Part shown: in pieces, positions 1 through 64,000 of the stretch | Layout of the letters: every line of letters begins with the position of its first letter | How positions within the stretch are numbered: position 1 is the stretch's first letter | Assembly (NCBI GenBank): GCA_028820655.1 | Contig: JAPPIK010000024.1 | Location: 124,001-188,000 of the forward strand | Length of the DNA stretch: 64,000 nt | Source of the DNA: Candidatus Poribacteria bacterium | GTDB lineage: Bacteria > Poribacteria > WGA-4E > JAJDTR01 | Direction: 5' to 3' | Translations under genes and position numbers: made by a program | Notes under the pieces: model-generated | Told to the model about the DNA's origin: nothing | What the model saw: only the letters and a program-made list of their open reading frames with translations | Databases searched by the model: none

Positions 1-1337
1 CCGCAGGCGACGGACATGAGGAACAACCCGCCAAAATCCACGATGTTGACCAAAACGCCTCCGAGCAGCGGTGCGAAACTCATCGGAAAAAGAATGGTGT
101 TCATGAATCCGAGATAGGTTGGTCGGCTCAGTGGCGGGGCAATGTTGAGCAGATATGCCATAAAACCGACCCACATGCCGCTTACGGCGGCTCCCTCTGC
201 CGAGAACACAAGATAGTAGAATGGCGTCTGCCAAGAGAGCGGCAGAAACCGCACCAAGAGAGCAAACAGCGGCGGCAGCGCCAAGATTGCCGCAGTCATA
301 ATCAAGACCCATCGGACGCCGTAGTGTTTTCCGACGTGCGCCCACCAGATGTTTGAAACTACGCCCGTGAGCGCCATGGTGATGAGGAAGGAGCCGATTG
401 TCGCCTCCGAGATGCCCAAGTTCTGCATGGCAAAGGGAACGAAGAACGGCACTGACATCCCGGCGGAATGATGGCAGATTCGGAGCAAGAGAAGCCGCCG
501 ATAATTCGCATCTATCCGTAGGAAATAGGGACCGCGCTTCAGGTGCTGCCGAATTGGCTGACGCGAGGCTTGCACCGGAACGACCGGTTCACGGATTCTG
601 AGAAAGAAGATCACCGACAGGCTGAAGGTCACGATTGCACAGGCGAACAGGGTGCAATAGGTGTAAGGAAACGACAACTCGGTGTCCAGTCCAAACACCG
701 AGAATACGAAGAAATTGACAATCGACTTAAAGAAGCGTGTGACGCCTCCAAAGGGACCGGTGAACTCCGATTCTTTGCCCAGCACCGCTCGAATGAAGAA
801 ACCGAGAAGGATGCCGCACAGGCCGCCATAGAGTTGGCGCAAACTAAAAAATTGTGTTCGTCGGCGCGGACTGAAGGCTTTCGAGATGATGTCCATGTAG
901 GGAATCGTCGAGACGCCCATCGCGGAGGCGGCAATGAAGTAAAACAGCAGAAAGCAGACAGCGAGCGTCACGGGCCGACGGGCGCCGATGAGGATTACGG
1001 CGAGACAGATAACGAGCCACATCGAGATGCGGACAGACATTCCCAATGCGTAGAACTTCATCTTTCGCGGACGATGCTCAAGCAGATTCGACATCAAGAG
1101 TTGCGGCCACATCCAGCCGGCGGGTTGCAGCGATCCCGTCAGTCCGACCAAGATCTTTGATTGAGTGAGGGTATGAACAAAGGCGGGGAGAATTGTCGCG
1201 GCGTCGATCAGGGTGAAACTCATTCGCATGAACACGCCTTGGAGCATGGCCAATCTGAAGTTGCGATCACGCTCGCGTCTTCTTTCTTCTTTATTCTGTA
1301 TTTCTGACTCGGGTGTATCGGTTACGGTGGTCCGCAT
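1..1337 (-). CDS. MFS-type membrane transporter (3' end beyond window)
   Basis: Reading the minus strand from an ATG at 1337 gives an open frame of 445 codons with no stop before the window edge, so the gene is cut at its C-terminus. After a charged N-terminus (TPESEIQNKEERRRERDRN) come hydrophobic segments typical of a 12-helix major facilitator, for example around VICLAVILIG, LAVCFLLFYFIAA, FACAIVTFSLSVIFF and VLIMTAAILALPPLFALL, with a long cytoplasmic loop in the middle. The start has only a weak AAGGA 13 bases upstream. The substrate cannot be read from the sequence; the neighbouring sugar isomerase makes a sugar or sugar acid plausible (inference). Annotators could miss it because the frame is open at the edge. 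Confidence 0.8.
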   Translation of the reverse strand, partial: MRTTVTDTPESEIQNKEERRRERDRNFRLAMLQGVFMRMSFTLIDAATILPAFVHTLTQSKILVGLTGSLQPAGWMWPQLLMSNLLEHRPRKMKFYALGMSVRISMWLVICLAVILIGARRPVTLAVCFLLFYFIAASAMGVSTIPYMDIISKAFSPRRRTQFFSLRQLYGGLCGILLGFFIRAVLGKESEFTGPFGGVTRFFKSIVNFFVFSVFGLDTELSFPYTYCTLFACAIVTFSLSVIFFLRIREPVVPVQASRQPIRQHLKRGPYFLRIDANYRRLLLLRICHHSAGMSVPFFVPFAMQNLGISEATIGSFLITMALTGVVSNIWWAHVGKHYGVRWVLIMTAAILALPPLFALLVRFLPLSWQTPFYYLVFSAEGAAVSGMWVGFMAYLLNIAPPLSRPTYLGFMNTILFPMSFAPLLGGVLVNIVDFGGLFLMSVAC

Positions 1338-1667
1338 AGGACTTGGGACGTTCCTTGAGTGTCGACTCCGGAGAAGGTAACAATCACATCAACGACACCG
1401 GATCTAGCCTGTTTCGATTGAGGACGATCTGCCTCGATGGACGAAAACCGGTTTTAATGCGGCAATGCATTGTTTGACGGGATTAACCGAGCGTTGTTAG
1501 CCGACACGCAACGGCACAGGGCTAGAAAAGGCGGTTTACAGTTTCGCCGAGAGTGTGCTAAAATGGCATATTAAGGATACAGGATTATGGCGATAATATC
1601 CAGTAGAAAACCGATCTTTTTGCACCGTCAACCAATCGTATTCCCGCGATGGTGAAGGAGATGGACC
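1338..1667. other. Divergent intergenic region
   Basis: It separates the minus-strand transporter from the plus-strand isomerase, so it should hold promoters for both. One sigma70-like pair is listed separately. I see no REP palindrome or small gene here. Confidence 0.6.
1535..1564 (+). promoter_or_regulatory. Candidate sigma70-type promoter for the sugar isomerase
   Basis: TTTACA at 1535-1540 and TAAAAT at 1559-1564 are separated by 18 bases. The pair lies about 100 bases ahead of the ATG at 1668, whose Shine-Dalgarno AAGGAG is at the usual distance. Called from sequence match only. Confidence 0.35.
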
Positions 1668-2507
1668 ATGAGACTTGGTGGACCTGTTTTTGTCGACCCG
1701 GAAGACCCGGCAGCGTTAGCGAAAGCCCATACGGCAGAGGGATTCCGTGCCGCTTATTGCCCGAGGGTTAGCTTGCAGGAACCTGAGCGTATGCGTGAGA
1801 TTGAGCGAGCCTTTGATGCGGAAGGGGTTGCGATTGCGGAGGTCGGAGGCGCATGGGGAAATATGATTGCGCCGGACTTGGAAAAACGGGGAGCGCAGAT
1901 TGACATCGTCTGCGAACGTCTTGCGGTGGCGGACGAAGTCGGCGCACTGGGCTGTGTAAACTATGCGGGCACATACGATCCGTCCTCTTCAACCGCACCG
2001 CACGCCAAGAATCTGTCGGATGAGTGCTTCGATCTGATTGTGGAGGTTGTGCGGCAAATTCTGGACACGGTTAAGCCGAGGCGCGCGAGTTTTCTGTTGG
2101 AAATGATGCCGGCGGTTTTTCCGGACAGCGCCGATTCCTACGCCGCCCTGCTCAAGGCGGTTGATCGCTCGTCGTTTCGAGTGCACCTGGATCCCGTCAA
2201 TATCATCACTTCGCCGCGGCGCTTTTTCAATAACGGGAGCGTAATCAGGGAGTGTTTCGATAAACTCGGTCACGCCATTGTCAGTTGCCACGGCAAGGAC
2301 ATCGTCATGCACCCGACGTTCACGGTGGAGATACAGGAGTGCCGTCCGGGGACGGGCAGCTTGGACTACCGCACCTACCTCGCGGAGTTGAGCCGACTTC
2401 CGGGGGATGTGCCGCTGATGATGGAGCACCTTTCCGGAAAAGAGGAGTATGACTTGGCGAAGGATTATATCACCGGTGTAGCGAATGAGATTGGTTTGTC
2501 GTTTTGA
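1668..2507 (+). CDS. Sugar phosphate isomerase/epimerase-like TIM-barrel protein
   Basis: A 279-residue protein with the look of the xylose isomerase-like / AP endonuclease 2 TIM-barrel superfamily (PF01261). Family traits: an early acidic strand after helix 1, conserved metal-ligand-type residues in the second half (LLEMMP near 142-147, VHLDPVN near 171-177, SCHGKD near 205-210, MMEHL near 247-251), and a length close to the family norm. The start is fixed by AAGGAG upstream of the ATG. Such proteins isomerise or epimerise sugars or inositol derivatives in the cytoplasm; the exact substrate is not readable. It is transcribed away from the MFS transporter, and both could serve one sugar (inference). 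Confidence 0.8.
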   Translation: MRLGGPVFVDPEDPAALAKAHTAEGFRAAYCPRVSLQEPERMREIERAFDAEGVAIAEVGGAWGNMIAPDLEKRGAQIDIVCERLAVADEVGALGCVNYAGTYDPSSSTAPHAKNLSDECFDLIVEVVRQILDTVKPRRASFLLEMMPAVFPDSADSYAALLKAVDRSSFRVHLDPVNIITSPRRFFNNGSVIRECFDKLGHAIVSCHGKDIVMHPTFTVEIQECRPGTGSLDYRTYLAELSRLPGDVPLMMEHLSGKEEYDLAKDYITGVANEIGLSF

Positions 2508-2603
2508 GATGTGTGCGGTTCGGGGGTTGGTAGTAGGTTTATCCTCTTTATTCGATCGGCTAATCACTTCTTGTCCAATCGGTGAATCGCCGTAGGCACA
2601 TCC

Positions 2604-2632
2604 AAAGGCTGGTGCGCAGTGCACACCCTACA
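2604..2632 (+). repeat. REP-like palindrome, GTGCGC class
   Basis: GGTGCGC and GCACACC arms around AGT, flanked by AAGGCT on the left and CCTACA on the right. It is an empty site of the class occupied by the nested element at 22584, 26511 and 30186. Confidence 0.75.
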
Positions 2633-2712
2633 GATGTGCCGAGATGCATACGTCTAGGGTGATGATTGAAGATAGTTCTACATTACTAGCTGACGAACCG
2701 TGATAAGAGAAA

Positions 2713-4890
2713 ATGGATTGGATTGTCAAGAATCTCCTGCTTTTGTTGGCGGTTGGCGTACTTCCTCCTCCTAGCGCGGCGAGCGAAGAATCGGTACAAC
2801 ATCGCGTTTCCCCTCACCGGATTTCCGAGCACATCAAGGTCGATGGAGTTTTCGATGAGGGCGCTTGGCAAAGCGTAGAGCCAATCCGGCAGTTGCTTCA
2901 GATACAACCGAACCAAGGCGCGCCGATGACGCAGCCAAGCGAGGTGCGAATTCTCTATGACGAGAGAAATCTATACTTCGGTTTCACCTTTTTCGATTCG
3001 GAGATGGATAAACTGGTCGCCAACGAGATGCGCCGGGATTCCGAGGGGCTGCGGTCTAACGACTACGGTTATCTGCTGTTGGACACGTACAATGATCGAC
3101 GCAATGCGGTTTTCTTCCGTTTCAACCCGCTGGGCGGGATGGAAGACACGGCGGTGTCGAACAGCGGCGACAGTCTGAACAGCAACTGGGATATAGTCTG
3201 GGAATGCCGCGCCAAAATCAACCCGGACCATTGGACAGCGGAGATTGCCATACCGTTCAGTCAACTTCGCTTCGAGAAGAGCGATGTGATGACCTGGGGG
3301 ATAAACTTTGGTCGAGAGATTGCGCGATCTCAGGAGATAGGGGCGTGGATTCCGGCGCCCAAAACATACGGTCCCCTTGGCAAGTACCGTACCGCCTACT
3401 TCGGCAGTCTTACGGGATTAGAGGGCATTTTCCCTTCAAGGAATCTTGAACTGCTTCCTTATGTGTCGCCGGGGTGGAGCCGTGTACCGGCGGAAGACCA
3501 GACCGATGCCGTGTTCGAGGCAGGATTGGACTTCAAGTACGGCATTACCTCGAATCTCACGGCAGACCTCACGCTGAACACCGACTTCGCGCAAGTTGAA
3601 GCCGACGAGGAGCAGGTCAATCTCACGCGTTTCGGTCTGTTTTTCCCTGAACAACGCCCATTCTTTCTTGAAGGCGCCAGCATCTTCGATGTGGGTGTCC
3701 CGCGTCCGAGTTTCCGCAGACCTCCGCCGTTGCTTTTGTTCTACAGCCGCCGCATCGGTCTCGCAGAGGAGCGGGCGATTCCAATTGTCGCGGGCGGCAA
3801 GATAACGGGGAAGGTTGGACGATACGGTGTCGGTGTGCTTGACGTGTTCACGAATGAATTCCAAGATGAGGAGGTGGCGGAGCCTCGGACGAATTACTCG
3901 GTGGTGCGCCTGACGAGGGATATTTTCACCGGCTCGTCCGTCGGTGTCATCGCTATCAACAAACAGAGCGCCGGCGCCTACAATCGCACGGCGGGGCTAG
4001 ATTTTTCCTACCGACCACGGAAAGACCTTGATATCCGTGGGCTTTGGGCGCGTACGCTTGACGACGGAGTCTCGGAACAGAACGACGCCTTCTATTTGGG
4101 CGGCGATTGGCGTAACAATCGTTTTGAAGTAGAAGGGTCGTACACGGATATCGGAGAGCGATTTAATCCGGAAGTCGGATTCGTCCGGCGGGGAGGGGTT
4201 CGGCATGTTCGCGGCGGAGCACAGTATACCCCTTGGCCGCGGGCGTTCGGGATACGACAGATTGAAATTGGTCCCGAGGTTGGATTTGTATTGAACCGCG
4301 ACAATGAACTGGAAACGCGGGAGCTCGTCATAAGCAATGATTTCGACCTTGAAAGCGGTGATAGAATTGGTTTCGAAGCCAGGCATACGATGGAGCATCT
4401 GACGGAGGATTTTCATATTCAGGATTCTATCATCCCGGTAGGCGACTACAACTTCACTTGGTTTCAAGGATCGATTCATAGCAGCAGCAGTCGCACGGTA
4501 TTCGGCGATCTTCGCGTGGAGTTCGGGGAGTTTTATCACGGTACGCGACGCGGTATCGGCGTGGACGCAATCATCAAACCGAACGCGCAACTGAGTATAC
4601 AACCGTTGATCGAGTTTAACCGTGTAACGCTTCCGTCGGAGACGTTCAATGCCAGCATTTTTGCGGGACGAGTGAGTTATTCCTTTTCGACTAAGCTTTT
4701 CACCAAGTTGTTCGCGCAGTGGAGCAGCGATAGAGGGGCGACTACCGCGAACTTCCTGATTAACTATATCTACAGACCGGGCAGCGATTTGTACTTGGTT
4801 TTCAATCAGACGTATGATACTGAAGGAGAAGGCATCGATCTCCACGACTGGACGATTATCGGGAAAATGACGTATTGGTGGGTGCCGTGA
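2713..4890 (+). CDS. Exported CBM9-like / DUF5916 protein, copy 1
   Basis: 725 residues. A signal peptide (about 1-23) is followed by a domain resembling carbohydrate-binding module 9 (about 30-215; start VSPHRISEHIKVDG, later LYFGFTFFDSEM and WTAEIAIPFSQLRF). The rest (about 240-725) is rich in alternating beta strands and ends in an aromatic residue pattern (MTYWWVP), which fits the DUF5916 family and suggests an outer-membrane beta-barrel. Known members are of unsettled function; glycan binding or uptake at the cell surface is inferred from the N-domain. The ribosome site is weak. A second copy follows 238 bases downstream. Confidence 0.8.
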   Translation: MDWIVKNLLLLLAVGVLPPPSAASEESVQHRVSPHRISEHIKVDGVFDEGAWQSVEPIRQLLQIQPNQGAPMTQPSEVRILYDERNLYFGFTFFDSEMDKLVANEMRRDSEGLRSNDYGYLLLDTYNDRRNAVFFRFNPLGGMEDTAVSNSGDSLNSNWDIVWECRAKINPDHWTAEIAIPFSQLRFEKSDVMTWGINFGREIARSQEIGAWIPAPKTYGPLGKYRTAYFGSLTGLEGIFPSRNLELLPYVSPGWSRVPAEDQTDAVFEAGLDFKYGITSNLTADLTLNTDFAQVEADEEQVNLTRFGLFFPEQRPFFLEGASIFDVGVPRPSFRRPPPLLLFYSRRIGLAEERAIPIVAGGKITGKVGRYGVGVLDVFTNEFQDEEVAEPRTNYSVVRLTRDIFTGSSVGVIAINKQSAGAYNRTAGLDFSYRPRKDLDIRGLWARTLDDGVSEQNDAFYLGGDWRNNRFEVEGSYTDIGERFNPEVGFVRRGGVRHVRGGAQYTPWPRAFGIRQIEIGPEVGFVLNRDNELETRELVISNDFDLESGDRIGFEARHTMEHLTEDFHIQDSIIPVGDYNFTWFQGSIHSSSSRTVFGDLRVEFGEFYHGTRRGIGVDAIIKPNAQLSIQPLIEFNRVTLPSETFNASIFAGRVSYSFSTKLFTKLFAQWSSDRGATTANFLINYIYRPGSDLYLVFNQTYDTEGEGIDLHDWTIIGKMTYWWVP

Positions 4891-4995
4891 TCGCGTTTGC
4901 AGCGCCGCCCTAGAACTCGAATGCGTCGATTACGAGGATCGAGAAGAGAGTCCTACGTGGAGCCGAGAAAACAGCTAGGATTCCGCGCAACGTCT

Positions 4996-5057
4996 CTGGT
5001 GCAAGGGATCTCTTTCGCGCTCAATATTCATTCGCTTGATTCCTGTACGCACCTTAC
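4996..5057 (+). repeat. Nested element inside a GTGCGC-class REP
   Basis: Arms CTGGTGC and GCACCTTAC flank an insert from about 5005 to 5041 that starts GGGATCTCT and ends TCGCTTGATT. It lies between the two DUF5916 genes. The REP arms are partly worn. Confidence 0.65.
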
Positions 5058-5128
5058 GGGACAGGTTTCGGTAGCGCGTCATGCCCAATCTTAGAGTAGG
5101 CACGCATTGATGAGAAAAGATAGATTAG

Positions 5129-7297
5129 ATGGTCCGAAAATACCGGATTTTACTTGTGGCGTTCGTGTTGATGCCTCTTTTCGTAGCGAGTGCTAGTCCG
5201 ATGGATCATCTCGTTTCGCCGCATCGGATTTCTGAGAATATCATGGTTGACGGAATCTTCGCTGAGTCCGCCTGGCAGAACGCACAGCCGATTCGAAATT
5301 TTTTTCAGATACAACCGAACGAAGGTGCGCCGATGACGCAGCCGAGCGAGGTTCGCATTCTCTATGATGAGAAGAATCTTTACTTCGGTTTCAGGTTTTT
5401 CGACGCTGCGATGGATAAACTGGTTGCCAACGTGATGCGCAGGGATTCCTTAGGCCTGCAATCTAATGATTACGGGTTTTTGGTATTGGATACTTATAAT
5501 GACCGGCGCAACGCCGTTTTCTTCCGATTTAATCCGTTGGGCGGGATGGAGGACACGGCGGTTTCGAACAGCGGCGACAATCTGAACTCGAATTGGGACG
5601 TCGTATGGAAATGCCGCGCGAGAATCAACCCGGACCATTGGACGGCGGAGATTGCCATACCGTTCAGTCAACTCCGCTTCAAGAAGAGCGAGGCAATGGC
5701 TTGGGGGATAAACTTTGGACGGGGGATTGCGCGCAACCAAGAGATCGGGGCATGGAAACCGGCGCCCAAGACATACGGTCCTATGGGGCAGTACCGCACC
5801 GCCTACTTTGGCAGTCTTACGGGATTGAAGGGTGTCTCCCCATCACGCAATTTGGAAATTCTGCCTTATGTTTTAGCTGGCGGCAGCCGAGAAGCGGAGG
5901 TGGAGGAGACAAAGTCGGTGCTTGATGCAGGCTTGGACCTAAAATACGGCATCACACCGAATCTTACGGCGGATCTTACGTTTAACACCGACTTCGCGCA
6001 AGTTGAAGCCGACTCGGAGCAAGTCAATCTAACTCGCTTTGATCTATTTTTCCCGGAGCAACGACCCTTCTTTCTTGAAGGCGCCAGCATCTTTGATGTG
6101 GGTATCCCGCGACCCAACTTTTTCACACCCCCGCCATTGCTGTTATTCTATAGCCGCCGCATCGGTCTGGCGGAAGACCGTGCGGTGCCGATTATCGCGG
6201 GCGGCAAAATAACCGGAAAAGTTGGACCTTACGGGGTCGGTGTGCTTGATGTGTTTACGGGTGCATTGCAAGCGGACGAGGTGACGGAACCCCGCACAAA
6301 TTACTCCGTGCTGCGCCTGACGAGGGATGTCTTCGCCGAGTCGTCCATTGGCGCAATCGCCATCAACAAACAGAGCGCCGATGCCTACAATCGCACCGCG
6401 GGACTTGACTTTTCCTATCGACCGCGGGAAAACCTTACGGTCCGAGGATTGTGGTCGCGCACGTTTGACCATGCAACTCTCGCACAGGATGACGTCTTCT
6501 ACCTGGGCAGTGATTGGCGTACCAGTCGTTTTCAGGCGGCGGGGTCGTACACTGACATCGGAGAGCAATTCGATCCTAAAGTAGGATTCGTTTTTCGCAC
6601 AGGGGCTCGTCAGATCCGCGGCAGAGCGCAGTATACCCCTTGGCCGGAGGCATTCGGGATACGCCAGCTAAGGACCGGTCCCACGGTTGAATTGGTGCTG
6701 GACCGAGACAATGCACTCGAAACTCGAAACGTTACCTACGACGGGGAACTTGAGCTTGGGAGCGGGGATTGGATAGGTGTCCACGCCACGCATACAACGG
6801 AGCATCTCGACGAAGCGTTTGATATAGAGAACGCTGTCGTCCCAATCGGCGAACACGAGTTTACCCGGTTTGGTGCATACTATTTCGGGGATAGTAGTCG
6901 AAAGGTATTCAGCATACTAGGTATGGATTTTGGAGAGTTTTATCACGGTACGAAACGCGGAATTTTCGCGGAAGCGATTTTGAAACCGAGCGCGCGGCTG
7001 AGTATCCATCCTAGGCTTGCGTTGAATCGTATCAGCTTTCCGTCGGGTGTATTCAATGCCGGCGTTTTTTCCGGAAGGGTAAGCTATTCGTTTTCAACAG
7101 CGCTGTATACGAAGTTGTTTGCGCAGTGGAGCAGCGACAGTGACGTGGTTTCCGGCAACTTCCTGATAAACTATATCTACCGTCCGGGCAGCGATTTCTA
7201 CTTGGTTGTTAACCAGACGTATGATACCAAAGGAGAACGCCTCGATATCAGCGACTGGACGATTATCGGGAAAATGACGTATTGGTGGGTGCCGTGA
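5129..7297 (+). CDS. Exported CBM9-like / DUF5916 protein, copy 2
   Basis: 722 residues, closely similar to the preceding gene along its whole length, including the N-terminal HLVSPHRISENIMVDG region, the central FNTDFAQVEAD and FFPEQRPFFLEGASIFDVG segments, and the identical final residues IIGKMTYWWVP. A signal peptide covers about residues 1-23. This is a tandem duplication whose copies have diverged most in the C-terminal barrel-like part. Function as for copy 1: probably outer-membrane, possibly glycan-related. The PhyH gene 66 bases downstream may be co-transcribed. Confidence 0.8.
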   Translation: MVRKYRILLVAFVLMPLFVASASPMDHLVSPHRISENIMVDGIFAESAWQNAQPIRNFFQIQPNEGAPMTQPSEVRILYDEKNLYFGFRFFDAAMDKLVANVMRRDSLGLQSNDYGFLVLDTYNDRRNAVFFRFNPLGGMEDTAVSNSGDNLNSNWDVVWKCRARINPDHWTAEIAIPFSQLRFKKSEAMAWGINFGRGIARNQEIGAWKPAPKTYGPMGQYRTAYFGSLTGLKGVSPSRNLEILPYVLAGGSREAEVEETKSVLDAGLDLKYGITPNLTADLTFNTDFAQVEADSEQVNLTRFDLFFPEQRPFFLEGASIFDVGIPRPNFFTPPPLLLFYSRRIGLAEDRAVPIIAGGKITGKVGPYGVGVLDVFTGALQADEVTEPRTNYSVLRLTRDVFAESSIGAIAINKQSADAYNRTAGLDFSYRPRENLTVRGLWSRTFDHATLAQDDVFYLGSDWRTSRFQAAGSYTDIGEQFDPKVGFVFRTGARQIRGRAQYTPWPEAFGIRQLRTGPTVELVLDRDNALETRNVTYDGELELGSGDWIGVHATHTTEHLDEAFDIENAVVPIGEHEFTRFGAYYFGDSSRKVFSILGMDFGEFYHGTKRGIFAEAILKPSARLSIHPRLALNRISFPSGVFNAGVFSGRVSYSFSTALYTKLFAQWSSDSDVVSGNFLINYIYRPGSDFYLVVNQTYDTKGERLDISDWTIIGKMTYWWVP

Positions 7298-7363
7298 TGT
7301 CAAATAGTTTGGCCGGGGATTCCTCTCGGAATATTCTAATCGCGCTGCCCGGAAGGAGGATTG

Positions 7364-8140
7364 ATGAGTAGCAAAGAGGACGTTCTTCAGCAATTCAAAC
7401 AGGAAGGATACGCAATCTTTAGGGATGTGCTTGACCCTGGATTGGTCCAGGAGGCGAGCCGCCACCTAGACTGGCTGCAGGAGAAGAATCCGGAGTTACG
7501 ACCGGAGCAATATCATCATCCGCTTGTCGCCGACGATCCGTTTTGGGTGCGGCTCGTCAGCGATGAAAGGCTGGTGGACATAGCGGAGATATTTGTCGGA
7601 CCGGACGTCGCCCTATTCGCTTCGCACTATATCTGCAAACCGCCATCGGATGGGCATCCGGTGCTATGGCATCAGGATGGCAGCTATTGGCCCTTGGAAC
7701 CGATGGAGGTCGTGACGCTGTGGCTCGCCGTCGATGATTCGACCCCGGAGAACGGCTGTATGCGCGTGATTCCGGGAACGCACACACTGGAGTTGCATGA
7801 AATGAAACCGCGAACCGATATTCCCAACGTGCTAAAATCAGGGATTGACTCCGAATTGGTCGATGAATCCCGCGCCGTTGACTTTGTTCTCAAGGCGGGA
7901 GACGTCTCGGTGCACCACCCGAACATCATACACGGATCGAACGCGAACACATCATCCAAGCGGCGCGGCGGCTTGACGATTCGCTATATTCCGACGAGCA
8001 CGCGCATCGTCAGCCAACCGAATTCTTGCGCGTTTCTGCTGCGCGGCGATGCTGTTCCGGGTGTGAACAGTTACCTCACGCGACCGAAGTACGTTGAGGG
8101 GGTGCACATGCGTTTTCAGGGGTGTGAGGCGTGGCAGTAA
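7364..8140 (+). CDS. Phytanoyl-CoA dioxygenase family oxygenase
   Basis: 258 residues, typical for the PhyH family of Fe(II)/2-oxoglutarate oxygenases. The iron-binding triad is visible: H103-x-D105 in VLWHQDGSYW and a distal His near 190 in NIIHGSNANTSSKRRG, followed by the Arg that binds the oxoglutarate carboxylate. These enzymes hydroxylate small molecules in the cytoplasm; the substrate is unknown here. A TTG sits just before the ATG, and the ATG at 7364 behind AAGGAGG is preferred. Two other PhyH genes in this window (43741 and 50386) are only distantly similar, so they are not recent copies. Confidence 0.88.
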   Translation: MSSKEDVLQQFKQEGYAIFRDVLDPGLVQEASRHLDWLQEKNPELRPEQYHHPLVADDPFWVRLVSDERLVDIAEIFVGPDVALFASHYICKPPSDGHPVLWHQDGSYWPLEPMEVVTLWLAVDDSTPENGCMRVIPGTHTLELHEMKPRTDIPNVLKSGIDSELVDESRAVDFVLKAGDVSVHHPNIIHGSNANTSSKRRGGLTIRYIPTSTRIVSQPNSCAFLLRGDAVPGVNSYLTRPKYVEGVHMRFQGCEAWQ

Positions 8141-8250
8141 TGGAACCCTAAGGGAAGATTGGAAGGACGGAAGGGTGGAAGATAAGAAGACGGGAAAGCA
8201 CCGGGGGTGAGTTCGATGGAAGGTGAGTCGAAGGATGGACGGTGGGAAGA

Positions 8251-8295
8251 TTGTCTGAACTGTGATTCATTTGATTTGGGGATTGCCTTGATTGC
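8251..8295 (+). repeat. TTGTCTGAACTGTGATTC-type dispersed repeat
   Basis: About 45 bases starting TTGTCTGAACTGTGATTCAT and ending CCTTGATTGC. Close copies are at 22090-22134 and, inverted, at 22833-22879. Confidence 0.7.
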
Positions 8296-8340
8296 GGGCG
8301 TTTAGCGGTTCGCTCGGCGAGTGTTTAACGCAAGTCGGGA

Positions 8341-8366
8341 GGTCGCGACCGGGAGATCGCTCCTAC
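8341..8366 (+). repeat. REP-like palindrome, GTCGCGACC class
   Basis: GGTCGCGACCGGGAGATCGC followed by TCCTAC. The imperfect stem has CTAC at the right edge (GTAG on the other strand). Confidence 0.75.
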
Positions 8367-8387
8367 GAAAAGCAAAGGCGGGCAGGG

Positions 8388-8500
8388 TTTCTATAGGAGT
8401 TCTATAGGAGTTCTATGGGATCTCTATCGCGCTCGCTATTCACTCGCTTAATCAGTCATTATTCATTCCCTTGATCACTCACTATTCGTTCGTTTGATCA
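8388..8500 (+). repeat. Expanded nested element, about 110 bp
   Basis: Several 11-12-base modules ending in CTAT are stacked (TTTCTATAGGAG, TTCTATAGGAG, TTCTATGGGATC), followed by CGCGCTCGCTAT and three modules ending TTAATC or TTGATC. It is the clearest case of copy-number growth of both module types. Clear REP arms are not visible here. Confidence 0.7.
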
Positions 8501-8559
8501 TGGCGCATCCTAAAACAAGGTATAATGAAGATACAGAGTTTTTCAGAAAAAACTCGGAT

Positions 8560-9195
8560 TCATAGCCCTTGCAGGAAGGGGTTGTTTCGCTTTTCGGCGC
8601 CTATGGTGGTTTGGGGACCGTGGCCGGGAAAGACCGGCGTGGCGTCGTCCAACGGCAAGAGTTGGTCTCGGATTGAATCTAGTAGCTGCTCGTAGGAACC
8701 GCCCCACAGATCGGTTCGACCAATGCTGTTCTGGAAGAGCGTGTCGCCTGCAAACACGCCGAGTTCGCTTCCCTCCAGTTTGAGGCAGACGCCTCCGGGG
8801 CTGTGACCGGGAGTTTCAAGCACGGAGAGGTCGTAGCTTCCGAAGGCGATGCGATCGCCTTCCTTGATGTACCGGTCGATGGTGGGAATCTCGGGTTCGT
8901 CCCCTCCAAACAGCGCGGCTTGGGCTGGCAGATTATCGAGCATGATTTGGTCGGCTTCGTGTATGAGAGTCAAACCTTTCGTTTCGCGTTGCAGAGCGGA
9001 GGTGGCGCCCACATGGTCGAGGTGTCCATGAGTGTGAATGAGGTATCTGACGGTTAAACCGTGCTTTCGGATGGATTCCAGGATGTGGTCGGCTTCATCG
9101 CCCGGATCAATCACGACCCCTTCACGGGTTTCATCGCACCCGAAAATCCAGCAGTTCGATTGAAAGGGACTCACTACCAATTGTTCCAGTATCAT
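8560..9195 (-). CDS. Metallo-beta-lactamase-fold hydrolase (GloB-like)
   Basis: 211 residues. The zinc-binding signature T-H-x-H-x-D-H is present at about 55-61 (IHTHGHLDHVG), with a further His in ETPGHSPGG near 131 and the terminal GHGPQTTIG. The fold and length match the glyoxalase II-like / persulfide dioxygenase-like branch of the superfamily, which hydrolyses thioesters or related bonds in the cytoplasm. The ATG at 9195 directly follows an in-frame TTG, and neither has a good Shine-Dalgarno. It stands alone between plus-strand genes. Confidence 0.85.
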   Translation of the reverse strand: MILEQLVVSPFQSNCWIFGCDETREGVVIDPGDEADHILESIRKHGLTVRYLIHTHGHLDHVGATSALQRETKGLTLIHEADQIMLDNLPAQAALFGGDEPEIPTIDRYIKEGDRIAFGSYDLSVLETPGHSPGGVCLKLEGSELGVFAGDTLFQNSIGRTDLWGGSYEQLLDSIRDQLLPLDDATPVFPGHGPQTTIGAEKRNNPFLQGL

Positions 9196-9276
9196 CAACT
9201 TATCATTTTGGAATGGTAAGGCTACAATTTCTCAATTGTAGCAGAGCATTAGCAGGGCGAATCGGATCTTTCCAAT

Positions 9277-9300
9277 GCGGGGCAAGATGCCCCGCCTACA
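9277..9300 (+). repeat. REP-like palindrome, GCGGGGCA class
   Basis: GCGGGGCAAGATGCCCCGC then CTACA. It is a perfect 8-bp stem and the empty counterpart of the occupied sites at 21003 and 36092. Confidence 0.8.
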
Positions 9301-9424
9301 TTTGGTCCGGAATGGTCGTATTTCACTAAATTGAACAAATAATATCGCCGGCCGTCAATTCCGTGCTTAATGCACTATATCACATTTGAATTTATTCCAC
9401 AAGCTAGCATAGGAGGAAAGAATT

Positions 9425-10324
9425 ATGAGTTGGGAATTTGAACAGGTTGCCGGACCGTACGGTTTCACCGAAGGGCCGGCGTGGAATGGGGACGCCTTGC
9501 TGTTTACGGATATTTCGACGAGCCGCGTGATGCGCTATGATCCGGCAAGCGGTGAATGCGCCACTTTCCGGTCCGGCACGAACGAGGCGAACGGGCTGAT
9601 TTTTGATAAGGATGGGAATCTCTACGCCTGCGAAGGCAGCAAGATGTTCAGCGACGGAGAGGGCGGACGGCGGGTCTCACGCTACAATGCGGATGGCACA
9701 ACGACGGTCGTCGCGCAGGAGTTTGAAGGCAAACGCCTCAACAGCCCTAACGATCTCGCGTTCGACGCGCACGGCAGGTTGTGGTTCACCGACCCGCGGT
9801 ACGGCGACGAAACGGCTGATTTGGAGCTTGACCACCGATCGGTGTACCGGCTGGATCCGCAGGGCGACGACTCGTGGAAGATAACCCGTGTGACGGATGA
9901 CACGACGAGTCCGAACGGCATCTTGGTCTCGCGGGACGGGGTGTGGTTATACGTCGCGCAGAGCGCGTACGGCGACAACAACCCGCGCGATCTGAGGCGG
10001 TATCCCATCAGCGGCGACGGAACGACCGGGGAATGCGAGGTGCTGCACAACTTCTACCCGCATCGCGGGATTGACGGCATGTGCTGGGACAGCGACGGAA
10101 ACATAATCGCCACCGCGGGTTGGGAGGAAAGCGGTCCCGGGCCGATGCTTTACGTTTTCGCGCCCAACGGCCGGGTTCTCGAGACGCACCCGCTGCCGAC
10201 GGACCAGCCGACGAACTGCACCTTCGGCGATCCGGATTTGGGGACGCTCTACGTTACGGCGGGAGGCTGTCTATTCCGTACCCGTCCCGGGAGGAAGGGG
10301 CATCTGATTTATCCGTCGGGCTAG
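9425..10324 (+). CDS. SMP-30/gluconolactonase-like lactonase
   Basis: 299 residues with the SMP-30/gluconolaconase/LRE six-bladed propeller pattern: an early GPYGFTEGPAW metal-binding Glu, repeated LxFxDxxGxLY-type blades, LNSPNDLAFDAHGRLWFTDP near 105-124 with the Asn-Asp pair, SPNGILVS near 160, and GIDGMCWDSDGN near 215. Members hydrolyse sugar lactones with a bound divalent metal. No signal peptide is visible, so a cytoplasmic role in aldonate metabolism is likely (inference). The start is well supported by AGGAGG upstream of the ATG. Confidence 0.88.
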   Translation: MSWEFEQVAGPYGFTEGPAWNGDALLFTDISTSRVMRYDPASGECATFRSGTNEANGLIFDKDGNLYACEGSKMFSDGEGGRRVSRYNADGTTTVVAQEFEGKRLNSPNDLAFDAHGRLWFTDPRYGDETADLELDHRSVYRLDPQGDDSWKITRVTDDTTSPNGILVSRDGVWLYVAQSAYGDNNPRDLRRYPISGDGTTGECEVLHNFYPHRGIDGMCWDSDGNIIATAGWEESGPGPMLYVFAPNGRVLETHPLPTDQPTNCTFGDPDLGTLYVTAGGCLFRTRPGRKGHLIYPSG

Positions 10325-10698
10325 AGAGGTCGTAAGAACACACTCATTGCACGCTGGATATGCGGGTCAGTAAGTTGGGTTTCACTCTAATATCCTGCGT
10401 TTTCATGCGGGAGAAAGCGTCGGAAGTTCTCTCTCTGTGCGCGATGTTATTTGGATTCTCGTTCAACCCAACCTTCGAGTTTGAAATGCTGAATTATGTT
10501 GACATTGATTTGAGACGTATCTGTTATGTGCCGAAAAAGCCTACTTGTCGGGCGAGGGAGGATCTCTATCGCACTCGCTAATCACTCACTTGATCCTCGC
10601 CCCTACGATGCGCGGTCATGTAACATTCCGGTCATTAACGGCTACACCGAATTGCCTCGGCGTGCATCAGGTCGAGGGCTGTCGAATAAGAGATAAGT
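10325..10698. other. Intergenic region with one occupied REP
   Basis: It lies between convergent genes. Apart from the nested repeat at 10550-10606 nothing was recognised. Confidence 0.6.
10550..10606 (+). repeat. Nested element inside a GGGCGAGG REP
   Basis: Arms GGGCGAGG (10550-10557) and CCTCGCCC (10595-10602), then CTACG. The 37-base insert begins GAGGATCTCTATCGC and ends CACTTGAT. The bases AGGATC at its left and GATCCT at its right are complementary, so the stem continues into the element ends. Confidence 0.85.
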
Positions 10699-11307
10699 TC
10701 AATCTGTCAAATGTAAATACGCCCTAGCATAATTGAATTGCGACCAATGACTTGAACACGCGGAGGAACCTGGAGCGGCGCCTACTCGAATGCTGCAAAT
10801 TCCGTCTTCGTTTCTTCCCGCGGGAGTCAACGGGTGAAAGCCACTAGGTTCGCCGTAAGCGGACAGAACCAATTTTGCCAAAATCTCAATCGCTCGTTCT
10901 TTGTACCATAACCCATGGTAATCAAGAGGGACAGAAGATGCCTTGGCACTGACAAGATCGGCGTCGATGCGCTTGATGTGGTTTTGAAGGATGATTATCA
11001 CGCTTCTGTCTCTGATGTTTTCGAGCGACGATAAGGTGTAACCAATCGCGTCAGCGTTTCCCAAATCACGCTCAAGGATGGCGGAAAGAACACGAGCGCC
11101 TTCCGTCCCGTATTCACGCAAACATCGTATTGCACGTATACGCTCGTCTCGCGGAGCCGATGTGTCTTCGGCGACCTTTTTATGATACGAGATGGGTCTT
11201 GTCATATTGGAGCCGGAGCAACCTCTCACATAGAAGGTCTCAGATGGAGCGCAATAGACGAATATCGTGAATGTTGTGATTGATAGCGCTAACACGAACT
11301 TCAACAT
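10699..11307 (-). CDS. Exported protein of unknown function, HEAT-like
   Basis: 202 residues with a signal peptide (about 1-21, MLKFVLALSITTFTIFVYCA). The middle part (about 40-150) is alpha-helical and resembles one or two HEAT-type hairpins (RDERIRAIRCLREYGTEGAR; ADAIGYTLSSLENIRDRSVI). The C-terminus has several Cys residues. It is the last gene of a five-gene minus-strand run with the HEAT-repeat protein at 14434; a good AGGAGG precedes the ATG. I do not recognise a specific family. Confidence 0.6.
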   Translation of the reverse strand: MLKFVLALSITTFTIFVYCAPSETFYVRGCSGSNMTRPISYHKKVAEDTSAPRDERIRAIRCLREYGTEGARVLSAILERDLGNADAIGYTLSSLENIRDRSVIIILQNHIKRIDADLVSAKASSVPLDYHGLWYKERAIEILAKLVLSAYGEPSGFHPLTPAGRNEDGICSIRVGAAPGSSACSSHWSQFNYARAYLHLTD

Positions 11308-11354
11308 GATGCAATCCTCCTGTTAATGACAAGTAGATTCGCACACACTGGAAT

Positions 11355-12344
11355 CTAAGGTACGTGCAATATGAGTTCCTGTTTCAACAGCCTGTAGTGG
11401 GGATCGACTTTAACTTTGACCTGAGTTGAGTCCAGCCATTCGATCGCATCTGCTCCGAACCCTTTTTTATATTTTGGTTTGTCCGTTAGTGTTTCAGCTT
11501 GGAACCGTTTCTTATATTCCGGTTTGACAAAATCGCTGGTGATTAGGATTGGACGTGAGAAGATTTTTGGTTTATCAATCCCGCCGCTCAGGTCAACCCT
11601 CACGATATGCGTCCTGTCATGCCCTTGGATTAGATGAACGCATAGGAATACGACTTGCCGTTCGTCATGAGACCAAAGAAAAGGGGATGTAACGCCGTGA
11701 TACCAAGGGTGAGGTCTCCTCTTCAATACAGCACTGATTGATTTTCCATCTGGGCCCGGGGTTACATCCCATAGCTCTCTGACGTAATGGGATCCCGCGG
11801 CGACACATTCGCCAGGATAGATTGGGGTTAATTGTCCTTCTGGCGTGAGATTTTCCCTCGGCAATTTTTTCATATCGTAGCACAATACGACCGACGTGGT
11901 CGGCGAGCCGTACGTGAAAAATTTCTGAAAAACCCAGAATCGTTTTGAGGGTGAAGGAGCTTGTTTGTAACACCAAAGGTGGTTTACGTCTTTACCGTCT
12001 CTCAGGTCCACAACCGAAATGGTGCGTGCGCGTCTACGTTTTCCTTCTACGATGAAGAGATTACCGTCAAAAAGGTGAAGATTTGTGATCGATTTAATAC
12101 GCGTTGACACCGTGCTTGGTTTGCCAATGGTGATATGACTTATTTTGCCCCTGGCTTTAGACCTAATTTCGAATTCAAACTCCCAATAGGGTTCAGGGTT
12201 CTCGGGGTCAACAGGTGTTTGATTTACGAGGTTAACCTCATATTCGCTATTGGCAACGGATGATGTGTTAACGACGACGGGCAATTGCGCATACGCGGGG
12301 TACACCGTTAAACATAGTAGTAGTAGGTACCGGACGAATCTCAT
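11355..12344 (-). CDS. Exported protein of unknown function
   Basis: 329 residues with a signal peptide ending near AYA (residue 19). The sequence is beta-rich, with stretches such as SHITIGKPSTVSTRIKSI, HLFDGNLFIVEGKRRR and TPGPDGKSISAVLKRRPHPW that recall a degenerate beta-propeller, including a segment LWSHDERQVVFLCV like a TolB blade. Its ATG overlaps the stop of the preceding gene by four bases and has its own AGAGGAG, so the two are translated together. The function is not recognised. Confidence 0.6.
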   Translation of the reverse strand: MRFVRYLLLLCLTVYPAYAQLPVVVNTSSVANSEYEVNLVNQTPVDPENPEPYWEFEFEIRSKARGKISHITIGKPSTVSTRIKSITNLHLFDGNLFIVEGKRRRARTISVVDLRDGKDVNHLWCYKQAPSPSKRFWVFQKFFTYGSPTTSVVLCYDMKKLPRENLTPEGQLTPIYPGECVAAGSHYVRELWDVTPGPDGKSISAVLKRRPHPWYHGVTSPFLWSHDERQVVFLCVHLIQGHDRTHIVRVDLSGGIDKPKIFSRPILITSDFVKPEYKKRFQAETLTDKPKYKKGFGADAIEWLDSTQVKVKVDPHYRLLKQELILHVP

Positions 12345-13351
12345 TTGTTCTCCTCTGGCGGTGTTCGGCGCCGAAATTCCTCAATTATCCGCAAGCCTTT
12401 ATCCCGAATCTGCCCGGGATTTTCGAGATGGCGACTAGCCGTGGCTGGAGGGTGTTCGAAATCCCATTCCGTTGCATCATAGATGATTGACTGTATCAAC
12501 GGCACTTGATCGATTGTGCCCAAAAACTCCAACACATCCAGCGCGTCGTTCCGCACGTAGTAGTCACTAAGCTTAAGCAGATACTGATAAGCCGATTGTC
12601 TATTGAGGAATTCCGCGGTATTGTCCCGTTTAAGATCCTCTTCCCCGGCAACGAAGAACTTAACGTGTTCGGCGATAAACTCAAATACCCGTTCTCGTTC
12701 AGCCTCGAGGGCTTTGGGGGATTGCATCGTCATGTACGATAAGATGGCAAACGCATGTTCCACGAACTCTCCCCAGCCTGTTCCGGAATAGTATGCGCCA
12801 ATCTCGGTCTCAAACAGATAGTTCATTGTGCGTCTGGGATTCACGGACGCGAGATAAAGGTTTCGAAAGCGTCCGGAGAGTCCGGTTCTATACGGCAATA
12901 CTTTGTCGTAGACACGGGGGTCAAACGTGGATTCGGCACACTCGGCAACAACTTTGGCGACCCCCATCTCGAGTTTCACGTAGTCGCCGGAAAATTCGTC
13001 CCGAGGTTCTTTGTACAAAGGTTTCCCCGATTCTTTTGAATCCATAACCGCCAAGTAAAATTCAACAATCCGATCGACTATCTCCGGGTTGCTGAAGGGG
13101 ACAAAGCGAGCGCCTCCGATGGAAGCAGTCCCTACATTCTCGCTGTAGGGCATTACCTCGAATACACACAATATCGCGGTTTCATAATCTTCAAGAATAC
13201 CGCTTGCAACAGCTTTGTCCCACATTTCCAGAATCGGGTCTAACTCCTCTTGAGGAAGATGTCTTGTAGGCGGTTTCCAGAAGGCTGCTGCGTGAGTGAC
13301 GTTCATAACGAGCACAAGAATCAGAATCGTCCGGAATACAATGGAAGTCAT
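12341..13351 (-). CDS. Exported paralogue pair, member 2, unknown function
   Basis: 336 residues from the ATG at 13351; an upstream in-frame start would overlap the previous gene. A signal peptide ends near THAAA. After it comes FWKPPTRHLPQEELDPIL, almost the same as in the upstream gene, then a helical body with conserved FVPFSNPEIVDRIVEFY, ESTFDPRVYDKVL, FRNLYLASVNPRRTMNYLFE and a final RHLENPGQIRDKGLRIIEEF. The start codon lies one base after the upstream stop, suggesting coupled translation. The helical pairs hint at a HEAT-like solenoid, but I know no named family. Confidence 0.65.
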   Translation of the reverse strand: MTSIVFRTILILVLVMNVTHAAAFWKPPTRHLPQEELDPILEMWDKAVASGILEDYETAILCVFEVMPYSENVGTASIGGARFVPFSNPEIVDRIVEFYLAVMDSKESGKPLYKEPRDEFSGDYVKLEMGVAKVVAECAESTFDPRVYDKVLPYRTGLSGRFRNLYLASVNPRRTMNYLFETEIGAYYSGTGWGEFVEHAFAILSYMTMQSPKALEAERERVFEFIAEHVKFFVAGEEDLKRDNTAEFLNRQSAYQYLLKLSDYYVRNDALDVLEFLGTIDQVPLIQSIIYDATEWDFEHPPATASRHLENPGQIRDKGLRIIEEFRRRTPPEENK

Positions 13352-13352
13352 A

Positions 13353-14366
13353 TTATTTTTGCCTCTCTGATGAAGATCTCCGATGGAGCACATCGATCAT
13401 CCGCAGCCCTATATCCCGAATCTGCTCAGGATTTTCAAGACGGCGGCCAAATACGGCGAGTTCTTGTTGCATTTTCGCAAGATCTACCTCCCTCGCATCC
13501 CTGATTAGTTGCTCAACCAATGCCGCATCATCTGCCGTACCGAGAAGATCCACCACATCCATCGCGCAAAACCGCAGATAATAGTCGTGCGCGTTGAGGG
13601 AGCGGGCTACGGATAGAGCGGCCTTTCTTGGTTTAGCGTAATGCTTGGCGTACCGCGCGACGAATCCGAGCGTTCGCTCACGCTCAATGCGAAGGGAATT
13701 GGGGGATTGCTTAGCCATGACCGATAAGATGGTAAACGCTCTCTCGACAGACATTCCCCAGCGGGTCTTACCTTGATGATAGAAGTAGTCAAAGTTCCCT
13801 TCCTTCGCGTTGGGGGCTAAGGTTCCGGTTTTGGACTCAAACAGGAAATTCAGCGTTTTTTCCGGATTTACGATTGCAAGATATAAATTTCGAAAACCGC
13901 TGAATATTCTGCCCCTGTCTCGCAACACCACCTCATAGATTTGCGGATCAAATGTGGATTCGGCAATGTCCGCGAGGGCCTCTATATGGGTGGTAAATTG
14001 TGTATCAGATCCACCGCGAGGATAACTGTGGTATGATGGATTTGCTTCTCTATCGGCTGTTACCGCAAAATAGTAATCGATCACTCGCTCGATTATCTCC
14101 GGATTGCTGAACGGTAGAAAGTAAGTCCCGCCGAGATAGTGTCCCGCAACGACCACATCCTTGGGCGTCGTCTCGGTTACACTTGACAACGCGATGTTAT
14201 AGTCATAAAAAGTGCCGCTTTCCACCGCTTCGTCCCACGCTTGCAGAATCGGCTCTAATTCCTCTTGAGAAAGATGCCTCGTAGGCGGTCTCCAGAAGGC
14301 TCCTGCCTGAGTGACATTCACAAATAGGATTAAATAAACAATGGTGCGTGACACTAATGGAGACAT
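13353..14366 (-). CDS. Exported paralogue pair, member 1, unknown function
   Basis: 337 residues with a signal peptide ending near TQAGA. Conserved blocks shared with the next gene include FWRPPTRHLSQEELEPIL, FLPFSNPEIIERVIDYYFAV, ESTFDPQIYEVVL, FRNLYLAIVNPEKTLNFLFE and RRLENPEQIRDIGLRMIDV. The pair arose by tandem duplication and has diverged considerably. It lies in the same run as the HEAT-repeat protein 67 bases upstream. The role is unknown; export and a helical repeat-like build suggest a protein-binding scaffold in the periplasm or outside (inference). Confidence 0.65.
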   Translation of the reverse strand: MSPLVSRTIVYLILFVNVTQAGAFWRPPTRHLSQEELEPILQAWDEAVESGTFYDYNIALSSVTETTPKDVVVAGHYLGGTYFLPFSNPEIIERVIDYYFAVTADREANPSYHSYPRGGSDTQFTTHIEALADIAESTFDPQIYEVVLRDRGRIFSGFRNLYLAIVNPEKTLNFLFESKTGTLAPNAKEGNFDYFYHQGKTRWGMSVERAFTILSVMAKQSPNSLRIERERTLGFVARYAKHYAKPRKAALSVARSLNAHDYYLRFCAMDVVDLLGTADDAALVEQLIRDAREVDLAKMQQELAVFGRRLENPEQIRDIGLRMIDVLHRRSSSERQK

Positions 14367-14433
14367 TTATTTGCCCTTATATGTTGTCTTGCTGCTAGTA
14401 AAGTCGCCTCATTTTTAAGGGTAGGCGATCTGG

Positions 14434-15873
14434 CTATTCCTGCACGCGTTCGCGCAGGATTGCCAAAAGGTTTCGGGCGTTGGATGCCAGTATTTCATCA
14501 CGGTCATTGCTCAATTCAACAAGGCGGCGTTCCTTGCGCTGCCAATCGGGTATTGACATGGCTTCACAGAGCACTTCCACAAAGGGAAGCCATGTCTTTT
14601 CATATTCATTCTTGAGATCTAGCGTGCTATCTATTGAATCGAGGGCGGGTTCAAAAATGGACCTTTCATTCAAACTCGCAACGGTTCTAATTTTTGGGAT
14701 TGATGGATTATGTAGGTAGCCGTCCGGATATTTTTTTGGCAAATCCGAAAATTTCAAAAAGAACAGATAGGGCTCATTTGTGGGTAATGGTGACTGCCAT
14801 TTCCCACGAAACGGCTTATAGTGGTCCACGAAGGAAATCCGATTTGGTTCTCTCCGGTCTTCTGCCAAGTCGGCACGCTCAGCACCATCCTTGAAGAATA
14901 TTTCATCTTTGATTTCCCGCTCCGCGTAAAGAATCTCCTCAACTTGCACCGTATTTAAACTCGCGACAAAGCTACTGCTTGGGAGGGACGGATCTGATTC
15001 GCCACTGCCAACAGCGGCATATTTCACGACAGCCCCGACTGCAATTAGGTCTGAACCCGCCAGGAACTTGTAGATTTCAGCGACCTTGGGTGGTTCTAGC
15101 ACACGGAAGTGTGGGACGTCGCCGCGGTGGCTTAGTCCCACTCTTAGCCCCAATTCCGTGAGAGCACCATAAGCCGCCCATCGCACAGGGTAGCTCGTGC
15201 GAGGGCGTCCGAGGAGTTTATGCTCCACATGAAAATCGTCGTTAAGAGCATGGGTCAAGGCGGGAATTGCCGCGTCATTTTTCAGTTTTTCCAGAACTCT
15301 TGCAGCCATCTCTCGCACGTATCCATCAGCGCTATCGTCCTCCAATAGTGCCAAAACGTGAGGGAAGACATCCATGTCACCGAGTAATCCAAGCGCGAAG
15401 CGTATAAATTGCATCTCTTCCACCTTCAACGAATTCTGGTGTTCGGAGTCACTCGCCGATCCCTCCACGGTCAACTTTAATTGCGCGAGATGCGGTCTCA
15501 GATAAGGGATAGCCTCGGCGCCAACATCCACAAGTGCACGGACATAACTCCACTTGAGTAAGACGGTGGGTGTTAGATGCCCGCCATGATTAAAACCCGG
15601 CGTAGGACACGGGTTGTCAATCTCCTCTCTCAATACGGCGGTCAGAATGGCGACGCGAATTTTGGGGGAGAGCGTTTTATCTTGGGCAATTGATTCGGCT
15701 AACTTGGCGCGCGGGAACCATCTTAAACCGATGTTTTTATCGGTAGACAGCAATTCGTCGAGCATCTTTTCCTCATACTTGGATTGAGCGTCAAAGTTGA
15801 AAGTCAGGTTCACGCTCAGTACGGTTATTCCCAATGCGACCACGAATGCGAGTTTACGAATCTTCAATGTCAT
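14434..15873 (-). CDS. Exported HEAT-repeat protein
   Basis: 479 residues. An N-terminal hydrophobic stretch (about 8-25) acts as signal peptide or anchor. The central part (about 60-240) contains helical HEAT/PBS-lyase-like repeats, for example FALGLLGDMDVFPHVLALLE and VREMAARVLEKLKNDAAIPA, where short helices alternate with Leu/Ala spacing. The C-terminal half is beta-rich and unrecognised (VAVGAVVKYAAV-type strands near 270-290, then helices). It is the first gene of the run 15873-10699. Such repeats usually bind other proteins; no enzyme motif is seen. Confidence 0.7.
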   Translation of the reverse strand: MTLKIRKLAFVVALGITVLSVNLTFNFDAQSKYEEKMLDELLSTDKNIGLRWFPRAKLAESIAQDKTLSPKIRVAILTAVLREEIDNPCPTPGFNHGGHLTPTVLLKWSYVRALVDVGAEAIPYLRPHLAQLKLTVEGSASDSEHQNSLKVEEMQFIRFALGLLGDMDVFPHVLALLEDDSADGYVREMAARVLEKLKNDAAIPALTHALNDDFHVEHKLLGRPRTSYPVRWAAYGALTELGLRVGLSHRGDVPHFRVLEPPKVAEIYKFLAGSDLIAVGAVVKYAAVGSGESDPSLPSSSFVASLNTVQVEEILYAEREIKDEIFFKDGAERADLAEDRREPNRISFVDHYKPFRGKWQSPLPTNEPYLFFLKFSDLPKKYPDGYLHNPSIPKIRTVASLNERSIFEPALDSIDSTLDLKNEYEKTWLPFVEVLCEAMSIPDWQRKERRLVELSNDRDEILASNARNLLAILRERVQE

Positions 15874-15978
15874 TTTCGTTCAATTCCTTTTCCGGATTGG
15901 AATTTCTAGTATCCTCCGATAACCCGATTGGTTCATAGTTGCTCAAATTAGAATTGCGTTTTACGGTTCCCAAGTGCC

Positions 15979-17610
15979 TCAACGCACCGGTCGAGGCTTC
16001 GGATATGCGTGGTTGGTAAATGCCTGGACGGCGTCGAGGTCAAAGAGGCTGTGGGACGATGTCAGGTGCCGAATCACCAACCGGTCCGGCGGGTTAACAA
16101 TCGCCTCGGGAAAGCATTGAAGGTCGTGTCCCAAAATTGCCACACCATCGTGCAGGTTAAGGATGTCGAGTGAACCATCGCGTGCATCCAGCACAAATCG
16201 AAGGGCGAAAGGAAGGTCGTTCCCGCCCTTAATCGGTGCCGGATTGACGGTATTTTGAAGATCGGTAAGCGGCAGAGCGATCCTGCACGCAACATTATCG
16301 TCGGTATGCAACATCAGTGCCAAGCATTCCGTCCCTTCGGCGTCCCGGAGGTGAAACGACGCGCTCGAGGCGCTGTTGCCAGCGGTACTTCCCACTCGCC
16401 CGGCAACGTCAACGACTATAAAACGCTCGCCGGTCGCCGCCAGCCCCAACGACGGACTGGTGAACACGACCTCCGCCGGCCGCGAAACCGAGGCATCGAC
16501 TAAAGCGTGACCCGTGGTGCGGCTAGTGAGCAGCCCGTCGACCGTGGCATCAGCGGCAATTTCGTCGACCCCTGCCCGGTAATGCCAAACCCCATCCGTC
16601 CCGCGGTAATCGCAAACCCAGCCGTTGACTCCGTTAACGGAACGCCCAACCTCGTAGCCGTCACCGACATTCGGCACGGTCTCGAATAGGTCGACGAAGG
16701 TGTAGGTGTTCGCCGCAAATCCCGCATCTCGCCCGATTTCGCGGTGTGCTCGAACTTGCTCGGCATAAGTTGCAAGGTAGTCCTCGGCAACCCCCACCCA
16801 TCCACCCGTGTTTTCAAGCTGCCACCATTGCAGCCCGATGATGTTCATGACCGGTTGCGTTCGGTTCAGTTCGACGCAGGCTTGGTACTGCCATTTCATC
16901 TCTTCTGGGGTTGGCATAAGGCGCGTGTCGTCCGGCGGTCCGTGTGCGGCTTGGCCGATCCAGAGCATGGGCTGCGTCACGCTGGCTTCGCGGATCGCCG
17001 ATACTACCGTCTCAATGTCTGACAGAACTTGAGCATAGGTCTTATCGGGGCTGCCAATGTTATAGTTAAATGCCCCCACGAAATCTACCGTATCGGGCAG
17101 CGTGTGACCGGGAATTCCGTACATGTTGAGTGTCACCAGTTGGTTCAGTTCCGGGAAGATCCGCTCCGTCAGGCGGCAGATGCGGTTCATGTCCGCATCC
17201 GTCCAGCCGCGTCCGTAGGGTTCGTCCGCCAGGTAGAGCATGTCAATCATGTCCAGCATGTGTCGCGATTCCAGCCATTTGCGGTTTTCCTTTAGGCGCG
17301 CCAGCACCTCCTCGTCCGAAAGTTTCAGGTCAAATCGGTGCTGGATGTCGTACTGTATTCGCTGATTCCGCGTGCGGCAGAGCCATGCGTTCCGCGTGAG
17401 GTGGCTTTCGTAGTCGCCGTTGATCCGGGTGAGGTTGGTGTATTCCGTGGTGACGCGGTTCTGCCAGTGTCGGGTGACGTTAAAGTAACCGCCGTAATAG
17501 GTGAGAGGTGGATTTACATCTACAGCATCCACGGAAAATCCGGTTGTACAACAAAGGCTCAGGTGCATCACACTCGATTTTAGGATTGTCAACAGCAATC
17601 TATGTTTCAT
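15979..17610 (-). CDS. Exported glycosidase-like TIM-barrel protein
   Basis: 543 residues. A hydrophobic N-terminus (about 5-25) suggests export. The first 300 residues resemble a TIM-barrel glycoside hydrolase: DMIDMLYLADEPYGRGW near 120 (an Asp-Glu pair after a strand, acid/base position), VDFVGAFNYN, QPMLWIGQAAHG and IGLQWWQLENTGGW. The C-terminal part (about 320-530) looks like a beta-sandwich with LDARDGSLDILNLHDG, close to concanavalin-like modules. No exact GH family can be named. Neighbouring acid-sugar genes suggest a role in polysaccharide use. The start has no strong Shine-Dalgarno. Confidence 0.6.
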   Translation of the reverse strand: MKHRLLLTILKSSVMHLSLCCTTGFSVDAVDVNPPLTYYGGYFNVTRHWQNRVTTEYTNLTRINGDYESHLTRNAWLCRTRNQRIQYDIQHRFDLKLSDEEVLARLKENRKWLESRHMLDMIDMLYLADEPYGRGWTDADMNRICRLTERIFPELNQLVTLNMYGIPGHTLPDTVDFVGAFNYNIGSPDKTYAQVLSDIETVVSAIREASVTQPMLWIGQAAHGPPDDTRLMPTPEEMKWQYQACVELNRTQPVMNIIGLQWWQLENTGGWVGVAEDYLATYAEQVRAHREIGRDAGFAANTYTFVDLFETVPNVGDGYEVGRSVNGVNGWVCDYRGTDGVWHYRAGVDEIAADATVDGLLTSRTTGHALVDASVSRPAEVVFTSPSLGLAATGERFIVVDVAGRVGSTAGNSASSASFHLRDAEGTECLALMLHTDDNVACRIALPLTDLQNTVNPAPIKGGNDLPFALRFVLDARDGSLDILNLHDGVAILGHDLQCFPEAIVNPPDRLVIRHLTSSHSLFDLDAVQAFTNHAYPKPRPVR

Positions 17611-17715
17611 CGGTAGAGCCGGGAGTTCTCAAGGTGTGGTGTTCTCGGGGAAAGTGAATTGGGTTCTGTTGATATTTGTGCTAGGTTCGTGCGCAATTTG
17701 AGAGACACACTCAGC

Positions 17716-17738
17716 GGGTTGGGAGACCCAACCCCTAA
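17716..17738 (+). repeat. REP-like palindrome, GGGTTGGG variant
   Basis: GGGTTGGGAGACCCAACCC followed by CTAAG instead of CTACG: a perfect stem with a worn tail. Confidence 0.6.
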
Positions 17739-17782
17739 GAATAGTGTGAAGGGGTTTTCGGGTCAATCTCATAGGTTTCCGT

Positions 17783-18910
17783 TTAACCCAACTGCGAGCG
17801 CGGGGCATCTGCGCCGACGACGTACTCTGCCACGGCATCCGCATCCAGTTCCAAACCCAGTCCGGGTTTGCCGGGATCGGGGGACCACATGCCGTTTTCG
17901 GGTTCGGGGAATCCCTTATAATAAAGTTTGTCCGATTCTTCGGAGACGCCGAGGTATTCCACCACTTTCAGGTTGGGCGTGGCGCAGGCGAGGTGAAGAT
18001 GGATGAGTTGGTAGGCGTGCGGCGCTACGGGGAGATTAAAAGCGTGTGCGAGGTGGGCAACTTTCAGCCATTCGGTAACACCGCCCACGCGCCCCACGTC
18101 GGGTTGGACGATGTCGGCGCCTCCACGGGCGATGAGATCTTTAAAACCGTATTTCGTGTATTCGTGCTCGCCTGTTGCAACGGGGATATCTATGGCCTTT
18201 GCCACGGCTGCCAGTCCGTCGATGTCGTCGGCTAATACCGGTTCCTCGAACCAACCGACGCCGTATTCCTCGAAGGCTTTGCCCATGTAGATCGCCTGTT
18301 TGGCATAGTAACCGTTATTGGCGTCGACATAAATTTCGATATCGTCTCCGACGGCGTCTCGAACGGCAGCCAATCGTTCAATGTCTTCGCGCTCACGCTT
18401 TCCGAAGTCCTTGCCGACCTTCATTTTGACGGCTTTGAAACCTCGTTCGACATAACCGGTTTGCTCGGCTACCAGTTCGTCACGGTCGAAGTGTGTCCAG
18501 CCGCCGCTGCCGTATACAGGGACGGAATCGGTGTACGGTCCGAGCAACTGATAAAGCGGCACGTTGAAATGCTTTGCTTTCAGGTCCCAGAGCGCAATGT
18601 CGACGGCGGACAGCGCACAGAACGCCAACCCCTTGCGCCCCACGCCCCGGATACACCAGAAGAGATCGTCCCATATCTTTTCGACCCACAACGGGTTTTC
18701 GCCCACCAACAGTTCCTTGAAGGATCCCTCCACCAGAGATTGAGTCGCGCGTCCTCCTCCGGCGGGACTCAAGCCTTCAAGACCGGTGTCGGTCATGATG
18801 TGCACGAAGCAGGCGGTCCCGCCCTTCGCGGGGTGGCGGATGGTGGCATCCATAATACCGCCGCCGGAAGGAAAATGGAGCAGCGAGGTGGTTACGTCTG
18901 TGATTTTCAT
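17783..18910 (-). CDS. Mandelate racemase/enolase-superfamily dehydratase
   Basis: 375 residues with the capping and barrel domains of the mandelate racemase branch of the enolase superfamily. Visible catalytic features: the K-x-K pair K162/K164 (AVKMKVG), metal ligands D196 (YVDANNG), E222 (GWFEEP) and E248 (ATGEHE), and a His in APHAYQ near 297. Such enzymes abstract the proton alpha to a carboxylate and usually dehydrate or epimerise acid sugars in the cytoplasm. No Shine-Dalgarno is evident before the ATG. A second, differently built member is at 57597. Confidence 0.88.
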   Translation of the reverse strand: MKITDVTTSLLHFPSGGGIMDATIRHPAKGGTACFVHIMTDTGLEGLSPAGGGRATQSLVEGSFKELLVGENPLWVEKIWDDLFWCIRGVGRKGLAFCALSAVDIALWDLKAKHFNVPLYQLLGPYTDSVPVYGSGGWTHFDRDELVAEQTGYVERGFKAVKMKVGKDFGKREREDIERLAAVRDAVGDDIEIYVDANNGYYAKQAIYMGKAFEEYGVGWFEEPVLADDIDGLAAVAKAIDIPVATGEHEYTKYGFKDLIARGGADIVQPDVGRVGGVTEWLKVAHLAHAFNLPVAPHAYQLIHLHLACATPNLKVVEYLGVSEESDKLYYKGFPEPENGMWSPDPGKPGLGLELDADAVAEYVVGADAPRSQLG

Positions 18911-19002
18911 TTGGTTTTTGTGATATCGACGTTGTAGATTTAAGCGGTGTGACAGATGGTGTTATTAAAGTTTTGGGGACAAGCGGGCCGCAATCCGATA
19001 AA

Positions 19003-19034
19003 GTTGGGTTTCGCCGTGCTCAACCCAACCTACG
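19003..19034 (+). repeat. REP-like palindrome, GTTGGGTTT class
   Basis: GTTGGGTT and CAACCCAAC arms with a CGCCGTGCT-type loop, then CTACG. The same class is at 46979 (empty) and 24899-25033 (occupied). Confidence 0.75.
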
Positions 19035-19053
19035 GACTGCTCTGAAGGCCTAA

Positions 19054-19081
19054 AAGGCTGGTGCGCAGTGCGCACCCTACA
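19054..19081 (+). repeat. REP-like palindrome, GTGCGC class
   Basis: AAGGCTG then GTGCGCAGTGCGCAC and CCTACA: a perfect stem and an intact empty site, 20 bases after the previous palindrome of another class. Confidence 0.8.
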
Positions 19082-19087
19082 AGGGTG

Positions 19088-20881
19088 TTACTCATCAAGG
19101 TAGAAGAGTCTGCCGTCGCCGCCGGGGAGGTCGAGCTGCACTTCGCCCGTCTCCGTAGAATAGCCCGTTACAGGTTGCTTGGTTCCGCTCTGTTTGGACA
19201 CCTCCAGCAGGTTTAGGGGCGGACGCCGGAACTTCAATTTCAGCGACGCGGGGTCGATGAAGTCCCGATTTACCACCATGATGTAGTGTCGTCCATCGGT
19301 CTCGGACTTGAATTCTCCTACCAATGCCATCCCGCCGCTGATGGATTCCACCAGTTCCGATTGCTTGAGCGGGTAGGCGATCGGCGGCAGCGGGTCGGTG
19401 TGGTAGACGCCGGTGGACTTGAGCCGGAGCAGCGTCGGGGCGAGGGCGAGCACCTCGCCGTTGAGATACTTCACCATGGCATAGTGGCGCGTCCGGGTGC
19501 CGTCGCGGTTGATGACCATATCTTCCCAGTTCCGCCAGTTTCCGTATTGAATCTCGGTCAAGTAACAGAACCAACCGAGCGAGCGCGCGCCGTATGCGAG
19601 GCAGGTGAAGGCTTGAAATCGCATCTCGGCTTCGCTGACGCCCCGCACGGGTCCGAATGTGCCAAGCGACACGATTACGCCGAACTCGACATCGGCTTCA
19701 AGCGTGCGCTTCCGCACAATCTCCAAGTTGGGGAAGTAATCCCCCTCAAGGTTGGGGCTGTACCAGCTATCGGCGTGGACGCGCGGATCGTTGCCGACCA
19801 TGCAGTAGTGATCGTAGGTGAGAATCTTCGGCTTTACGACGGCTATGTACTCCGAGACATAATGATCGTAATTTTCCAGCTTCCCTCGAAAGTCGTCGGC
19901 GTAACTCGGAAAGAGATTCGTCCAGAAATCCTTGGATGGCGCCAATTTTTGAATCCGTTCGTTTAGCTCCGCCAAATGAGGGAATTCCTTCTCGCCCGGT
20001 TCATCGGCTCCGCCGAACCACCACACGTTGGGATCATTGTCCAACGCGACGAGTTCCTCATCCTCTTGGTGGCCGAGGGGCCGGTACTTCATCCCAAAGC
20101 CGTTATATTCATCAAGTTCGAGATTGATGGTAAAATTCGCCAACGCGAACTCGGCATGGTAGTAGTCCAACATGGTGTCCGGACCGTTGTCACCTCGAAA
20201 GTGCGGCGGAGGAGTTCCGGGCGTCAACCAACCGAAGATTGGGAAAAAGTCTTCATCGGGCACCTGCCGGGCGGAGAACTCCTCCTCGTAGTCCCTTATT
20301 TTGCCTTCTCGGAGGGAGAAATCATCGAAACGAAGATGTCCGCCCACCCAGCGGCGATTGATGACTATCTGGAGCGCCGCCGCGTTTTCAGGAGCATGTA
20401 TCTCTTGGAAACACTCGACCCAGCGGTCCTGGGTGTCCGGCAGCACGATGGTGAAGGAATCGACCTTTTCCTCCTCGGCGTCCAACCAATTGCCGGTGAG
20501 CGAGACTCCTTCCGCGTCCATCCACCTTTTGTCCGTGGTCGTACCCTGGCAATCCGATGCGTAGTAACCCTTGAAAAGGTAGTCCTGGCCGGCTGACACG
20601 GGAACCGCTCCCGTCGTCAGCGTCACACTCGCCATCGGCGTACTTGGGGTTACTTCCAAACAGTGGCCGGAGCCGTCGCGGCCGGGCGCTAATCTATTGG
20701 TTTCCACCCTTGACAACGGTTTGTTCCAAATGCCGACGGTCCAGCCTATGGGAAGGTCGTCTTCAAACTGGTCGAATCCCGGGTTGGGAAAAATGTTCTC
20801 CCCTTTGCCTTGTGCATCGCCTACACATCCGAAAACCAAGATTGCCGCGATAGCTGCCGCCAATACGATTTGCGATTCCAT
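19088..20881 (-). CDS. Lipoprotein with CBM-like and glycosidase-like domains
   Basis: 597 residues from the ATG at 20881, preceded by AAAGGA; a longer frame upstream would add a charged tail before the signal and is not preferred. The signal ends at a lipobox (LVFGC), so it is probably a lipoprotein. Residues about 30-190 form a carbohydrate-binding-like jelly roll starting NIFPNPGFDQFEDDLPIGW and ending with LRFDDFSL. Residues about 210-500 resemble a TIM-barrel hydrolase (WWFGGADEPGEKEFPHLAEL near 293-312; FTCLAYGARSLGWFCY). A short beta domain closes the protein. A role in binding and cutting glycans at the surface is inferred. Confidence 0.65.
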   Translation of the reverse strand: MESQIVLAAAIAAILVFGCVGDAQGKGENIFPNPGFDQFEDDLPIGWTVGIWNKPLSRVETNRLAPGRDGSGHCLEVTPSTPMASVTLTTGAVPVSAGQDYLFKGYYASDCQGTTTDKRWMDAEGVSLTGNWLDAEEEKVDSFTIVLPDTQDRWVECFQEIHAPENAAALQIVINRRWVGGHLRFDDFSLREGKIRDYEEEFSARQVPDEDFFPIFGWLTPGTPPPHFRGDNGPDTMLDYYHAEFALANFTINLELDEYNGFGMKYRPLGHQEDEELVALDNDPNVWWFGGADEPGEKEFPHLAELNERIQKLAPSKDFWTNLFPSYADDFRGKLENYDHYVSEYIAVVKPKILTYDHYCMVGNDPRVHADSWYSPNLEGDYFPNLEIVRKRTLEADVEFGVIVSLGTFGPVRGVSEAEMRFQAFTCLAYGARSLGWFCYLTEIQYGNWRNWEDMVINRDGTRTRHYAMVKYLNGEVLALAPTLLRLKSTGVYHTDPLPPIAYPLKQSELVESISGGMALVGEFKSETDGRHYIMVVNRDFIDPASLKLKFRRPPLNLLEVSKQSGTKQPVTGYSTETGEVQLDLPGGDGRLFYLDE

Positions 20882-20954
20882 TGTCAACCATCCTTTCTTT
20901 TGGTTATATTGTTGCCCGCTATACACCCATCGCATTGTTGAGTTTTCAAATGAC

Positions 20955-20976
20955 GGTGGGCAGTGCCCACCCTACA
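20955..20976 (+). repeat. REP-like palindrome, GTGGGCA class
   Basis: GGTGGGCAGTGCCCACC then CTACA. An identical sequence occurs at 23289-23310. Confidence 0.8.
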
Positions 20977-21002
20977 ATGTACTTCAATGAAGTTATGCCT
21001 AT

Positions 21003-21057
21003 GCGGGGCAGGGCATCTCTATCGCACTCCTTGTTCAGTCGCTTGATTCCCGCCTAC
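21003..21057 (+). repeat. Nested element inside a GCGGGGCA-class REP
   Basis: GCGGGGCAGGG on the left and CCCGCCTACC on the right flank CATCTCTATCGC through GTCGCTTGAT. The empty form is at 9277-9300. Confidence 0.85.
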
Positions 21058-21106
21058 CAGGGGTCGGTGTAGAGCGAAATCGTACCAGTTGAGCTAGGGT
21101 AATGTG

Positions 21107-22021
21107 TCAGAGGTTGTACTTTTCTTTCGGAGTGCGATATTTTGAGGAAAACTCCATGTCCGGCGGCAGGGGTGTAAAAGCGCCGACGATCTCGCTGCGC
21201 CGCCCCATCCCGACTTCCGGAGATTGGTCAATCTGTTCCAACTCGGCGTCGGTGATCGGCAGGGTGTAGCACTTCAGTGGAAAGAAGCGTTGAAATTGCT
21301 CGGCGTATGCCACATTCACCTTGTTGCCGTAGGTTCCGTCGTCGACCTCTGAACGCTTGCGCGAATAGGGGCCTCCGTAGAACTGGCTGGAGATGTAGTC
21401 GAGCGCTTTCACCTTCTTGTCGATGACATCGGTGATGTCGACGTAAAGGTCGGCGCGCGCCGTCGAGGCGTATTCCAAGCTGTTGTTTCCCATGTACGCC
21501 ATCGGATTCATGAAGTAGATGCAGGGCACGGCGTGTCGGAGTTGCCGTCCACGTCCTGTTCCGGCGGCAACCTGCCACGCGTATATCGTCGATTGTCCGA
21601 TGGTGCCGTGCATCTTCAAGCCGCCGCTCTCGTAGGGGTGATGGGAGATCATGATGTCCGGCCGCACTTCGCGGATGACTTCGGCGATGGCTTCAATCTT
21701 GTCTTGGGTCACGAGAATGTCGTCATCCTCAAAACCCAGGTCGCGCACGTCGTCGTAGCCCATGATTCGACAGGCGTTGCGCACCTCCTCCAGCTTTTCC
21801 GCCGCTGCCTGTTCCACGAATTTTTCGACATCAAGGCTCGCTCCTTCTTGACGTTTCATTTCCGCCAACTCCCAGTGATGGGACCGCACACCGGTGGTGG
21901 CGATTACGGCGGTAACTTTGTCGCCTTGAGCGGCGTGGTGCGACAATGTCCCGCCCGCCATGTCGAACGTATCCGCCGGGTGGGTGGCTACGATTAGGAT
22001 TTGGATTGGTCTGCTAGGCAT
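21107..22021 (-). CDS. PIG-L/LmbE family deacetylase homologue, HPAD variant
   Basis: 304 residues. The N-terminal strand and loop VATHPADTFDMAGGT align with the A-H-P-D-D signature of PIG-L/LmbE N-deacetylases. The zinc ligands His14 and Asp17 are kept, but the first Asp, the general base in MshB-type enzymes, is Ala16. The downstream histidine motif is present (ISHHPYES, then MHGTIGQS near 150). Canonical members remove acetyl groups from GlcNAc-like substrates. A second gene with the same change is at 45837, so the change is a property of the subfamily here, not damage. An AAGGAA precedes the ATG. Confidence 0.85.
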   Translation of the reverse strand: MPSRPIQILIVATHPADTFDMAGGTLSHHAAQGDKVTAVIATTGVRSHHWELAEMKRQEGASLDVEKFVEQAAAEKLEEVRNACRIMGYDDVRDLGFEDDDILVTQDKIEAIAEVIREVRPDIMISHHPYESGGLKMHGTIGQSTIYAWQVAAGTGRGRQLRHAVPCIYFMNPMAYMGNNSLEYASTARADLYVDITDVIDKKVKALDYISSQFYGGPYSRKRSEVDDGTYGNKVNVAYAEQFQRFFPLKCYTLPITDAELEQIDQSPEVGMGRRSEIVGAFTPLPPDMEFSSKYRTPKEKYNL

Positions 22022-22089
22022 GTTTGATTCCTTTCTGAGGATTAGTGGTTCGTTTTCTAATCGGATAGTGCTTATAATGCCTTTGGCGG

Positions 22090-22134
22090 TTGTCTGAACT
22101 GTGATTCATGTGATTTCGGGATTACCTTGATTGC
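22090..22134 (+). repeat. TTGTCTGAACTGTGATTC-type dispersed repeat
   Basis: Same 45-base unit as at 8251, ending ACCTTGATTGC. Confidence 0.7.
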
Positions 22135-22223
22135 TTGTAACCGGATGCTAGAGATGAGTTGATTAAATCGTTACCTTGAAGCCGATAGGATTTTAGGGAT
22201 GAAACCGAGTTTCGAAGAAAATA

Positions 22224-22275
22224 GGAATCTCTATCGGGATTTGCTATCGCGCTTCTAATTTAGTCGTTTAATACT
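22224..22275 (+). repeat. Worn nested element
   Basis: GGAATCTCTATC, GGGATTTGCTATC and GCGCTTCTAATTTAGTCG are recognisable modules; the end is decayed and no REP arms remain. Confidence 0.5.
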
Positions 22276-22375
22276 ACTACATTAAGAACCTGTTTGAAAA
22301 GTCGGCAGCCAAGCCATTTTTCGTCATTTGAAGACAGTTTTTTCATGTTTTTGCAATTGCTCGCTATATACCCTT

Positions 22376-22456
22376 GGGATCTCTATGGGATTTCTATCGC
22401 GTTCCCTATCCACTCACTTGATCACTCGTTATCCACTCGCTTGATCCCCGCTAGGG
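22376..22456 (+). repeat. Nested element at a CCCCxxTGGGG palindrome
   Basis: Two CTCTAT/TTCTAT modules and two CTTGATC modules between 22377 and 22446, terminal GGGATC and GATCCC complementary. The right flank CCCCGCTAGGG resembles the small CCCCTCTGGGG palindrome seen free at 52172 and 52222, and the left flank CTATATACCCTT matches the left flank of those free copies. Confidence 0.75.
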
Positions 22457-22493
22457 ATTAGATGCGTGGGAGTTCGGTGTTTCTATAAACCTT

Positions 22494-22576
22494 CAAGATC
22501 TCTATGGGATTTCTATCGCGTTCCCTATCCGGTCACTTGATCACTCACTATCCGTTCGCTTGATCCCCTCTGGGGC
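22494..22576 (+). repeat. Nested element at a CCCCTCTGGGG palindrome
   Basis: Nearly the same as the copy 118 bases upstream: left flank CTATAAACCTTC, right flank CCCCTCTGGGGC. The element ends inside the left arm of that palindrome. Confidence 0.75.
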
Positions 22577-22583
22577 TTTTAGA

Positions 22584-22641
22584 GGCTGGTGCGCGGGATT
22601 TCTATCGCGCTCGCTATCCACTCGCTTGATTGCACCCTACA
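22584..22641 (+). repeat. Nested element inside a GTGCGC-class REP
   Basis: AGGCTGGTGCGC then GGGATTTCTATCGC through CACTCGCTTGATT then GCACCCTACAA. Comparison with 19054-19081 places the insert at the tip of the stem. Confidence 0.88.
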
Positions 22642-22832
22642 AATTGTATTTTTCAAACAGGCTCTAAAACGACTCCATATACTCTTGGAAAGAAAACCAT
22701 TTAGTGGTTCATTTGCTAAGTCTTTAATGCATGTTGAAACCGGGTTTTTTCCCGAAAACTTGGTTTCTTCCCCGATTCCTATTGACCTCAAGATTACGAT
22801 CTAGCCGACTCATCACCGGCAACTTGCCGCAT

Positions 22833-22879
22833 GCAATCAAGGTAATCACAGAAATCCCAAAAATCACAGTTCAGACAAT
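22833..22879 (-). repeat. TTGTCTGAACTGTGATTT-type repeat, inverted
   Basis: Reverse complement of the unit at 22090 with small changes. Confidence 0.65.
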
Positions 22880-22975
22880 GTGAACGACCGACACCTAACA
22901 CTTATCATAAACACTTATCGAGTAAACCATTTAGTGGTTCTCTCGATAATGAAATATGATCGACGGTTGGGCGCC

Positions 22976-23068
22976 GGTGCGGTTAGAAGGGATCTCTACC
23001 GCGCTCGCTATCCACTCGCTTGCTGGATCTCTATCGCACTCGCTATTCACTCGCTTGATCACCTACCG
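22976..23068 (+). repeat. Two nested elements inside a GTGCGGTT-class REP
   Basis: Left GGTGCGGTTAGAA, right ACCTACCGG. Between them are two consecutive units, each GGATCTCTA through CACTCGCTTG. The empty site GGTGCGGTTAGAAACCGCAC is at 57560. The position of the break is the same as in the minus-strand copy at 50192. Confidence 0.88.
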
Positions 23069-23102
23069 GTGTTGTCAAATGGCTATTTTGTGCAAGTAAC
23101 GA

Positions 23103-23178
23103 GGTCGCGACCGGGAGAAGATTTCTATCGCGCTCCCTGTCCAGTCGCTTGATCTATTCGCTCATTTGATCCCCTCCG
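23103..23178 (+). repeat. Nested element in a GTCGCGACC-class left arm
   Basis: Left GGTCGCGACCGGGAG, then AAGATTTCTATCGC and two TTGAT modules, ending in CCCCTCCGGGGCTTT instead of the expected GCTCCTAC. It looks like a recombinant between two element copies. Confidence 0.65.
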
Positions 23179-23188
23179 GGGCTTTAGG

Positions 23189-23282
23189 AGGCTGGTGCGC
23201 AGGGGACCTCTATGGGAACTCTATCGCAAGCACTATTCGTTTCATAGATTCTCCTTAATCAGTCAGTTGATTGCAGCTTACA
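23189..23282 (+). repeat. Nested element inside a GTGCGC-class REP
   Basis: Left AGGCTGGTGCGCAG, right GCAGCTTACA. Modules CCTCTATGGGAAC and TCTATCGC lead to a degraded tail ending GTCAGTTGATT. Confidence 0.7.
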
Positions 23283-23288
23283 AGAAAT

Positions 23289-23310
23289 GGTGGGCAGTGC
23301 CCACCCTACA
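23289..23310 (+). repeat. REP-like palindrome, GTGGGCA class
   Basis: GGTGGGCAGTGCCCACC and CTACA, the same as at 20955. Confidence 0.8.
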
Positions 23311-23327
23311 GACTTCCTTTCCGAGGT

Positions 23328-24848
23328 TTAGTCTATGCGTCCCTTGACTTTCACGTGCCACATCGTGACTTCGGGCGGATCCAGCGTCAAAGAGTACAAT
23401 TTGGTTCCGGGGGAGATGTGGAATCGTAGCTTGATGTAAAATTCTTCCTTCTGGAGGTTGGGGTATAGCGCCTGCCGTTCTTCGCTCAGTCCGGGCCAGC
23501 CGGCGCCACCCCGCCACGTCAGCGGTGCGTCACGGGAATCGGTGCGGATGGGGTCGCAGTCGGCGGCGGTGAATCCGGGAATGGGGGCACCCGTGTCCTC
23601 CAACACCTCATAACGAAGTTCCCCGGCGGAGGCATCGACATTGACCGTCACGGCACCGCCGGATTCTTGTCGGAAACGGTGGGTGGTCAAGACGCCGGGG
23701 GCATAGGATTCCGCCTCCACACTGACATAGCCGTCGGGACGCAGCACGGCTAACCCCTTCAACGATGTGGATTTGTCTTCGTATTCCAACTGCGCGTTAC
23801 GTCTGTTGTGCGTCAAATTGACGCCGTTGTAGTAAAACAGGAGTTGGTTCCCATGCAGGATGGGGCCGGAGCAGTAGATGCTGCCCCAATCCCATGCTCC
23901 GGGATCGCCGCGATGGAAGAACGGTTCGCGGTAGCGTTTCCACGATATGGTGTCGCGGCTCACCGTAAGCTGCGGGTTGACGATTCCGTCAATACGTGCG
24001 GGGATCACGGAGGGACCACCCGCACCTCCCCAGTAATTCTCGGCTCCCTCAATTACATACGGTTCAGCCAGATCGGTAGAGTAGGCGTCAAGTATGATGA
24101 TATGCAGTCCACCGTCGGTGCGGTTCGCCAGATCATGGCCGGCGGCGTAAAACTCTGTTCCGGGCGGGTCGTCCAGGTCCTGATCGATGACCGTTCGCAT
24201 ACGCGACCAGTTCACAAAGTCTTGGCTTTCGCGCCGTCCGAGCACGCGCGTCCTCCGGCTGGAGCCGCGCTGGCAATAGGTAACGTAAGGTGTGTCGGGA
24301 TCCATCGTCCCCCCAAAAGTCTCCGCGGGTGAACCGAAGCCAAAGAACTGTTTTTGGTCGTTGTGGGGGCCGGGAGGCCGGTGATGCCAGTTGTATCCGT
24401 CTTCGGAGTAGAGCGCCTGCCACACGCCCTTGACGGGGAAGTGGTGCATACGTTTCCAGCGGTAGGTTTCGTCGGTCTCGTGCGGGTCCCACAGCAGGGT
24501 CCCGATGGCAGGGCAGTCGCCGGGCCAATTGACGATGTTGTTGTCCCTTGAACCCTCGAACTCGACTAGTCCAAGTCTTGGGCGTTCCCAGTGAATACCG
24601 TCGGCAGACTCAATGACGCACACGTGGGAATTAACGCCCGGGTAGTACATCCGAAATATGCGGTTATTTTCGTCGTAGTGAACCGCGCCGCCGGGAGTCG
24701 TGCTTTCCCACGGTTTGTCGGGCGTGATGGTGCGCAGCGGAGCGTCGACAGTGACTTTGTCGGGATGATTGAGTACGCGGCGCGCTCCGGTCATTGATTC
24801 GATGAAAAAGTCGTCAATAAACGTCTGTTTGCCGGGATGCATTTCCAT
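23328..24848 (-). CDS. GH32/43-like five-bladed propeller protein
   Basis: 506 residues, no signal peptide. The first 350 residues have the repeated blade pattern of five-bladed glycosyl hydrolase propellers: FIDDFFIESM at the start, FRMYYPGVNSHVCVIESADG and IHWERPRLGLVEFEG near 80-105, LLWDPHETDETYRWKRM, WGSIYCSGPILHGNQLLFYYNG near 335. The last 150 residues are a beta-sandwich-like domain. Family assignment is by overall pattern, and catalytic residues cannot be set with certainty. It probably acts on plant or algal-type sugars in the cytoplasm. AGGAGG lies upstream of the ATG. Confidence 0.65.
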   Translation of the reverse strand: MEMHPGKQTFIDDFFIESMTGARRVLNHPDKVTVDAPLRTITPDKPWESTTPGGAVHYDENNRIFRMYYPGVNSHVCVIESADGIHWERPRLGLVEFEGSRDNNIVNWPGDCPAIGTLLWDPHETDETYRWKRMHHFPVKGVWQALYSEDGYNWHHRPPGPHNDQKQFFGFGSPAETFGGTMDPDTPYVTYCQRGSSRRTRVLGRRESQDFVNWSRMRTVIDQDLDDPPGTEFYAAGHDLANRTDGGLHIIILDAYSTDLAEPYVIEGAENYWGGAGGPSVIPARIDGIVNPQLTVSRDTISWKRYREPFFHRGDPGAWDWGSIYCSGPILHGNQLLFYYNGVNLTHNRRNAQLEYEDKSTSLKGLAVLRPDGYVSVEAESYAPGVLTTHRFRQESGGAVTVNVDASAGELRYEVLEDTGAPIPGFTAADCDPIRTDSRDAPLTWRGGAGWPGLSEERQALYPNLQKEEFYIKLRFHISPGTKLYSLTLDPPEVTMWHVKVKGRID

Positions 24849-24898
24849 GCAAGTGTGTTCCTCCTGAAATGGCGTAAATTTATGAAGTAGATCGATTG

Positions 24899-25033
24899 TT
24901 GGGTTTCACTCGGATTTCTTAGGTTTTTGGACGGAATGAAAATTCAATAGTCTTCGTTCTTTACACGGATTTTTTTGGATTAGGATCCCTATCGCGCTCG
25001 CTATTCACTCGCTTGATTGTTCAACCCAACCTA
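24899..25033 (+). repeat. Stretched GTTGGGTTT-class REP holding a nested element
   Basis: GTTGGGTTTCACTCGG at 24899 and CAACCCAACCTACGG at 25022 are the two arms, about 115 bases apart. The nested element occupies about 24983-25018; the rest of the gap contains TTTACACGGATTTTTTTGG-type sequence like the AATCTGTG repeat family. Confidence 0.6.
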
Positions 25034-25082
25034 CGGGGATTTTAAGTTTTCAAAGTGAATGTACATCAATAGTGCGAATAAA

Positions 25083-25164
25083 GGTCGCGATTCGGAGATC
25101 GCGCGTACAAAGGCTGGTGCGCAATGCGCACCCTACAGGGTCGCGACCGGGAGGTCGCTCCTAC
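25083..25164 (+). repeat. Row of three REP-like palindromes
   Basis: GTCGCGATT class (to 25109), GTGCGC class (25111-25137) and GTCGCGACC class (25139-25164) follow one another with almost no spacer, all in the same orientation with CTAC or GTAC at the right. Confidence 0.75.
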
Positions 25165-25176
25165 CGAAAGCGATCT

Positions 25177-26259
25177 TTATGAGGTTGCTTGGTAGCGATC
25201 GATGCTTGCGGCGTCGCGTTCTACTTCGGACAAAGACACGTTCAGTTTTTCCGCCCATTCTTCAATCCGTTTGCAGACGGCTTCCGGTACCTCGATGCCG
25301 TGGGCGAGACGCTCGCGGCGTGAACGGCGCTCGAAATCTCCGGGAACTTGCACCGCGTCGAAACCGGGTGCGGGCGGCGTTGATCTCAAACCGTTCAAGA
25401 ACGCGCGCACGCCTTCCTGATAGTCCGCCAAAGGGGAGAAGGAGTCGATATTTATGACTTGAAGGAACGCGCCGCCCATGGACGCGCGTGCGACGTCGAA
25501 ATTGCCGGCCAGACCGCCCAAAAGGCAGACGAGCAACGCGAGCGCGTACCCCTTGTGTCCGCCGAACGGCAGCAGATAGCCGCCCCCCTCCTCAAAGTCG
25601 GCGGGATTGGTGGTCGGATTGCCGTGCTTGTCCACAATCCAGCCTTCCGGGACGTCTACGCCTTTGTTGTGAGCGACGCGCACTTTGGCGCCCGCGACGA
25701 TGCTAGTGGCAAAGTCCAGGATGAACGGCTCATCATCTCCTGTCGGTACGCCGACCGCGATGGGATTCGTGCTCAGTGCCGGCTGCGCGCCGCCGAACGG
25801 GGTCACGTTACCGCTGTTCTTGGAACCGCCGCCGCTGGTGAGGATTACCATGCAATCGGCAGCTACCGCCAACTCCGCAAATTCGCCAAGCCGTCCCATG
25901 TGGGTGAGCCCCGTGAAGTTCACGCAGCAGACATCGCTCTCCTTCGCTCTGTCGATCGCCCAGTACAACGCTTGGCGTATCGTGTAGTGCCCAAAACCGC
26001 CCTTTCCATCGACCAGCAGCGTCGTCGCGGTTTCTTTGGCGATGACGGGTTCGACATTGGGAGTAATCCCGCCGGCTTCAATCCGGTCCAAATACATCGG
26101 TAGGAATTGAACGCCGTGCGAGTCGTGTCCGGCGAGATTGGCGTTGACGAGAATCTGCGCCACAAAATCGGCGATGGGGTGAGGGGTGCCGGCAGCCATG
26201 AACAGGCGGTGCCCAATGACGTGCAGATGATTCGCTTGAAAGCGAGTGGGTAAACCCAT
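25177..26259 (-). CDS. Malate/L-lactate dehydrogenase-type (Ldh_2) oxidoreductase
   Basis: 360 residues matching the type 2 malate/L-lactate dehydrogenase family, which uses NAD(P) with a fold of its own. Markers: NLAGHDSHGVQFLPMYLDRI near 39-58 (the catalytic His lies in DSHG), DGKGGFGHYTIRQALYWAI, TGLTHMGRLGEFAELA, NPIAVGVPTGDDEPFILDFATS and LPFGGHKGYALALLVCLLGG. Members reduce or oxidise 2-oxoacids such as ureidoglycolate, sulfolactate or 2,3-diketogulonate. The next gene upstream on this strand is the aldolase at 26829, so both may process 2-keto acids (inference). AGGAG precedes the ATG. Confidence 0.88.
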   Translation of the reverse strand: MGLPTRFQANHLHVIGHRLFMAAGTPHPIADFVAQILVNANLAGHDSHGVQFLPMYLDRIEAGGITPNVEPVIAKETATTLLVDGKGGFGHYTIRQALYWAIDRAKESDVCCVNFTGLTHMGRLGEFAELAVAADCMVILTSGGGSKNSGNVTPFGGAQPALSTNPIAVGVPTGDDEPFILDFATSIVAGAKVRVAHNKGVDVPEGWIVDKHGNPTTNPADFEEGGGYLLPFGGHKGYALALLVCLLGGLAGNFDVARASMGGAFLQVINIDSFSPLADYQEGVRAFLNGLRSTPPAPGFDAVQVPGDFERRSRRERLAHGIEVPEAVCKRIEEWAEKLNVSLSEVERDAASIDRYQATS

Positions 26260-26343
26260 GGGGTTTTGTCTCCTAGTAAGTGTTTAGTGGCGGGTGATTA
26301 GTGATCAGTAAAACCCCTAGAGCCATAGGACGGGTAATGAATT

Positions 26344-26393
26344 GGGATCTCTTTGGGATTTCTATCGCCCTCGCTGTCCAATCGGTTGATTCC
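26344..26393 (+). repeat. Nested element copy
   Basis: GGGATCTCTTT, GGGATTTCTATCG and a GGTTGATT end. The left flank GAGCCATAGGACGGGTAATG also precedes the copy at 36447, so these two share a larger unit. Confidence 0.65.
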
Positions 26394-26510
26394 ATGCTGA
26401 GGCTAAAGTAAGAAGGGTTGCGACATTGCTATATTCCTGCCGCCCCTCTGGGGCTTTGATGTAGGGTGGCTTGGCGTTACTATACACCTTTCGCGCCGCT
26501 GGCGCTCTCA

Positions 26511-26573
26511 AAGGCTGGTGCGCAGAAGATTAGCTATTGCGCTCGTTAGTCACTCGCTTGATCCCACCCTACT
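26511..26573 (+). repeat. Nested element inside a GTGCGC-class REP
   Basis: AAGGCTGGTGCGCAG, then AAGATTAGCTATTGC through CACTCGCTTGATC, then CCACCCTACTG. Confidence 0.85.
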
Positions 26574-26700
26574 GATGCACAAAGTCGAACTATAGTCGTT
26601 GCAATTAATAATTGCACATGTGGGATTGGGTTGGTTCGATTTGTAGTAGCGCAGTTTATTGTCCGACTTCTGTAGGCGCAAACTTTGCCTTGAGACAGGC

Positions 26701-26727
26701 GGTCGCGACCGGGAGGTCGCTCCTACA
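26701..26727 (+). repeat. REP-like palindrome, GTCGCGACC class
   Basis: GGTCGCGACCGGGAGGTCGC then TCCTACA, intact. Confidence 0.8.
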
Positions 26728-26828
26728 GTTGGTTTGTCGTAACAATTCTCAGTAATCAAATCACCAACAAGAATGTGTAAATAAGATTGTGAATGACTAG
26801 ATAATGTTCGTCAACCCGGTCAACCTGA

Positions 26829-27698
26829 TTACATTTTGCGGTTTGTGAATTTTCGACCTACCGCGGCCGCTTCTTCGCCGCCGGCGGGGAATTTGACACC
26901 CTCTTTAATCTTGTCAACCACGTTGTCCGGATCGACTCCGTCCAGAAAACCGATGTTTGCCGCATTGCACGCGGCAAAAACGCGGTCTCGGGCGGCTTTG
27001 AGTTCACCCTCTTCCGTGTTCTCCGGTGTTCTTACGGTGTCATAGCCGAAGGTCATCCTCATGTCTGAAGGTCCCCATTCGGCGAATCCGATGCCCGGAA
27101 TCTTTGTGCTGGCTTCGACGTTGGCTAGGGCGCGCTTGTTCTCGATTTTGACGCCGAGCAGGAGTTCGCCGTCCGGGTTCAGGGGCCAAACATCCGCCTT
27201 CCTCAGATACTCTTGGACGGGGATACCCCAAATTTGTGCGGCGGAATCCTGACCGCCGGAGCCGCGCCGTCCTTGATCGAGTCCTTCTCCAACGCCAATG
27301 GTCTGGAACGGGTAACGCGACCATTCGACAAAGGCTTTCACGGCTTCCGGAGTTTCCGCATGGCACAGCAGGATGCCGTGGATGCCGGTGGCGAGTACTT
27401 GCTTGATCATCCATGCGTTGGTACGGATGACCTGTTCGTCGGTGCCGTCAAAGGGCAGGGTGACTAAAACCGGCGGTGTGCGATGACCCGTCGGTGTCGG
27501 ACCGCCATCCACCAAACCGCGCATAAATTCCGATAGTGCGGTGATGTCGTAAGGGCCGTGTTCGATTCCGATAACCAGCCAATCCGCGGTTGTCTGGGCG
27601 GATTTCACGCCGCCTTCGTAGCTTAGACCGACGCCGCCTGCCCAATAGACGGGTTGTCCTTCTTCTAGCAGTTCAATGATTCGGTTAATTCGCTTCAT
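26829..27698 (-). CDS. HpcH/HpaI aldolase-citrate lyase family protein
   Basis: 289 residues from the ATG at 27698, preceded by AGAGGGG; a longer frame reaching 27782 has no ribosome site. The protein has the phosphoenolpyruvate-binding barrel of class II pyruvate aldolases such as HpaI: DWLVIGIEHGPYDITALSEF near 39-58, VLVTLP near 77, a helix with QVLATGIHGILLCHAETPEAV, LGVKIENKRALANVEA near 204 (metal-ligand Glu) and GIGFAEWGPSDMRM near 226. It cleaves 2-keto-3-deoxy acids to pyruvate and an aldehyde. The adjacent Ldh_2 enzyme fits a 2-oxo-acid pathway (inference). Confidence 0.82.
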   Translation of the reverse strand: MKRINRIIELLEEGQPVYWAGGVGLSYEGGVKSAQTTADWLVIGIEHGPYDITALSEFMRGLVDGGPTPTGHRTPPVLVTLPFDGTDEQVIRTNAWMIKQVLATGIHGILLCHAETPEAVKAFVEWSRYPFQTIGVGEGLDQGRRGSGGQDSAAQIWGIPVQEYLRKADVWPLNPDGELLLGVKIENKRALANVEASTKIPGIGFAEWGPSDMRMTFGYDTVRTPENTEEGELKAARDRVFAACNAANIGFLDGVDPDNVVDKIKEGVKFPAGGEEAAAVGRKFTNRKM

Positions 27699-27801
27699 AT
27701 AATCCCCTCTTTCTGTGTGATGATACGTTTTTATTGGATAGGATTTACGCACAAACAGGAACTCGCCGCCATACGCAGGCAATCCTGTCCTGCCGCGCCT
27801 T

Positions 27802-27829
27802 CGATCGCGACCAGGAGGTCGCTCCTACA
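27802..27829 (+). repeat. REP-like palindrome, GTCGCGACC class
   Basis: CGATCGCGACCAGGAGGTCG then CTCCTACA, one mismatch. Confidence 0.75.
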
Positions 27830-27929
27830 GAAGACTTGCTATAAATTGCGATACTATGAATCGAACAACGCAAGTCCGGTATTAATGAATTTTAGTTGCA
27901 AAAATCTATAATCCGCCGTGCAGTGACGA

Positions 27930-28931
27930 TTACAGCTTTAGTTGCATTTTCACGGCGGGGACGGGTATCGGTTCGACCTCCTTCTGCCTGTTCAATTGTA
28001 GGCAATCGAGCACAAAATCGGGAGCGGGACCGGATTCGCGGAACCCCAACGCCGCGAACCGTTGACACTTTTCGATATCTTCGCGGGAGACGCGGGCGTG
28101 AACGGCGCTGGCGCTGCGGCTTTCGCCGAAGCCGATCCCCGCGAGTATCAAGTCGTCCCATGAATCATGATAGCGGTGGTGGACAAAGCCATCGACGGCG
28201 CACGTGCCGTCGTCCTCTAACCGCGCGGTGGACATGCCTACCACTTTGCCGCCGCTCGTGGTTGCGGAGAATCGCGCCCCGTTTTCGTCGTCTCCGACGT
28301 TCGCGCATTTCAGGTATAGACCGCGGAAGGTGCGGTGAAAGCTGTAGCGCGTGGACATCAAACCGGCGTTCGCATCCAGAACCTGCCAATCGTGCTGTGA
28401 AACGATGAGGGGGTAGGAGGGGAGCTGATCGCCGGGATTTCCGGAAGATAAAGTGGCGGGTCCGGCATCTCTGAACCAGTCAGCCAGAAATTCTTCGGCG
28501 GACAGTCCGTTAAGCGCCTGCACGAATGTGAGGGATGCGGGCAGCTTGGAGAATCCGAGGCGGCGATACAGTCGAAAGGCGATGCGATCGAAGGTGCCGA
28601 GAAAGATAGCCTTCACCCCCATGGCTTTCATGTCGTCGATGGCAGCGCCCCAGAGTTCGGTGGCGATGCCTCGTCCACGGCAGTCGGGTCGCGTGCCGGG
28701 ATACGAGAACTCGCTAAGGATGGGCATGCGCCGGGAAAGGTAGAATTGGCACATGGCTACAATTCGGCCGCCCTCTCGAACGATATAGATGAGTATCCGG
28801 TTGAACGATGGTTCGAGACCGAGTAACTCGCGCTGCCATTCATCGTTCGTAGGGAGTTCGGGAATCGTGTCCCAGAGTTCGATTAGCTCTTGGAGCAGCG
28901 ATTCCTGAATGGGGGCTTCAAACTTCTCCAT
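27930..28931 (-). CDS. GNAT-type N-acetyltransferase, two-domain
   Basis: 333 residues from the ATG at 28931, with AAGGAAGG upstream. The first half is a GNAT domain: IVAMCQFYLSRRMPILSEF (beta strands), then the acetyl-CoA pyrophosphate loop in RPDCRGRGIATELWGAAI near 82-100 (R-x-x-G-x-G/A), and FRLYRRLGFSKLPASLTFV. The second half (about 165-320) may be a degenerate second GNAT fold, with HHRYHDSWDDLILAGIGFGE and FAALGFRESGPAPDFVLD near its end. It acetylates an unknown amine in the cytoplasm. It stands alone with no obvious partner. Confidence 0.8.
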   Translation of the reverse strand: MEKFEAPIQESLLQELIELWDTIPELPTNDEWQRELLGLEPSFNRILIYIVREGGRIVAMCQFYLSRRMPILSEFSYPGTRPDCRGRGIATELWGAAIDDMKAMGVKAIFLGTFDRIAFRLYRRLGFSKLPASLTFVQALNGLSAEEFLADWFRDAGPATLSSGNPGDQLPSYPLIVSQHDWQVLDANAGLMSTRYSFHRTFRGLYLKCANVGDDENGARFSATTSGGKVVGMSTARLEDDGTCAVDGFVHHRYHDSWDDLILAGIGFGESRSASAVHARVSREDIEKCQRFAALGFRESGPAPDFVLDCLQLNRQKEVEPIPVPAVKMQLKL

Positions 28932-28965
28932 GCACCTTCCTTTCAAGCTAAGAAATTGTTGGTAA

Positions 28966-29040
28966 TTGTCTGAATCACGGATTAAAGGATTTCACAGATT
29001 AAGAGAATGTTTGCCTTTAATCTGTGAAATCTGCATAATC
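28966..29040. repeat. Inverted TTCACAGATTAA repeat ending the LRR gene
   Basis: GGATTTCACAGATTAA and TTAATCTGTGAAATC form arms around AGAGAATGTTTGCC. TTGTCTGAATCACGGATTA at the left links it to the TTGTCTGAAC repeat family. It reaches the last codons of the LRR fragment. Confidence 0.7.
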
Positions 29041-29376
29041 GGCCCAGTCCTTGTTTCTCAGGTTCAGATGGAATAACTTTGTCAATCCCGCGAGAGGGCG
29101 GATATCGGTAATTTCGTTAACATGCAATGCCAGCGATTCAAGGTTTGTCGCGTACTCTAGACCGGCAAGGTTCGAAATGCCTCGCAGTTTATAACCAATT
29201 CGTTTTAACTTTAACATATGGTCTTGTGTCAGGGGAGCGTCATCAGATAACGACAAGGTGTCACGGATCGCGGCGCGGAGGTTGGGGTCGGGGATGTGTA
29301 CGGCTTGTCCGATCAGGGAGGTGGAGAGGGTGAAATAGAGTAAGAGATATAACGTAAGTTTCTGTAGAAAATTCAT
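29017..29376 (-). pseudogene. Truncated exported leucine-rich-repeat protein
   Basis: 119 codons with a signal peptide (to about residue 24) and a start typical of large LRR proteins: VHIPDPNLRAAIRDTLSL, then ISNLAGLEYATNLESLALH and ITDIRPLAGLTKLFHLNL, i.e. the first one to two repeats. Full proteins of this kind have many repeats; here the frame ends in a palindromic AATCTGTGAAATC repeat within the third repeat. I take it as the 5' remnant of a larger gene. Whether the short product is still made cannot be told. Confidence 0.7.
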
Positions 29377-29428
29377 TGATTTTTCAAGGCAATGTGAATC
29401 CGCACAACCGGAGGAGGTTGAAGAAATG

Positions 29429-29570
29429 CTAACCTCGGGGCTTCTTCATCTCAGTCCAAGAGATGAGGGTAAGTTCGGGAGTCCGATTTCCGAGTCGCGA
29501 ATGAATTCCTTCGTGATTATACACTAAATTTGGAATATGGCAAAGCGGTTTGTGTGCTTCGCGAGAATCG
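29429..29570 (-). pseudogene. C-terminal remnant of an IS3-type integrase-core transposase
   Basis: In one minus frame the residues REAHKPLCHIPNLVYN, then HEGIHSRLGNRTPEL, continue to a stop at 29429. This matches the end of the rve integrase core of IS3-family transposases (R-E-A...Y-N...H-S-x-L-G-x-x-T-P). The frame is closed by a stop 17 codons above and no catalytic DDE residues remain, so this is a tail only. No terminal inverted repeats were found. Confidence 0.6.
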
Positions 29571-29825
29571 GGTTAAGCGGAGTTAGGAATGTGAACGACT
29601 ACGATTCGGCCGAATGGCTTGCGTCTCATATTCAGAATTTTGGGGTGGATCGATCCTCCAGTCTGTCCATTGGGAGAATGATTGATTATATATAGTCAAC
29701 TACATGCAAATTTACACATTTTATGATTGTATGTTAATGAACAATGGCAGCTTGTGTGATTGCCCACAAAATCGGACACCCCAATTTCACGAGAGGGATT
29801 GCTCTTGGTTTCCTGGTCCATGGTT

Positions 29826-29986
29826 GTGTGCCAGTCTGCAATCCACACGATGGTAGCATGAGTTTTGGTTTGGGTTACAAATGACGTCTGCGGTCCGGAT
29901 TTGTCAATCCAGACCGAGCGGTTAGGGTGCGCGGTGACAGGCTGGGTCCAGCCTTAAATCGGATGAATCGGGGATTTTGGAGGCTG
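29826..29986 (+). repeat. 160-bp direct repeat, copy 1
   Basis: Starts GTGTGCCAGTCTGCAATC, contains CACGATGGTAGCATGAGTTT, the palindrome GGATTTGTCAATCC with GACCGAGCGG, and ends GGGGATTTTGGAGGCTG. Copy 2 follows 206 bases later. Confidence 0.75.
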
Positions 29987-30031
29987 TCAGGCCAGATGGG
30001 GTCAATGGGAGTTCTATCGCGCTTCTTAGTT

Positions 30032-30191
30032 GTGTGCAAGTCTCCTATTCACACGATGGTAGCATGAGTTTTGATCTCGGTTGAATATGACGTCGGCGGT
30101 CTGGATTTGCCAATCCGGACCGAGCGGTTAGGGTACGCGGTGACAGGCTGGGTCCAACCTTAATGCGGATGAATCGGGGATTTTGAAGGCT
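30032..30191 (+). repeat. 160-bp direct repeat, copy 2
   Basis: Same order of blocks as copy 1, with scattered changes. A third, partial relative with the GGATTTGCCAATCC palindrome and the GATGAATCGGGG end lies at about 34205-34300. Confidence 0.75.
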
Positions 30192-30281
30192 GGAAGATCT
30201 CTATGGGATTTCTATCGCAGTCACTATCCGTTCCTTTGATCACTCATTATTCATACGCTTGATTTCAGTGCGCACCCTACA
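30186..30281 (+). repeat. Nested element inside a GTGCGC-class REP
   Basis: AAGGCTGG, then AAGATCTCTATGGG through CATACGCTTGATTT, then CAGTGCGCACCCTACA. Here the break is within the left arm, so the right arm and loop survive whole. Confidence 0.85.
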
Positions 30282-30312
30282 AAAACTATCCGGTCGCTTA
30301 GAAACGGGGTAA

Positions 30313-30338
30313 GGTGCGGTTGGAAACCGCACCTACCG
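30313..30338 (+). repeat. REP-like palindrome, GTGCGGTT class
   Basis: GGTGCGGTTGGAAACCGCAC then CTACC, intact. Confidence 0.8.
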
Positions 30339-30345
30339 AATGAGG

Positions 30346-30385
30346 CAGGTTCTACTATCGCGGTCGATATTCAGTCGGTTGATCG
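30346..30385 (+). repeat. Nested element copy overlapping a gene end
   Basis: GGTTCTACTATCGCGG, then TCGATATTCAGTCGGTTGATC. It covers the stop codon and the last few codons of the membrane protein on the minus strand (stop at 30371). Confidence 0.65.
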
Positions 30386-31960
30386 AAGTCGGTAGACTTG
30401 TAGGTTTTCGGTGGAATGGAGCAGTTCGTAATCCGTATCCAGGCTTTCTGCTATCCCCTTGTAATCCAAGCCGTGAATCGGATCGTCTTCGCCCCACATC
30501 ACGTTCGACATGTCCAGTTTCCATGCCACTATGTAATCGATTGTTCCCGAATGTTTGGTTTTCCAGTTCAGCGGAAAGTAGTCAAACTTGGCTTCGTAAT
30601 TGGTCAAACTGACGCCGTTGTTACCCACGCAGTAATAGTCTATCGCGGTGCAAAACGGTTTGATGTGGAAATACGGCTGGTGGGTGATGGATGGCACCTC
30701 TTTCACTCCCGGACGATAATTGGAACTGAGGCCCAAGACAGTCTTGTTTTTCTCAATGAGATGAACGCCCGAGGTGTACTCCTTCATACCCTTGTCCAGA
30801 GGATAATAGTAGCTATAACTTATGGCAAGATGGGTAATGGAAAGGATGACTATGACCGAAACGATTCCGTTTCTGACGTATTTGTGGAAGTCTTCGCTTA
30901 GAAACGGCAACAACACCGGGATGATGAATAGCGGAACCCGAGCAGTGATGAAGGAGCCGGTGCCTATACCCCAGGGCATGATGAAGTAGAATAATGTGAA
31001 TACACCCGACAGCAGGAGGAACTGGTTGTCCGGGCTGCATATTCTCCTTTGGCGGATTCTCTTATATATGGTGACCAAGAACAACAGCCCCACCAGAACC
31101 GACATGATACACGTCGGGATCAGGTGAGCACTGGTAAAGAACATCAACATCTTGGCGCTAAGCAGATAATCCCACGCTTTCCATTCGCCGAGGCGTTCCC
31201 ATCTTATGTTCATTCGGTCGCTTGCCTGACCGACTTCGGATGATAGCAGATAATTTGCCATGATGAAGTACAGCGGCAACATACAAATCAGGATCTCCCA
31301 GATCTGTCTTGGTCTGCGATAAAAGGATGTGATGGACAGGAGAGTTAGTGAAAGTATGAGGAGCGCGAACGAGAGTATGTGGCAGAAGTAAATCAGGATG
31401 CAAAACAGATAGAGGATCGCTATTCTGTGGACTCGCATATCCTCCTTGTGCTTTACAAAATAGCCCAACGCAAAGAAAAACAGCGGCACGGAAAGGGAAA
31501 AACTGTAGAAGCCCATGTGAAGCACGTAGCTGTCCGCAAACAGAAATCCCAGAAACCCGTATAGACTCTTTCCCTTATGCGCCGAGTCAAGAAAATAGAA
31601 AAATGACAATGGAAACAAGCCGATGATGGCGCTCAGAAGGATTTTTTCCGCTATCAGAGGAGGGAAAATATGCATCAGGAGGGACATGCAGACGTGCGCT
31701 GCCCAGTTGGGGAAAAGTGTGAGATTGAGCTTGAAATATTCCCTTAATAGCGTTGATTCTTCATCATCGAATACTCTCAGCGCATACGCATTGTAGACGT
31801 GTGCGGCGCCGTCTTGGGAGTGGAAGTATTTGAATATCCATAGCGGAGAGATGTACAGTAAGAGAAGCAACAGGATGAGTATTCTTCTCTTTTTTACCGA
31901 AGGGGCTGTCTCCACCCAACGGTCGGGAAGGGAACGCAGGTATGATATTGCAGCTTTCAC
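30371..31960 (-). CDS. Polytopic membrane protein, GT-C glycosyltransferase-like
   Basis: 529 residues from a GTG at 31960 with GGAG about 12 bases upstream. Roughly ten to twelve hydrophobic segments are visible, the first at about 27-45 (LLLLLLYISPLWIFKYF). The loop after it carries HSQDGAAHVYNAYAL, an acidic residue soon after the first helix as in GT-C enzymes, and the C-terminal 120 residues are soluble. GT-C proteins transfer sugars from lipid carriers outside the membrane; this role is inferred. Its last codons (R-S-T-D-stop) come from a nested repeat element. It lies upstream of an empty REP. Confidence 0.65.
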   Translation of the reverse strand: MKAAISYLRSLPDRWVETAPSVKKRRILILLLLLLYISPLWIFKYFHSQDGAAHVYNAYALRVFDDEESTLLREYFKLNLTLFPNWAAHVCMSLLMHIFPPLIAEKILLSAIIGLFPLSFFYFLDSAHKGKSLYGFLGFLFADSYVLHMGFYSFSLSVPLFFFALGYFVKHKEDMRVHRIAILYLFCILIYFCHILSFALLILSLTLLSITSFYRRPRQIWEILICMLPLYFIMANYLLSSEVGQASDRMNIRWERLGEWKAWDYLLSAKMLMFFTSAHLIPTCIMSVLVGLLFLVTIYKRIRQRRICSPDNQFLLLSGVFTLFYFIMPWGIGTGSFITARVPLFIIPVLLPFLSEDFHKYVRNGIVSVIVILSITHLAISYSYYYPLDKGMKEYTSGVHLIEKNKTVLGLSSNYRPGVKEVPSITHQPYFHIKPFCTAIDYYCVGNNGVSLTNYEAKFDYFPLNWKTKHSGTIDYIVAWKLDMSNVMWGEDDPIHGLDYKGIAESLDTDYELLHSTENLQVYRLRSTD

Positions 31961-32106
31961 GATTTAACTTATCTCCATGGTTGCTCAAGACACAGGGCTA
32001 ACCAGAAACGACCTCGCTCGGCATTAGGCTATTCGAATAATCGGTAGAAAAGCGATATTTAGTCATTTGTAGACACGTTTTCTTTGTGATTTTCCGCTAT
32101 ATACCT

Positions 32107-32187
32107 GTGGAGTCTCTATGGGAGTTCTATCGCGTTCCCTATCCGGTCACTTGATCACTCATTATCCATTCGCTTGATCCCCGCTGG
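32107..32187 (+). repeat. Nested element at a CCCCGCTGGGG palindrome
   Basis: CTATATACCTGTGG flank, then GTCTCTAT, GGGAGTTCTATCGCG and two CTTGATC modules, then CCCCGCTGGGGC. Closely similar to 22376. Confidence 0.75.
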
Positions 32188-32195
32188 GGCTTATA

Positions 32196-32296
32196 GAGGC
32201 TGGTGCACAGAAGATTAGCTATCGCGCTCGTTATTCACTCGCTTGATGGATCTCTATCGCGCGGGATCAGCTTTCGCACTCGCTATTCACTCGATC
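32196..32296 (+). repeat. Two nested elements in a GTGCGC-class left arm
   Basis: AGGCTGGTGCACAG, then AAGATTAGCTATCGC through CTTGATGG, a second unit ATCTCTATCGCGCGGG, and a third fragment ending CACTCGATCC. The right REP arm is missing. Confidence 0.65.
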
Positions 32297-32306
32297 CTTA
32301 TTAAGT

Positions 32307-32359
32307 CGCACGATCTGTCAGTTTGCGCATTACAAGCACAATCTAACAGATCGTGCTAC
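32307..32359 (+). repeat. Long hairpin with CTAC tail
   Basis: GCACGATCTGT (32307-32317) pairs with ACAGATCGTGC (32345-32355), followed by TACA. A loop of 27 bases makes it longer than the other REP-like units. Confidence 0.65.
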
Positions 32360-32369
32360 AGTGGAGGAT

Positions 32370-34169
32370 TTACTGCATTGCGTTCCGACCATTTCTGCGG
32401 AAGCCTTCGAAATCAATTTCCACCGCCGGCAGGAGGTCATATTGTATCTCGTATATCTTCAATCCCTTGTCATAAACCAGTTTTAAGCCGGGCATTTTGC
32501 CTTCTACCAACGGCTTCGTCGCGGGCCGCAATACCCAGCGCGGTATCGGCTCTTCGAGGGGGCCAGAAATCGCTACCGGTATGATGTGCGTAACTTTGTA
32601 GAATTTCATCACCATGATAATTCTGTCAAGTTCATCCAGCGGAATCTGGAGCGCCTTCCCCTCCGAATAGAAAGACACGCCTCCCGGTTCTCGGTACATC
32701 ACGACGGAGTTTGGCGCGTTCTCCTTGAGCCACTTGCCCGCATCCATCCTCGCCTCACCGGTTTCTCCGTATGGCCAGCCGCGCTTATAGTCGCCATATA
32801 CCTCCGCCGCGGATAAACACAGCACAAGCATCATCAGTGCCGCAATCAAACATGAAGCCATTATTTGCGGGTGTTTGGTCTTTGCGAACAACTGTTTTGC
32901 CGCCGTGTGGTAGGCGGTCCAACCGATAGCCATAATTATCACTACGACCGGGAACACCAGACGCTGGATTGGAGACCAGCATACCGCGAGGAAGGTGATT
33001 AGAAAGGCGCTCACGAGCCACAGAATATGGAGGTCTCGATTGTGCCAAGGTTTGAGAAACCTGCCTATACCCCTTATTTCATGACCCTGCTCTTTGGCTG
33101 GGCGGCGCAACAGCGAATATAGACAGGACAGGAAGAACAGCAGCAGCCCCAAGGCAGCGGGAATTCCAGCGTAATAGGCGAGGAATTCCTTCGCTTCAAA
33201 GTCCTTCAAAGAAAAACCCCTCATGTTCATAAGAGACCACCAGATATACCGTCTGAAATTTTTCCAGGTGTTTTCACCGACCGTCTTGAACCCGGCATCT
33301 CCAAACTTGTCAAACAGGGAGGGCATCTCTTCGCCCCAGTGGAGGGAGTAAGAACCTTCCTCCCAGTCTGTGTAACCGATGTAACCGGCCGCGTACTGTT
33401 GTGTGCTAAAGATGGGGCTGCCAAAATGGACGGTGTTTCTAACAAACCACGGCAGCATAACCAGGAAAACGATAACAAAACAGATCCACATCTTCCGGTT
33501 TCGCAGGATCTTGAAGCCGCCCAAAATGACACAGAAGATAAAATAGGCGGGAATGATCCACAGGCCGGTGCCTTTTGCATAATATGCAAGTCCGATGAAA
33601 ACTCCCGCGGGATAAAAGTATTTTGGCGAGTCCTGCGCTTTTATGATGAAATAGCAGCTTACCAGGATCATGAATGCGAACAGCAGATCGCCACTGGCCT
33701 TCATCGACGATGAAAAGATAAACGGGAAGAACATGGCGCTCAATCCTGCGGCGAAACCCGTTACTCCACTGCGACTTAATCGCTTTGTGAGCAGATAAAG
33801 GAAAACCGGCAGGAAGATGGAACCAATCAGCATGGAAGGCAATTTGGCAGCAAAGGCGGTCTTTCCCAGTATCAGGAAGAAGGGGACGATCAGAATGGAA
33901 TACAAAGGTGGATAATGGGCTTCCGGATGAGTAACCTCGGGATATTTCAGCCGAGACTGGAAAAACGAATACTGCATGTGGTCGTTGGTGAACCCTTTGC
34001 CATTCGCCAGATTCACCGCCACGCCGACGTACGCCGCTTCATCGGTACCCCCGATAAACTCGATGGGGTATATAATGCTGCATTTGAGCGATAGGACGAC
34101 GATTCCAATGCAGACAATTACGACCAAAAAGGGATCTTTCTTCCATTCGGTTCTCGGTATGCGCATCAT
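32370..34169 (-). CDS. ArnT-like (GT39/GT83) membrane glycosyltransferase
   Basis: 599 residues from the ATG at 34169; the frame continues to a TTG in a repeat at 34223 but that start has no support. After a first helix (about 15-35) comes FIGGTDEAAYVGVAVNLANG near 40-59, the acidic loop motif of protein-mannosyl/ArnT-type GT-C transferases, then HPEAHYPPLYSILIVPFFLI and at least ten further helices. The C-terminal domain (about 470-599) is soluble. It likely moves a sugar from polyprenyl phosphate to a periplasmic acceptor. The stop at 32370 follows the long hairpin. It belongs beside the similar gene at 30371. Confidence 0.75.
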   Translation of the reverse strand: MMRIPRTEWKKDPFLVVIVCIGIVVLSLKCSIIYPIEFIGGTDEAAYVGVAVNLANGKGFTNDHMQYSFFQSRLKYPEVTHPEAHYPPLYSILIVPFFLILGKTAFAAKLPSMLIGSIFLPVFLYLLTKRLSRSGVTGFAAGLSAMFFPFIFSSSMKASGDLLFAFMILVSCYFIIKAQDSPKYFYPAGVFIGLAYYAKGTGLWIIPAYFIFCVILGGFKILRNRKMWICFVIVFLVMLPWFVRNTVHFGSPIFSTQQYAAGYIGYTDWEEGSYSLHWGEEMPSLFDKFGDAGFKTVGENTWKNFRRYIWWSLMNMRGFSLKDFEAKEFLAYYAGIPAALGLLLFFLSCLYSLLRRPAKEQGHEIRGIGRFLKPWHNRDLHILWLVSAFLITFLAVCWSPIQRLVFPVVVIIMAIGWTAYHTAAKQLFAKTKHPQIMASCLIAALMMLVLCLSAAEVYGDYKRGWPYGETGEARMDAGKWLKENAPNSVVMYREPGGVSFYSEGKALQIPLDELDRIIMVMKFYKVTHIIPVAISGPLEEPIPRWVLRPATKPLVEGKMPGLKLVYDKGLKIYEIQYDLLPAVEIDFEGFRRNGRNAMQ

Positions 34170-34697
34170 AGCAACGTGCTTCTTTCTTTGTAACTGTTTG
34201 GTGCATCGGACTGGATTTGCCAATCCGGACCGAGCGGGGGGCGGGAAACGCGCCGAGTAGGGAAGTACGATGTTAATTCCGATGAATCGGGGGCTTAGGT
34301 GCTCAGACCGGATGTGCGATGAATTGTAATACTACGAACCAAACGATGCACCAAACAGTTACCTTTCTTTTATACCAACTCTCATACCGAATGCCCGAAT
34401 CTGCTTCCACCGGCAACCTACCCTGATTTTAGATGAGATGTTTCGCGTCGAAAACAGAAAACCCTCCAGTCTCTTGTCGTAAACAAGATTCGAGGGTTTT
34501 GCATTGCCTGTATTCGCCTCAAAGATAGTCTGCACACCGCACGGCTTCGCTAATTCACAATCTCGCCGGTATAGTTATAGATTTGTCAATCCAAACGGGG
34601 CGGTAATCGGCTAGGAGCGTTTCGCATCGGCTTGACAATTACAGGATATTCCGATTTCTTGTTACAGGGTTTACACGGGAGACACATGGCGAGTCAT
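34170..34697. other. Intergenic region with a terminator-like hairpin
   Basis: The upper part carries a GGATTTGCCAATCC palindrome and GATGAATCGGGG, related to the 160-bp repeats. No gene seen. Confidence 0.6.
34451..34500 (-). terminator. Probable rho-independent terminator of the TolB-like array
   Basis: AAAACCCTC...TCTTGT at 34458-34477 pairs with ACAAGATTCGAGGGTTTT (34483-34500). On the minus strand the stem is followed by TTTTCTGTTTTC. It lies about 200 bases past the last TolB-like gene. Confidence 0.5.
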
Positions 34698-35804
34698 CTA
34701 TTCTCGACTAGTGCCCATGAGTTTTATCTTCCCCCACGCCGTGCTCAGTTTCTGCCTGCCGGGGGATACAGACCGTGGAAACGACGGATCAATCCAGTCG
34801 GGGTCAATGTCTCTGGTACCGCGGCCCCGTCCCCAGGGGTCCATATCATCCAGTAGGTTTGTGGGCTTGCATCTTGCCCCACACCCCTCGAAATCTTCAA
34901 TAACAAGGAGGTCGGCTTGGAAGCTGTCGGCTCCCACCACGGCGGAGAAGATAATGTCTCTACCGTTAGCAGGCAGCATGGGAGAACTTTCTCCCCAGCG
35001 CGGATTGTCGGTAATGTTGTGTTCCCTCTTCGTTTCAATATCTATCGTGTAGACCTCGCCATTCCCGTCCCTGTTGGTTGAGAAGGCGATTTTTTTGCCA
35101 TTTCGCGACCAGGTTGGTTGCGATTCGCTGCCGGGGTGATCGGTTATTCTCTCAACGCGACTTCCATCGGGGTTCATGATGTAGATGTTCTCGGATCCGT
35201 CCCGATTGCTTCTGAAGGCAATCTTCGTACCGTCATGAGAGAACGCCGGCTCGCGGTCCTCTGCGGGATGATTTGTCAAATTGCGTTGACCGCTCCCGTC
35301 GGAACGCATAAGGTAGATTTCACGGTTCCCGTCTCTCCTGGACATGAATGCGATTGTCTCACCGCTTCCCGACCATGTTGGCGATTCGTCCGTGTTCCCG
35401 GGATCGTTGGTAAGGTTTCGCACATTGTTGTTCATCGTGGCAGCAACTCTCCAACCGTGTTTGTGGGGCGATGAAATCACCCTGCCAAGTTCATCCCAAT
35501 CGACATCGATTGTAAAAACATCGCTCTTCCCGTCCCTATTACTCCCAAAGGCGATTTGTGAGCCATCGGGAGACCATGCCGGTTCCATCTCATTCTTTGG
35601 AAGATCCGTGACTCTTATTCGGTTTTTGCCGTCACTGGCCTCCATAACCCAGAGATCATGGCTTTTACCTGGAGGCTCTCCGGGGGGTGTTGTGTTTCTA
35701 GTAGAGGACCAGACGATTGTCCCCTTATCCCTCTGAGCTAGCGCGTCGCCCGTGATCCATAGTCCGATGAGAAAACAAACGGACACAACATACGCAGTTT
35801 TCAT
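34698..35804 (-). CDS. Exported TolB-like PD40 propeller, type C
   Basis: 368 residues with a signal peptide ending near DALA (23). About five WSPDG-type blades follow (AWSPDGSQIAFGSNRDG; TWSGSGETIAFMSRRDG; AFSHDGTKIAFRSNRDG; TWSRNGKKIAFSTNRDG), each about 43 residues, forming a six-bladed propeller as in TolB. A longer first blade holds an extra loop (DVDWDELGRVISSPHKHG). Near the end comes SVSPGRQKLSTAWGKIK, matching the tail shared by the four following paralogues. Such propellers bind proteins or sugars; here in the periplasm or outside. It is the most diverged of the five tandem copies. Confidence 0.8.
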   Translation of the reverse strand: MKTAYVVSVCFLIGLWITGDALAQRDKGTIVWSSTRNTTPPGEPPGKSHDLWVMEASDGKNRIRVTDLPKNEMEPAWSPDGSQIAFGSNRDGKSDVFTIDVDWDELGRVISSPHKHGWRVAATMNNNVRNLTNDPGNTDESPTWSGSGETIAFMSRRDGNREIYLMRSDGSGQRNLTNHPAEDREPAFSHDGTKIAFRSNRDGSENIYIMNPDGSRVERITDHPGSESQPTWSRNGKKIAFSTNRDGNGEVYTIDIETKREHNITDNPRWGESSPMLPANGRDIIFSAVVGADSFQADLLVIEDFEGCGARCKPTNLLDDMDPWGRGRGTRDIDPDWIDPSFPRSVSPGRQKLSTAWGKIKLMGTSRE

Positions 35805-36090
35805 TATTGTATTTCCTTACATTTCCAGTCAAGTATTGTGCTGACGTTAGCGGTATGGGCCGGTAACCGGTAAGGAACCAACAGTTTATCGGAAATCATC
35901 TTACCCGTTTTCCACTTTTTCTGTCAATGAAGATAAGATGCGATAACGCTTAAGTTCACTTATGAAGAAGGTCATTGAATGCTTCCGAGACCTAGCATAG
36001 GTCGAATATCGGGCGGGACGAAGCCTTGGGCAAGTTATACCATTTCTATATATTAGCAGTGCATTAATAGCGTCAATTAAGTCTGTCCAA

Positions 36091-36150
36091 AGCGGGGCAA
36101 GGGAATTTCTATCGCACTCGCTATTCACTCGTTTGATTCCCGCCTACGGG
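36091..36150 (+). repeat. Nested element inside a GCGGGGCA-class REP
   Basis: AGCGGGGCAAG, then GGAATTTCTATCGC through CACTCGTTTGATT, then CCCGCCTACGG. Compare the empty site at 9277. Confidence 0.87.
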
Positions 36151-36446
36151 GTTTGAAGGGAAACAGTTGTTATTATAGTAAATGAAAAGCACTATATGCA
36201 CTGTTTTTCAAGCGAAACAGAATTGTTACCCTCGGTGAGGGGCTGATTCAAAAACAGACAGGCTCTTTGCTATCAAGGGAGAGATTGATTTGCCTTCTCT
36301 CGCGATCCTTCAAACGAAAGTGAAGAGTATTCTGCTGTCGCAAGTGTTTGGTGGCTAGTGGTCAGTGGTCAGTAAAACGGTAAGTGTTTAGTCGTTAGTG
36401 ATTAGTGGACATTAAAATCCCTGTAGCCATAGGACGGAAAATGAAT

Positions 36447-36515
36447 GGGATCTCTATCAGGATTTACTATCCCACGGGATCTTCTATCGCACTCACTGTT
36501 CATTCGCTTGATCTC
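36447..36515 (+). repeat. Nested element copy with two head modules
   Basis: GGGATCTCTATCAGG, GATTTACTATCCC and CACGGGATCTTCTATCGC precede CATTCGCTTGATC; the flank TCGGCTGGGGC resembles the CCCCGCTGGGG palindrome. Confidence 0.65.
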
Positions 36516-36549
36516 GGCTGGGGCTATTGAGATTTGAGCAATCCGCAGG

Positions 36550-36574
36550 GCGCGATTCGGAGATCGCTCCTACA
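36550..36574 (+). repeat. REP-like palindrome, GTCGCGATT class
   Basis: GCGCGATTCGGAGATCGC then TCCTACA, one mismatch. Confidence 0.7.
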
Positions 36575-36671
36575 ATCAAGTGATAGCAAATATTCTTTGC
36601 GAGAGAACCATTAAGCGACGTAAGGACAGGATCTGGATTTACTGTAAGCAACCGAATCCGTCTGAAACGCA

Positions 36672-37628
36672 CTATTCAATCTTGTGCTTTAGCCAGCCCC
36701 ATGTAGCTTTGAACTTGCCGCCAGGTGAGACGGAAAACCCGCGAGGATCGTACAGGTGCGGACGGTCATCATAGCCGCGATGGTTTGTTAAGTTGGTTTG
36801 ATTGCCGCCGTCGGAATTCATAATGTAGATTTCACCGTTCCCGTCGCGCTCGGAGGTGAAGAGTATCTCTTTACCGTCAGGAGACCATTCGGAGGGCCAT
36901 TGATCCCCGGGAGTTTTCGTTATGTTGCGTGGATTGCCCCCATCGATATCCATAACGAAGACCTCCAGATCCCCGGTGCGATCGGACCAGAAAGCGATTT
37001 TTTTGCCGTCGGGAGAGCAGGTAGGCTCCCGGTCGATGGCGGGATGGTTTGTAATCCTGCGCGGATTGTCGCCATCGGGGTCCATAAGGTAGATTTCACC
37101 GTTTCCATCACGATCGGAGGTGAACGCGATGCTACCGTCGGGACACCAGGATGGCTGCTGGTTTTCTCCCTGCGCCGCATCCGTCAGTTGAACGCGGTTG
37201 TCGCCATCGGCATCCATAACGAAGATTTGGCGCCGTCCAACGTTGACCTCCATGACAATCTGTGTGCCGTCGGGTGACCACCCGACATCCAACTCCGCCT
37301 CCGCAGTATTCCCCAGACTGCGTTGATTCCTGCCATCGGGTTCCATCACGTAAACGTCCGCCTCCCAACCCTTGTGATCCCTGCCGCTGCAAAAGGCGAT
37401 GGTTGAGCCGTCGGGAGACCACCTTGGGGCAAAGTCGTCACCGGGATTTCTGGTTAGGTTTCGCGGATTGCTCCCGTCTTTGTTCATCATGTAGACTTCC
37501 CAGTTCCCATTCCGATCGGTCATGAAAATAATCTTTGCGTCTGTCGGCGGCTGCGCGTCTATGCATGGTACAGCGACGCTGAACAGTAGAGCGAAACTTA
37601 GTGTGATAGATACCGGAGTCTTCTTCAT
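36672..37628 (-). CDS. Exported TolB-like PD40 propeller, type A copy 1
   Basis: 318 residues from the ATG at 37628 with AAGGAG five to six bases upstream; the frame extends 28 codons higher without support. The signal peptide ends near IDAQ. Six blades with WSPDG or equivalents follow, e.g. RWSPDGSTIAFCSGRD, SWCPDGSIAFTSDRDGNG, TCSPDGKKIAFWSDRTGD and EWSPDGKEILFTSERDGNG. The C-terminus reads DPRGFSVSPGGKFKATWGWL, the shared tail. It is much more like the gene at 40418 than like its direct neighbours, so an A-type and a B-type were duplicated as blocks. Confidence 0.8.
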   Translation of the reverse strand: MKKTPVSITLSFALLFSVAVPCIDAQPPTDAKIIFMTDRNGNWEVYMMNKDGSNPRNLTRNPGDDFAPRWSPDGSTIAFCSGRDHKGWEADVYVMEPDGRNQRSLGNTAEAELDVGWSPDGTQIVMEVNVGRRQIFVMDADGDNRVQLTDAAQGENQQPSWCPDGSIAFTSDRDGNGEIYLMDPDGDNPRRITNHPAIDREPTCSPDGKKIAFWSDRTGDLEVFVMDIDGGNPRNITKTPGDQWPSEWSPDGKEILFTSERDGNGEIYIMNSDGGNQTNLTNHRGYDDRPHLYDPRGFSVSPGGKFKATWGWLKHKIE

Positions 37629-37854
37629 CGCAACTCTCCTTTTCAAGAGTTGGAAGCCCTGCGAAAGTCTTGAATAGCGAAGTGTTCGGCACGATTCGGG
37701 AGCGTAGTTCATGATCCTGCCTTCGTGCGAATCAGTGTGCGAATAGCTGGGATAATCGGGCTGTTTAGATTGCGTTCAAGAATAGGGGATCCTGTGTTGG
37801 CCTCGTTCAAAGTGAATCAAACGCCGCAAACCACCGAGTCTATCAAAAACAGCG

Positions 37855-38859
37855 CTACTCGATGTTCTGCTTAAGCCGTGCCCATGAAGTCTTGAGTTTG
37901 CCGGTAGGCGATACAGAAAGGCCGCGTGGATCGAACCAAGCGGGATTCTTGTCAGACTCGGCTTTTCTCGTTAGTCTGCGTTGGTTATTTCCATCGGTAT
38001 CCATAGCGTAGATTTCGAGGTTACCGTCCCGATTGGATTGGAAGGCGATACTTTTCCCGTCAGGAGACCAGGCGGGATTACTGTCAAGCGAGGGGTGGTT
38101 CGTTATGTTACGTTGATTCTTTCCATTGGCATCCATAACATAGATTTCCTCGCTATCATCCCGATAGGAGCTAAAGGTAATCTTGTTACCGCTGGGAGAC
38201 CAACTTGGATTCGTGTCAGTGAAGGCATGGTTCGTTATGTTGCGTTGATTGTTCCCGGAGCGATCCATAACGTAGACTTCGAGGTTACCGTCCCGCGCAG
38301 AGACAAAGGCGATTTCCCTACCGTCAGGAGACCAGGCCGGCGTAGTGTCAGCCGCGCGATGGTTCGTCAGTCTGCGTAGATTTTCCCCGTCGGCACCTAC
38401 CACATAGATTTCCCAGTTCCTATCCCGATTGGATTGGAAGGCGATACTTTTCCCGTTCGGAGACCAGGCGGGATAGTGGTCCAATGCGGGATTGTTTGTT
38501 ATGTTGCGTGGATTGCCATCCATGACCCCCAGTTCTCTGTCACCCTCGAGATCCACAAGGTAGATATCCACCAGCGCCGACCCACCGCCACCATCCCGAT
38601 TGGCGGTGAAGGCGAGTGTTTTCCCGTCAGGAGACCAGGCGGGAAATTGCTCGTTGCCGGGTGCTTGTTTCATCAGGGGGTGTTGATCATTTCCGTTCGT
38701 GTCCATTATGTAGATTTCGCTGAGACCGCCGAGACGTCGGGCGGACTCGAAGGCAATCCTTGTTTCCTCGGGCGCTTGCGCGTTTGTGAATGGCGCAATG
38801 CTACTCAACAGTATCACGCAACTTAACGAGATATGCGCAAGTTCCTGTTTGAATCCCAT
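37855..38859 (-). CDS. Exported TolB-like PD40 propeller, type B copy 1
   Basis: 334 residues from the ATG at 38859 behind GGGAGG. The signal peptide ends near TNAQA. Six blades include AWSPDGKTLAFTANRDGG, AWSPNGKSIAFQSNRDRN, AWSPDGREIAFVSARDGN, SWSPSGNKITFSSYRDDS and AWSPDGKSIAFQSNRDGN. The shared tail is FDPRGLSVSPTGKLKTSWAR. The next gene upstream (39211) is its closest relative; whole blades are nearly identical. A periplasmic or surface binding role is inferred from the fold only. Confidence 0.8.
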   Translation of the reverse strand: MGFKQELAHISLSCVILLSSIAPFTNAQAPEETRIAFESARRLGGLSEIYIMDTNGNDQHPLMKQAPGNEQFPAWSPDGKTLAFTANRDGGGGSALVDIYLVDLEGDRELGVMDGNPRNITNNPALDHYPAWSPNGKSIAFQSNRDRNWEIYVVGADGENLRRLTNHRAADTTPAWSPDGREIAFVSARDGNLEVYVMDRSGNNQRNITNHAFTDTNPSWSPSGNKITFSSYRDDSEEIYVMDANGKNQRNITNHPSLDSNPAWSPDGKSIAFQSNRDGNLEIYAMDTDGNNQRRLTRKAESDKNPAWFDPRGLSVSPTGKLKTSWARLKQNIE

Positions 38860-39210
38860 CGTATGCCTCCCTGAAGTTTTGGCAACTATAGTCAATTCAA
38901 CCAAGAATTATATATTTTGGACCAGACAGTTTGATCTGTAGAAACTGTAGTAACGCAGTTTGCCGTGTATCTTTTGTAGGAGCAAGTTTTACTCACGACA
39001 AGAGGTCGCGACCGGGAGGTCGCTCCTACAGGGAGTTGATTTGTCGCAACAACCTTCAATTTTCAAATCCGGTAACATACATTCAATATGTGTGTAAATA
39101 TGAATTCAAATGACTATATAAATTAGCCATAGTAGAGTTGTGTAGAGCTAGCGGAGGATTCGCTCCGTCAAGAAAGCGAGGACCAGTATGACCTTAAAGA
39201 CTTTCAAATC
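38860..39210. other. Intergenic region within the TolB-like array
   Basis: It holds an AAACTG...CAGTTT stem at 38942-38961 and an intact GTCGCGACC REP at 39004. The stretch 39123-39210 resembles 40345-40417, the 3' flank of the next paralogue. Confidence 0.6.
39004..39030 (+). repeat. REP-like palindrome, GTCGCGACC class
   Basis: GGTCGCGACCGGGAGGTCGC then TCCTACA, intact; same as 26701. Confidence 0.8.
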
Positions 39211-40206
39211 TTAATCGGTCTTCTTCTTGATCCAGCCCCACAATGTTTTGAGTTTGCCGGTAGATGGGGATACGGAAAGCCCGCGAGAATCAAACCAGGT
39301 AGGATTCTTGTCAAACTCGGCTTTTCTGGTTAGCCTGCGTTGATTGTCTCCATTCGAATCCATAACGTAGATTTCGAGGTTACCGTCCCGATTGGATTGG
39401 AAGGCGATAGTGCTGCCGCTTGGAGACCAGGATGGATTACTGTCGGCCGAGGGATGGTTCGTTATGTTCCGTTGATTCTTCCCATCGGCATCCATGACGT
39501 AGATTTCCTCGCTGTCATCCCGATAAGTGCTAAAGGTAATCTTTTTGCCGCTGGGGGACCAGCTTGGATTCGTGTCGGTGAAGGCATGGTTCGTTATGTT
39601 GCGCTGATTGTCCCCGGAGCGATCCATAACGTAGACTTCGAGATTACCATCCCGCGCGGAGACAAAGGCGATTTTCCTACCGTCAGGAGACCAATCTGGC
39701 GTATTGTCAGCCGCACGATGGTTGGTCAGTCTGCGCTTATTTGTCCCGTCGGCATCAATGACGTAGATTTCCCAGTTCTTATCCCGATTGGATTGGAAGG
39801 CGATTCTTTTACCGTTAGGCGACCAGGCTGCATATTGGTCCAAGCCGGGACTACTCGTCAGTTGGAATGGTTTGCCGGCTTCGGCGCCCAGCGGACGGTC
39901 ACTGTTAAGGGTCACAAGCCAGATTTCCTGATCGCCGGCCCGCTGTGAGGTGAATGCCATTTTTTTGCCGTCAGGCGACCAGGATGGATTTTGGTCGTTG
40001 TGAGGCGGGACGACGAATAGGGGGTGTTCATCCCTCCCATTGGCATCCATAATGAAGATTTCGGTGAGACCGCCATGTAAACGTCGGCCGGACTCGAAGG
40101 CGATCCTTGTTCCTTCGGGCGCTTTTGCGTTTGTAAATGGCGCAATGCCACTCAACAGTAACACGCAACTTAAGGAGATATACGTAGATCCCTCTTTAAA
40201 TCCCAT
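39211..40206 (-). CDS. Exported TolB-like PD40 propeller, type B copy 2
   Basis: 331 residues from the ATG at 40206 behind GGGAGG, with the same context as type B copy 1. The signal peptide ends near TNAKA. Blades: SWSPDGKKMAFTSQRAGD, AWSPNGKRIAFQSNRDKN, DWSPDGRKIAFVSARDGN, SWSPSGKKITFSTYRDDS and SWSPSGSTIAFQSNRDGN. The shared tail is FDSRGLSVSPSTGKLKTLWG followed by WIKKKTD. That last stretch and its 3' flank are closer to the type A gene at 40418 than to its B sister, which points to recombination at the 3' end. Confidence 0.8.
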   Translation of the reverse strand: MGFKEGSTYISLSCVLLLSGIAPFTNAKAPEGTRIAFESGRRLHGGLTEIFIMDANGRDEHPLFVVPPHNDQNPSWSPDGKKMAFTSQRAGDQEIWLVTLNSDRPLGAEAGKPFQLTSSPGLDQYAAWSPNGKRIAFQSNRDKNWEIYVIDADGTNKRRLTNHRAADNTPDWSPDGRKIAFVSARDGNLEVYVMDRSGDNQRNITNHAFTDTNPSWSPSGKKITFSTYRDDSEEIYVMDADGKNQRNITNHPSADSNPSWSPSGSTIAFQSNRDGNLEIYVMDSNGDNQRRLTRKAEFDKNPTWFDSRGLSVSPSTGKLKTLWGWIKKKTD

Positions 40207-40417
40207 CGTAAGCCTCCCTAACACTTTGCCAGCCATTTACCGCTTTATTTGCCGTGACTTCGCTAAATTAACTTGTAGCCCAAGATTCTATCTTGGTTTT
40301 TTCCGGTTGCTCGCGAAATCGCCAATTTAGAAAGTTGGACTACCAGTTGTGTAGAGTTTGCGCAGGTCACACCACCAAGAACACGAGGGCCACTATGATC
40401 TTAAAGAGTTTCAGATC

Positions 40418-41377
40418 CTATTCGGTTTTCTTCTTGATCCAGCCCCATGTTGCTTTGAACCGGCCATTAGGAGAAACAGCCGTTCCGGCACCTGGCTCAA
40501 ACAAGTCCGGACGGTCGTCATAGCCGGGATGGTTGGTTAGGTTGACTTGATTGCTGCCATCGGAATTCATGATGTAGATTTCACCGTTCCCATCCCGCTC
40601 GGAGGTGAAGAGTATCTCCGAACCGTCAGCAGACCAGTGCGAAGGCCAGTGATGACCGGGAGTTCTCGTTATGTTGCGTGCATCGCCGCCATCGATACCG
40701 GTAACGAAGACTTCCAGATCGCCAGCCCGATCGGACCAGAAAGCGATTTGTGTATTGTCCGGAGAACAGGTTGGTTCCCTGTCAGTTGCGGGATGGTTCG
40801 TTATTCTGGTCTGATTACCCCCATCAGCATCCATAAGGTAGACTTCACCGTTCCCATCCCGACCGGAGGTGAAGGCGATACGACCGTCAGGACAGAAGGA
40901 TGGCTGCTGGTTGTCTGCCATCGTCTCGTCCGTTAGTTGAAGGCGATTTTCACCATCGGAATCCATAACGAAGATTTGGCGCGGAGCAATATTCACTTCC
41001 ATGACGATCTGTTTGCCGTCAGGAGACCACCCTAAATCCTGTTCACCCTCCGGAGTGTTTGCCACACTACGTTGATTGCTACCGTCGGGGTCCATAAGGT
41101 AAACGTCCCCTTCCCAACCCATGTGATCTCTGCCGCTGACAAAAGCTATAGTTTTGCCATCAGGAGACCACCTTGGGGCAAAGTCGTCAGCGGGATTGTT
41201 GGTTAGGTTTTGTGGATTGCTCCCGTCCTTGTTCATAATGTAGACTTCAAAGTTCCCATCCCGATCGGTCATGAAGACAATCTTTGGTTCTGTCGGGGCT
41301 TGTGCGTTTATACCTAGCACGGCGACGCTGAACAGTAGCGCACAACTTATTGTGATAGCCGCAAGTTTCTTCTTCAT
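40418..41377 (-). CDS. Exported TolB-like PD40 propeller, type A copy 2
   Basis: 319 residues from the ATG at 41377 behind AAGGAG; it is the first gene of the tandem array. The signal peptide ends near INAQ. Blades include RWSPDGKTIAFVSGRD, GWSPDGKQIVMEVN, SFCPDGRIAFTSGRDGNG, TCSPDNTQIAFWSDRAGD and HWSADGSEILFTSERDGNG. The tail is GTAVSPNGRFKATWGWIKK. Blade-by-blade it matches the gene at 36672. The five genes have gaps of 170 to 870 bases, so they are probably not one tight operon. Confidence 0.8.
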   Translation of the reverse strand: MKKKLAAITISCALLFSVAVLGINAQAPTEPKIVFMTDRDGNFEVYIMNKDGSNPQNLTNNPADDFAPRWSPDGKTIAFVSGRDHMGWEGDVYLMDPDGSNQRSVANTPEGEQDLGWSPDGKQIVMEVNIAPRQIFVMDSDGENRLQLTDETMADNQQPSFCPDGRIAFTSGRDGNGEVYLMDADGGNQTRITNHPATDREPTCSPDNTQIAFWSDRAGDLEVFVTGIDGGDARNITRTPGHHWPSHWSADGSEILFTSERDGNGEIYIMNSDGSNQVNLTNHPGYDDRPDLFEPGAGTAVSPNGRFKATWGWIKKKTE

Positions 41378-41855
41378 GGTATAACTCCTTTTCAGGTGTT
41401 CGATTGTAGTTTTGGAAGTCCCGTTAAATCCGAGCATCGATATTGCCGGACTTCTGCACTAAAGAGATCAATACTACGGTGCGCAATATGGTGACTAGCT
41501 CCCACCGTCACATGAATAAACAGAAAATACCATGCATACGACGTTCTGTCAAGAAGTATCGGCTTTAGATGGGAATTGTGCGTGTGTGGCTGTTGCAGAG
41601 ACCTAAACTGCCAGTCTAGCGGGGTTCAGTTTCAAGGTGTATGGAAGGACAGAGTTGCCACGTACCAAAGCCAAGCATGGAATTAAGCGCGTGAGTAGTG
41701 AGAGCGGTAGAGTTTCCGAGTCGCTTATCAAACGTGTAATGGGCAGATGCTGCACGTACGGTTAAACAAGGGGAAAAACTTCACGACCATTTCACCACCT
41801 TCATCAGCCAAACCCAACGGTTAGCGCAATTTGCTTGAACCAAACTAAACTGGTT
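41378..41855. other. Non-coding stretch before the Rpn cassettes
   Basis: No gene. A sequence at about 41730-41775 has a weak likeness to group II intron domain V (see findings). Confidence 0.5.
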
Positions 41856-42092
41856 CTAGTTTTCCAATTCTATCTCATCTAGTACCTTTGCGGTTACCGC
41901 TTGCTCAAGGAGTGAATCAAGATGGGACAGACTCTATATCAAGGAAATTATGCCGGCAACTGATTCAGGAACGGTATGGAATCGGAGTTGCAGAACTTTG
42001 AGAACATCAGCCTGTTTCTCCTGAATTTTCCCTTGTTCAATTCCCTGTGCTTTGCCCTGTTCGATGAGATGCTCAGCCATCGTCGGTGCCAT
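41856..42092 (-). pseudogene. Orphan RpnS-like cassette with an in-frame stop
   Basis: From the ATG at 42092 (GAGGT upstream) the frame reads MAPTMAEHLIEQGKAQGIEQ, then GKIQEKQADVLKVLQLRF, and hits TAG at 41934-41936. Reading on in the same frame gives HLDSLLEQAVTAKVLDEIEL and a stop at 41856, which aligns with the end of the full Rpn protein. It is thus a third copy of the C-terminal region, more diverged than the next one, broken by one nonsense codon. The 52-residue product could still be made. Confidence 0.7.
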
Positions 42093-42189
42093 AAGTCTAC
42101 CTCTTCTCTAGCTGGGTCGCAGACGGTGTTGGACATAGATCGTGCCCCAAAGGCCTCCGCTAAGGCGGCGTGGTAACAATGGCAGCTTC
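42093..42189 (-). repeat. 97-bp spacer repeat between Rpn cassettes, copy 1
   Basis: Nearly identical to 42496-42592 and related to 61710-61806, all exactly 97 bases from stop to next ATG. It includes the hairpin-like GCCTCCGCTAAGGCGGC, so it may act as terminator or processing site, and the ribosome site of the following cassette. Confidence 0.75.
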
Positions 42190-42495
42190 CTAACCATCAA
42201 AATCCGTTGAGTCAATCTCATCAAGCGTGTTTGCGGTGAGCACTCTTTCCAAGAGCGCATCAAGGCAAGGGAGACTCCGTATTGAGTTAATCTCTTCGGC
42301 AAGGGAATCGGGAACAGCATCAAATCGATGTCGCAGTATTTTGAGAACATCAGCTTGTTTCGCCTTAATCTCACCATGCTCGATACCTTGCGCTTTACCT
42401 TGTTCAATGCCCTGGGCTTTCCCCTGTTCAATACCCTGTTGAATTCCCTGAGCTTTGCCCTGTTCGATGAGATGCTCAGCCATTGTCTGTACCAT
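42190..42495 (-). CDS. Stand-alone RpnS-like C-terminal cassette
   Basis: 101 residues, MVQTMAEHLIEQGKAQGIQQ at the start and LERVLTANTLDEIDSTDFDG at the end. It is almost the same as residues 276-368 of the full Rpn protein next to it, with one more AQGIEQGK-type repeat. It has its own ATG and a GAGGT Shine-Dalgarno at 42502-42506. RpnS proteins are short C-terminal products made from inside rpn genes that block the toxic nuclease; here the same segment exists as a separate gene. A role as extra antitoxin, or as a recombination donor for the gene's 3' end, is inferred. Confidence 0.75.
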   Translation of the reverse strand: MVQTMAEHLIEQGKAQGIQQGIEQGKAQGIEQGKAQGIEHGEIKAKQADVLKILRHRFDAVPDSLAEEINSIRSLPCLDALLERVLTANTLDEIDSTDFDG

Positions 42496-42592
42496 AAGTC
42501 TACCTCTTTTCTAGCTGGGTCGCAGACGGTGTTGGACATAGATCGTGCCCCAAAGGCCTCCGCAAAGGCGGCGTGGTAACGATGGCAGCTTC
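42496..42592 (-). repeat. 97-bp spacer repeat between Rpn cassettes, copy 2
   Basis: It joins the full Rpn gene to the stand-alone cassette and differs from copy 1 by only a few bases. GCCTCCGCAAAGGCGGC hairpin in the middle. Confidence 0.75.
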
Positions 42593-42874
42593 CTAACCAT
42601 CAAAATCCGTTGAGTCAATCTCATCAAGCGTGTTTGCGGTGAGCACTCTTTCCAAGAGCGCATCAAGGCAAGGGAGACTCCGTATTGAGTTAATCTCTTC
42701 GGCAAGGGAATCGGGAACAGCATCAAATCGATGTCGCAGTATTTTGAGAACATCAGCCTGTTTCGCCTTAATCTCACCTTGTTCAATGCCTTGGGCTTTC
42801 CCCTGTTCAATGCCCTGTTGAATTCCCTGAGCTTTGCCCTGTTCGATGAGATGCTCAGCCATTGTCTGTGCCAT
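42593..42874 (-). CDS. Nested in-frame RpnS-like product, locus 1
   Basis: 93 residues from the internal ATG at 42874, same frame as the full gene. The site upstream (GAGGAGGT with seven bases to the ATG) is far stronger than that of the full gene. It starts MAQTMAEHLIEQGKAQGIQQ. By analogy with RpnS, it should bind and inhibit the nuclease. Translation itself is not shown by sequence. Confidence 0.65.
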   Translation of the reverse strand: MAQTMAEHLIEQGKAQGIQQGIEQGKAQGIEQGEIKAKQADVLKILRHRFDAVPDSLAEEINSIRSLPCLDALLERVLTANTLDEIDSTDFDG

Positions 42875-43699
42875 GAGTTCTACCTCCTCTCTGTCTGATG
42901 CTTCTTGAACGTGCTGTCCAAGAAGATGGGCCAATTCCGGATGTTCTTCAGCCGGACGGCGATGCAGGATTAACAGCAGCAAATAGGAAATTGCCCGCCA
43001 CCTCTGCTGCGTACTCGCTTCATCGAGGGTGTTGATATGAGACAGTGCTTCAATCAATGCCTCGCTGAGAGCTTCCACAGTTCCATGCTCCTTCTGAAGC
43101 ACGGTCAATAACCACCCGAGTGGATGGTCGGTTTTGGTTAATTCCGATTCGTCTGTATCCTTTACGCCTAAAAACAGCGTGTCAAATTTGGGGACAAACC
43201 GAGAGAGTACATCGGGGACCTCCATTATCGCATCAAGGGTCAGCGGGGTAGTCCATTTCTGCTCGCCCGTGTAGAACACGATGGGCAAAATCGGACGGAA
43301 ACGCCACTGGCCTTTGGGAACAGATTGTGATTCCCACTCTCGCCGCTGGGAATCCCAAATCTGGGTCATGTAAAACAGTACTCGAAACCCCATTGTCGGG
43401 TCAACGGTAGATTGATGTTCGATGAGAATATAAATCAGTAGTTCATCAGTATCGGATTCGCTCTGAAACGGCACGCTGAATACAATATCAGATTCTTGCT
43501 CCCTCAGGTTATCGGGAACAAAACTTCTGTTGAGTTGTACGATCTGACTAAAATCGATTAAATTCACCAATTCGCCTTCGACAATCTCAATCAATCCACG
43601 GACGTTCTCTCTATCTTGAAATAGCCATCGGGCGCTGCGGTCGGAAAATTGTTCAATCCGAGCGTCAAAAAGATTGCGAATCTCTGATTCTTTTGACAT
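42593..43699 (-). CDS. Rpn-family PD-(D/E)XK nuclease, full length, locus 1
   Basis: 368 residues. The N-terminal part (about 1-260) is the Rpn/transposase_31 nuclease domain: D71 (ESDIVF) and E94-x-Q96 (YILIEHQSTVD) fit the D...E-x-Q core of PD-(D/E)XK enzymes, followed by WRFRPILPIVFYTGEQKW. The C-terminal part (276-368) has repeats of AQGIEQGK type and a small helical domain ending FDG. Rpn proteins are DNA nucleases linked to phage defence and kept in check by a C-terminal product made from an internal start. Such a start, with GAGGAGGT, is seen at 42874. No clear Shine-Dalgarno precedes the first ATG. Confidence 0.85.
   Translation of the reverse strand: MSKESEIRNLFDARIEQFSDRSARWLFQDRENVRGLIEIVEGELVNLIDFSQIVQLNRSFVPDNLREQESDIVFSVPFQSESDTDELLIYILIEHQSTVDPTMGFRVLFYMTQIWDSQRREWESQSVPKGQWRFRPILPIVFYTGEQKWTTPLTLDAIMEVPDVLSRFVPKFDTLFLGVKDTDESELTKTDHPLGWLLTVLQKEHGTVEALSEALIEALSHINTLDEASTQQRWRAISYLLLLILHRRPAEEHPELAHLLGQHVQEASDREEVELMAQTMAEHLIEQGKAQGIQQGIEQGKAQGIEQGEIKAKQADVLKILRHRFDAVPDSLAEEINSIRSLPCLDALLERVLTANTLDEIDSTDFDG
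42882..42889 (-). promoter_or_regulatory. Internal Shine-Dalgarno in the Rpn gene, locus 1
   Basis: GAGGAGGT on the minus strand, seven bases before the internal ATG at 42874. It encodes Glu-Val within the long frame, so it could be kept either for protein or for initiation. Confidence 0.65.
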
Positions 43700-43740
43700 A
43701 GTCCATTAGATTTGCAAAGGGATGTCGATTAGCCGTCATT

Positions 43741-44562
43741 TTACCATTTCGGGGGCCCGGATGGGAAGCCGTAAGACTTGCCGATTTGGCTGCCGGGCGG
43801 AAAGCTGCAGGGCCACGACTGGCCGCCCCAGGTGCGGAATTCGTCCGCTTTCCCGCAGAGCCAGTAGAACATGTGGGCGATGTATTTGCAGACGCCGTGT
43901 CCGCCGTAGTCCGCGGTGTGGAAGTCGAAGTCGAACTCGTGGATCCAATCGCGTTTTGGCGGCACGGTTCGCCAATAACTCCATTTCAGCAGGTTGCGCA
44001 TTCCCGAAGCGGTCGATTTGGTTCTCCGGTGCAGGAGTGAGTAAATGGTGATGAAGACCGATCCGGCGGGTGCGGTGGTTGACACGGCTCCGTGATGTTC
44101 TGCGCCGCGCGGTGATTCTTGCAAATGCGAGCCGGGAAGCACCTCGGTGGGTCCCATTTCTAAGGGAGCTTCCTGCGGATAGTAGAATACTTGGAGGTAG
44201 TTGACCTCGGGGCCAAACAGAGAATCCGCGTCGTGATGCCAATCTCCCAACGGAGCGGGGCACTGCACGCGGTGATTACTCATGAGTACCGGCAGCCCGA
44301 CATCTCTGCCGAGGATGGATCTCACCGCGCCCGCCACCTGCGGCTCGAGGAGGACGTTGTCGCGAAACCAGTCTTCAAGGATGATGGTGCTCGGTCCTTT
44401 GGAGGGGTGCTCGTCGAGATATGCGAAGGTGCGCCGATTAATCTCGTCCGGCACAAGGCCTTCCAGCATGAGAAAGCCTTCTCTGCAAAATTTTAGAATT
44501 TGGGTATCTGTCAGCGTGGGTTCACAATCAAAGGTTCTAGTTTTTTCATCGTGTCGTATCAT
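43741..44562 (-). CDS. Phytanoyl-CoA dioxygenase family oxygenase
   Basis: 273 residues from the ATG at 44562, chosen over an ATG four codons higher because GAGG lies seven bases before it. Iron ligands: His-x-Asp in GDWHHDADSLF near 109-111 and the distal His in YSLLHRRTKSTASGMRN near 177, with the Arg for 2-oxoglutarate a few residues later. The C-terminal 60 residues (FHTADYGGHGVCKYIAHMFY onward) extend beyond the usual core and carry several aromatic residues. A small-molecule hydroxylase; substrate unknown. It lies between the Rpn locus and a divergent epimerase. Confidence 0.85.
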   Translation of the reverse strand: MIRHDEKTRTFDCEPTLTDTQILKFCREGFLMLEGLVPDEINRRTFAYLDEHPSKGPSTIILEDWFRDNVLLEPQVAGAVRSILGRDVGLPVLMSNHRVQCPAPLGDWHHDADSLFGPEVNYLQVFYYPQEAPLEMGPTEVLPGSHLQESPRGAEHHGAVSTTAPAGSVFITIYSLLHRRTKSTASGMRNLLKWSYWRTVPPKRDWIHEFDFDFHTADYGGHGVCKYIAHMFYWLCGKADEFRTWGGQSWPCSFPPGSQIGKSYGFPSGPPKW

Positions 44563-44658
44563 GAACAACCTCATTTGCTTGAAGTCAACGTGGGACTGCC
44601 ATGGTTATTTACCTTCATTTTTGCACATATTGTGGGCTATATGCAAGTTAGCGATAAC

Positions 44659-44680
44659 GCGCAATGAATTGCGCTACTAC
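44659..44680 (+). repeat. REP-like palindrome, GCGCAATGAATTGCGC class
   Basis: CGCAATGAATTGCG with CTACTAC tail and AAACC after it. This is the empty counterpart of the occupied minus-strand site at 61002-61104. Confidence 0.75.
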
Positions 44681-44787
44681 AAACCTTGCAACGTAAGCCT
44701 CGAATGTACAATCCTTAATTGTGATGAATATAATCCGAAGTTGGCAGAATTATCTATTACGACCATCGCTGCTCTATTATACCAGAT

Positions 44788-44816
44788 TTGCGCTCGGAGT
44801 GGGTAAATGATAGAAT
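44788..44816 (+). promoter_or_regulatory. Candidate sigma70-type promoter for the epimerase
   Basis: TTGCGC at 44788-44793, 17 bases, TAGAAT at 44811-44816; about 30 bases ahead of the ATG at 44847. Confidence 0.4.
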
Positions 44817-44846
44817 ACCGCCGCGAATCAAGAGGAGGATAATGAT

Positions 44847-45746
44847 ATGAACATTGCGGTCACCGGCGGCAGCGGCGCCATCGGCACCTATGTCTGCGAC
44901 GAACTCGCCGCGGACGGGCACAACGTGACGAGCCTCGACCGTGCCCCGCCCAAAGTCGACGCGGCATTCCGCGAAGTGGATCTCACGAATCTCGCGGAAA
45001 CTTGCAAAGCGGTCGAGGGCTTCGACCAGATCATACATTTGGCGGCAATACCCGACCCATACGACGACCCGCCGGAGACGGTCATCGGCGTGAACACTAC
45101 CATCTCTTTTAACGTGTTCGAGGCTGCCCGCCTCAAGGGTGTCAAACGCGTAATATACGGCTGCAGCGAGTCAAGTACCGGTTTCGGCATTCACAACGTG
45201 GAGTTGACGCCTCAATACGTTCCGATTGACGAGGCGCACCCGTTATGGCCGCATGAGACCTACAGTTTGTCGAAGCATTTCGGCGAGATAATCGGCGCCA
45301 ACTATGCAAAGGCGTTTGGCTTGGAGGTTATCTCGCTGCGCTACATGTGGGTTTGGATGAAGCGAACCGAGGAATCCATAAAGAACATTGTGGGCCGCGC
45401 GCGCGCCGGCATGAGTCTTGAGGAGATGAAGGGTAAACTGTGGTTCGGCGCTCACATCGCGATCCGTGATGTGGCGCGCGCCTGCGCCGCTGCCGCCTCT
45501 TTTGAATTTGGATCGGATGTCGACCTACGCTTCGAAGCCTTTTTTCTTGCCGCGAAACACACGTTCTACTCCATCCCGACGCTGGATGTGCTGGAGTCTA
45601 TCTATGGAACACCCCCGCCGGTCAACGATATGGGATACTTTGAGGCGGATCCGTACGCAGCGGTCTTCGACATTCGCAAAGCCAAGGCGATGCTCGGCTG
45701 GGAGCCAAAATTCGATTGGCGCAATTTTGAGGCGTGGGAACTCTGA
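44847..45746 (+). CDS. NAD-dependent epimerase/dehydratase (extended SDR)
   Basis: 299 residues. The nucleotide-binding loop TGGSGAIG (6-13), the acidic residue after the second strand (SLDRAP), DQIIHLAAIPDP near 60-71 and the active-site YSLSK near 139-143 place it in the extended short-chain dehydrogenase family that epimerises, dehydrates or reduces nucleotide sugars or aldoses. The Ser/Thr of the triad is likely in SESSTG near 107. It has an excellent AGGAGG site and a promoter-like pair close upstream. It is one of the few plus-strand genes in the right half. Confidence 0.87.
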   Translation: MNIAVTGGSGAIGTYVCDELAADGHNVTSLDRAPPKVDAAFREVDLTNLAETCKAVEGFDQIIHLAAIPDPYDDPPETVIGVNTTISFNVFEAARLKGVKRVIYGCSESSTGFGIHNVELTPQYVPIDEAHPLWPHETYSLSKHFGEIIGANYAKAFGLEVISLRYMWVWMKRTEESIKNIVGRARAGMSLEEMKGKLWFGAHIAIRDVARACAAAASFEFGSDVDLRFEAFFLAAKHTFYSIPTLDVLESIYGTPPPVNDMGYFEADPYAAVFDIRKAKAMLGWEPKFDWRNFEAWEL

Positions 45747-45836
45747 CTCTATCCGACACAGGTCGACGTGTTATACGATTATTGGCACGGTTGTTGATTG
45801 CACCGGTGTGATTCTCAGGATTGCATTAAAAGATGT

Positions 45837-46700
45837 TCAATCAACCGAGATTCGATAGGAACGCTGCTCAATCAACTGGTGGTCGGATGAACGAGCGACT
45901 TTAAGCGCGTGCTCCGTGACGGGCAGATAGTAGTGGGTCTCGGCCTTCAAGGAGATGAATCCTTCCGCATAAGCGCATCCGCCGGCTACGCCGAACGCCC
46001 CGTCACTGGTTTCGATCCGCTTGCGGGCGTACGCTCCACCGTATCCCTGACTTACCAAGCAGTCCAGTGCCGCCAGTTTCTTATCCACGACATCCGTGAT
46101 GTCGATAAATACGTCGTTGTAAAACCCACCCTCCGACCGCCACACGTTGCCGGGCACCGCAGCCGCGCCCGTGCCGAAGAAAAAGACCGCCGCCGCACGA
46201 TGGGGCGGATTTCGATCGCCGGGATCCACGTTACTCGCGAGTGAAGTCGCGTGCAGCACGATCTGTCCGGTGATGGCGTGCGAGTTGGTGAGGGCGTCGA
46301 TTTCTTTGGGAAAATGTGTCAACACGACATCGGGCCGTAACTCGCGCAACAGTCTCGCCAGGCGTCTGACCATGTCGCCGGTTACAAGCAGCACCGCATC
46401 GTCCGCACCGAAGAAGTAGATGTCCTCCACTCCCAAAATCTTGCATGCGGCGCGCACTTCCTCCGCCTTGACATCCGATCTATCTTCCATGAGTTTCATT
46501 AACTCGGCTTGCTCCGGCACCTCCTCACGATGGAACATGGCGTCGCTAATCACGGCGTCGTGCACGCGGGCGCCGTGGGTCAGCACAACACAGGCGACGT
46601 AATCGCCTCGGCTGGTGTGGTGCGCCATGGTGCCGCCGGATTGATCGAATATGTCAGCCGGATGTGCGCCGATGGAAATGATGCGCAGGGGTTGGGGCAT
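45837..46700 (-). CDS. PIG-L/LmbE family deacetylase homologue, HPAD variant
   Basis: 287 residues. GAHPADIFDQSGGTMAHHTS near 11-30 is the metal-binding loop; zinc ligands His13 and Asp16 are kept, and the general-base Asp is Ala15, as in the paralogue at 21107. Further marks: VKAEEVRAACKILGVEDIYF near 75, VVLTHFPKEID and the distal NSHAITGQI His near 141. Canonical family members cleave N-acetyl groups from sugars; activity with Ala at this place is uncertain. GGAG lies seven bases before the ATG. Convergent with the epimerase. Confidence 0.85.
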   Translation of the reverse strand: MPQPLRIISIGAHPADIFDQSGGTMAHHTSRGDYVACVVLTHGARVHDAVISDAMFHREEVPEQAELMKLMEDRSDVKAEEVRAACKILGVEDIYFFGADDAVLLVTGDMVRRLARLLRELRPDVVLTHFPKEIDALTNSHAITGQIVLHATSLASNVDPGDRNPPHRAAAVFFFGTGAAAVPGNVWRSEGGFYNDVFIDITDVVDKKLAALDCLVSQGYGGAYARKRIETSDGAFGVAGGCAYAEGFISLKAETHYYLPVTEHALKVARSSDHQLIEQRSYRISVD

Positions 46701-46874
46701 GGTGGTTCTCCATTGTAGCGTAAGAAGATCTGTTATGATTTATCGCAACGGTAGGGGTGGTTGCCTATTCGAACAGATGTTTGTCCAGTCTCGTAGGTGA
46801 GGTTGGAAATCGCACTTACCGTTAGTTGATCCTATCCGGACGTTTGATTCCATCCTGCCACTGCTGATGCTGAA

Positions 46875-46933
46875 TCGCGACCGGGAGAGGATCTCTATCG
46901 CACTCCCTATTCAGTCGCTTGATGGCTCCTACA
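46875..46933 (+). repeat. Nested element inside a GTCGCGACC-class REP
   Basis: TCGCGACCGGGAG, then AGGATCTCTATCGC through CAGTCGCTTGATG, then GCTCCTACA. Comparison with 26701 shows only GTC of the right arm has been lost. Confidence 0.88.
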
Positions 46934-46978
46934 GGAGCGGATGTAGTATTTTGGTTTGCGTCACCGGTATCCATTGAA

Positions 46979-47010
46979 GTTGGGTTTCGTCGTGCTCAAC
47001 CCAACCTACG
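46979..47010 (+). repeat. REP-like palindrome, GTTGGGTTT class
   Basis: GTTGGGTTTCGTCGTGCT then CAACCCAACCTACG, intact. Confidence 0.78.
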
Positions 47011-47042
47011 GACTATTCAGACCTGCCGTTTGCCCCATCCCT

Positions 47043-47258
47043 TTAAAGTTGCTCAAACTCTTCTAAGGTCATACCGGCATGACGCACTATGGAGCGCAGC
47101 GTCCCGATGCTAATTTCACGGTGACGTGGAACCATCACTGTCCGAATCTCGCCATCGCGTCCACGGATAAACTTCACGTCACTGCCGCGTTGATGCCTGA
47201 TGGAGAATCCCGCTTTTTCCCGTTTACGTTTAATCTGACGATAAGAAAGCTGTTTCAT
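47043..47258 (-). CDS. hicA: HicA-like toxin, catalytic position changed
   Basis: 71 residues from the ATG at 47258: MKQLSYRQIKRKREKAGFSI, then RHQRGSDVKFIRGRDG and VMVPRHREISIGTLRSIVRH. The dsRBD-like fold, length and pairing match HicA mRNA interferases. In the family the turn reads G-S-H (or G-S-N-H); here it is G-S-D27, so the usual catalytic His seems missing. The toxin may be inactive or use another residue. It overlaps the 3' end of hicB by 29 bases, so both are translated from one message. Confidence 0.75.
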   Translation of the reverse strand: MKQLSYRQIKRKREKAGFSIRHQRGSDVKFIRGRDGEIRTVMVPRHREISIGTLRSIVRHAGMTLEEFEQL

Positions 47259-47463
47259 CGCTGTTGACGCTAACCTCAAATGTTCGGATTTTCGGCATCA
47301 CAGTGGGGCGCGGCGGTTCAAAATAGAGCTCCAACGCCTCGGCGAGATTCTCTATTGCCTCGTCTTCGCTTTTGCCCCGGCTTGCAACATCTACCTCCAA
47401 GCACTGCGCTACAAACCACTCATCCTCCTGCGAGACGCTTGCCGTAAAGGTTTGCGTTTTCAT
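47230..47463 (-). CDS. hicB: HicB-like antitoxin
   Basis: 77 residues from the ATG at 47463: MKTQTFTASVSQEDEWFVAQ, then CLEVDVASRGKSEDEAIENL and AEALELYFE, the partial RNase H-like fold of HicB (UPF0150). It lacks the C-terminal DNA-binding domain seen in longer HicB proteins, so autorepression through this subunit alone is doubtful. It precedes and overlaps hicA, an arrangement known for many hicBA loci. A stress or plasmid/phage-related toxin-antitoxin role is inferred from the family. Confidence 0.75.
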   Translation of the reverse strand: MKTQTFTASVSQEDEWFVAQCLEVDVASRGKSEDEAIENLAEALELYFEPPRPTVMPKIRTFEVSVNSDETAFLSSD

Positions 47464-47550
47464 GCGTTGCATCCTGTATTCAAAGTGATGGTTTAAAGAA
47501 TTCGTCTTTGTGACTGTTTAGTTCGGTCTGGAACATACGCGACAACTGGA

Positions 47551-47577
47551 GGTCGCGATCGGGAGATCGCTCCTACA
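47551..47577 (+). repeat. REP-like palindrome, GTCGCGATC variant
   Basis: GGTCGCGATCGGGAGATCGC then TCCTACA. It abuts the 3' end of the sulfatase gene. Confidence 0.75.
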
Positions 47578-47580
47578 GCA

Positions 47581-49017
47581 TCAGACATTCGCGATTCGGG
47601 GTTGCCCTTCATTTGCCGCAAACACGACGTCATCGAAAAGTCGGATTAGCAACTTCAGTTTGATGTCTGCCGTCTCCGGCGCGTCCCACAGGTTGTCGAA
47701 CTCGTGCGGGTCTTCCTCCAGATCAAAGAGTTCGCCCAGCCCGGTACCGTGATAGACGACCAGTTTGTGGTGCCCGTCGAAAATCATGTCGGCGTGGCTT
47801 ACCCCCGGCATATCAAGGGCGTCGCGATATTCGCAGCGCACGACATCGCGGTGGCTATCCGCCGCCGATTCTCCCGTCAATATTGGCAGCAACGTCCGCC
47901 CCTGTACGTCGTCGGGTACGTCAAGTCCCGCGAGTTGGAGCAAGGTCGGAACGATATCAATCAACTCCACCAGCGCGCCGCTTCGGACACCCTGCCGGAA
48001 CCGGCTTGGCGATGAAATGATGAGCGGCACGTGCGCCAATCCTTCGTAGAAGCGGCAACCCTTGCGCGTCAAACCGTGGTCGCCCAGCATCTCTCCGTGA
48101 TCGCTCATGAAGATGACGACGGTGTTCTCGCGCTGCCCGCTACGCTCCAACGCTTCAAGCATCCGCCCGACTTGCGCATCAATCAACTCGATCGAGGCGT
48201 AGTACGCCGCCTGCATCTCGCGCGCCGGGTAATCTTCCGGTCGGGTTGCGGTGGATTGGAAGTCAATGTTCCGCAGCCGCGCTTGGTTTGCCAAGTCGCT
48301 CTCTCGAAAGTGGGGACCCGGCAGGGCGGCGGGGTCGTATTTGTCGAGATATTCTTGGGGCGCGCTGAAAAACGCGCCCTGCGGATGCGGGTCGAACGGG
48401 TTGACGCTCATCAGCCAGGGTCCCTCGCGCGGCTCGGACATGAAGGCTATGGATTCGTCCGCGCACCAGCTCGTCTGGTGGTGTCGAGTTTCAATGCCGG
48501 CGCCCACCGACGCGTGCACCTTCTCGCCCCAAGGTCGATCCGGATAGTAGTCGAACCAGTTCACGCCCTGCACCTCAAGCCACTGGTGGTAGGCGTGGTG
48601 TTGGACACCCCAGTAGGCCTCCGGGCGGGGGTGGTGCGACCACCTAAAGACGCGGTAGCCGTCGTCGGGGCGCGGTTCTACGCGGCCGCTCACCGTGGAC
48701 AGGTGAAGTTTTCCCGCCATGCCGCAGTCGTATCCGGCATCCGCCAGTGTACGGGTAACCAACTGTGCGTCAACGGGAAAGCGGGCGTTACTGTTGCTGT
48801 TGACGCCGAGGTGGCTGGGGTATCGACCGGTCAGGAAGGAGGCGCGGCTGGGCGTGCAGATTGGGGTCTGGCAGTAGGCTGAAGTAAAGGCGACGCCCTC
48901 GGCAACGAGTCTATCGAGCGACGGGGTATGGATGTGTGGGTTTCCCAGGGCGCCGATGGTGTCGTGGCGTTGCTGATCGGTGCATATCCACAGGATGTTT
49001 GGCGGCTGTGTTGCCAT
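47581..49017 (-). CDS. Sulfatase (formylglycine-dependent, type I)
   Basis: 478 residues, no signal peptide seen. NILWICTDQQRHDTIGALG at the start gives the metal-binding Asp14 and Gln15. The sulfatase signature C-x-P-S-R is at C54 (CTPSRASFLTGRYPSHLG), where Cys must be converted to formylglycine by a separate enzyme or maturase not in this window. Later marks: NTVVIFMSDHGEMLGDHGLTR near 302 (metal ligands) and a C-terminal LFDLEEDPHEFDNLWD. It removes sulfate esters from glycans or small molecules. Lack of an export signal points to intracellular substrates, or a missed start. No Shine-Dalgarno is visible. Confidence 0.9.
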   Translation of the reverse strand: MATQPPNILWICTDQQRHDTIGALGNPHIHTPSLDRLVAEGVAFTSAYCQTPICTPSRASFLTGRYPSHLGVNSNSNARFPVDAQLVTRTLADAGYDCGMAGKLHLSTVSGRVEPRPDDGYRVFRWSHHPRPEAYWGVQHHAYHQWLEVQGVNWFDYYPDRPWGEKVHASVGAGIETRHHQTSWCADESIAFMSEPREGPWLMSVNPFDPHPQGAFFSAPQEYLDKYDPAALPGPHFRESDLANQARLRNIDFQSTATRPEDYPAREMQAAYYASIELIDAQVGRMLEALERSGQRENTVVIFMSDHGEMLGDHGLTRKGCRFYEGLAHVPLIISSPSRFRQGVRSGALVELIDIVPTLLQLAGLDVPDDVQGRTLLPILTGESAADSHRDVVRCEYRDALDMPGVSHADMIFDGHHKLVVYHGTGLGELFDLEEDPHEFDNLWDAPETADIKLKLLIRLFDDVVFAANEGQPRIANV

Positions 49018-49359
49018 GGTTGGGGTTATGTTGAATCTGGTACATCATCGTTTTGAGGTTGGTGGACAGTTTGGTGATAGACAAAAGTCATTTTATCTGT
49101 TCTGCGCATTTCGGTCAACAGGGATTTCTCTGGTTGGCAAGGCAATAAGATTTGATTGTCGGGGCCGTCCCCTGTGTCGTATAGCGATCCAGTTATGAGA
49201 ATTCGTTTGGTATTGGTGGGGTTATCCATCGCGATATCCTTTACTTAGTCCCTATCGGGCGGGGAGACCCCGCCCCTACGAAAAGAGGGGTGCCCCTGGA
49301 CGGTAAAGGGGGCTGAGGTCGAATCCGAATGTACGCTACCCATCCCTTCATCTTGAAGG
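49018..49359. other. Intergenic region with one REP
   Basis: A GGGCGGGG-class palindrome at 49257. Nothing else recognised. Confidence 0.6.
49257..49280 (+). repeat. REP-like palindrome, GGGCGGGG class
   Basis: GGGCGGGGAGACCCCGCCC then CTACG, perfect stem. Confidence 0.78.
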
Positions 49360-50115
49360 CTATCCGGTTGATAGGATTCGGCGCAGATCGTCATCCCGAT
49401 AATACCGGATGTTCGCATCTACGGCGGCGCGGCGAGTCGGGGTGACCGCGCTCAAGATTCGCAACCGATCTTCGTCGGTCAGGTGCGATTGGATTTCGCT
49501 CACGAATTCAGAGAACGTGTTCTCTATCGTGCCTTCGCCGGTGTCAATAACGAACCGCTTCCGGATTAGAGAGCTGTTGTATTCCTCCTCAAATCGCTGG
49601 AGGACGTAATCAATATCTTGTTCTTGCAGAAGGCACGTTGGGCGCGGGTTTTCGCGCATTCGTTTAGCAATGACCTCGGCTGACGCTTTGAGCAGAACGA
49701 GTACGGTTTCGGGCGCTTTTTCCATAATGTGCGCTTCAATTGATCGGGCCATCACGCGGCGGTCGGCATACTCACCGGGACCGCCGTAGCCGTAGTATAG
49801 CGGCGCGTAGACCGCTTCTTCGATGTGGAAGCCCACCATACCGTGATCGGGATATTCATAGAAGGAGGAGCCGAGATGGTATTCGATGATGTAGCGCTGG
49901 AACATCTCCTTGAGTTTGGGACTCAGCGCCATCACCTCTTCCTGAATCTCCACGGGGTATTGAGAGTTAATCGGCGGGCGTTCCCCGGAAGGCAGGGCAA
50001 AGTGATCGTGGAAAAACGGGCGATGCGATCCGGTGACGCGCTGCAGCCATGCGGAGATCAGCAGTTGTAATGTCGTCTTTCCGGTATACTCGCAGCCTAC
50101 GAGAATGAGTTTCAT
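49360..50115 (-). CDS. P-loop nucleoside/nucleotide kinase-like protein, copy 1
   Basis: 251 residues. Walker A is GCEYTGKTT (7-15). Next come FHDHFALPSGERPP (a Glu/Asp-rich substrate loop), YHLGSSFYEYPDHGMVGFHI near 77-96, VLVLLKASAEVIAKRMREN near 137 (a lid-like Arg helix) and EDRLRILSAV near the end. The layout resembles deoxynucleoside or thymidylate-type kinases, but the substrate cannot be read and the family is not named with certainty. A paralogue lies at 51301 with a PhyH gene between them. GAGGAA precedes the ATG. Confidence 0.7.
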   Translation of the reverse strand: MKLILVGCEYTGKTTLQLLISAWLQRVTGSHRPFFHDHFALPSGERPPINSQYPVEIQEEVMALSPKLKEMFQRYIIEYHLGSSFYEYPDHGMVGFHIEEAVYAPLYYGYGGPGEYADRRVMARSIEAHIMEKAPETVLVLLKASAEVIAKRMRENPRPTCLLQEQDIDYVLQRFEEEYNSSLIRKRFVIDTGEGTIENTFSEFVSEIQSHLTDEDRLRILSAVTPTRRAAVDANIRYYRDDDLRRILSTG

Positions 50116-50191
50116 GTCGTGTTCCTCAATGGTTTGGCGTCGATGTGGATTTTTGAATTATTGTCTATTCCATTCTAATTTGCACATGTTT

Positions 50192-50287
50192 CGGTAGGTG
50201 ATCAAGCGACTGGATAAGGAGTGATCAAGTGAGTGGATAACGAACGCGATAGAAATCCCATAGAAATCTCTTTCCAACCGCACCTAC
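50192..50287 (-). repeat. Nested element inside a GTGCGGTT-class REP, minus strand
   Basis: On the minus strand: GGTGCGGTTGGAAA, then GAGATTTCTATGGG with two TTGATC modules, then ACCTACCGAAAC. Same insertion point and same relative orientation as at 22976, though the whole composite is inverted. Confidence 0.88.
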
Positions 50288-50300
50288 GGACCGGCTAAGG

Positions 50301-50326
50301 CTTGGATTTGGCAATCCAAGCCGAGC
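50301..50326 (+). repeat. GGATTTGGCAATCC palindrome
   Basis: CTTGGATTTGGCAATCCAAG followed by CCGAGCAG. Same class as in the 160-bp repeats at 29826 and 30032 and at 34209. Confidence 0.7.
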
Positions 50327-50385
50327 AGAAATCGGTCATGAATATCTGTCATTCATTTCCGAATACACATTGATGTGCATTTGGG

Positions 50386-51228
50386 CTATTGCACGCGCTC
50401 CCAGCGGCTCGGATTCAAGCCCGGGGCTTCGCTCGCCATGTTGGGCGGCTTGTTGCCGCCGTGGTAATCCCAGTGCCGCGTATTGCAGTCTCCATACAGC
50501 GGGCGCAGGTTGTCGGGCAGTTGCGCCACGTCCGACTCATCCCAGGTGGGTACATCCTTGATGGGACCCGCCCACGCCGGTCGATAGGCAATCGCCAACA
50601 TCTCGCGCGCTCTGTCACCAACGTTGGGGAAATTCCCGTGGAAGACTTTGTGATTGATGAGGACGGCGGAACCGGCTGTCGCAGGAACGATAACCTCTTC
50701 GGGATGGGACTCGTAACGTGTGTACGGGTTACCGTCGGCATGTAGGGAGAGGTGAGATCGGGGCACGACTCTGAACGGGGAGACTTCGCTGGTGAGGTCA
50801 TCCAAGTAGTACAGTACCCGCACCATGGTGGGAATGCTGCCCTCGTAACCGAAGATGGCGGAGCCGTAGGGCTGCCCGTCGGTATGCAGACTGATTCCCG
50901 GGTGCCCCGGTTCGGAACGCGCGTACCCGTACGACATCACAAGGATCTCATCACCGAAAAGTTCGCGCAAAAAGGCGAGAGTCGCGTGATGCGCCGCCAA
51001 CTCGGAAATTACGCCGCCGATGAATTGAATATCGGAGCAGCCCTGTTGGTGGACACTGTAATCAACGGGGCGTGTTTTCAACTTCGCGGTTTCCGTCTTG
51101 AGTCGAGCGACATGATCGGGCGTTAGCAGATCCGGTATCAGAAGGTAGCCCTCTACCTCGATTTGACGGATGCGGTCTCCGAGGGTCAATGCGGACCAAT
51201 CACGGTCATCAATGCGTGGCGTATGCAT
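50386..51228 (-). CDS. Phytanoyl-CoA dioxygenase family oxygenase
   Basis: 280 residues. The iron site is H115-x-D117 (GISLHTDGQPYG) and the distal His near 198 (INHKVFHGNFPNVGDRAREM), with the downstream Arg for the oxoglutarate carboxylate. The long segment between (PTMVRVLYYLDDLTSEVSPF) gives the jelly-roll strands. The C-terminus (WDYHGGNKPPNMASEAPG) extends beyond the core. It lies between two paralogous P-loop kinases, an arrangement suggesting one pathway acting on the same small molecule. AGGAG precedes the ATG. Confidence 0.87.
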   Translation of the reverse strand: MHTPRIDDRDWSALTLGDRIRQIEVEGYLLIPDLLTPDHVARLKTETAKLKTRPVDYSVHQQGCSDIQFIGGVISELAAHHATLAFLRELFGDEILVMSYGYARSEPGHPGISLHTDGQPYGSAIFGYEGSIPTMVRVLYYLDDLTSEVSPFRVVPRSHLSLHADGNPYTRYESHPEEVIVPATAGSAVLINHKVFHGNFPNVGDRAREMLAIAYRPAWAGPIKDVPTWDESDVAQLPDNLRPLYGDCNTRHWDYHGGNKPPNMASEAPGLNPSRWERVQ

Positions 51229-51300
51229 GATGTTAGCTCCTGTAGGAATCTTTTGTCTGAAGTGTGTAAATGATGCAATTTGAAATAGAAACGAATCCGG

Positions 51301-51987
51301 CTACAAACCAGTGGGTAGCTCGAAAAATTCTTCGTTGTGCTGCAGTGCTTGGTGGGTCATCATTCGCAAGCGATCGGATTGTGATAGAAACGGATCGATC
51401 CGGGCGACGAACTCGGCGAGCGTCTCCTCCGCCGTCGCAGAAGTCGAATCAAGCACAAACTTTCTATCCAGCAGCGAGTGCTCGTATTCCTCCTCAAACC
51501 GCTGAAGCACATGCTCAATGTCCTTTTCTTGGAGGACCTGGTGTTTGTGCGGGGTTTCGCGCAACCGTTTCGCAATCACTTCCGGCGAAGCTTTGAGCAA
51601 AATGAGTACGGTGTCGGGAGCCTGCTCCAAGATTCGCTTCTCCATGGCGCGCGCCGCGGCCGAAAAGTCGTCCGTATCGCCGTAACTGTAATAGAGCGGC
51701 GCATAGACCGCCTCTTCGATGTGGAAGCCGACGAGCATGTGGTCGGGATCGGCGTAGAACGACGGGAGAAGATGGTACTCATTCGAGTAGCGTTGGTACA
51801 TCGATTGAAGTTCGGACGACATCCTCAGGAATTCTTCCTGCTCGGCGTCCGGCAGTTCGGACGGGGGTATGGAGAAGTGATCGTGGAAGGGTCGACCACC
51901 CCCCGTCGTCTCTTTAAGCCATGCGGTGATTGCGTTTGCCAGTGTGGTTTTGCCCGCGTATTCGACGCCTATTAGTATGAGTCTCAT
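51301..51987 (-). CDS. P-loop nucleoside/nucleotide kinase-like protein, copy 2
   Basis: 228 residues, similar to the product at 49360 throughout. Walker A is GVEYAGKTT (7-15); FHDHFSIPPSELPD, YHLLPSFYADPDHMLVGFHI, then EEAVYAPLYYSYGD and VLILLKASPEVIAKRLRE match blocks of the paralogue. The C-terminus is shorter. Both copies keep the P-loop, so both may be active. The PhyH gene between them is unusual company for a nucleotide kinase. AAGGG lies close upstream. Confidence 0.7.
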   Translation of the reverse strand: MRLILIGVEYAGKTTLANAITAWLKETTGGGRPFHDHFSIPPSELPDAEQEEFLRMSSELQSMYQRYSNEYHLLPSFYADPDHMLVGFHIEEAVYAPLYYSYGDTDDFSAAARAMEKRILEQAPDTVLILLKASPEVIAKRLRETPHKHQVLQEKDIEHVLQRFEEEYEHSLLDRKFVLDSTSATAEETLAEFVARIDPFLSQSDRLRMMTHQALQHNEEFFELPTGL

Positions 51988-52342
51988 CTGTTGCCCTTTG
52001 TGGGACGTTGATTTAAGGTTGTTATATGAATCAGGAATTGTGTTGGTGAACGTTCAGGTGTCGTAGTCATACATTGGACAAATAGAAGATTCAAATTCAG
52101 GTTCGTCGGTCAACAGTGTTAAGATGAATTGCGAAGTCATTTTTTGGCGATTTAAATTACTTTTACCTGTCGCCCCTCTGGGGCTAAGGTGAGTAACCTT
52201 TCGATGTTCCTATACACCTTCCGCCCCTCTGGGGTTTTTAAAGATTCAGCAACTTTCATAGGGAGTATCGTTTTTTCCTACAAGACTATAGACCTGTCGT
52301 GATGCGCAAAGGCTTACCCTACTACGAGGCTAGATGTGTGGA
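51988..52342. other. Intergenic region with two free CCCCTCTGGGG palindromes
   Basis: GCCCCTCTGGGGC at 52172-52184 and CCGCCCCTCTGGGG at 52221-52234, each with TATACACCTT- or TTTACCTGTC-like left flanks. They serve as empty sites for the elements at 22376, 22494 and 32107. Confidence 0.65.
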
Positions 52343-53338
52343 TTATTCAATGACCTGCCACTCGCCCTCGATCTCGCCCTCCCAGTACGGATTCAGTTGA
52401 TAGTAGTGCGCCGCTGACCGGTCACAGAATAGGATGGGTTGACAGCGTGCCCCTGCTCGCAGATGCGGTAGATGATAGTTTACCCCAATTCGCTCTCTCG
52501 GTTCAACAAGTACCGGTACATCGGGAGTAAGTAACGGTGCGCTGTCCCCCTCGAGCCGTGCAACGGGCCAACCGGCAACGGGAATTGGAAGATTCGATTC
52601 GGCGCCCATCCGACCTCGCAGCATGAGGCTTCCGCCGGGCAACTGGCGAAAGGGTTCTGTCCAACGAAGGCTCGCGGCAATCGCCCTATTTGTCTCAATG
52701 TCTCTCACGGCGTCGGTGTCAACGACGTTTGACTGAAACAGATTCCGGCGGATGACCACGCTGCCTTCCAATAGGACTTCCGAGTGTTTCGGGTCTGCTC
52801 CATCGCCGCGCCAATAATTCTGCGCCCGCTTCATTACCGAGCCGATCGTATCGCCTTGTTTGGTATAGCTAATCAGATTCACGTCGGCGAAACAGGCGCG
52901 TTGACACTCGACCACTTCCACTTCGTATAATCCTGTCAATCCGACATCGTCGTGAATCTGTCGGTAACGCGGTAAAATCTCCGTTGCTTTGGTCTCCATG
53001 CGCGCACTTCTGCTATCCTCAGTCCGATTGATTCTATTCCTGACATGCCGCAGATAGTGCCACTGGCGAGCCATGGTTTCATCAGCCCATAGGAATCGAG
53101 AATCGAGGCGTGACGGCAGATGGGGGTACTCCCTTAGCCTCACGACCTCCCATACAAGCTCCAAATAGGAACTGAGATCAATGTTTTCAAGGATTCCGTC
53201 GGGGTTGGGATCGGGGAGCGCCTGCGCAAATACCTCGTCTCGATAGTAGCCGGATGTTAGAAGCGTTCCCGGATCTAAGCTGGGCGCCTCTATTAGAAAT
53301 AAACGCGAACCAATCTCTATTTTCGGTAATTTACTCAT
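52343..53338 (-). CDS. Unknown protein, possibly DUF2441/ADP-ribosyltransferase-like
   Basis: 331 residues from the ATG at 53338, behind GGAGG; no signal peptide. The middle (about 65-190) has LREYPHLPSRLDSRFLWADE, then TMARQWHYLRHVRNRINRTE, LYEVEVVECQRACFADVNLI and KRAQNYWRGDGADP. This arrangement recalls the DUF2441 family and the strand-Ser-Arg region of ADP-ribosyltransferases, but I cannot confirm it. The C-terminal half is beta-rich with no known motif. It is listed as a real gene because of its ribosome site and length. The function is open. Confidence 0.5.
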   Translation of the reverse strand: MSKLPKIEIGSRLFLIEAPSLDPGTLLTSGYYRDEVFAQALPDPNPDGILENIDLSSYLELVWEVVRLREYPHLPSRLDSRFLWADETMARQWHYLRHVRNRINRTEDSRSARMETKATEILPRYRQIHDDVGLTGLYEVEVVECQRACFADVNLISYTKQGDTIGSVMKRAQNYWRGDGADPKHSEVLLEGSVVIRRNLFQSNVVDTDAVRDIETNRAIAASLRWTEPFRQLPGGSLMLRGRMGAESNLPIPVAGWPVARLEGDSAPLLTPDVPVLVEPRERIGVNYHLPHLRAGARCQPILFCDRSAAHYYQLNPYWEGEIEGEWQVIE

Positions 53339-53525
53339 GATTTTTGCCTCCATGTGTGCGTATACGGTGAATTGTTAATCATCGGCACTCCTGTAGCCGA
53401 TGTTCTTCAACCATACGCAGAAATGGATGCACTTTTGCGCTATCCGAAAACTTTGGGCTTTGCCGCTATCATCGTGTTTTGTAACGAATTTGCCCCGAAG
53501 GCAAAGGCACGGGACGATTGATGTC

Positions 53526-54326
53526 CTATTGGCTCTCGGCAATCCGGCGTTTCCATTGCCGGTATGTCAACGTTTCGCCCGTTATGGCGGAGCTGGCATC
53601 CGAACACAGCCACAACACGGCTTGGGCGACCTCCTCGGGAGCGCGACCGAAGGGCTTACCCATAAACCGTTCCTGCATCGGCGTGCGAACCGCATCCGGA
53701 CACACCGCGTTGATCCGAATAGCCTTATGCGCGTATTCCGAGGCGGCAGCCTTTGTTGCTCCGATGACGCCATGCTTGCTCGCAATGTATGCTGGCAAGT
53801 TTTGTCCGCCTTTCAACCCAAAAACCGATGAGGTGTTGACAATGGCGCCGCCTCGCATTTTGGGGATTTCGTACTTCATACACAACCATACCCCTTTGAG
53901 ATTTGTGTTGATAACGCTTTCCCAGTTTTCCTCTGTGCACTCGGCTGTAGGCGCCAGATTTCCCAAGATTCCGGCGTTATTATGGGCGTAGTCCAGCACC
54001 CCATAGCTTCCGACAACCGAGTTGACCATCGCCTCGACTTCACTTGCCTTGGACACATCCGCTTCTATGAAAATAGCGGTGCCATCGGATTCCTTGATGA
54101 TAGATTCTGTTTCTTTGCCTCCCTCAACAGCCAGGTCTGCAACCGCGATCGTTGCCCCTTCTCTGGCGAACGCGAGCGCGGAAGCCCTGCCGATGCCCGA
54201 ACCTCCTCCGGTTACGAGAACCACACTGTTTTTGAATTGTCCAGTCACGTTGGGAGCCTGTTTTAATATTCGGTGACGAAACCATTCATGGTTGTTTGAG
54301 TTGCTATTACCTGTGTAGATTGCCAC
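53526..54326 (-). CDS. Short-chain dehydrogenase/reductase, odd C-terminus
   Basis: 266 residues from a GTG at 54326, but a GTG at 54248 (in front of TGQFKNSVVLVTGG) is also possible and gives the usual length. Cofactor loop TGGGSGIG (39-46), NNAG near 116, active site S167, Y180-x-x-x-K184. NAD(P) oxidoreductase of the classical SDR type. Most SDRs end in a VDGG-like motif; here the end reads TGETLTYRQWKRRIAESQ, so the last residues may have changed by frameshift. The similar SDR at 54645 is divergent, so this is an old duplication. Confidence 0.8.
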   Translation of the reverse strand: MAIYTGNSNSNNHEWFRHRILKQAPNVTGQFKNSVVLVTGGGSGIGRASALAFAREGATIAVADLAVEGGKETESIIKESDGTAIFIEADVSKASEVEAMVNSVVGSYGVLDYAHNNAGILGNLAPTAECTEENWESVINTNLKGVWLCMKYEIPKMRGGAIVNTSSVFGLKGGQNLPAYIASKHGVIGATKAAASEYAHKAIRINAVCPDAVRTPMQERFMGKPFGRAPEEVAQAVLWLCSDASSAITGETLTYRQWKRRIAESQ

Positions 54327-54339
54327 GTGGGCTTATATA

Positions 54340-54464
54340 GGCTGGTGGGATCTCTATCGCAGGATTGCCTATCGCACAGAATTTGCTATCGCGCTCCTTA
54401 TCCAGTCGCTTGATCGTTATCCACTCGTTTGATCAGTCATTAACCATTCCTTCGATCCCACCCC
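54340..54464 (+). repeat. Expanded nested element inside a GTGCGC-class REP
   Basis: AGGCTGGT, then GGGATCTCTATCGC, GGATTGCCTATCGC, AATTTGCTATCGCGC and three TTGATC or TCGATC modules, then CCACCCCATG. Terminal TGGGATC and GATCCCA are complementary. It is one of the two longest copies. Confidence 0.7.
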
Positions 54465-54552
54465 ATGAGGATCAATTTAAGAGCGGTTGTCTAGTATTTG
54501 GTAGGGTTTTCCGTCGCAGACGCCCAACCCAGTGCCAATTTGGTGGAACGCC

Positions 54553-54578
54553 GGTGCGGCTGGAAACCGCACCTACCG
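54553..54578 (+). repeat. REP-like palindrome, GTGCGGTT class
   Basis: GGTGCGGCTGGAAACCGCAC then CTACC, one change. Confidence 0.75.
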
Positions 54579-54644
54579 AGAGTGCGAAGTACAACCTAAC
54601 CGACACTAGGTGAATATCCTTAACTTGATCCTACCTTACTTCCG

Positions 54645-55403
54645 CTATTGTGCGGTTCGGCCGCCATCCACAACCAGTGTGTGCCCGGTGACAAACGAAG
54701 CGGTATCCGAGCATAGCCAAACAACCGCTTCGGCAACCGCCTCCGATGTGCAGAATCTTCCCATGGGATGAAGCCCGTCATCCGGTTTCTCAGTCGTCCA
54801 GACCTTGTCTCCGCGGACAGTAGGTCTATTGACGCTTCCTGGGCAGACCGCATTGACTCGAATATTCTGCCCAGCGTATTCCAGCGCTGCAGATTTGGTC
54901 AGCCCAACGATGCCGTGCTTGCTGGCTGCGTATGCGGACATCTCCTCCAAGCCGACCAAGCCGGCAATCGACGACATGTTGACAATTGCCCCGTATCCTT
55001 GTTTGAGCATCTGCGGGAGTTCGTACTTCATGCACAACCATACCCCCTTGAGATTGACGCGCATGACCTCATCCCATGTCTTTTCGGTGCACTTGTGCGT
55101 TGGTGAATTGATTCCCCGAAAAATGCCGGCGTTGTTGACGGCGCAATCCAAGCGTCCGTAGGTATTGGCGGTCGTCCGCACCATCTTTTTGGCTTCGGCT
55201 GCATCGGACACGTCGGCTTCAATGAAAACACCGTCGCCACCGGCAGATTTCACCATACTTAATGCCCTCTCGCCGGCTTTCCGATTGACATCGGCGAGTG
55301 CGACTAGTGCGCCTTCTCGAATCAAAGCGAGCGCCACGGCTCTGCCAATTCCCGCGCCCCCGCCGGTGACTAGTGCGACGCGCCCTTCCAGGTTGCCCGC
55401 CAC
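54645..55403 (-). CDS. Short-chain dehydrogenase/reductase
   Basis: 252 residues from a GTG at 55403 behind GGAG. TGGGAGIG at 13-20, NNAG at 90-93, active site S144/S145, Y158-x-x-x-K162, end VTGHTLVVDGGRTAQ. All hallmarks of classical SDRs using NAD(P) are intact. It oxidises or reduces a hydroxy compound, likely a sugar or acid in this setting. It lies 319 bases upstream of the related SDR at 53526 and on the same strand. Confidence 0.88.
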   Translation of the reverse strand: MAGNLEGRVALVTGGGAGIGRAVALALIREGALVALADVNRKAGERALSMVKSAGGDGVFIEADVSDAAEAKKMVRTTANTYGRLDCAVNNAGIFRGINSPTHKCTEKTWDEVMRVNLKGVWLCMKYELPQMLKQGYGAIVNMSSIAGLVGLEEMSAYAASKHGIVGLTKSAALEYAGQNIRVNAVCPGSVNRPTVRGDKVWTTEKPDDGLHPMGRFCTSEAVAEAVVWLCSDTASFVTGHTLVVDGGRTAQ

Positions 55404-55521
55404 TTTATCTCCGTGAGTGTTGTCCGCTTGAGATGCGTTCGTCGTACATTACCTGGCGCCGCAGTATTTGTACCATTTCTCCAAATTGGCAGTTCTTAAC
55501 CGGCGGATGGAGTCAATTGAA

Positions 55522-55547
55522 GTCGCGATTCGCAAATCGCTCCTACC
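55522..55547 (+). repeat. REP-like palindrome, GTCGCGATT class
   Basis: GTCGCGATTCGCAAATCGC then TCCTAC. Confidence 0.7.
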
Positions 55548-55627
55548 TGGCGCTACACCGCGCAACCGCACAATTCCCGACAAAATAATAATTTCACTCT
55601 ATGCGCTGTTATCGAATCGAAATGGAA

Positions 55628-57478
55628 TTACAACGGATCGACCCACACGGGGCTTGACCACGCCATGTTGCCGTCTTCTTGGGTTATCCGCACGTAGTAA
55701 TAGTCGTTCGGACGGATTTCCGTTTTATCGACATACTCGAATTCTGCTTCCAAAGCGCCTTGAGCAGTGCCGTGCACCACATCGTTATTCTTGATAATCT
55801 CGACGTGGACGAACGGAGCGGTACCGGCGGCGCGCCCCCTGATGATTCGCGGCTCCCGGAGATGCAACTCCGATCCCATCGGCTGACTGTCCACCTGAAA
55901 GTCAAGGTAGATGCGGTCGGTTGCGGCGTAACAGCGGCGGGCGAGGAGAGCGTCGAAAACCGCTTCCCGCGAGTTCTCTTCGGCATACACCGCCGTCAGT
56001 CCGTAGATTCCCGCCCGGTAGCCCGGGCTGCCTTTGGATACTCCTTGCCGACGCCCCGGCATTGAGATGTGCGAGTCGGAGCAGCCGACAAAGCCGAAGC
56101 GCAACCCGCCGCCCAAGGCGGCTTGGATGCTATTTCCGTCGTCCAACCGGCCGCGGGCGGCGGGGCTATGCGCGGTTTCGCTGCAATGGAACGGCGAATA
56201 CATTTCCACCAAGCGTTCTAGCTTGTCTGAGGCGTCCAATTTTTGCCAGCGGCTACCCGGAGGCGGCATGTCGTGGCGGATGATCATCGCATCTTCGTGT
56301 TTGATTAGATCGATCAGATTCTGCGGATGGCGGCTGGCCGTCTCGCTTCCCGGATAGTATCCGCCGACTGCATTTTTGAAAAGGACACAGATCGATTGTG
56401 ACAACTCCCCGGCCCACTCATACCCCAGAAAGGTTGTGAATCTACCGGGTTCATTTGCCATCTCGGCCGAGTCCATCATCCCCTGCCATACCGCATGGCT
56501 GAAGGTGTCGTGATCGGTTAACGCGCAGAAATCGAGATAGCCGACCTCCCGACCGTAGCCGTAGAAAAAATCCGGAGAGTGGGTGCCGTCGGTACAGTAG
56601 GAGTGGCCGTGGATGTCGCCCCAAAGTAGCTGATAATCGTCCTCCCGCGAATCGCAAACCACCGGATGGCTTGCACCGCCAAGCGGTGCATCGTCCGCCG
56701 AGGCATCCGATTCAACGTTGACGCGGTGTATCCCTTCTTTGTGAAAGACAACGGCATCCCCCCAACACTTTGAGCCGATGTTTTTGGGTTCCAAGCTGAA
56801 CTCGGACCGCGTAGTACGGTATGCCCGGTTCTTGGTAGCGCGAAAGGTTCCTTGGAAATCTTCCACATGGTTCCCAAATCGGTCGGTCACCGTAATCTGC
56901 AGATCGGCGGGGGCTCCCGGCTGTGCGCCCGATTTCGTTCTAACCAATACGCGGCTGGGTGGCGCAGCAACGACCCGCATGTGAGGCATCGATTCCTGTC
57001 GCACAAAGTTGCCATCCGCCTCACGATCCAGATCGCAGACCAACTGCCAATCACCATAGGTTGGATGGTGTGCGACTTCGATTCCGGGACCGCCTGCACG
57101 CCTATCTCCGATGGTTACTACAAGATTGTCTCCAGCGTTCAACCCGTGTTCGCAGACAATCGTGAGGAAACAACGCCCCGGCGCCAGTTCGATCCCCACG
57201 GGTTGCCCGGACGTGGCTTCTGCGGAAATGTATCCCGTTTCTTCGGGTTTGTCCGTCTGAAAGTGTACGCGGGCGAAGAATACGTATCCCTTGGCGGGCA
57301 GCCCGTAGTTCGGTGAGTTTCGATAGTAGGGTGATTCGGTAAAGTGGAAACGAATGCGGCCACCGGGAGAGATGTCTTCCTCAACAGTTATGATGAGGGT
57401 GCAGGTCACCAGTTCGCCGCAAACAAAGAGCTCTTCAGGTTCGGCACGGCAGGATAATATTCGTTTCTTGTCGATCAT
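55628..57478 (-). CDS. DUF3604-type PHP-domain metallohydrolase
   Basis: 616 residues from the ATG at 57478; a longer frame includes a repeat and is not preferred. The first 300 residues are beta-rich and resemble an N-terminal sandwich found with DUF3604 proteins. Then comes the PHP-like metal site: LLWGDIHGHSYCTDGTHSPD near 318-337 (H-x-H), FCALTDHDTF near 351, a later MIIRHDMPPPG and VGCSDSHISMPG. This family acts as metal-dependent phosphoesterase or related hydrolase, and is frequent beside sulfatases and dehydratases. The substrate is unknown. A dehydratase gene begins just upstream on the same strand. Confidence 0.78.
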   Translation of the reverse strand: MIDKKRILSCRAEPEELFVCGELVTCTLIITVEEDISPGGRIRFHFTESPYYRNSPNYGLPAKGYVFFARVHFQTDKPEETGYISAEATSGQPVGIELAPGRCFLTIVCEHGLNAGDNLVVTIGDRRAGGPGIEVAHHPTYGDWQLVCDLDREADGNFVRQESMPHMRVVAAPPSRVLVRTKSGAQPGAPADLQITVTDRFGNHVEDFQGTFRATKNRAYRTTRSEFSLEPKNIGSKCWGDAVVFHKEGIHRVNVESDASADDAPLGGASHPVVCDSREDDYQLLWGDIHGHSYCTDGTHSPDFFYGYGREVGYLDFCALTDHDTFSHAVWQGMMDSAEMANEPGRFTTFLGYEWAGELSQSICVLFKNAVGGYYPGSETASRHPQNLIDLIKHEDAMIIRHDMPPPGSRWQKLDASDKLERLVEMYSPFHCSETAHSPAARGRLDDGNSIQAALGGGLRFGFVGCSDSHISMPGRRQGVSKGSPGYRAGIYGLTAVYAEENSREAVFDALLARRCYAATDRIYLDFQVDSQPMGSELHLREPRIIRGRAAGTAPFVHVEIIKNNDVVHGTAQGALEAEFEYVDKTEIRPNDYYYVRITQEDGNMAWSSPVWVDPL

Positions 57479-57559
57479 TCGTTCAGGTTGGCTATTCGCC
57501 GAGGCAATGGTGGTTGGTAGTTCTCTCGGCAAGTAGATTTGATTAAGTATTGGGTATCG

Positions 57560-57584
57560 GGTGCGGTTAGAAACCGCACCTACC
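57560..57584 (+). repeat. REP-like palindrome, GTGCGGTT class
   Basis: GGTGCGGTTAGAAACCGCAC then CTACC, intact; the exact empty form of the left half seen at 22976. Confidence 0.8.
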
Positions 57585-57596
57585 GAAACGCAATTT

Positions 57597-58736
57597 TCAC
57601 CAATTTGTGACCGAGCCGTCAAGCCGTCGAAGTCGAGGCATCACACTCATCTGCGACGCCTCTTTCGGTGCGGCTTCCCGGTTAAATTCCACGCCGAGAC
57701 CGGGTGCAGTTGGGGGCAGCAGGTACCCATCCTCCCACACCGGTTGGCCCGGAATCAGATCGGTGAGAACGGTTCCGGGAGGTTGGGCTTGCTCCTGTAC
57801 GCCAAAATTGGGACAGCAGAGATTCAGATGTAAACACGCCGCCGTCGAGATGGGGCCCATCGGGTTGTGAAGCGCCAGCTTGATGTAATGTGTCTCGCAC
57901 CAACCGGCAATCTTCTTGGCTTCGGTCAAGCCGCCGGCATGACACAGGTCGATGCGCGCGTAGTCTATCCATTCCTCTTCGATAAGTTGGCGGAACTCCC
58001 ATTTTGAGCAGAACTGTTCCCCGGCGGCAAGAGGGACGGTGGTGCGGGGGCGCAGCGTTTTGAAGGAGTCGGGGTTTTCGGCGCGCAGCGGATCCTCTAT
58101 GAAGAACGGTCGGAACTGCTCAACCTCTTGACACAGCCATACCGCGTCAGGCAGATCCAGCCGAGTGTGGACATCGAAACAGATCTCGATCTCGTCGCCG
58201 ACAGCCTCGCGAACCGCCTGAATCTGCTTGATTGACGTGAGGACAACGGGTCGAGGCTCGAGAATATCACCTTCGCTGGGCACCCCGAAGCGTACGAACT
58301 TCCAGCCGGCCTCCTTCGTTTCCAGGCAGGATTCCACCAAAGGCGCGATCTCCATCTGATGCCCGAGGTTATGGGGATAACAGACCACTTTGTTACGCAC
58401 TCTGCCACCCAGCAGGTCGTAGACGGGCACGCCAAGCGCTTTGCCCTTTATATCCCAAAGCGCCATATCAATGGCGGAGATTGCGGCGCTCTCCAAGCGT
58501 TGAGCGGGGAAGAAGAATCCTCGAAACAGGCTTTGCCAAATGTGTTCAATTCGGCTGGGATCCTGCCCGATAAGCAGAGGTTTAAAGTGTTCAAGAAGCC
58601 CTATAAGCGCTTGTTCTCGTCCAGGGCTGCCGGCTTCACCAACACCGTAAATCCCCTCATCGGTATCCACCACCACGAAGACGAAGTTCCAACCGTTATT
58701 CCAAATAGGATAGCTTTCGATATTTGTAATCTTCAC
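57597..58736 (-). CDS. Enolase-superfamily dehydratase, ManD/GalD-like
   Basis: 379 residues from a GTG at 58736 with GGAGAG close upstream. Metal and active-site residues: D188 and H190 (CFDVHTRL), E214 (FFIEDPLRAE), E240 (LAAGEQF) and the HNPMGP His near 307. The usual K-x-K pair is not present (WKFVRFG instead). These traits fit the mannonate/galactonate dehydratase subgroup, which removes water from hexonates to give 2-keto-3-deoxy acids. The HpcH/HpaI aldolase elsewhere in the window could cleave such products (inference). Confidence 0.85.
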   Translation of the reverse strand: MKITNIESYPIWNNGWNFVFVVVDTDEGIYGVGEAGSPGREQALIGLLEHFKPLLIGQDPSRIEHIWQSLFRGFFFPAQRLESAAISAIDMALWDIKGKALGVPVYDLLGGRVRNKVVCYPHNLGHQMEIAPLVESCLETKEAGWKFVRFGVPSEGDILEPRPVVLTSIKQIQAVREAVGDEIEICFDVHTRLDLPDAVWLCQEVEQFRPFFIEDPLRAENPDSFKTLRPRTTVPLAAGEQFCSKWEFRQLIEEEWIDYARIDLCHAGGLTEAKKIAGWCETHYIKLALHNPMGPISTAACLHLNLCCPNFGVQEQAQPPGTVLTDLIPGQPVWEDGYLLPPTAPGLGVEFNREAAPKEASQMSVMPRLRRLDGSVTNW

Positions 58737-58785
58737 TTTCTCTCCAGTCTTGTGTGCGTCGTAATGGGTTAGTCATTGGCGGGCA

Positions 58786-59754
58786 TCACCTCCACTTCAG
58801 CAATACGGCGAGCGCTTCCTCCGGCGTGTTCCACAAGAAGTCAAAAGCCTCCTTCGCCTGTTTGAAGGGGAAACGATGTGTGATCATTTTGGCAGGCTGA
58901 ATTTCGCCGGAGCGGATCTTTTCCAGCGCCTGCAAAGCCCGTTGCGTTGGCGGCACATCCGTCACGTCACCAGCGATTAGGCGCTTGTGCATTATTTTGC
59001 CAGAGTGCAGCGGAAGCGGCGCCTGTTGGTAGGCCGCAACGAGTTGGATTGTGCCTTTCGTGCGAACCATTTCCTGCGCCTGCTCAAACGAATCGATTCC
59101 GGCGTACCCGCCGACGCAGTCGACCACGAGGTCGGCGCGCTTGCCGTTGGTTAGGCGACGAACGGACTCAACCGGATCTTCATCCGAAGCATTGATAACG
59201 ATATCAGCTCCCAACTCCTTGGAGATTTTACACCTCAGCGGCAGCGCGTCTACGGTGATGATTCTGGCAGGTTCGTATCCCCTCATTATCTGCATCATCA
59301 AACTTCCGACCACGCCTTGTCCGAGAATAACAACCGTGTCCCCCTTCTTGATGCCGGACGATGCCGTCCAAGCGGTCGCCTGCGAACAGAGTAAGAGGAA
59401 CGTTCCCTCCTCAAAGGACACGTCATCGGGAAGGGGAACGATGTGGCCTCTCGTCGAATCGGCGTCGCCGACAGCATATTGGGCGTGCGGAGCCACGACC
59501 TTCACACGTTGTCCTACATCGAACTCAGTGACATCGCGACCGATCTTCTCGACCGTGCCCGTGAGGGAGTATCCCATGATCGTAGGAGAAACCGCGTCCT
59601 CTCGAATGTAGCGACGGAATAGCTCGGAACCTCGGCTGATTAGCGTGGTGTGGGTTCGCACCAAAACTTGGCGGCTCTCGATTTCCGGGATCGGTACATC
59701 TTCCAACTGGATGTTGCCAAATCCTACGGGTTTAATAACGCGAATCATTTCCAT
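58786..59754 (-). CDS. Medium-chain dehydrogenase/reductase without structural zinc site
   Basis: 322 residues. GroES-like N-terminal domain (about 1-120) with TTLISRGSELFRRY near 37, then the Rossmann part with TVVILGQGVVGSLMMQIMRG near 141-160 and GADIVINASDEDPVESVRRL. The Cys ligands of catalytic and structural zinc in alcohol dehydrogenases are absent, so this is a zinc-free or altered member. NAD(P)-linked oxidation of a sugar-derived compound is possible. AGGAG sits close before the first ATG; the ATG two codons on is also possible. It is downstream of the kelch gene on the same strand, 48 bases away. Confidence 0.8.
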   Translation of the reverse strand: MEMIRVIKPVGFGNIQLEDVPIPEIESRQVLVRTHTTLISRGSELFRRYIREDAVSPTIMGYSLTGTVEKIGRDVTEFDVGQRVKVVAPHAQYAVGDADSTRGHIVPLPDDVSFEEGTFLLLCSQATAWTASSGIKKGDTVVILGQGVVGSLMMQIMRGYEPARIITVDALPLRCKISKELGADIVINASDEDPVESVRRLTNGKRADLVVDCVGGYAGIDSFEQAQEMVRTKGTIQLVAAYQQAPLPLHSGKIMHKRLIAGDVTDVPPTQRALQALEKIRSGEIQPAKMITHRFPFKQAKEAFDFLWNTPEEALAVLLKWR

Positions 59755-59802
59755 TGTCTCCTATGCGCGATTTTGTCGATGGCACTCCGAGATAGACCGG
59801 GG

Positions 59803-60852
59803 TTATTCGACGATTTCGCCGATACGGAACCAGGGCGTCGTGTTGCTCGTCGCCGGTTCAATGTTCTCGCCGCCCAATGCGTAGAGTTTATTGCCGAGCA
59901 ACACGATCCGGATATCGTTCGTCGGCACCGGGAGCAAACTCGGCAGGCGGCTCCACTCATCGGATTCCGTATCATACACGAGAATAAAGGGGGAGTAGTA
60001 GGACTTGTGTTCACGTACTTCCGTGTAGGCTTTCATCATCTCTTCGTTGTAGCCGGCGACCAACCCGGCACCGCCCGCCACAATGATGTAGCGATCTTTG
60101 TACACGCAACAATCCATTCCGGCGAGCGGATACGGAAGTTGCCGCTTGGTATCCCAATCCCCCGTCTGTGGATCATAAACCAGAACTTCTGCCAAACGAA
60201 TTCTGCGATCGCCTTGTTCGGGCTTTGGGTCATAGAAGTGGGATCCGCCAATGATGTAAATCTTTCCATTCACGGCGGCAGCCCCCAGCCACCCGCGCGA
60301 CCTACCCGGTATTGAGGTAACAACCTTCCATTGCGGGTTTGGTTCGGCGGTGTCCAGCATCTCCACGGAGTTTATCGTCGGCCCGTGATTTCCTTGAGAG
60401 CCGCCGCAGACATATATCTTCGACCCGATTGCAACACTGGGCGCCCATCCGCGTGCTTCGTTCAGATTCGGCATTTTCGTCCAGAGGTATTCCCCGCTCC
60501 CTGTATCTTCAAGCCGGTAGCAGTGAGGTTTCACCCCGCGCATACGACCGCCGATGGAATAGAAAGCTCCCTCGCACATTGTGCCTTGGACGTACGTTTG
60601 TCCGATAGGAGCATCCGGTCCGCGGAACCACCAATCCTGTTCCGGGTCGTAGATGTACATGGTTTCCATCTCTCCCCATGGTTGGCGCATTCCGAAAACG
60701 CTGATAATCTTACCCCCTAAAGCGGTCGCGCAACCGCCCTTTCTGAACTCGGGGATATTGGGTCCAATCTTCCATTGGATATCCTTTATTTGGCTGCTCG
60801 TAGCGTCGACCATGCCCACCATCAGTGCTATGGTCGGTAGCGTCCATCTCAT
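59803..60852 (-). CDS. Exported kelch-repeat protein
   Basis: 349 residues with a hydrophobic start (about 4-18). Kelch blades carry the Gly-Gly pair and spaced Tyr/Trp: KGGCATALGGKIISVFGM, VQGTMCEGAFYSIGGRMRG, APSVAIGSKIYVCGGSQGNH, AAVNGKIYIIGGSHFYD and DCCVYKDRYIIVAGGAG, giving a six-bladed propeller. Function as such is binding; a few bacterial kelch proteins are N-acetylneuraminate mutarotases, but assignment is not possible here. A perfect AGGAGG precedes the ATG. It is likely co-transcribed with the dehydrogenase at 58786. Confidence 0.8.
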   Translation of the reverse strand: MRWTLPTIALMVGMVDATSSQIKDIQWKIGPNIPEFRKGGCATALGGKIISVFGMRQPWGEMETMYIYDPEQDWWFRGPDAPIGQTYVQGTMCEGAFYSIGGRMRGVKPHCYRLEDTGSGEYLWTKMPNLNEARGWAPSVAIGSKIYVCGGSQGNHGPTINSVEMLDTAEPNPQWKVVTSIPGRSRGWLGAAAVNGKIYIIGGSHFYDPKPEQGDRRIRLAEVLVYDPQTGDWDTKRQLPYPLAGMDCCVYKDRYIIVAGGAGLVAGYNEEMMKAYTEVREHKSYYSPFILVYDTESDEWSRLPSLLPVPTNDIRIVLLGNKLYALGGENIEPATSNTTPWFRIGEIVE

Positions 60853-61251
60853 TCAAGACCTCCTGTCGAGGGTAGGTAGTCGGGAATTCCTTTGGTCAAT
60901 TCAGTTGACTACATCCGATATCCCAAAGAAACTACCCAAAGTGACGTTTCCCGAATACGGGATTGTAACTGTTTAGTCCATCAATCTATATCGTCGATGT
61001 CGGTTTGTAGTAGTGATCAAGTGACCGAATAGAATCAACTGAGCGAATAGCGAAGGATCAAACGACTGAATAATGACAGCGATAGAATTCCCATTCATTG
61101 CACGTTCGTTCCGGAGATGTAAACTCCCGATTCGTCCGAATTACCATTATGCTTCGCTACTCGATAGGTGCCCTCCCCGCTCGGTCTGGATTGGCAAATC
61201 CAGATCGGTGGACTGAAGGGTTACACGGGATTGAATGGTTGAGCGATAATT
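60853..61251. other. Intergenic region with an inverted nested element
   Basis: The composite at 61002 and a GGATTGGCAAATCC palindrome at 61177-61209 (minus strand of the 29826 class). No gene. Confidence 0.65.
61002..61104 (-). repeat. Nested element inside a GCGCAATGAATTGCGC-class REP, minus strand
   Basis: On the minus strand: GTGCAATGAAT, then GGGAATTCTATCGC, three TTGATC or TTGATT modules, then ACTACTACAAACC. The empty site with the same flanks is at 44659. Confidence 0.85.
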
Positions 61252-61709
61252 TTAGTTGCCGTGATTGAGTAGGTCAATCTCATCAAGTGTCTCCGGGGTC
61301 ACCGCCTTCTCAAAGAGCTCATCAAGGCGAGGGAGTTCCCGTATTGAATCAATCTCTTCGGCAAGGGATTCGGGGACGGCATCAAATCGAAGCCGCAGGA
61401 CTTTTAGAATACTGGCCTGTTTCGCTTCGATTCTCCCTAATTCAATGCCTTCTTCAATAGCCAGTTTCAAAACTAGATGTACAGCTCGTTGATTTCCCTG
61501 TTCTATACTCAGCATCGGTTAATGTTGCGCAATTGTGCGCCGAAGGTTTGTAGGAGCGATCTCCGAATCGCGACGGTCGGGAATCGGTGGGAACTCCTCC
61601 TACCACCTGCAAAACCCACGCTCTATTTCTTGACACTTAAAAGCGCAACATTCAACAGTGTAGAATATATGCCTTTTTCAATGAGATGCTCAGCCATTGT
61701 CTGTGCCAT
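61252..61709 (-). pseudogene. Broken stand-alone RpnS-like cassette, locus 2
   Basis: The cassette begins at the ATG at 61709 (MAQTMAEHLIEKG), then leaves the family pattern and stops after 28 residues. The expected body resumes at 61515 to 61252 with IELGRIEAKQASILKVLRLR and LFEKAVTPETLDEIDLLNHG. Between the two parts lies about 140 bases with an inverted GTCGCGATT-class REP at 61550. The simplest reading is insertion of repeat DNA into a third-type cassette. The second part has a possible start at 61515 and may be expressed as an 87-residue protein. Confidence 0.65.
61550..61574 (-). repeat. REP-like palindrome inside a broken cassette
   Basis: GTAGGAGCGATCTCCGAATC then GCGAC; GTCGCGATT class, inverted. 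Confidence 0.75.
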
Positions 61710-61806
61710 AGGTCTACCTCTTCTCTAGCTGGGCTGCCGGCCGTGTTGGTTGTGGATCGTGCCCCAAAGGCCTCCGCAAAGGCGGCGTGGTAAGAATGGC
61801 AGCTTC
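61710..61806 (-). repeat. 97-bp spacer repeat between Rpn cassettes, locus 2
   Basis: Same length and position as the spacers at 42093 and 42496, with more differences in its first third. GCCTCCGCAAAGGCGGC hairpin kept. Confidence 0.75.
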
Positions 61807-62064
61807 CTAACCATCAAATTCCTTTAAGTCAATCTCATCAAGCGTGTTTGCAGTGAGCACTCTTTCCAAGAGCGCATCAAGGCGGGGGAGACTCCGTATT
61901 GAGTTAATCTCGCCGGAAAGGGATGCGGGAACAGTATCAAATCGATGTCGCAGTATTTTGAGAACATCAGCCTGTTTCGCCTTAATCTCGCCTTGTTCGA
62001 TACCTTGCGCTTTACCTTGTTCAATGCCCTGTTCGATGAGATGCTCAGCCATTGTCTGTGCCAT
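61807..62064 (-). CDS. Nested in-frame RpnS-like product, locus 2
   Basis: 85 residues from the internal ATG at 62064, with GGAGGT seven bases upstream (62072-62077 on the plus strand reads ACCTCC). It starts MAQTMAEHLIEQGIEQGKAQ. The same site exists at locus 1, which argues that it is kept. Confidence 0.62.
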   Translation of the reverse strand: MAQTMAEHLIEQGIEQGKAQGIEQGEIKAKQADVLKILRHRFDTVPASLSGEINSIRSLPRLDALLERVLTANTLDEIDLKEFDG

Positions 62065-62889
62065 GAGTTCTACCTCCACTCTGTCTGATGCTTCTTGGAC
62101 GTGCTGCCCAAGAAGACGGGTCAATTCCGGATGTTCTTCAAACGGACGGCGATGCAGGATTAACAGCAGCAAATAGGAAATTGCCCGCCGCCTCTGCTGT
62201 GCGCTCGCTTCATCAAGGGTGTTGATATGCGACAATGCTTCAATCAATGCTTCGCTGAGCGCTTCTACAGTTGCTTGCTCTTTCTGAAGTACGGTTAACA
62301 ACCACCCGAGTGGATGGTCGAATTTGGTTAATTCCGATTCGTCTGTATCCTTTACGCCTAGAAACAGCGTGTCAAATTTGGGGACAAACCGAGAGAGTAC
62401 ATCGGGGATATCCATTATCGCATCAAGGGTCAGCGGGGTAGTCCATCTCTGCTCGCCCGTATAGAACACGATTGGCAAAATCGGACGGAAACGCCACTGA
62501 CCTTTGGGAACAGACTGCGATTCCCACTCTCGCCGCTGGGAATCCCAAATCTGGGTCATGTAAAACAGTACTCGAAACCCCATTGTCGGGTCAACGGTAG
62601 ATTGATGTTCGATGAGAATATAAATCAGTAGTTCATCAGTATCGGATTCGCTCTGAAACGGCACCCTGAACACAATATCAGATTCTTGCTCCCTCAGGTT
62701 GTCGGGAACAAAACTTCTGTTGAGTTGTACGATTTGACTAAAATCGATTAAATCCACCAATTCGCCTTCGACAATCTCAATCAATCCACGGACGTTCTCT
62801 CTGTCTTGGAATAGCCATCGGGCGCTGCGGTCGGAAAATTGTTCAATCCGAGCGTCGAAAAAATTGCGAATCTCTGATTCTTCTGGCAT
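61807..62889 (-). CDS. Rpn-family PD-(D/E)XK nuclease, full length, locus 2
   Basis: 360 residues, closely similar to the protein at 42593 over its whole length (same ESDIVF and YILIEHQSTVD core, D71 and E94-x-Q96). The main difference is in the C-terminal repeat: fewer AQGIEQGK-type units, and small changes in the last domain (PASLSGEINSIRSLPRLDAL, LDEIDLKEFDG). So two nuclease genes about 19 kb apart vary mostly in repeat number at the 3' end. GGGGAACG precedes the ATG. Defence or recombination-linked function is inferred from the family. Confidence 0.85.
   Translation of the reverse strand: MPEESEIRNFFDARIEQFSDRSARWLFQDRENVRGLIEIVEGELVDLIDFSQIVQLNRSFVPDNLREQESDIVFRVPFQSESDTDELLIYILIEHQSTVDPTMGFRVLFYMTQIWDSQRREWESQSVPKGQWRFRPILPIVFYTGEQRWTTPLTLDAIMDIPDVLSRFVPKFDTLFLGVKDTDESELTKFDHPLGWLLTVLQKEQATVEALSEALIEALSHINTLDEASAQQRRRAISYLLLLILHRRPFEEHPELTRLLGQHVQEASDRVEVELMAQTMAEHLIEQGIEQGKAQGIEQGEIKAKQADVLKILRHRFDTVPASLSGEINSIRSLPRLDALLERVLTANTLDEIDLKEFDG
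62072..62077 (-). promoter_or_regulatory. Internal Shine-Dalgarno in the Rpn gene, locus 2
   Basis: GGAGGT on the minus strand at the right distance from the internal ATG at 62064. One base differs from locus 1 further upstream (GTGGAGG versus GAGGAGG). Confidence 0.6.
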
Positions 62890-62946
62890 CGTTCCCCAAG
62901 ATTTTTACGCCGAATATCATGTCTTTTCAGCGCCAACGGGCAAACC

Positions 62947-64000
62947 TCAGTCCGCGACTGCCCTCAGGTTTGTTTGGAGGAAGTCCTGGACATCTATGAC
63001 ATTTCCGGTGTGGGAAGATTCGATAGCGGCAAACAACATGGCACAGCACTGGATATTGTCGTCAAGAGAGTTCGGGGGTGGGTCGCCGCCGTTGACCCAG
63101 TGCGCGAACGTTTCCCCGAGCCACGGATTGCACCATGCGGGCTGCTCCAAGAGCGGCACATCGTCTACAACGCGTTCACCGCTGAGATCGCTCATGACCC
63201 GCAGTTCACGGTTATCTAGTTCCAGAGTGGCGAGATCGCATTCCGCCCGGAAATATTCGCGCCGCCAGTTGTTGGTGGCGGTCGCACTCGTTTTGTTCCC
63301 TTCGTAAAACACTTGAACGCCATTTTGCATGGTAATGATGATTAAACCGTTGGAATCGCCCGCAAATTCGCCCCAAGGCGGATTCCATGTAACGGCGTAC
63401 AGCGTCTTGGCATCAGCGCCGGTGAGGGCGCGGATGATATCAAAATGGTGAACGGTGCCCTCTATCAATAGAGTGTCCGGGATGTCGTGACGAAAATGCC
63501 CCCAACGACCGTACTTGCGGCAATCCCATGAATTGCGCCCAATCAGGCTGCTGAGCTCGCCGTATTTGCCGCTTTTAATTTCGCGTTCCAAGGTCTGTTT
63601 GTCCTGGTCGAACCGGTGGGTCATGGTAACAGCCATCTTCAACCCTGCCTTCTTGACCTTGTGATAGATACGGCAGCACGCATCCATCGTGTCGGCGATG
63701 GGCTTTTCGGAGAGAATGTGGCATCCGTGATCTACGGCGAGATTAACAAACTCCTCGTGGTGGGCAGGGGGTACGACAATATTAATGAAGTCGGGCTTGT
63801 TCTCCGCGATCGCCTGTTCCGCACTGGTGTAGAGTTGGTCGTCACGAAGCCCCAAATACTTCTTGGCGTTGGGGAGAATGTCTGGGTCGATGTCGACGGC
63901 GGCAACGGGCACTGCCAAGCCTAGTTCCATAAGGCGCGGCACTACCGCGTCGCACCAGTGGCGTCCCTGTCCGCCGACACCGATTTGGATACATTCAAGG
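62947..64000 (-). CDS. Gfo/Idh/MocA family oxidoreductase (5' end beyond window)
   Basis: 351 codons to the window edge, open at the N-terminus: the frame still runs through IQIGVGGQGRHW, which is the Rossmann dinucleotide loop, so the start lies beyond 64000 rather than at the GTG at 63942. Further marks are LSEKPIAD (Lys-Pro of the active site), MTHRFDQDK and IEGTVHHFDIIRALTGADAK with the catalytic His. NAD(P)-dependent oxidoreductase on sugars or inositols. It lies 57 bases upstream of the second Rpn gene, on the same strand. Confidence 0.85.
   Translation of the reverse strand, partial: LECIQIGVGGQGRHWCDAVVPRLMELGLAVPVAAVDIDPDILPNAKKYLGLRDDQLYTSAEQAIAENKPDFINIVVPPAHHEEFVNLAVDHGCHILSEKPIADTMDACCRIYHKVKKAGLKMAVTMTHRFDQDKQTLEREIKSGKYGELSSLIGRNSWDCRKYGRWGHFRHDIPDTLLIEGTVHHFDIIRALTGADAKTLYAVTWNPPWGEFAGDSNGLIIITMQNGVQVFYEGNKTSATATNNWRREYFRAECDLATLELDNRELRVMSDLSGERVVDDVPLLEQPAWCNPWLGETFAHWVNGGDPPPNSLDDNIQCCAMLFAAIESSHTGNVIDVQDFLQTNLRAVAD

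Follow-up and report, generated by a model that had tools for sequence, protein, structure and literature searches.

A high-copy intergenic repeat of nested hairpin modules at the tips of REP hairpins in a Candidatus Poribacteria genome

The window analyzed here, a stretch of 64,000 nucleotides, corresponds to positions 124001-188000 of contig C41 (JAPPIK010000024.1) in a genome bin of 5.88 Mb (G000). It includes two adjacent genes of about 720 amino acids each (2701-7297), which are tandem duplicates with 72-73% identical DNA, and a region (34700-41450) in which several genes carry 132-bp internal repeats, recognized by eye as beta-propeller-like protein repeats. At 8384-8499 lies a modular element that folds on the minus strand and consists of three tail and four head modules (T3H4). 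In the order of the folding strand, these are tail module 1 (8477-8499, GATCAA plus the hairpin ACGAACGAATAGTGAGT, with a weak CM hit at 8477-8499), tail module 2 (8454-8476, GATCAA plus GGGAATGAATAATGACT), tail module 3 (8431-8453, GATTAA plus GCGAGTGAATAGCGAGC, with a CM R1 hit of 48.9 bits at 8420-8453), the core GCG with the first head module (8417-8430, ATAGAGATCCC) and head modules 2-4 of 11 nt each (8384-8416, ATAGAACTCCT, ATAGAACTCCT and ATAGAAACCCT). These are the boundaries of the element proper, which is adjoined by an empty GTAG-tagged REP hairpin of family D on the same strand (8342-8366, GTAGGAGCGATCTCCCGGTCGCGAC).

Further copies in the window also fold on the minus strand, except where indicated. 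A REP hairpin at 10545-10606 (GTAGGGGCGAG ... CTCGCCC) carries an element with one tail and one head (T1H1) at 10559-10595. Two T2H2 elements follow at 22376-22446, where the RNA fold of the minus strand gives the tail hairpin with a 2x2 GA loop, and at 22495-22565, in the AGCCCCAGAGGG hairpin family (F), and a T1H1 element is located in REP family A at 22595-22631 (GTAGGGTGC ... GCGCACCAGCC). At 22989-23060 two elements are arranged head to tail, the second being of the CAGCAA/GCGGTAG type, and the element at 23118-23171 has chimeric flanks, family F on the 5' side and family D on the 3' side, with a 17-nt tail spacing (loop insertion). T2H2 elements are also found at 30194-30264 and at 32098-32179, the apparent third head of the latter being a downstream ACAG match, and T1H1 elements in REP family B at 36102-36138 (GTAGGCGGG ... 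CTTGCCCCGC) and in REP family D at 46888-46924 (GTAGGAGC ... CTCCCGGTCGCGA). The T2H2 element in REP family C at 50200-50270 (GGTAGGT ... TTTCCAACCGCACC) is among the few that fold on the plus strand. The element at 54346-54457 has three tail and three head modules; the initial annotation had given it (as copy 54340) four heads and three tails, of which the tails agree, while its counts of four heads for copy 8388, two plus two for copy 22376 and one plus one for copy 10550 were confirmed. A 381-bp MITE-like unit was observed at 22287-22665, and eight such pairs occur in 2.05 Mb.

The element is a high-copy intergenic repeat, with about 1000 copies in the genome. A search for the core TCTATCGCNNTCNNTATYCANTCRNTTGAT with up to 2 mismatches gave 819 matches and 0 for the reversed control, and a genome-wide search with the tail pattern gave 1463 matches and 13 in its control. 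Parsing of 2.05 Mb of this genome yielded 346 elements, 324 of which are intergenic although intergenic DNA makes up 18% of that sequence. Matches were present in 7 of 85 Poribacteria genomes, being numerous in 4 of these 7, and the pattern was also found in named sponge-derived Candidatus Poribacteria, whereas a pattern scan of IMG/VR gave no match. No description of the element was found in the literature on Poribacteria repeats or structured RNAs. A known structured RNA was rejected as its identity, with 0 Rfam matches in the window at the curated gathering cut-off and chance-level hits only at a permissive one. Contig JAAXGF010000024.1, labelled Alphaproteobacteria Plut_88856, has several elements, which occupy the same hairpins, and part of it aligns to C41 at 75%; it is likely a poribacterial contig. 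In the genome of the sister species (G001), four equally scoring copies are located at contig ends (C18:19-89, C36:19-89, C44:19-89 and C166:21-91), so that a longer element-containing repeat probably breaks the assembly there.

It could be argued that these copies are only passengers of larger composite elements, such as MITE-like units with terminal inverted repeats, since the 381-bp unit, with ends GARCCTGTTTGAAAA/TTTTCAAACAGGYTC and three elements inside, is 97% identical at two unrelated places. Just 10 of the 346 elements, however, lie inside such bounded units, and most are single and located in different hairpins, which makes this explanation very improbable.

On the folding strand, the unit is GATCAA plus a 17-nt hairpin, followed by GCGAT and AGANATCCC. 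The 23-base tail module is GATCAA plus the hairpin xyGAnm-GRATA-m'n'GAy'x' (minus strand at 8384-8499), and the head module comprises 11 bases, ATAGANNTCCC, located 3' of the core GCGAT. Over the 346 parsed elements, tail modules were spaced by exactly 23 nt in 76 of 87 cases and head modules by 11 nt in 82 of 123, with minor classes of 12, 13 and 17 nt. The initial annotation had described copies that differ by whole modules, and this was borne out: length variation across the parsed elements was stepwise, not continuous. Elements contain internal hairpins and no ORF and measure from 37 to about 120 nt, and the commonest form is T1H1 (179 elements), with T2H2 found 34 times. Tail and head counts were correlated (Spearman 0.475, n=291), and changes in tails only or in heads only were also observed. 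Mismatches per module were slightly more frequent in multi-tail copies (0.65 vs 0.38), which may therefore be older or less constrained. The spacing of about one helical turn per module had been taken as a possible sign of a bound protein, for which no evidence was found. The 11-base step is the size of the head module in the fold, and protein-binding boxes at one-turn spacing were rejected because a single fold accounts for both the 11-nt and the 23-nt step, one on each side. The modules are real, as parts of a folded structure rather than as helical-phase boxes.

In this fold the tandem G.A mismatches lie between two outer and two inner pairs, and the five-base loop is GRATA (R = A or G). 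In three dimensions, such a hairpin would combine a short stem and tandem G.A mismatches with a pentaloop of the GNR(N)A kind. When the copies are listed, bases vary in matched pairs. For 77 non-redundant copies (A1), 92.2% of the stem cells were paired and the four-pair stem had a covariation score of 0.968, compared to 0.342 in shuffled data (0 of 500 shuffles reaching it) and 0.03-0.19 for slid pairs. The same stem was recovered by RNAalifold unaided, and the top three pairs in a mutual information analysis over all columns were three of the four stem pairs. In 213 strict hits, the inner pair was G-C in 129, A-T in 32 and C-G in 31, the next pair C-G in 134, T-A in 32 and G-C in 18, and the outer pair (x-x') G-C in 83, G.T in 66, A-T in 22 and C-G in 19. 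Since the outer pair is frequently G.T (66) and rarely A.C (4) on one strand, that strand was identified as the folding one. The stem pairs covary independently in three other Poribacteria genomes (G001, G004 and G014). While the stem letters vary, the GA of both arms and the loop bases are 90-98% conserved, except at the loop R position, and the G.A/G.A mismatches are retained at 95-97%. A reading of TTATCCAC..GATC as a DnaA box with GATC was rejected, since covariation pairs the first bases on either side of the loop. Structure prediction for the DNA and RNA forms, proposed in the initial annotation, produced the tail hairpin in the RNA fold of the 22376 copy, but thermodynamic folding was indecisive overall: RNA folding favours the folding strand in some copies only and DNA energy folding gives little signal. 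The fold suits RNA equally well.

Modules are also connected between the two sides of the core. The third tail-linker base and the fourth base after the hairpin (L3-H4) covary, being T-A in 236 and G-G in 30, with p=1.6e-28 for the association in single layers. In multi-layer copies it is the last tail that matches the first head (G-G 7, p=9e-8), and not the first tail (G-G 1, p=1.0), which indicates concentric layers in the order tail1 (tail2 core head1) head2, so that tail and head counts increase together. The L3-H4 contact would be non-canonical, since G-G cannot stand in for T-A within Watson-Crick pairing. Support is good for the covarying hairpin, for the strand on which it folds and for the nesting of the modules. 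Slippage or unequal exchange, to which the modular variation had initially been attributed, agrees with the tail-only and head-only changes and with chimeric flanks, but the main pattern is paired growth of nested layers. Copies with a 17-nt tail spacing resemble an insertion into the loop of another copy. Short terminal GATC pairs had also been claimed, which holds only in part: at L1-H12, 56 copies have G-C, whereas 42 have A.C and 24 have C.C, and no covariation was detected in the GATC/GATC outer stem. Covariation does not support the further idea that these ends let the REP stem continue into the element, and an enclosing stem made by both arms of the REP was rejected as weak, with at least 5 bp in 24% of the elements vs 16% for permuted partners.

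The link to REPs drawn in the initial annotation was correct, and it is stronger than stated there, as the element replaces the tip of REP hairpins. The same core was found in place of the tip in at least 6 hairpin families with unrelated stems, mostly GTAG-tagged REPs and one without GTAG, and for families A, B, C, D, F and G empty and filled forms coexist in the same genome. The empty hairpins are GTAGGGTGC-GCACT-GCGCACC, GTAGGCGGG-GCATC-TTGCCCCGC, GTAGGT-GCGGT-TTCCAACCGC, GTAGGA-GCGAT-CTCCCGGTCGCGA, GTAGGGTGG-GCACT-GCCCACC and AGCCCCAGAGGG-GCGG-AAGGTGTATAG, the middle part being the tip that is replaced in filled copies. In these, about 5 bases of the tip are replaced, the 3' arm is complete and the 5' arm is cut, and a 3' arm that lacks its partner suggests that the empty state is the older one. 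At one orthologous REP, G001 has the empty hairpin and G000 a two-layer element in the same place. The direction from empty to filled is suggested by this site together with the geometry, and the invasion of hairpin tips is supported by the many families and the same site. GTAG is present in the 16 nt upstream of 112 of 291 elements (about 40%) and CTAC in 5, the remainder being in other hairpins or behind another element; the downstream flank has no CTAC excess (CTAC 26 vs GTAG 50). A scan for perfect hairpins gave only a modest GTAG enrichment, because most REPs here are imperfect. Flanks of two families around one element, as at 23118-23171, point to exchange between copies. At G004:C9:86000-102000, a Y1 transposase gene was observed inside a cluster of near-identical single-layer elements of the AAGCGCCAGYGTGC hairpin family, all in one orientation.

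Plain REP evolution would dispense with a separate element: loops of GTAG REPs would have grown by slippage, and the covariation would come from quasipalindrome template switching. Self-complementary stretches do occur in known REP loops, which reach 20 bp (PMC3733652), and one-sided module changes like those expected from slippage occur here. Nevertheless, at least 6 families whose stems are unrelated share this core, including one that lacks GTAG, template correction would erase the G.A/G.A mismatches that are kept in nearly all copies, and the element is decoupled from REP family A across genomes, G004 having about 150 elements and 1 such REP, and G021 the reverse. We consider this origin quite improbable.

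A comparison of 17 orthologous gaps between G000 and the sister species, at loci picked for elements in G001, revealed the element in one species only in 12 gaps, in opposite orientation in 3 and as possibly shared in 2. Loci thus turn over while the fold is kept, from which we infer a role of the fold in copying the element itself; the spread of the element seems to resemble that of a tiny parasite. Neighbouring copies agree in orientation up to 50-100 kb, independently of gene direction, and this regional orientation suits a strand-specific DNA process. In G000 contigs C13, C2, C41 and C42 the orientation of elements was uniform over tens of kb, possibly a replication-strand mark; GC skew as a predictor of orientation showed no correlation.

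These results bear on the alternative of a functional RNA element, whose folding strand would be transcribed in UTRs and bind a protein or ligand, with copies recruited to many genes. Tandem G.A pairs, a GNR(N)A-like pentaloop, a G.U-type wobble and a T-A/G-G non-Watson-Crick pair are RNA-like features, and in gaps between co-directional genes the folding strand coincides with the coding strand 77 times out of 125 (77 vs 48, p=0.012), a weak bias. The element has no Rfam family, however, its copies are hardly ever common to orthologous sites, 5' and 3' arrangements of neighbouring genes are both roughly as intergenic length predicts, and the regional orientation persists irrespective of gene direction. 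An RNA function is therefore unlikely, although less so than the alternatives considered above.

The reading that we favour, and regard as probable, is that of a non-autonomous hairpin element which nests in itself and is multiplied in the form of single-stranded DNA, perhaps via a Y1 transposase or template switching. Its active form would be one folded strand (the minus strand at 8384-8499), and the unit would replace the tip of about 5 bases of an existing hairpin, whether a GTAG-tagged REP, the AGCCCC..GGGG hairpin or a copy of itself. Insertion around its own core would produce nested layers, with tails (23 nt, 5' side) and heads (11 nt, 3' side) added in pairs, and slippage and exchange between neighbouring copies would account for unpaired steps and chimeric flanks. 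Multiplication may occur on single-stranded DNA at replication, and the candidate agents would be a Y1 (HUH) transposase of the REP type, supplied in trans, or template switching driven by the hairpins. Genes for Y1_Tnp are present in 28 of 30 related genomes, with or without the element, and some have an element within 400 bp, which intergenic density could explain: in a rough estimate, proximity to Y1 transposase genes did not clearly exceed the expectation from that density. TnpA-REP proteins act on single-stranded GTAG hairpins, in which they read mismatches or loops (PMC8266576), and on this ground such proteins are candidates only. No target-site duplication was found in the comparisons of filled and empty sites, and a transposon would not normally take the place of the tip. 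That the element represents a distinct class of self-nesting mobile hairpin, which targets single-stranded hairpin tips including its own and builds recursive layers with one non-Watson-Crick contact each, is a tentative proposal that we would not yet favour.

The analysis ties the growth of a repeat by modules to a concrete fold, and it provides a case, open to testing, of an element with hairpin tips as landing sites. The hundreds of copies also form a large natural set of tandem-GA pentaloop hairpins in which compensatory changes are already present. Confirmation would carry the REP/REPIN picture beyond simple palindromes to recursive structures, and would raise the question of which enzyme or replication error copies them.

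Among known systems, a CRISPR array was rejected because adjacent modules differ by paired changes and there are no spacers, and a MITE of a DDE transposon because its GATC ends lack the covariation of a terminal pair and the filled/empty comparisons showed no duplication. BOX elements of Streptococcus pneumoniae are, like the present element, modular intergenic repeats with a variable number of middle modules, but here the modules are nested pairs backed by covariation, and we know of no sequence common to both. Small dispersed repeats of Nostoc share the occurrence of very small repeats inside other repeats, and to our knowledge they have no covarying hairpin modules of the present kind. The strand-specific single-strand hairpin typical of IS200/IS605 or HUH-type elements was found here (G.T vs A.C 66:4, and covariation), and the element is too short to encode a Y1 transposase.

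A GTAG-tagged REP is a short palindrome with a stem of 5-13 bp. Together with TnpA-REP/RAYT (REPtron), such REPs resemble the element in their intergenic location, high copy number and strand-specific hairpin, in the GTAG that some copies have 5' of the stem and in the Y1 transposase genes of the genome. Loops of known GTAG REPs, however, have 2-20 bp (PMC3733652), whereas the insert described here consists of 37-120 nt of ordered hairpin modules, is the same in several REP families and in a non-GTAG hairpin, and nests in itself. Insertion sequences that target REPs (ISPsy8, ISPpu9/10 and IS1397; PMC1525189) likewise insert at or near the symmetry axis of the REP hairpin, but they are coding, leave the REP halves intact and often produce short target repeats, unlike the present element, which has no ORF, replaces about 5 bases and hits many hairpin families. 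REPINs, in which a spacer of set length separates two inverted REPs (PMC3116915), are also non-autonomous, with a single-strand hairpin as the presumed moving form and compensatory changes in the spacer. Instead of two inverted REPs, as the counts of 5' GTAG (112 of 291) and downstream CTAC (26, vs 50 GTAG) indicate, the element is one hairpin with a conserved modular insert and unrelated outer stems. Because it lacks the short loop and has GTAG in only part of the copies, we file it not as a REP but as a variant of the non-autonomous REP/REPIN-like hairpin repeats.

Follow-up and report, generated by a model that had tools for sequence, protein, structure and literature searches.

Why should a gene for a putative Rpn nuclease be followed, after a short spacer, by a second and much smaller reading frame, and what has broken that smaller frame in two? 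The question arises in a 64,000-nt stretch of contig JAPPIK010000024.1 from a Candidatus Poribacteria genome (assembly GCA_028820655.1; hereafter the window, numbered from its first base), in which two such loci occur. A sequence-only reading of the window had described the second of them as a full gene, a spacer and a cassette that was split by an inverted REP. The features of both loci, as we now see them, are collected in Table 1.

Table 1. Features of the two rpn loci in the window and of the element inserted at locus 2.
Feature	Positions	Strand	Basis or remark
rpn2 (locus 2), RpnL toxin-like gene (Transposase_31 / PD-(D/E)XK nuclease, 360 aa)	61807..62889	-	PF04754, TIGR01784, conserved residues
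Intragenic rpnS of rpn2	61807..62064	-	Internal ATG at 62064, SD-like ggagg immediately 5'
Spacer, 97 bp	61710..61806	-	Homologous to both locus 1 spacers; ends with the copy's SD-like sequence gagaagaggtagacct
Stand-alone rpnS copy, 5' part, 14 codons	61668..61709	-	Sequence comparison
TA target duplication, start side (final two bases of the 5' part)	61668..61669		Flank comparison
MITE splitting the rpnS copy, 162 bp	61506..61667	-	Inverted ends, TA flanks, multiple genomic copies
TA target duplication, body side	61504..61505		Flank comparison
Stand-alone rpnS copy, 3' part (body), open to stop	61252..61503	-	Orthologous to L040 2768-3025
rpn1 (locus 1), 368 aa, close paralogue of rpn2	42593..43699	-	Sequence comparison, PF04754 search
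Locus 1 cassette 1, intact stand-alone rpnS, 101 aa, +8 aa in repeat helix	42190..42495	-	Sequence comparison
Locus 1 cassette 2, older stand-alone rpnS/tail type, one in-frame TAG	41856..42092	-	Sequence comparison

The gene itself lies exactly where the sequence-only reading had drawn it. The product of rpn2 satisfies the curated cut-offs of both Rpn / YhgA-like profiles, namely PF04754 (Transposase_31; E 3.5e-27, 95.8 bits against a cut-off of 21) and, just above its threshold, TIGR01784 (the Rpn family model; 52.7 bits against 52.1). Residues D20, D71, E94, Q96 and R106 are kept in 90-92 of 92 aligned poribacterial rows (90 loci plus rpn1 and rpn2, the latter two being in twice) and are identical in E. 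coli RpnE, which was aligned with them. By spacing rather than by alignment, they correspond to D11, D63, E82, Q84 and R94 of RpnA, mutants of which are reported in the text of PMC5350276. The rpn2-type tail resembles DUF4351 (PF14261) at 16.1-21.2 bits, under the Pfam cut-off of 25. Sequence searches of the PDB gave no match with rpn2 and no significant match with a profile of the tail, and with E. coli ypaA they found RpnA-S (7th0) at E 3.4e-4.

According to the text of Zhong et al. (PMC10327210), the C-terminal domain of Rpn genes is also translated alone, from an internal start, to give the antitoxin RpnS. The internal ATG of the poribacterial genes bears the expected mark: an SD-like core precedes it in 74 of 77 scorable rpn genes, compared with 15 of the 381 remaining in-frame ATGs inside these genes, and the three genes that lack the core in the tested interval have AGGAGG slightly farther upstream. 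Our best explanation, which taken as a whole we hold to be probable, is that rpn2 is a toxin-antitoxin gene of the Rpn kind, with RpnL, the full protein, as the nuclease toxin and its C-terminal part as the antitoxin RpnS; that RpnL would be toxic here, and RpnS would neutralise it, we infer from the published work on E. coli.

Behind rpn2, both the 97-bp spacer, equal in length to that of locus 1 (42496-42592), and the cassette start at 61709 (MAQTMAEHLIEKG) are where they had been placed, and an SD-like core lies before this original start. The two pieces of the cassette, 42 and 252 nt long, share a reading phase. Its body, the frame from 61252, matches the Rpn tails at E 3e-22 (rpn2's own tail) and 1e-24 (rpn1's tail), which settles the doubt that the sequence-only reading had raised against itself, that this frame might not be homologous to the cassette body at all. 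Amino-acid identity is 61% to the tail of rpn2 and 62% to that of rpn1 and to locus 1 cassette 1, so that a third sequence type was a fair description; among the tails compared, the nearest relative is the cassette of the orthologue in the congener G001 (83% nt). By homology to the Rpn tail, by its own start and by its place behind an rpn gene, we identify the cassette as the RpnS antitoxin domain in stand-alone form. The shared layout and the split were thus correctly seen, and it was the identity of the cassette that had gone unrecognised.

What was repeated is more than the coding sequence. A similar region surrounds both ATGs, ggaggtagaactc in the gene and agaggtagacct in the cassette, and across Poribacteria an SD-like core stands in the tested interval before the ATG of 14 of 20 stand-alone copies, the six without it including the unsplit copy of G001 (L040). 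Since the core occurs both at the internal start and at these copy starts, the repeated unit is, as judged from these motifs, 'ribosome site + rpnS', the site having decayed in some copies. The spacers belong to the same history: the three 97-bp spacers of the window form one homologous set, with 100, 97 and 87% identity when each is measured against the first spacer of locus 1 (87% for the locus 2 spacer). A spacer that is a genome-wide mobile repeat is ruled out by there being only three matches at E <= 0.001 across the 5.88-Mb genome.

The DNA that splits the cassette at locus 2 proved to be something other than the inverted REP that had been named. A REP element is a short palindrome that stands alone and measures a few tens of base pairs, whereas the insert, 162 bp long, has imperfect inverted repeats at its ends and defined ends common to many copies, which rules out the insertion of a bare REP. 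Scoring 40 of 251 candidate matches in this genome gave at least nine other near-full-length copies, and eight copies in G001 span positions 1-162 exactly. TA stands on both sides of 7 of the 10 near-full-length copies in this genome, the locus 2 copy included, and is absent from one side of three (L013, L015 and L017). At the orthologous site in G001, the insert is lacking and the copy is unsplit. By its ends, flanks and multiplicity, the locus 2 insert is a MITE; with its TA target duplications, we take it to be of the Tc1/mariner-IS630 type. Its DNA folds somewhat better than shuffled sequences (z -2.1; 5 of 200 shuffles were equally good). Only the central 27 bp of the element correspond to the dispersed REP-like core; that stretch (61548-61574, GTCGCGATTCGGAGATCGCTCCTACAA or close to it) recurs by itself at many places in the genome.

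As it stands, the frame from 61709 stops after 28 residues. The body had been described as running from 61252 to 61515, and the frame is real; the cassette proper, though, resumes at 61505/61503, and the MITE end contains the ATG at 61515. One might argue that the MITE did not kill the copy and that the 87-aa ORF that starts at this ATG, open and with no stop in its body, is a functional, shortened RpnS. We consider this improbable, as its start is supplied by the MITE end with no SD-like sequence before it, the conserved start of helix 1 is missing, and what lies upstream is the 28-residue stub. Most likely, the spare copy at locus 2 is dead and would yield that stub instead of a useful antitoxin.

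The layout is older than the break. The syntenic locus in G001 (L040; flanks 86.6% and 85.8%) has a gene followed by an unsplit copy, an intact relative of the kind that the sequence-only reading had suggested seeking in other genomes, with a spacer of 172 bp that cannot be aligned with the 97-bp one. Between the window and G001, the cassette bodies differ by a dS of 0.33 and the gene N-parts by 0.42, as expected if the copy preceded the parting of the species (the dN/dS of the orthologous cassette bodies, 0.49 with an interval of 0.22-1.09, is not clearly below 1). These comparisons support a locus 2 layout that predates the species split and the derivation of both cassettes from one ancestral copy. 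Locus 1 is probably a later copy, as it is missing from the syntenic place in G001 (about 2.1 kb, 41631-43740, against ~250 bp between matching flanks) and is closer to locus 2 (91.6% DNA identity from start codon to cassette start, the homology starting at the start codon) than locus 2 is to its orthologue (83.7%). Given this identity and the 87% of the spacers, the gene-spacer-cassette layout would most simply be older than the separation of loci 1 and 2, in agreement with the claim that it existed before the copies parted, and the 97-bp spacer common to both loci would be older than the copying of locus 1. At locus 1, 97 bp follow rpn1 and again separate the two cassettes, the first of which is a near-identical, recent duplicate (body 100% aa).

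How common are such copies? A class search matched 71 of 82 genomes. We examined 93 rpn gene loci with their downstream DNA, drawn from the best matches and so biased to the closest relatives of rpn2, some of them from one genome. After four of 21 flagged loci had been set aside (L088 and L129, where the gene is broken early and the match is its own tail; L114, a run of N; L064, a 22-aa fragment), 17 of the 93 carry stand-alone copies, 20 in all and up to three in tandem. The copy is thus dispensable, the other 76 loci having no accepted full-length copy. The frame is uninterrupted in 17 of the 20 and broken in locus 2 (by the MITE) and in locus 1 cassette 2 and L041 (by stops). In L046 (G020), the first of three tandem rpnS has lost its stop and runs on into the second as one double-antitoxin frame; in the downstream copies of L055 and L072 the first helix is long and of another build (GFVxGYxxTIAESxAK), and is absent from their gene tails. 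A structural model of locus 1 cassette 1 (mean pLDDT 73) has a helix at 4-57, then 63-71, 75-87 and two short helices. Foldseek with this model gave a best E of 3.2, and the best VIA match was a GA module (Z 7.5, a middling score where small bundles of helices are concerned); neither listing of matches included 7th0, the three-helix bundle of RpnA-S.

The copies differ from their genes in a feature that should matter for neutralisation. Repeat-helix lengths, their control, dN/dS and tail identities were all taken from tails with a strict anchor, which 72 of 89 gene tails have (17 were left out). The helix differs in length between gene tail and neighbouring copy in 19 of 20 cases, and for 18 of them the difference is a multiple of four residues. 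For RpnC, Zhong et al. (PMC10327210) report in their text that neutralisation is lost when a single 4-aa repeat is added, from which many copies are predicted not to neutralise their neighbour. In E. coli, all 13 copy-bearing loci sampled (from K-12 and from 12 strains picked out of 60 rows) likewise differ in repeat length from the gene, in 10 distinct pairs. Ordinary gene-gene pairs differ about as often, however: 23 of 27 at 0.85-0.95 tail identity, 51 of 64 at 0.75-0.85 and 1 of 2 at >=0.95, compared with 7/7, 3/4 and 2/2 gene-copy pairs in the same three classes. We do not, then, claim selection for a mismatch, which may be plain hypervariability, 19 of 20 being hardly above 23 of 27.

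Gene tails and the rest of their genes are in places out of step. For L003/L041, dS is 0.35 (0.25-0.48) in the N-part and 1.34 (0.70-2.70) in the tail, and the DNA past the last copy aligns directly (83% over 500 bp); for L001/L040, the values are 0.42 (0.31-0.56) and 0.95 (0.52-1.90), with intervals that just overlap. Control pairs, also compared over 56 tail codons each, show no such excess in the tail (L047/L048, 0.30 in the N-part vs 0.29 in the tail; L001/L002, 0.16 vs 0.08). At L093 (G044 C21), the N-part is 87-91% identical to the L094 clade, the gene tail is 90% identical to L071 of another clade and 57-62% to L094-clade tails, and the downstream copy is of its own clade's type (93% to the copy of L123); the simplest reading is that the gene tail was replaced and that the old tail type now lies downstream. 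The copyless L059 shares the downstream flank of L056 (95%) and has a tail nearer the copy of L056 (0.963) than its gene tail (0.920), with a helix length of 25 that matches neither the gene (33) nor the copy (21). Six copyless tails compared in the L094 clade are, on average, only 0.01-0.02 nearer copies than gene tails. Of 5426 E. coli genomes, 5363 have a ypaA-type tail and 3101 the rpnE-type tail of K-12, and in the one copyless strain fetched (L160) the ypaA-type tail is the gene's own end; whether a new tail was gained or one deleted is a direction that we do not claim, because it cannot be read from these counts. Together with the fusion mentioned in the text of Zhong et al. (PMC10327210), the out-of-step tails of L093, L056/L059, L003/L041 and E. 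coli rpnE make it likely that gene tails have been exchanged with downstream copies.

In the model that we propose, a stand-alone rpnS arises by repetition of 'ribosome site + RpnS' behind the gene. Because the repeated stretch would bring a start and, initially at least, a ribosome site of its own, each copy would be a complete small gene from the outset. The copies would be sibling antitoxins, usually unlike the neighbouring toxin in helix-repeat length, and might persist mainly by keeping or providing an alternative tail, their role in tail exchange being our own reading. The direct repeats at the internal start could then recombine and give the gene a new tail, so that toxin and antitoxin change together, and the former tail could stay downstream. 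At locus 2, the MITE with its TA duplications would have split the copy afterwards. Tentatively, then, the copies may be displaced or spare tails in a system that switches in one step, in which recombination at the duplicated internal start supplies the toxin with a new tail and the matching antitoxin, the former tail remaining as an orphan antitoxin of the old specificity; we put this forward as a possibility that is short of an even chance.

Two other readings compete with tail switching. The copies could be plain debris of tandem duplication, produced by illegitimate recombination at a repeat-rich tail and now functionless and decaying; this is possible, if doubtful. It would suit their absence from most loci examined, the recent origin of locus 1 cassette 1, the three broken copies and the six with no SD-like core. 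It sits less well with the 17 uninterrupted frames, with a copy kept at the orthologous place in two species, and with pooled gene-copy dN/dS values of 0.24 (0.15-0.36; 7 pairs) and 0.27 (0.19-0.38; 9 pairs), lower than the 0.5 or more expected with one neutral partner, with the proviso that, if tails were exchanged, part of this constraint arose while the sequences served as gene tails. Alternatively, a copy could provide an extra dose of cognate antitoxin and raise the RpnS:RpnL ratio for the neighbouring toxin, as the own SD-like core of 14 copies and the reported production of the E. coli ypaA protein (text of PMC10327210) would allow. This we think unlikely, given the RpnC result and a repeat length unlike that of the neighbouring gene in 19/20 poribacterial and 13/13 sampled E. 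coli copies. On the reading of the copies as spare tails, arrays of two or three would be a record of past specificities. The reason for the copies' existence also becomes testable: a copy whose repeat length is unlike its neighbour's is predicted not to neutralise it, and changes of gene tails to the type of the downstream copy are expected. Locus 2 is ordinary in kind, and the tail-switching suggestion is its more interesting part.

The arrangement of a gene with a downstream rpnS is already known, ypaA beside rpnE in E. coli being published, and is here extended to Poribacteria. The text of Zhong et al. (PMC10327210) gives downstream rpnS copies for rpnE (ypaA) and, in some strains, for rpnC; it also says that the ypaA product was detected and that DUF4351 genes occur elsewhere, and it mentions loss through deletion or fusion. 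Among open-licence papers, our literature search on RpnS/DUF4351 and on Rpn with Poribacteria found only this one to treat stand-alone RpnS. K-12 rpnE has an internal aaaaggagagatta-ATG, and ypaA opens with the identical letters 12 nt past the rpnE stop. RefSeq lists K-12 ypaA (L147 5905-7002, with rpnE) as a pseudogene and RpnE as inactive, though Zhong et al. report in their text that they detected the ypaA product; the copy is flagged as a pseudogene in 11 of 12 other copy-bearing E. coli strains fetched. The poribacterial loci share with rpnE-ypaA a PF04754 nuclease with conserved catalytic residues, an internal SD-like site and start, a C-terminal helix with 4-aa repeats, and a downstream tail copy preceded by a copy of the internal site. 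They differ in the spacer (97 bp here, 12 nt in K-12), in the MITE that splits the locus 2 copy and, as set against the E. coli text, in having up to three tandem copies in another poribacterium (L046), although that paper's supplement may show tandems.

The MITE, for its part, is like known TA-duplicating MITEs in being short and non-coding, with inverted ends, TA flanks and many copies, and unlike them in carrying a palindromic core that is also dispersed on its own in the genome. A broader parallel is offered by Rhs and CDI toxins, whose orphan tips and orphan immunity genes are displaced or spare C-terminal modules that lie behind the gene and could recombine into it. We claim no homology to these systems and, to our knowledge, Rpn proteins, unlike Rhs and CDI toxins, are not known to be secreted. 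The likeness is that a spare C-terminal module behind the gene could recombine into it; the difference is that, in the rpn loci, the module is toxin tail and antitoxin at once.
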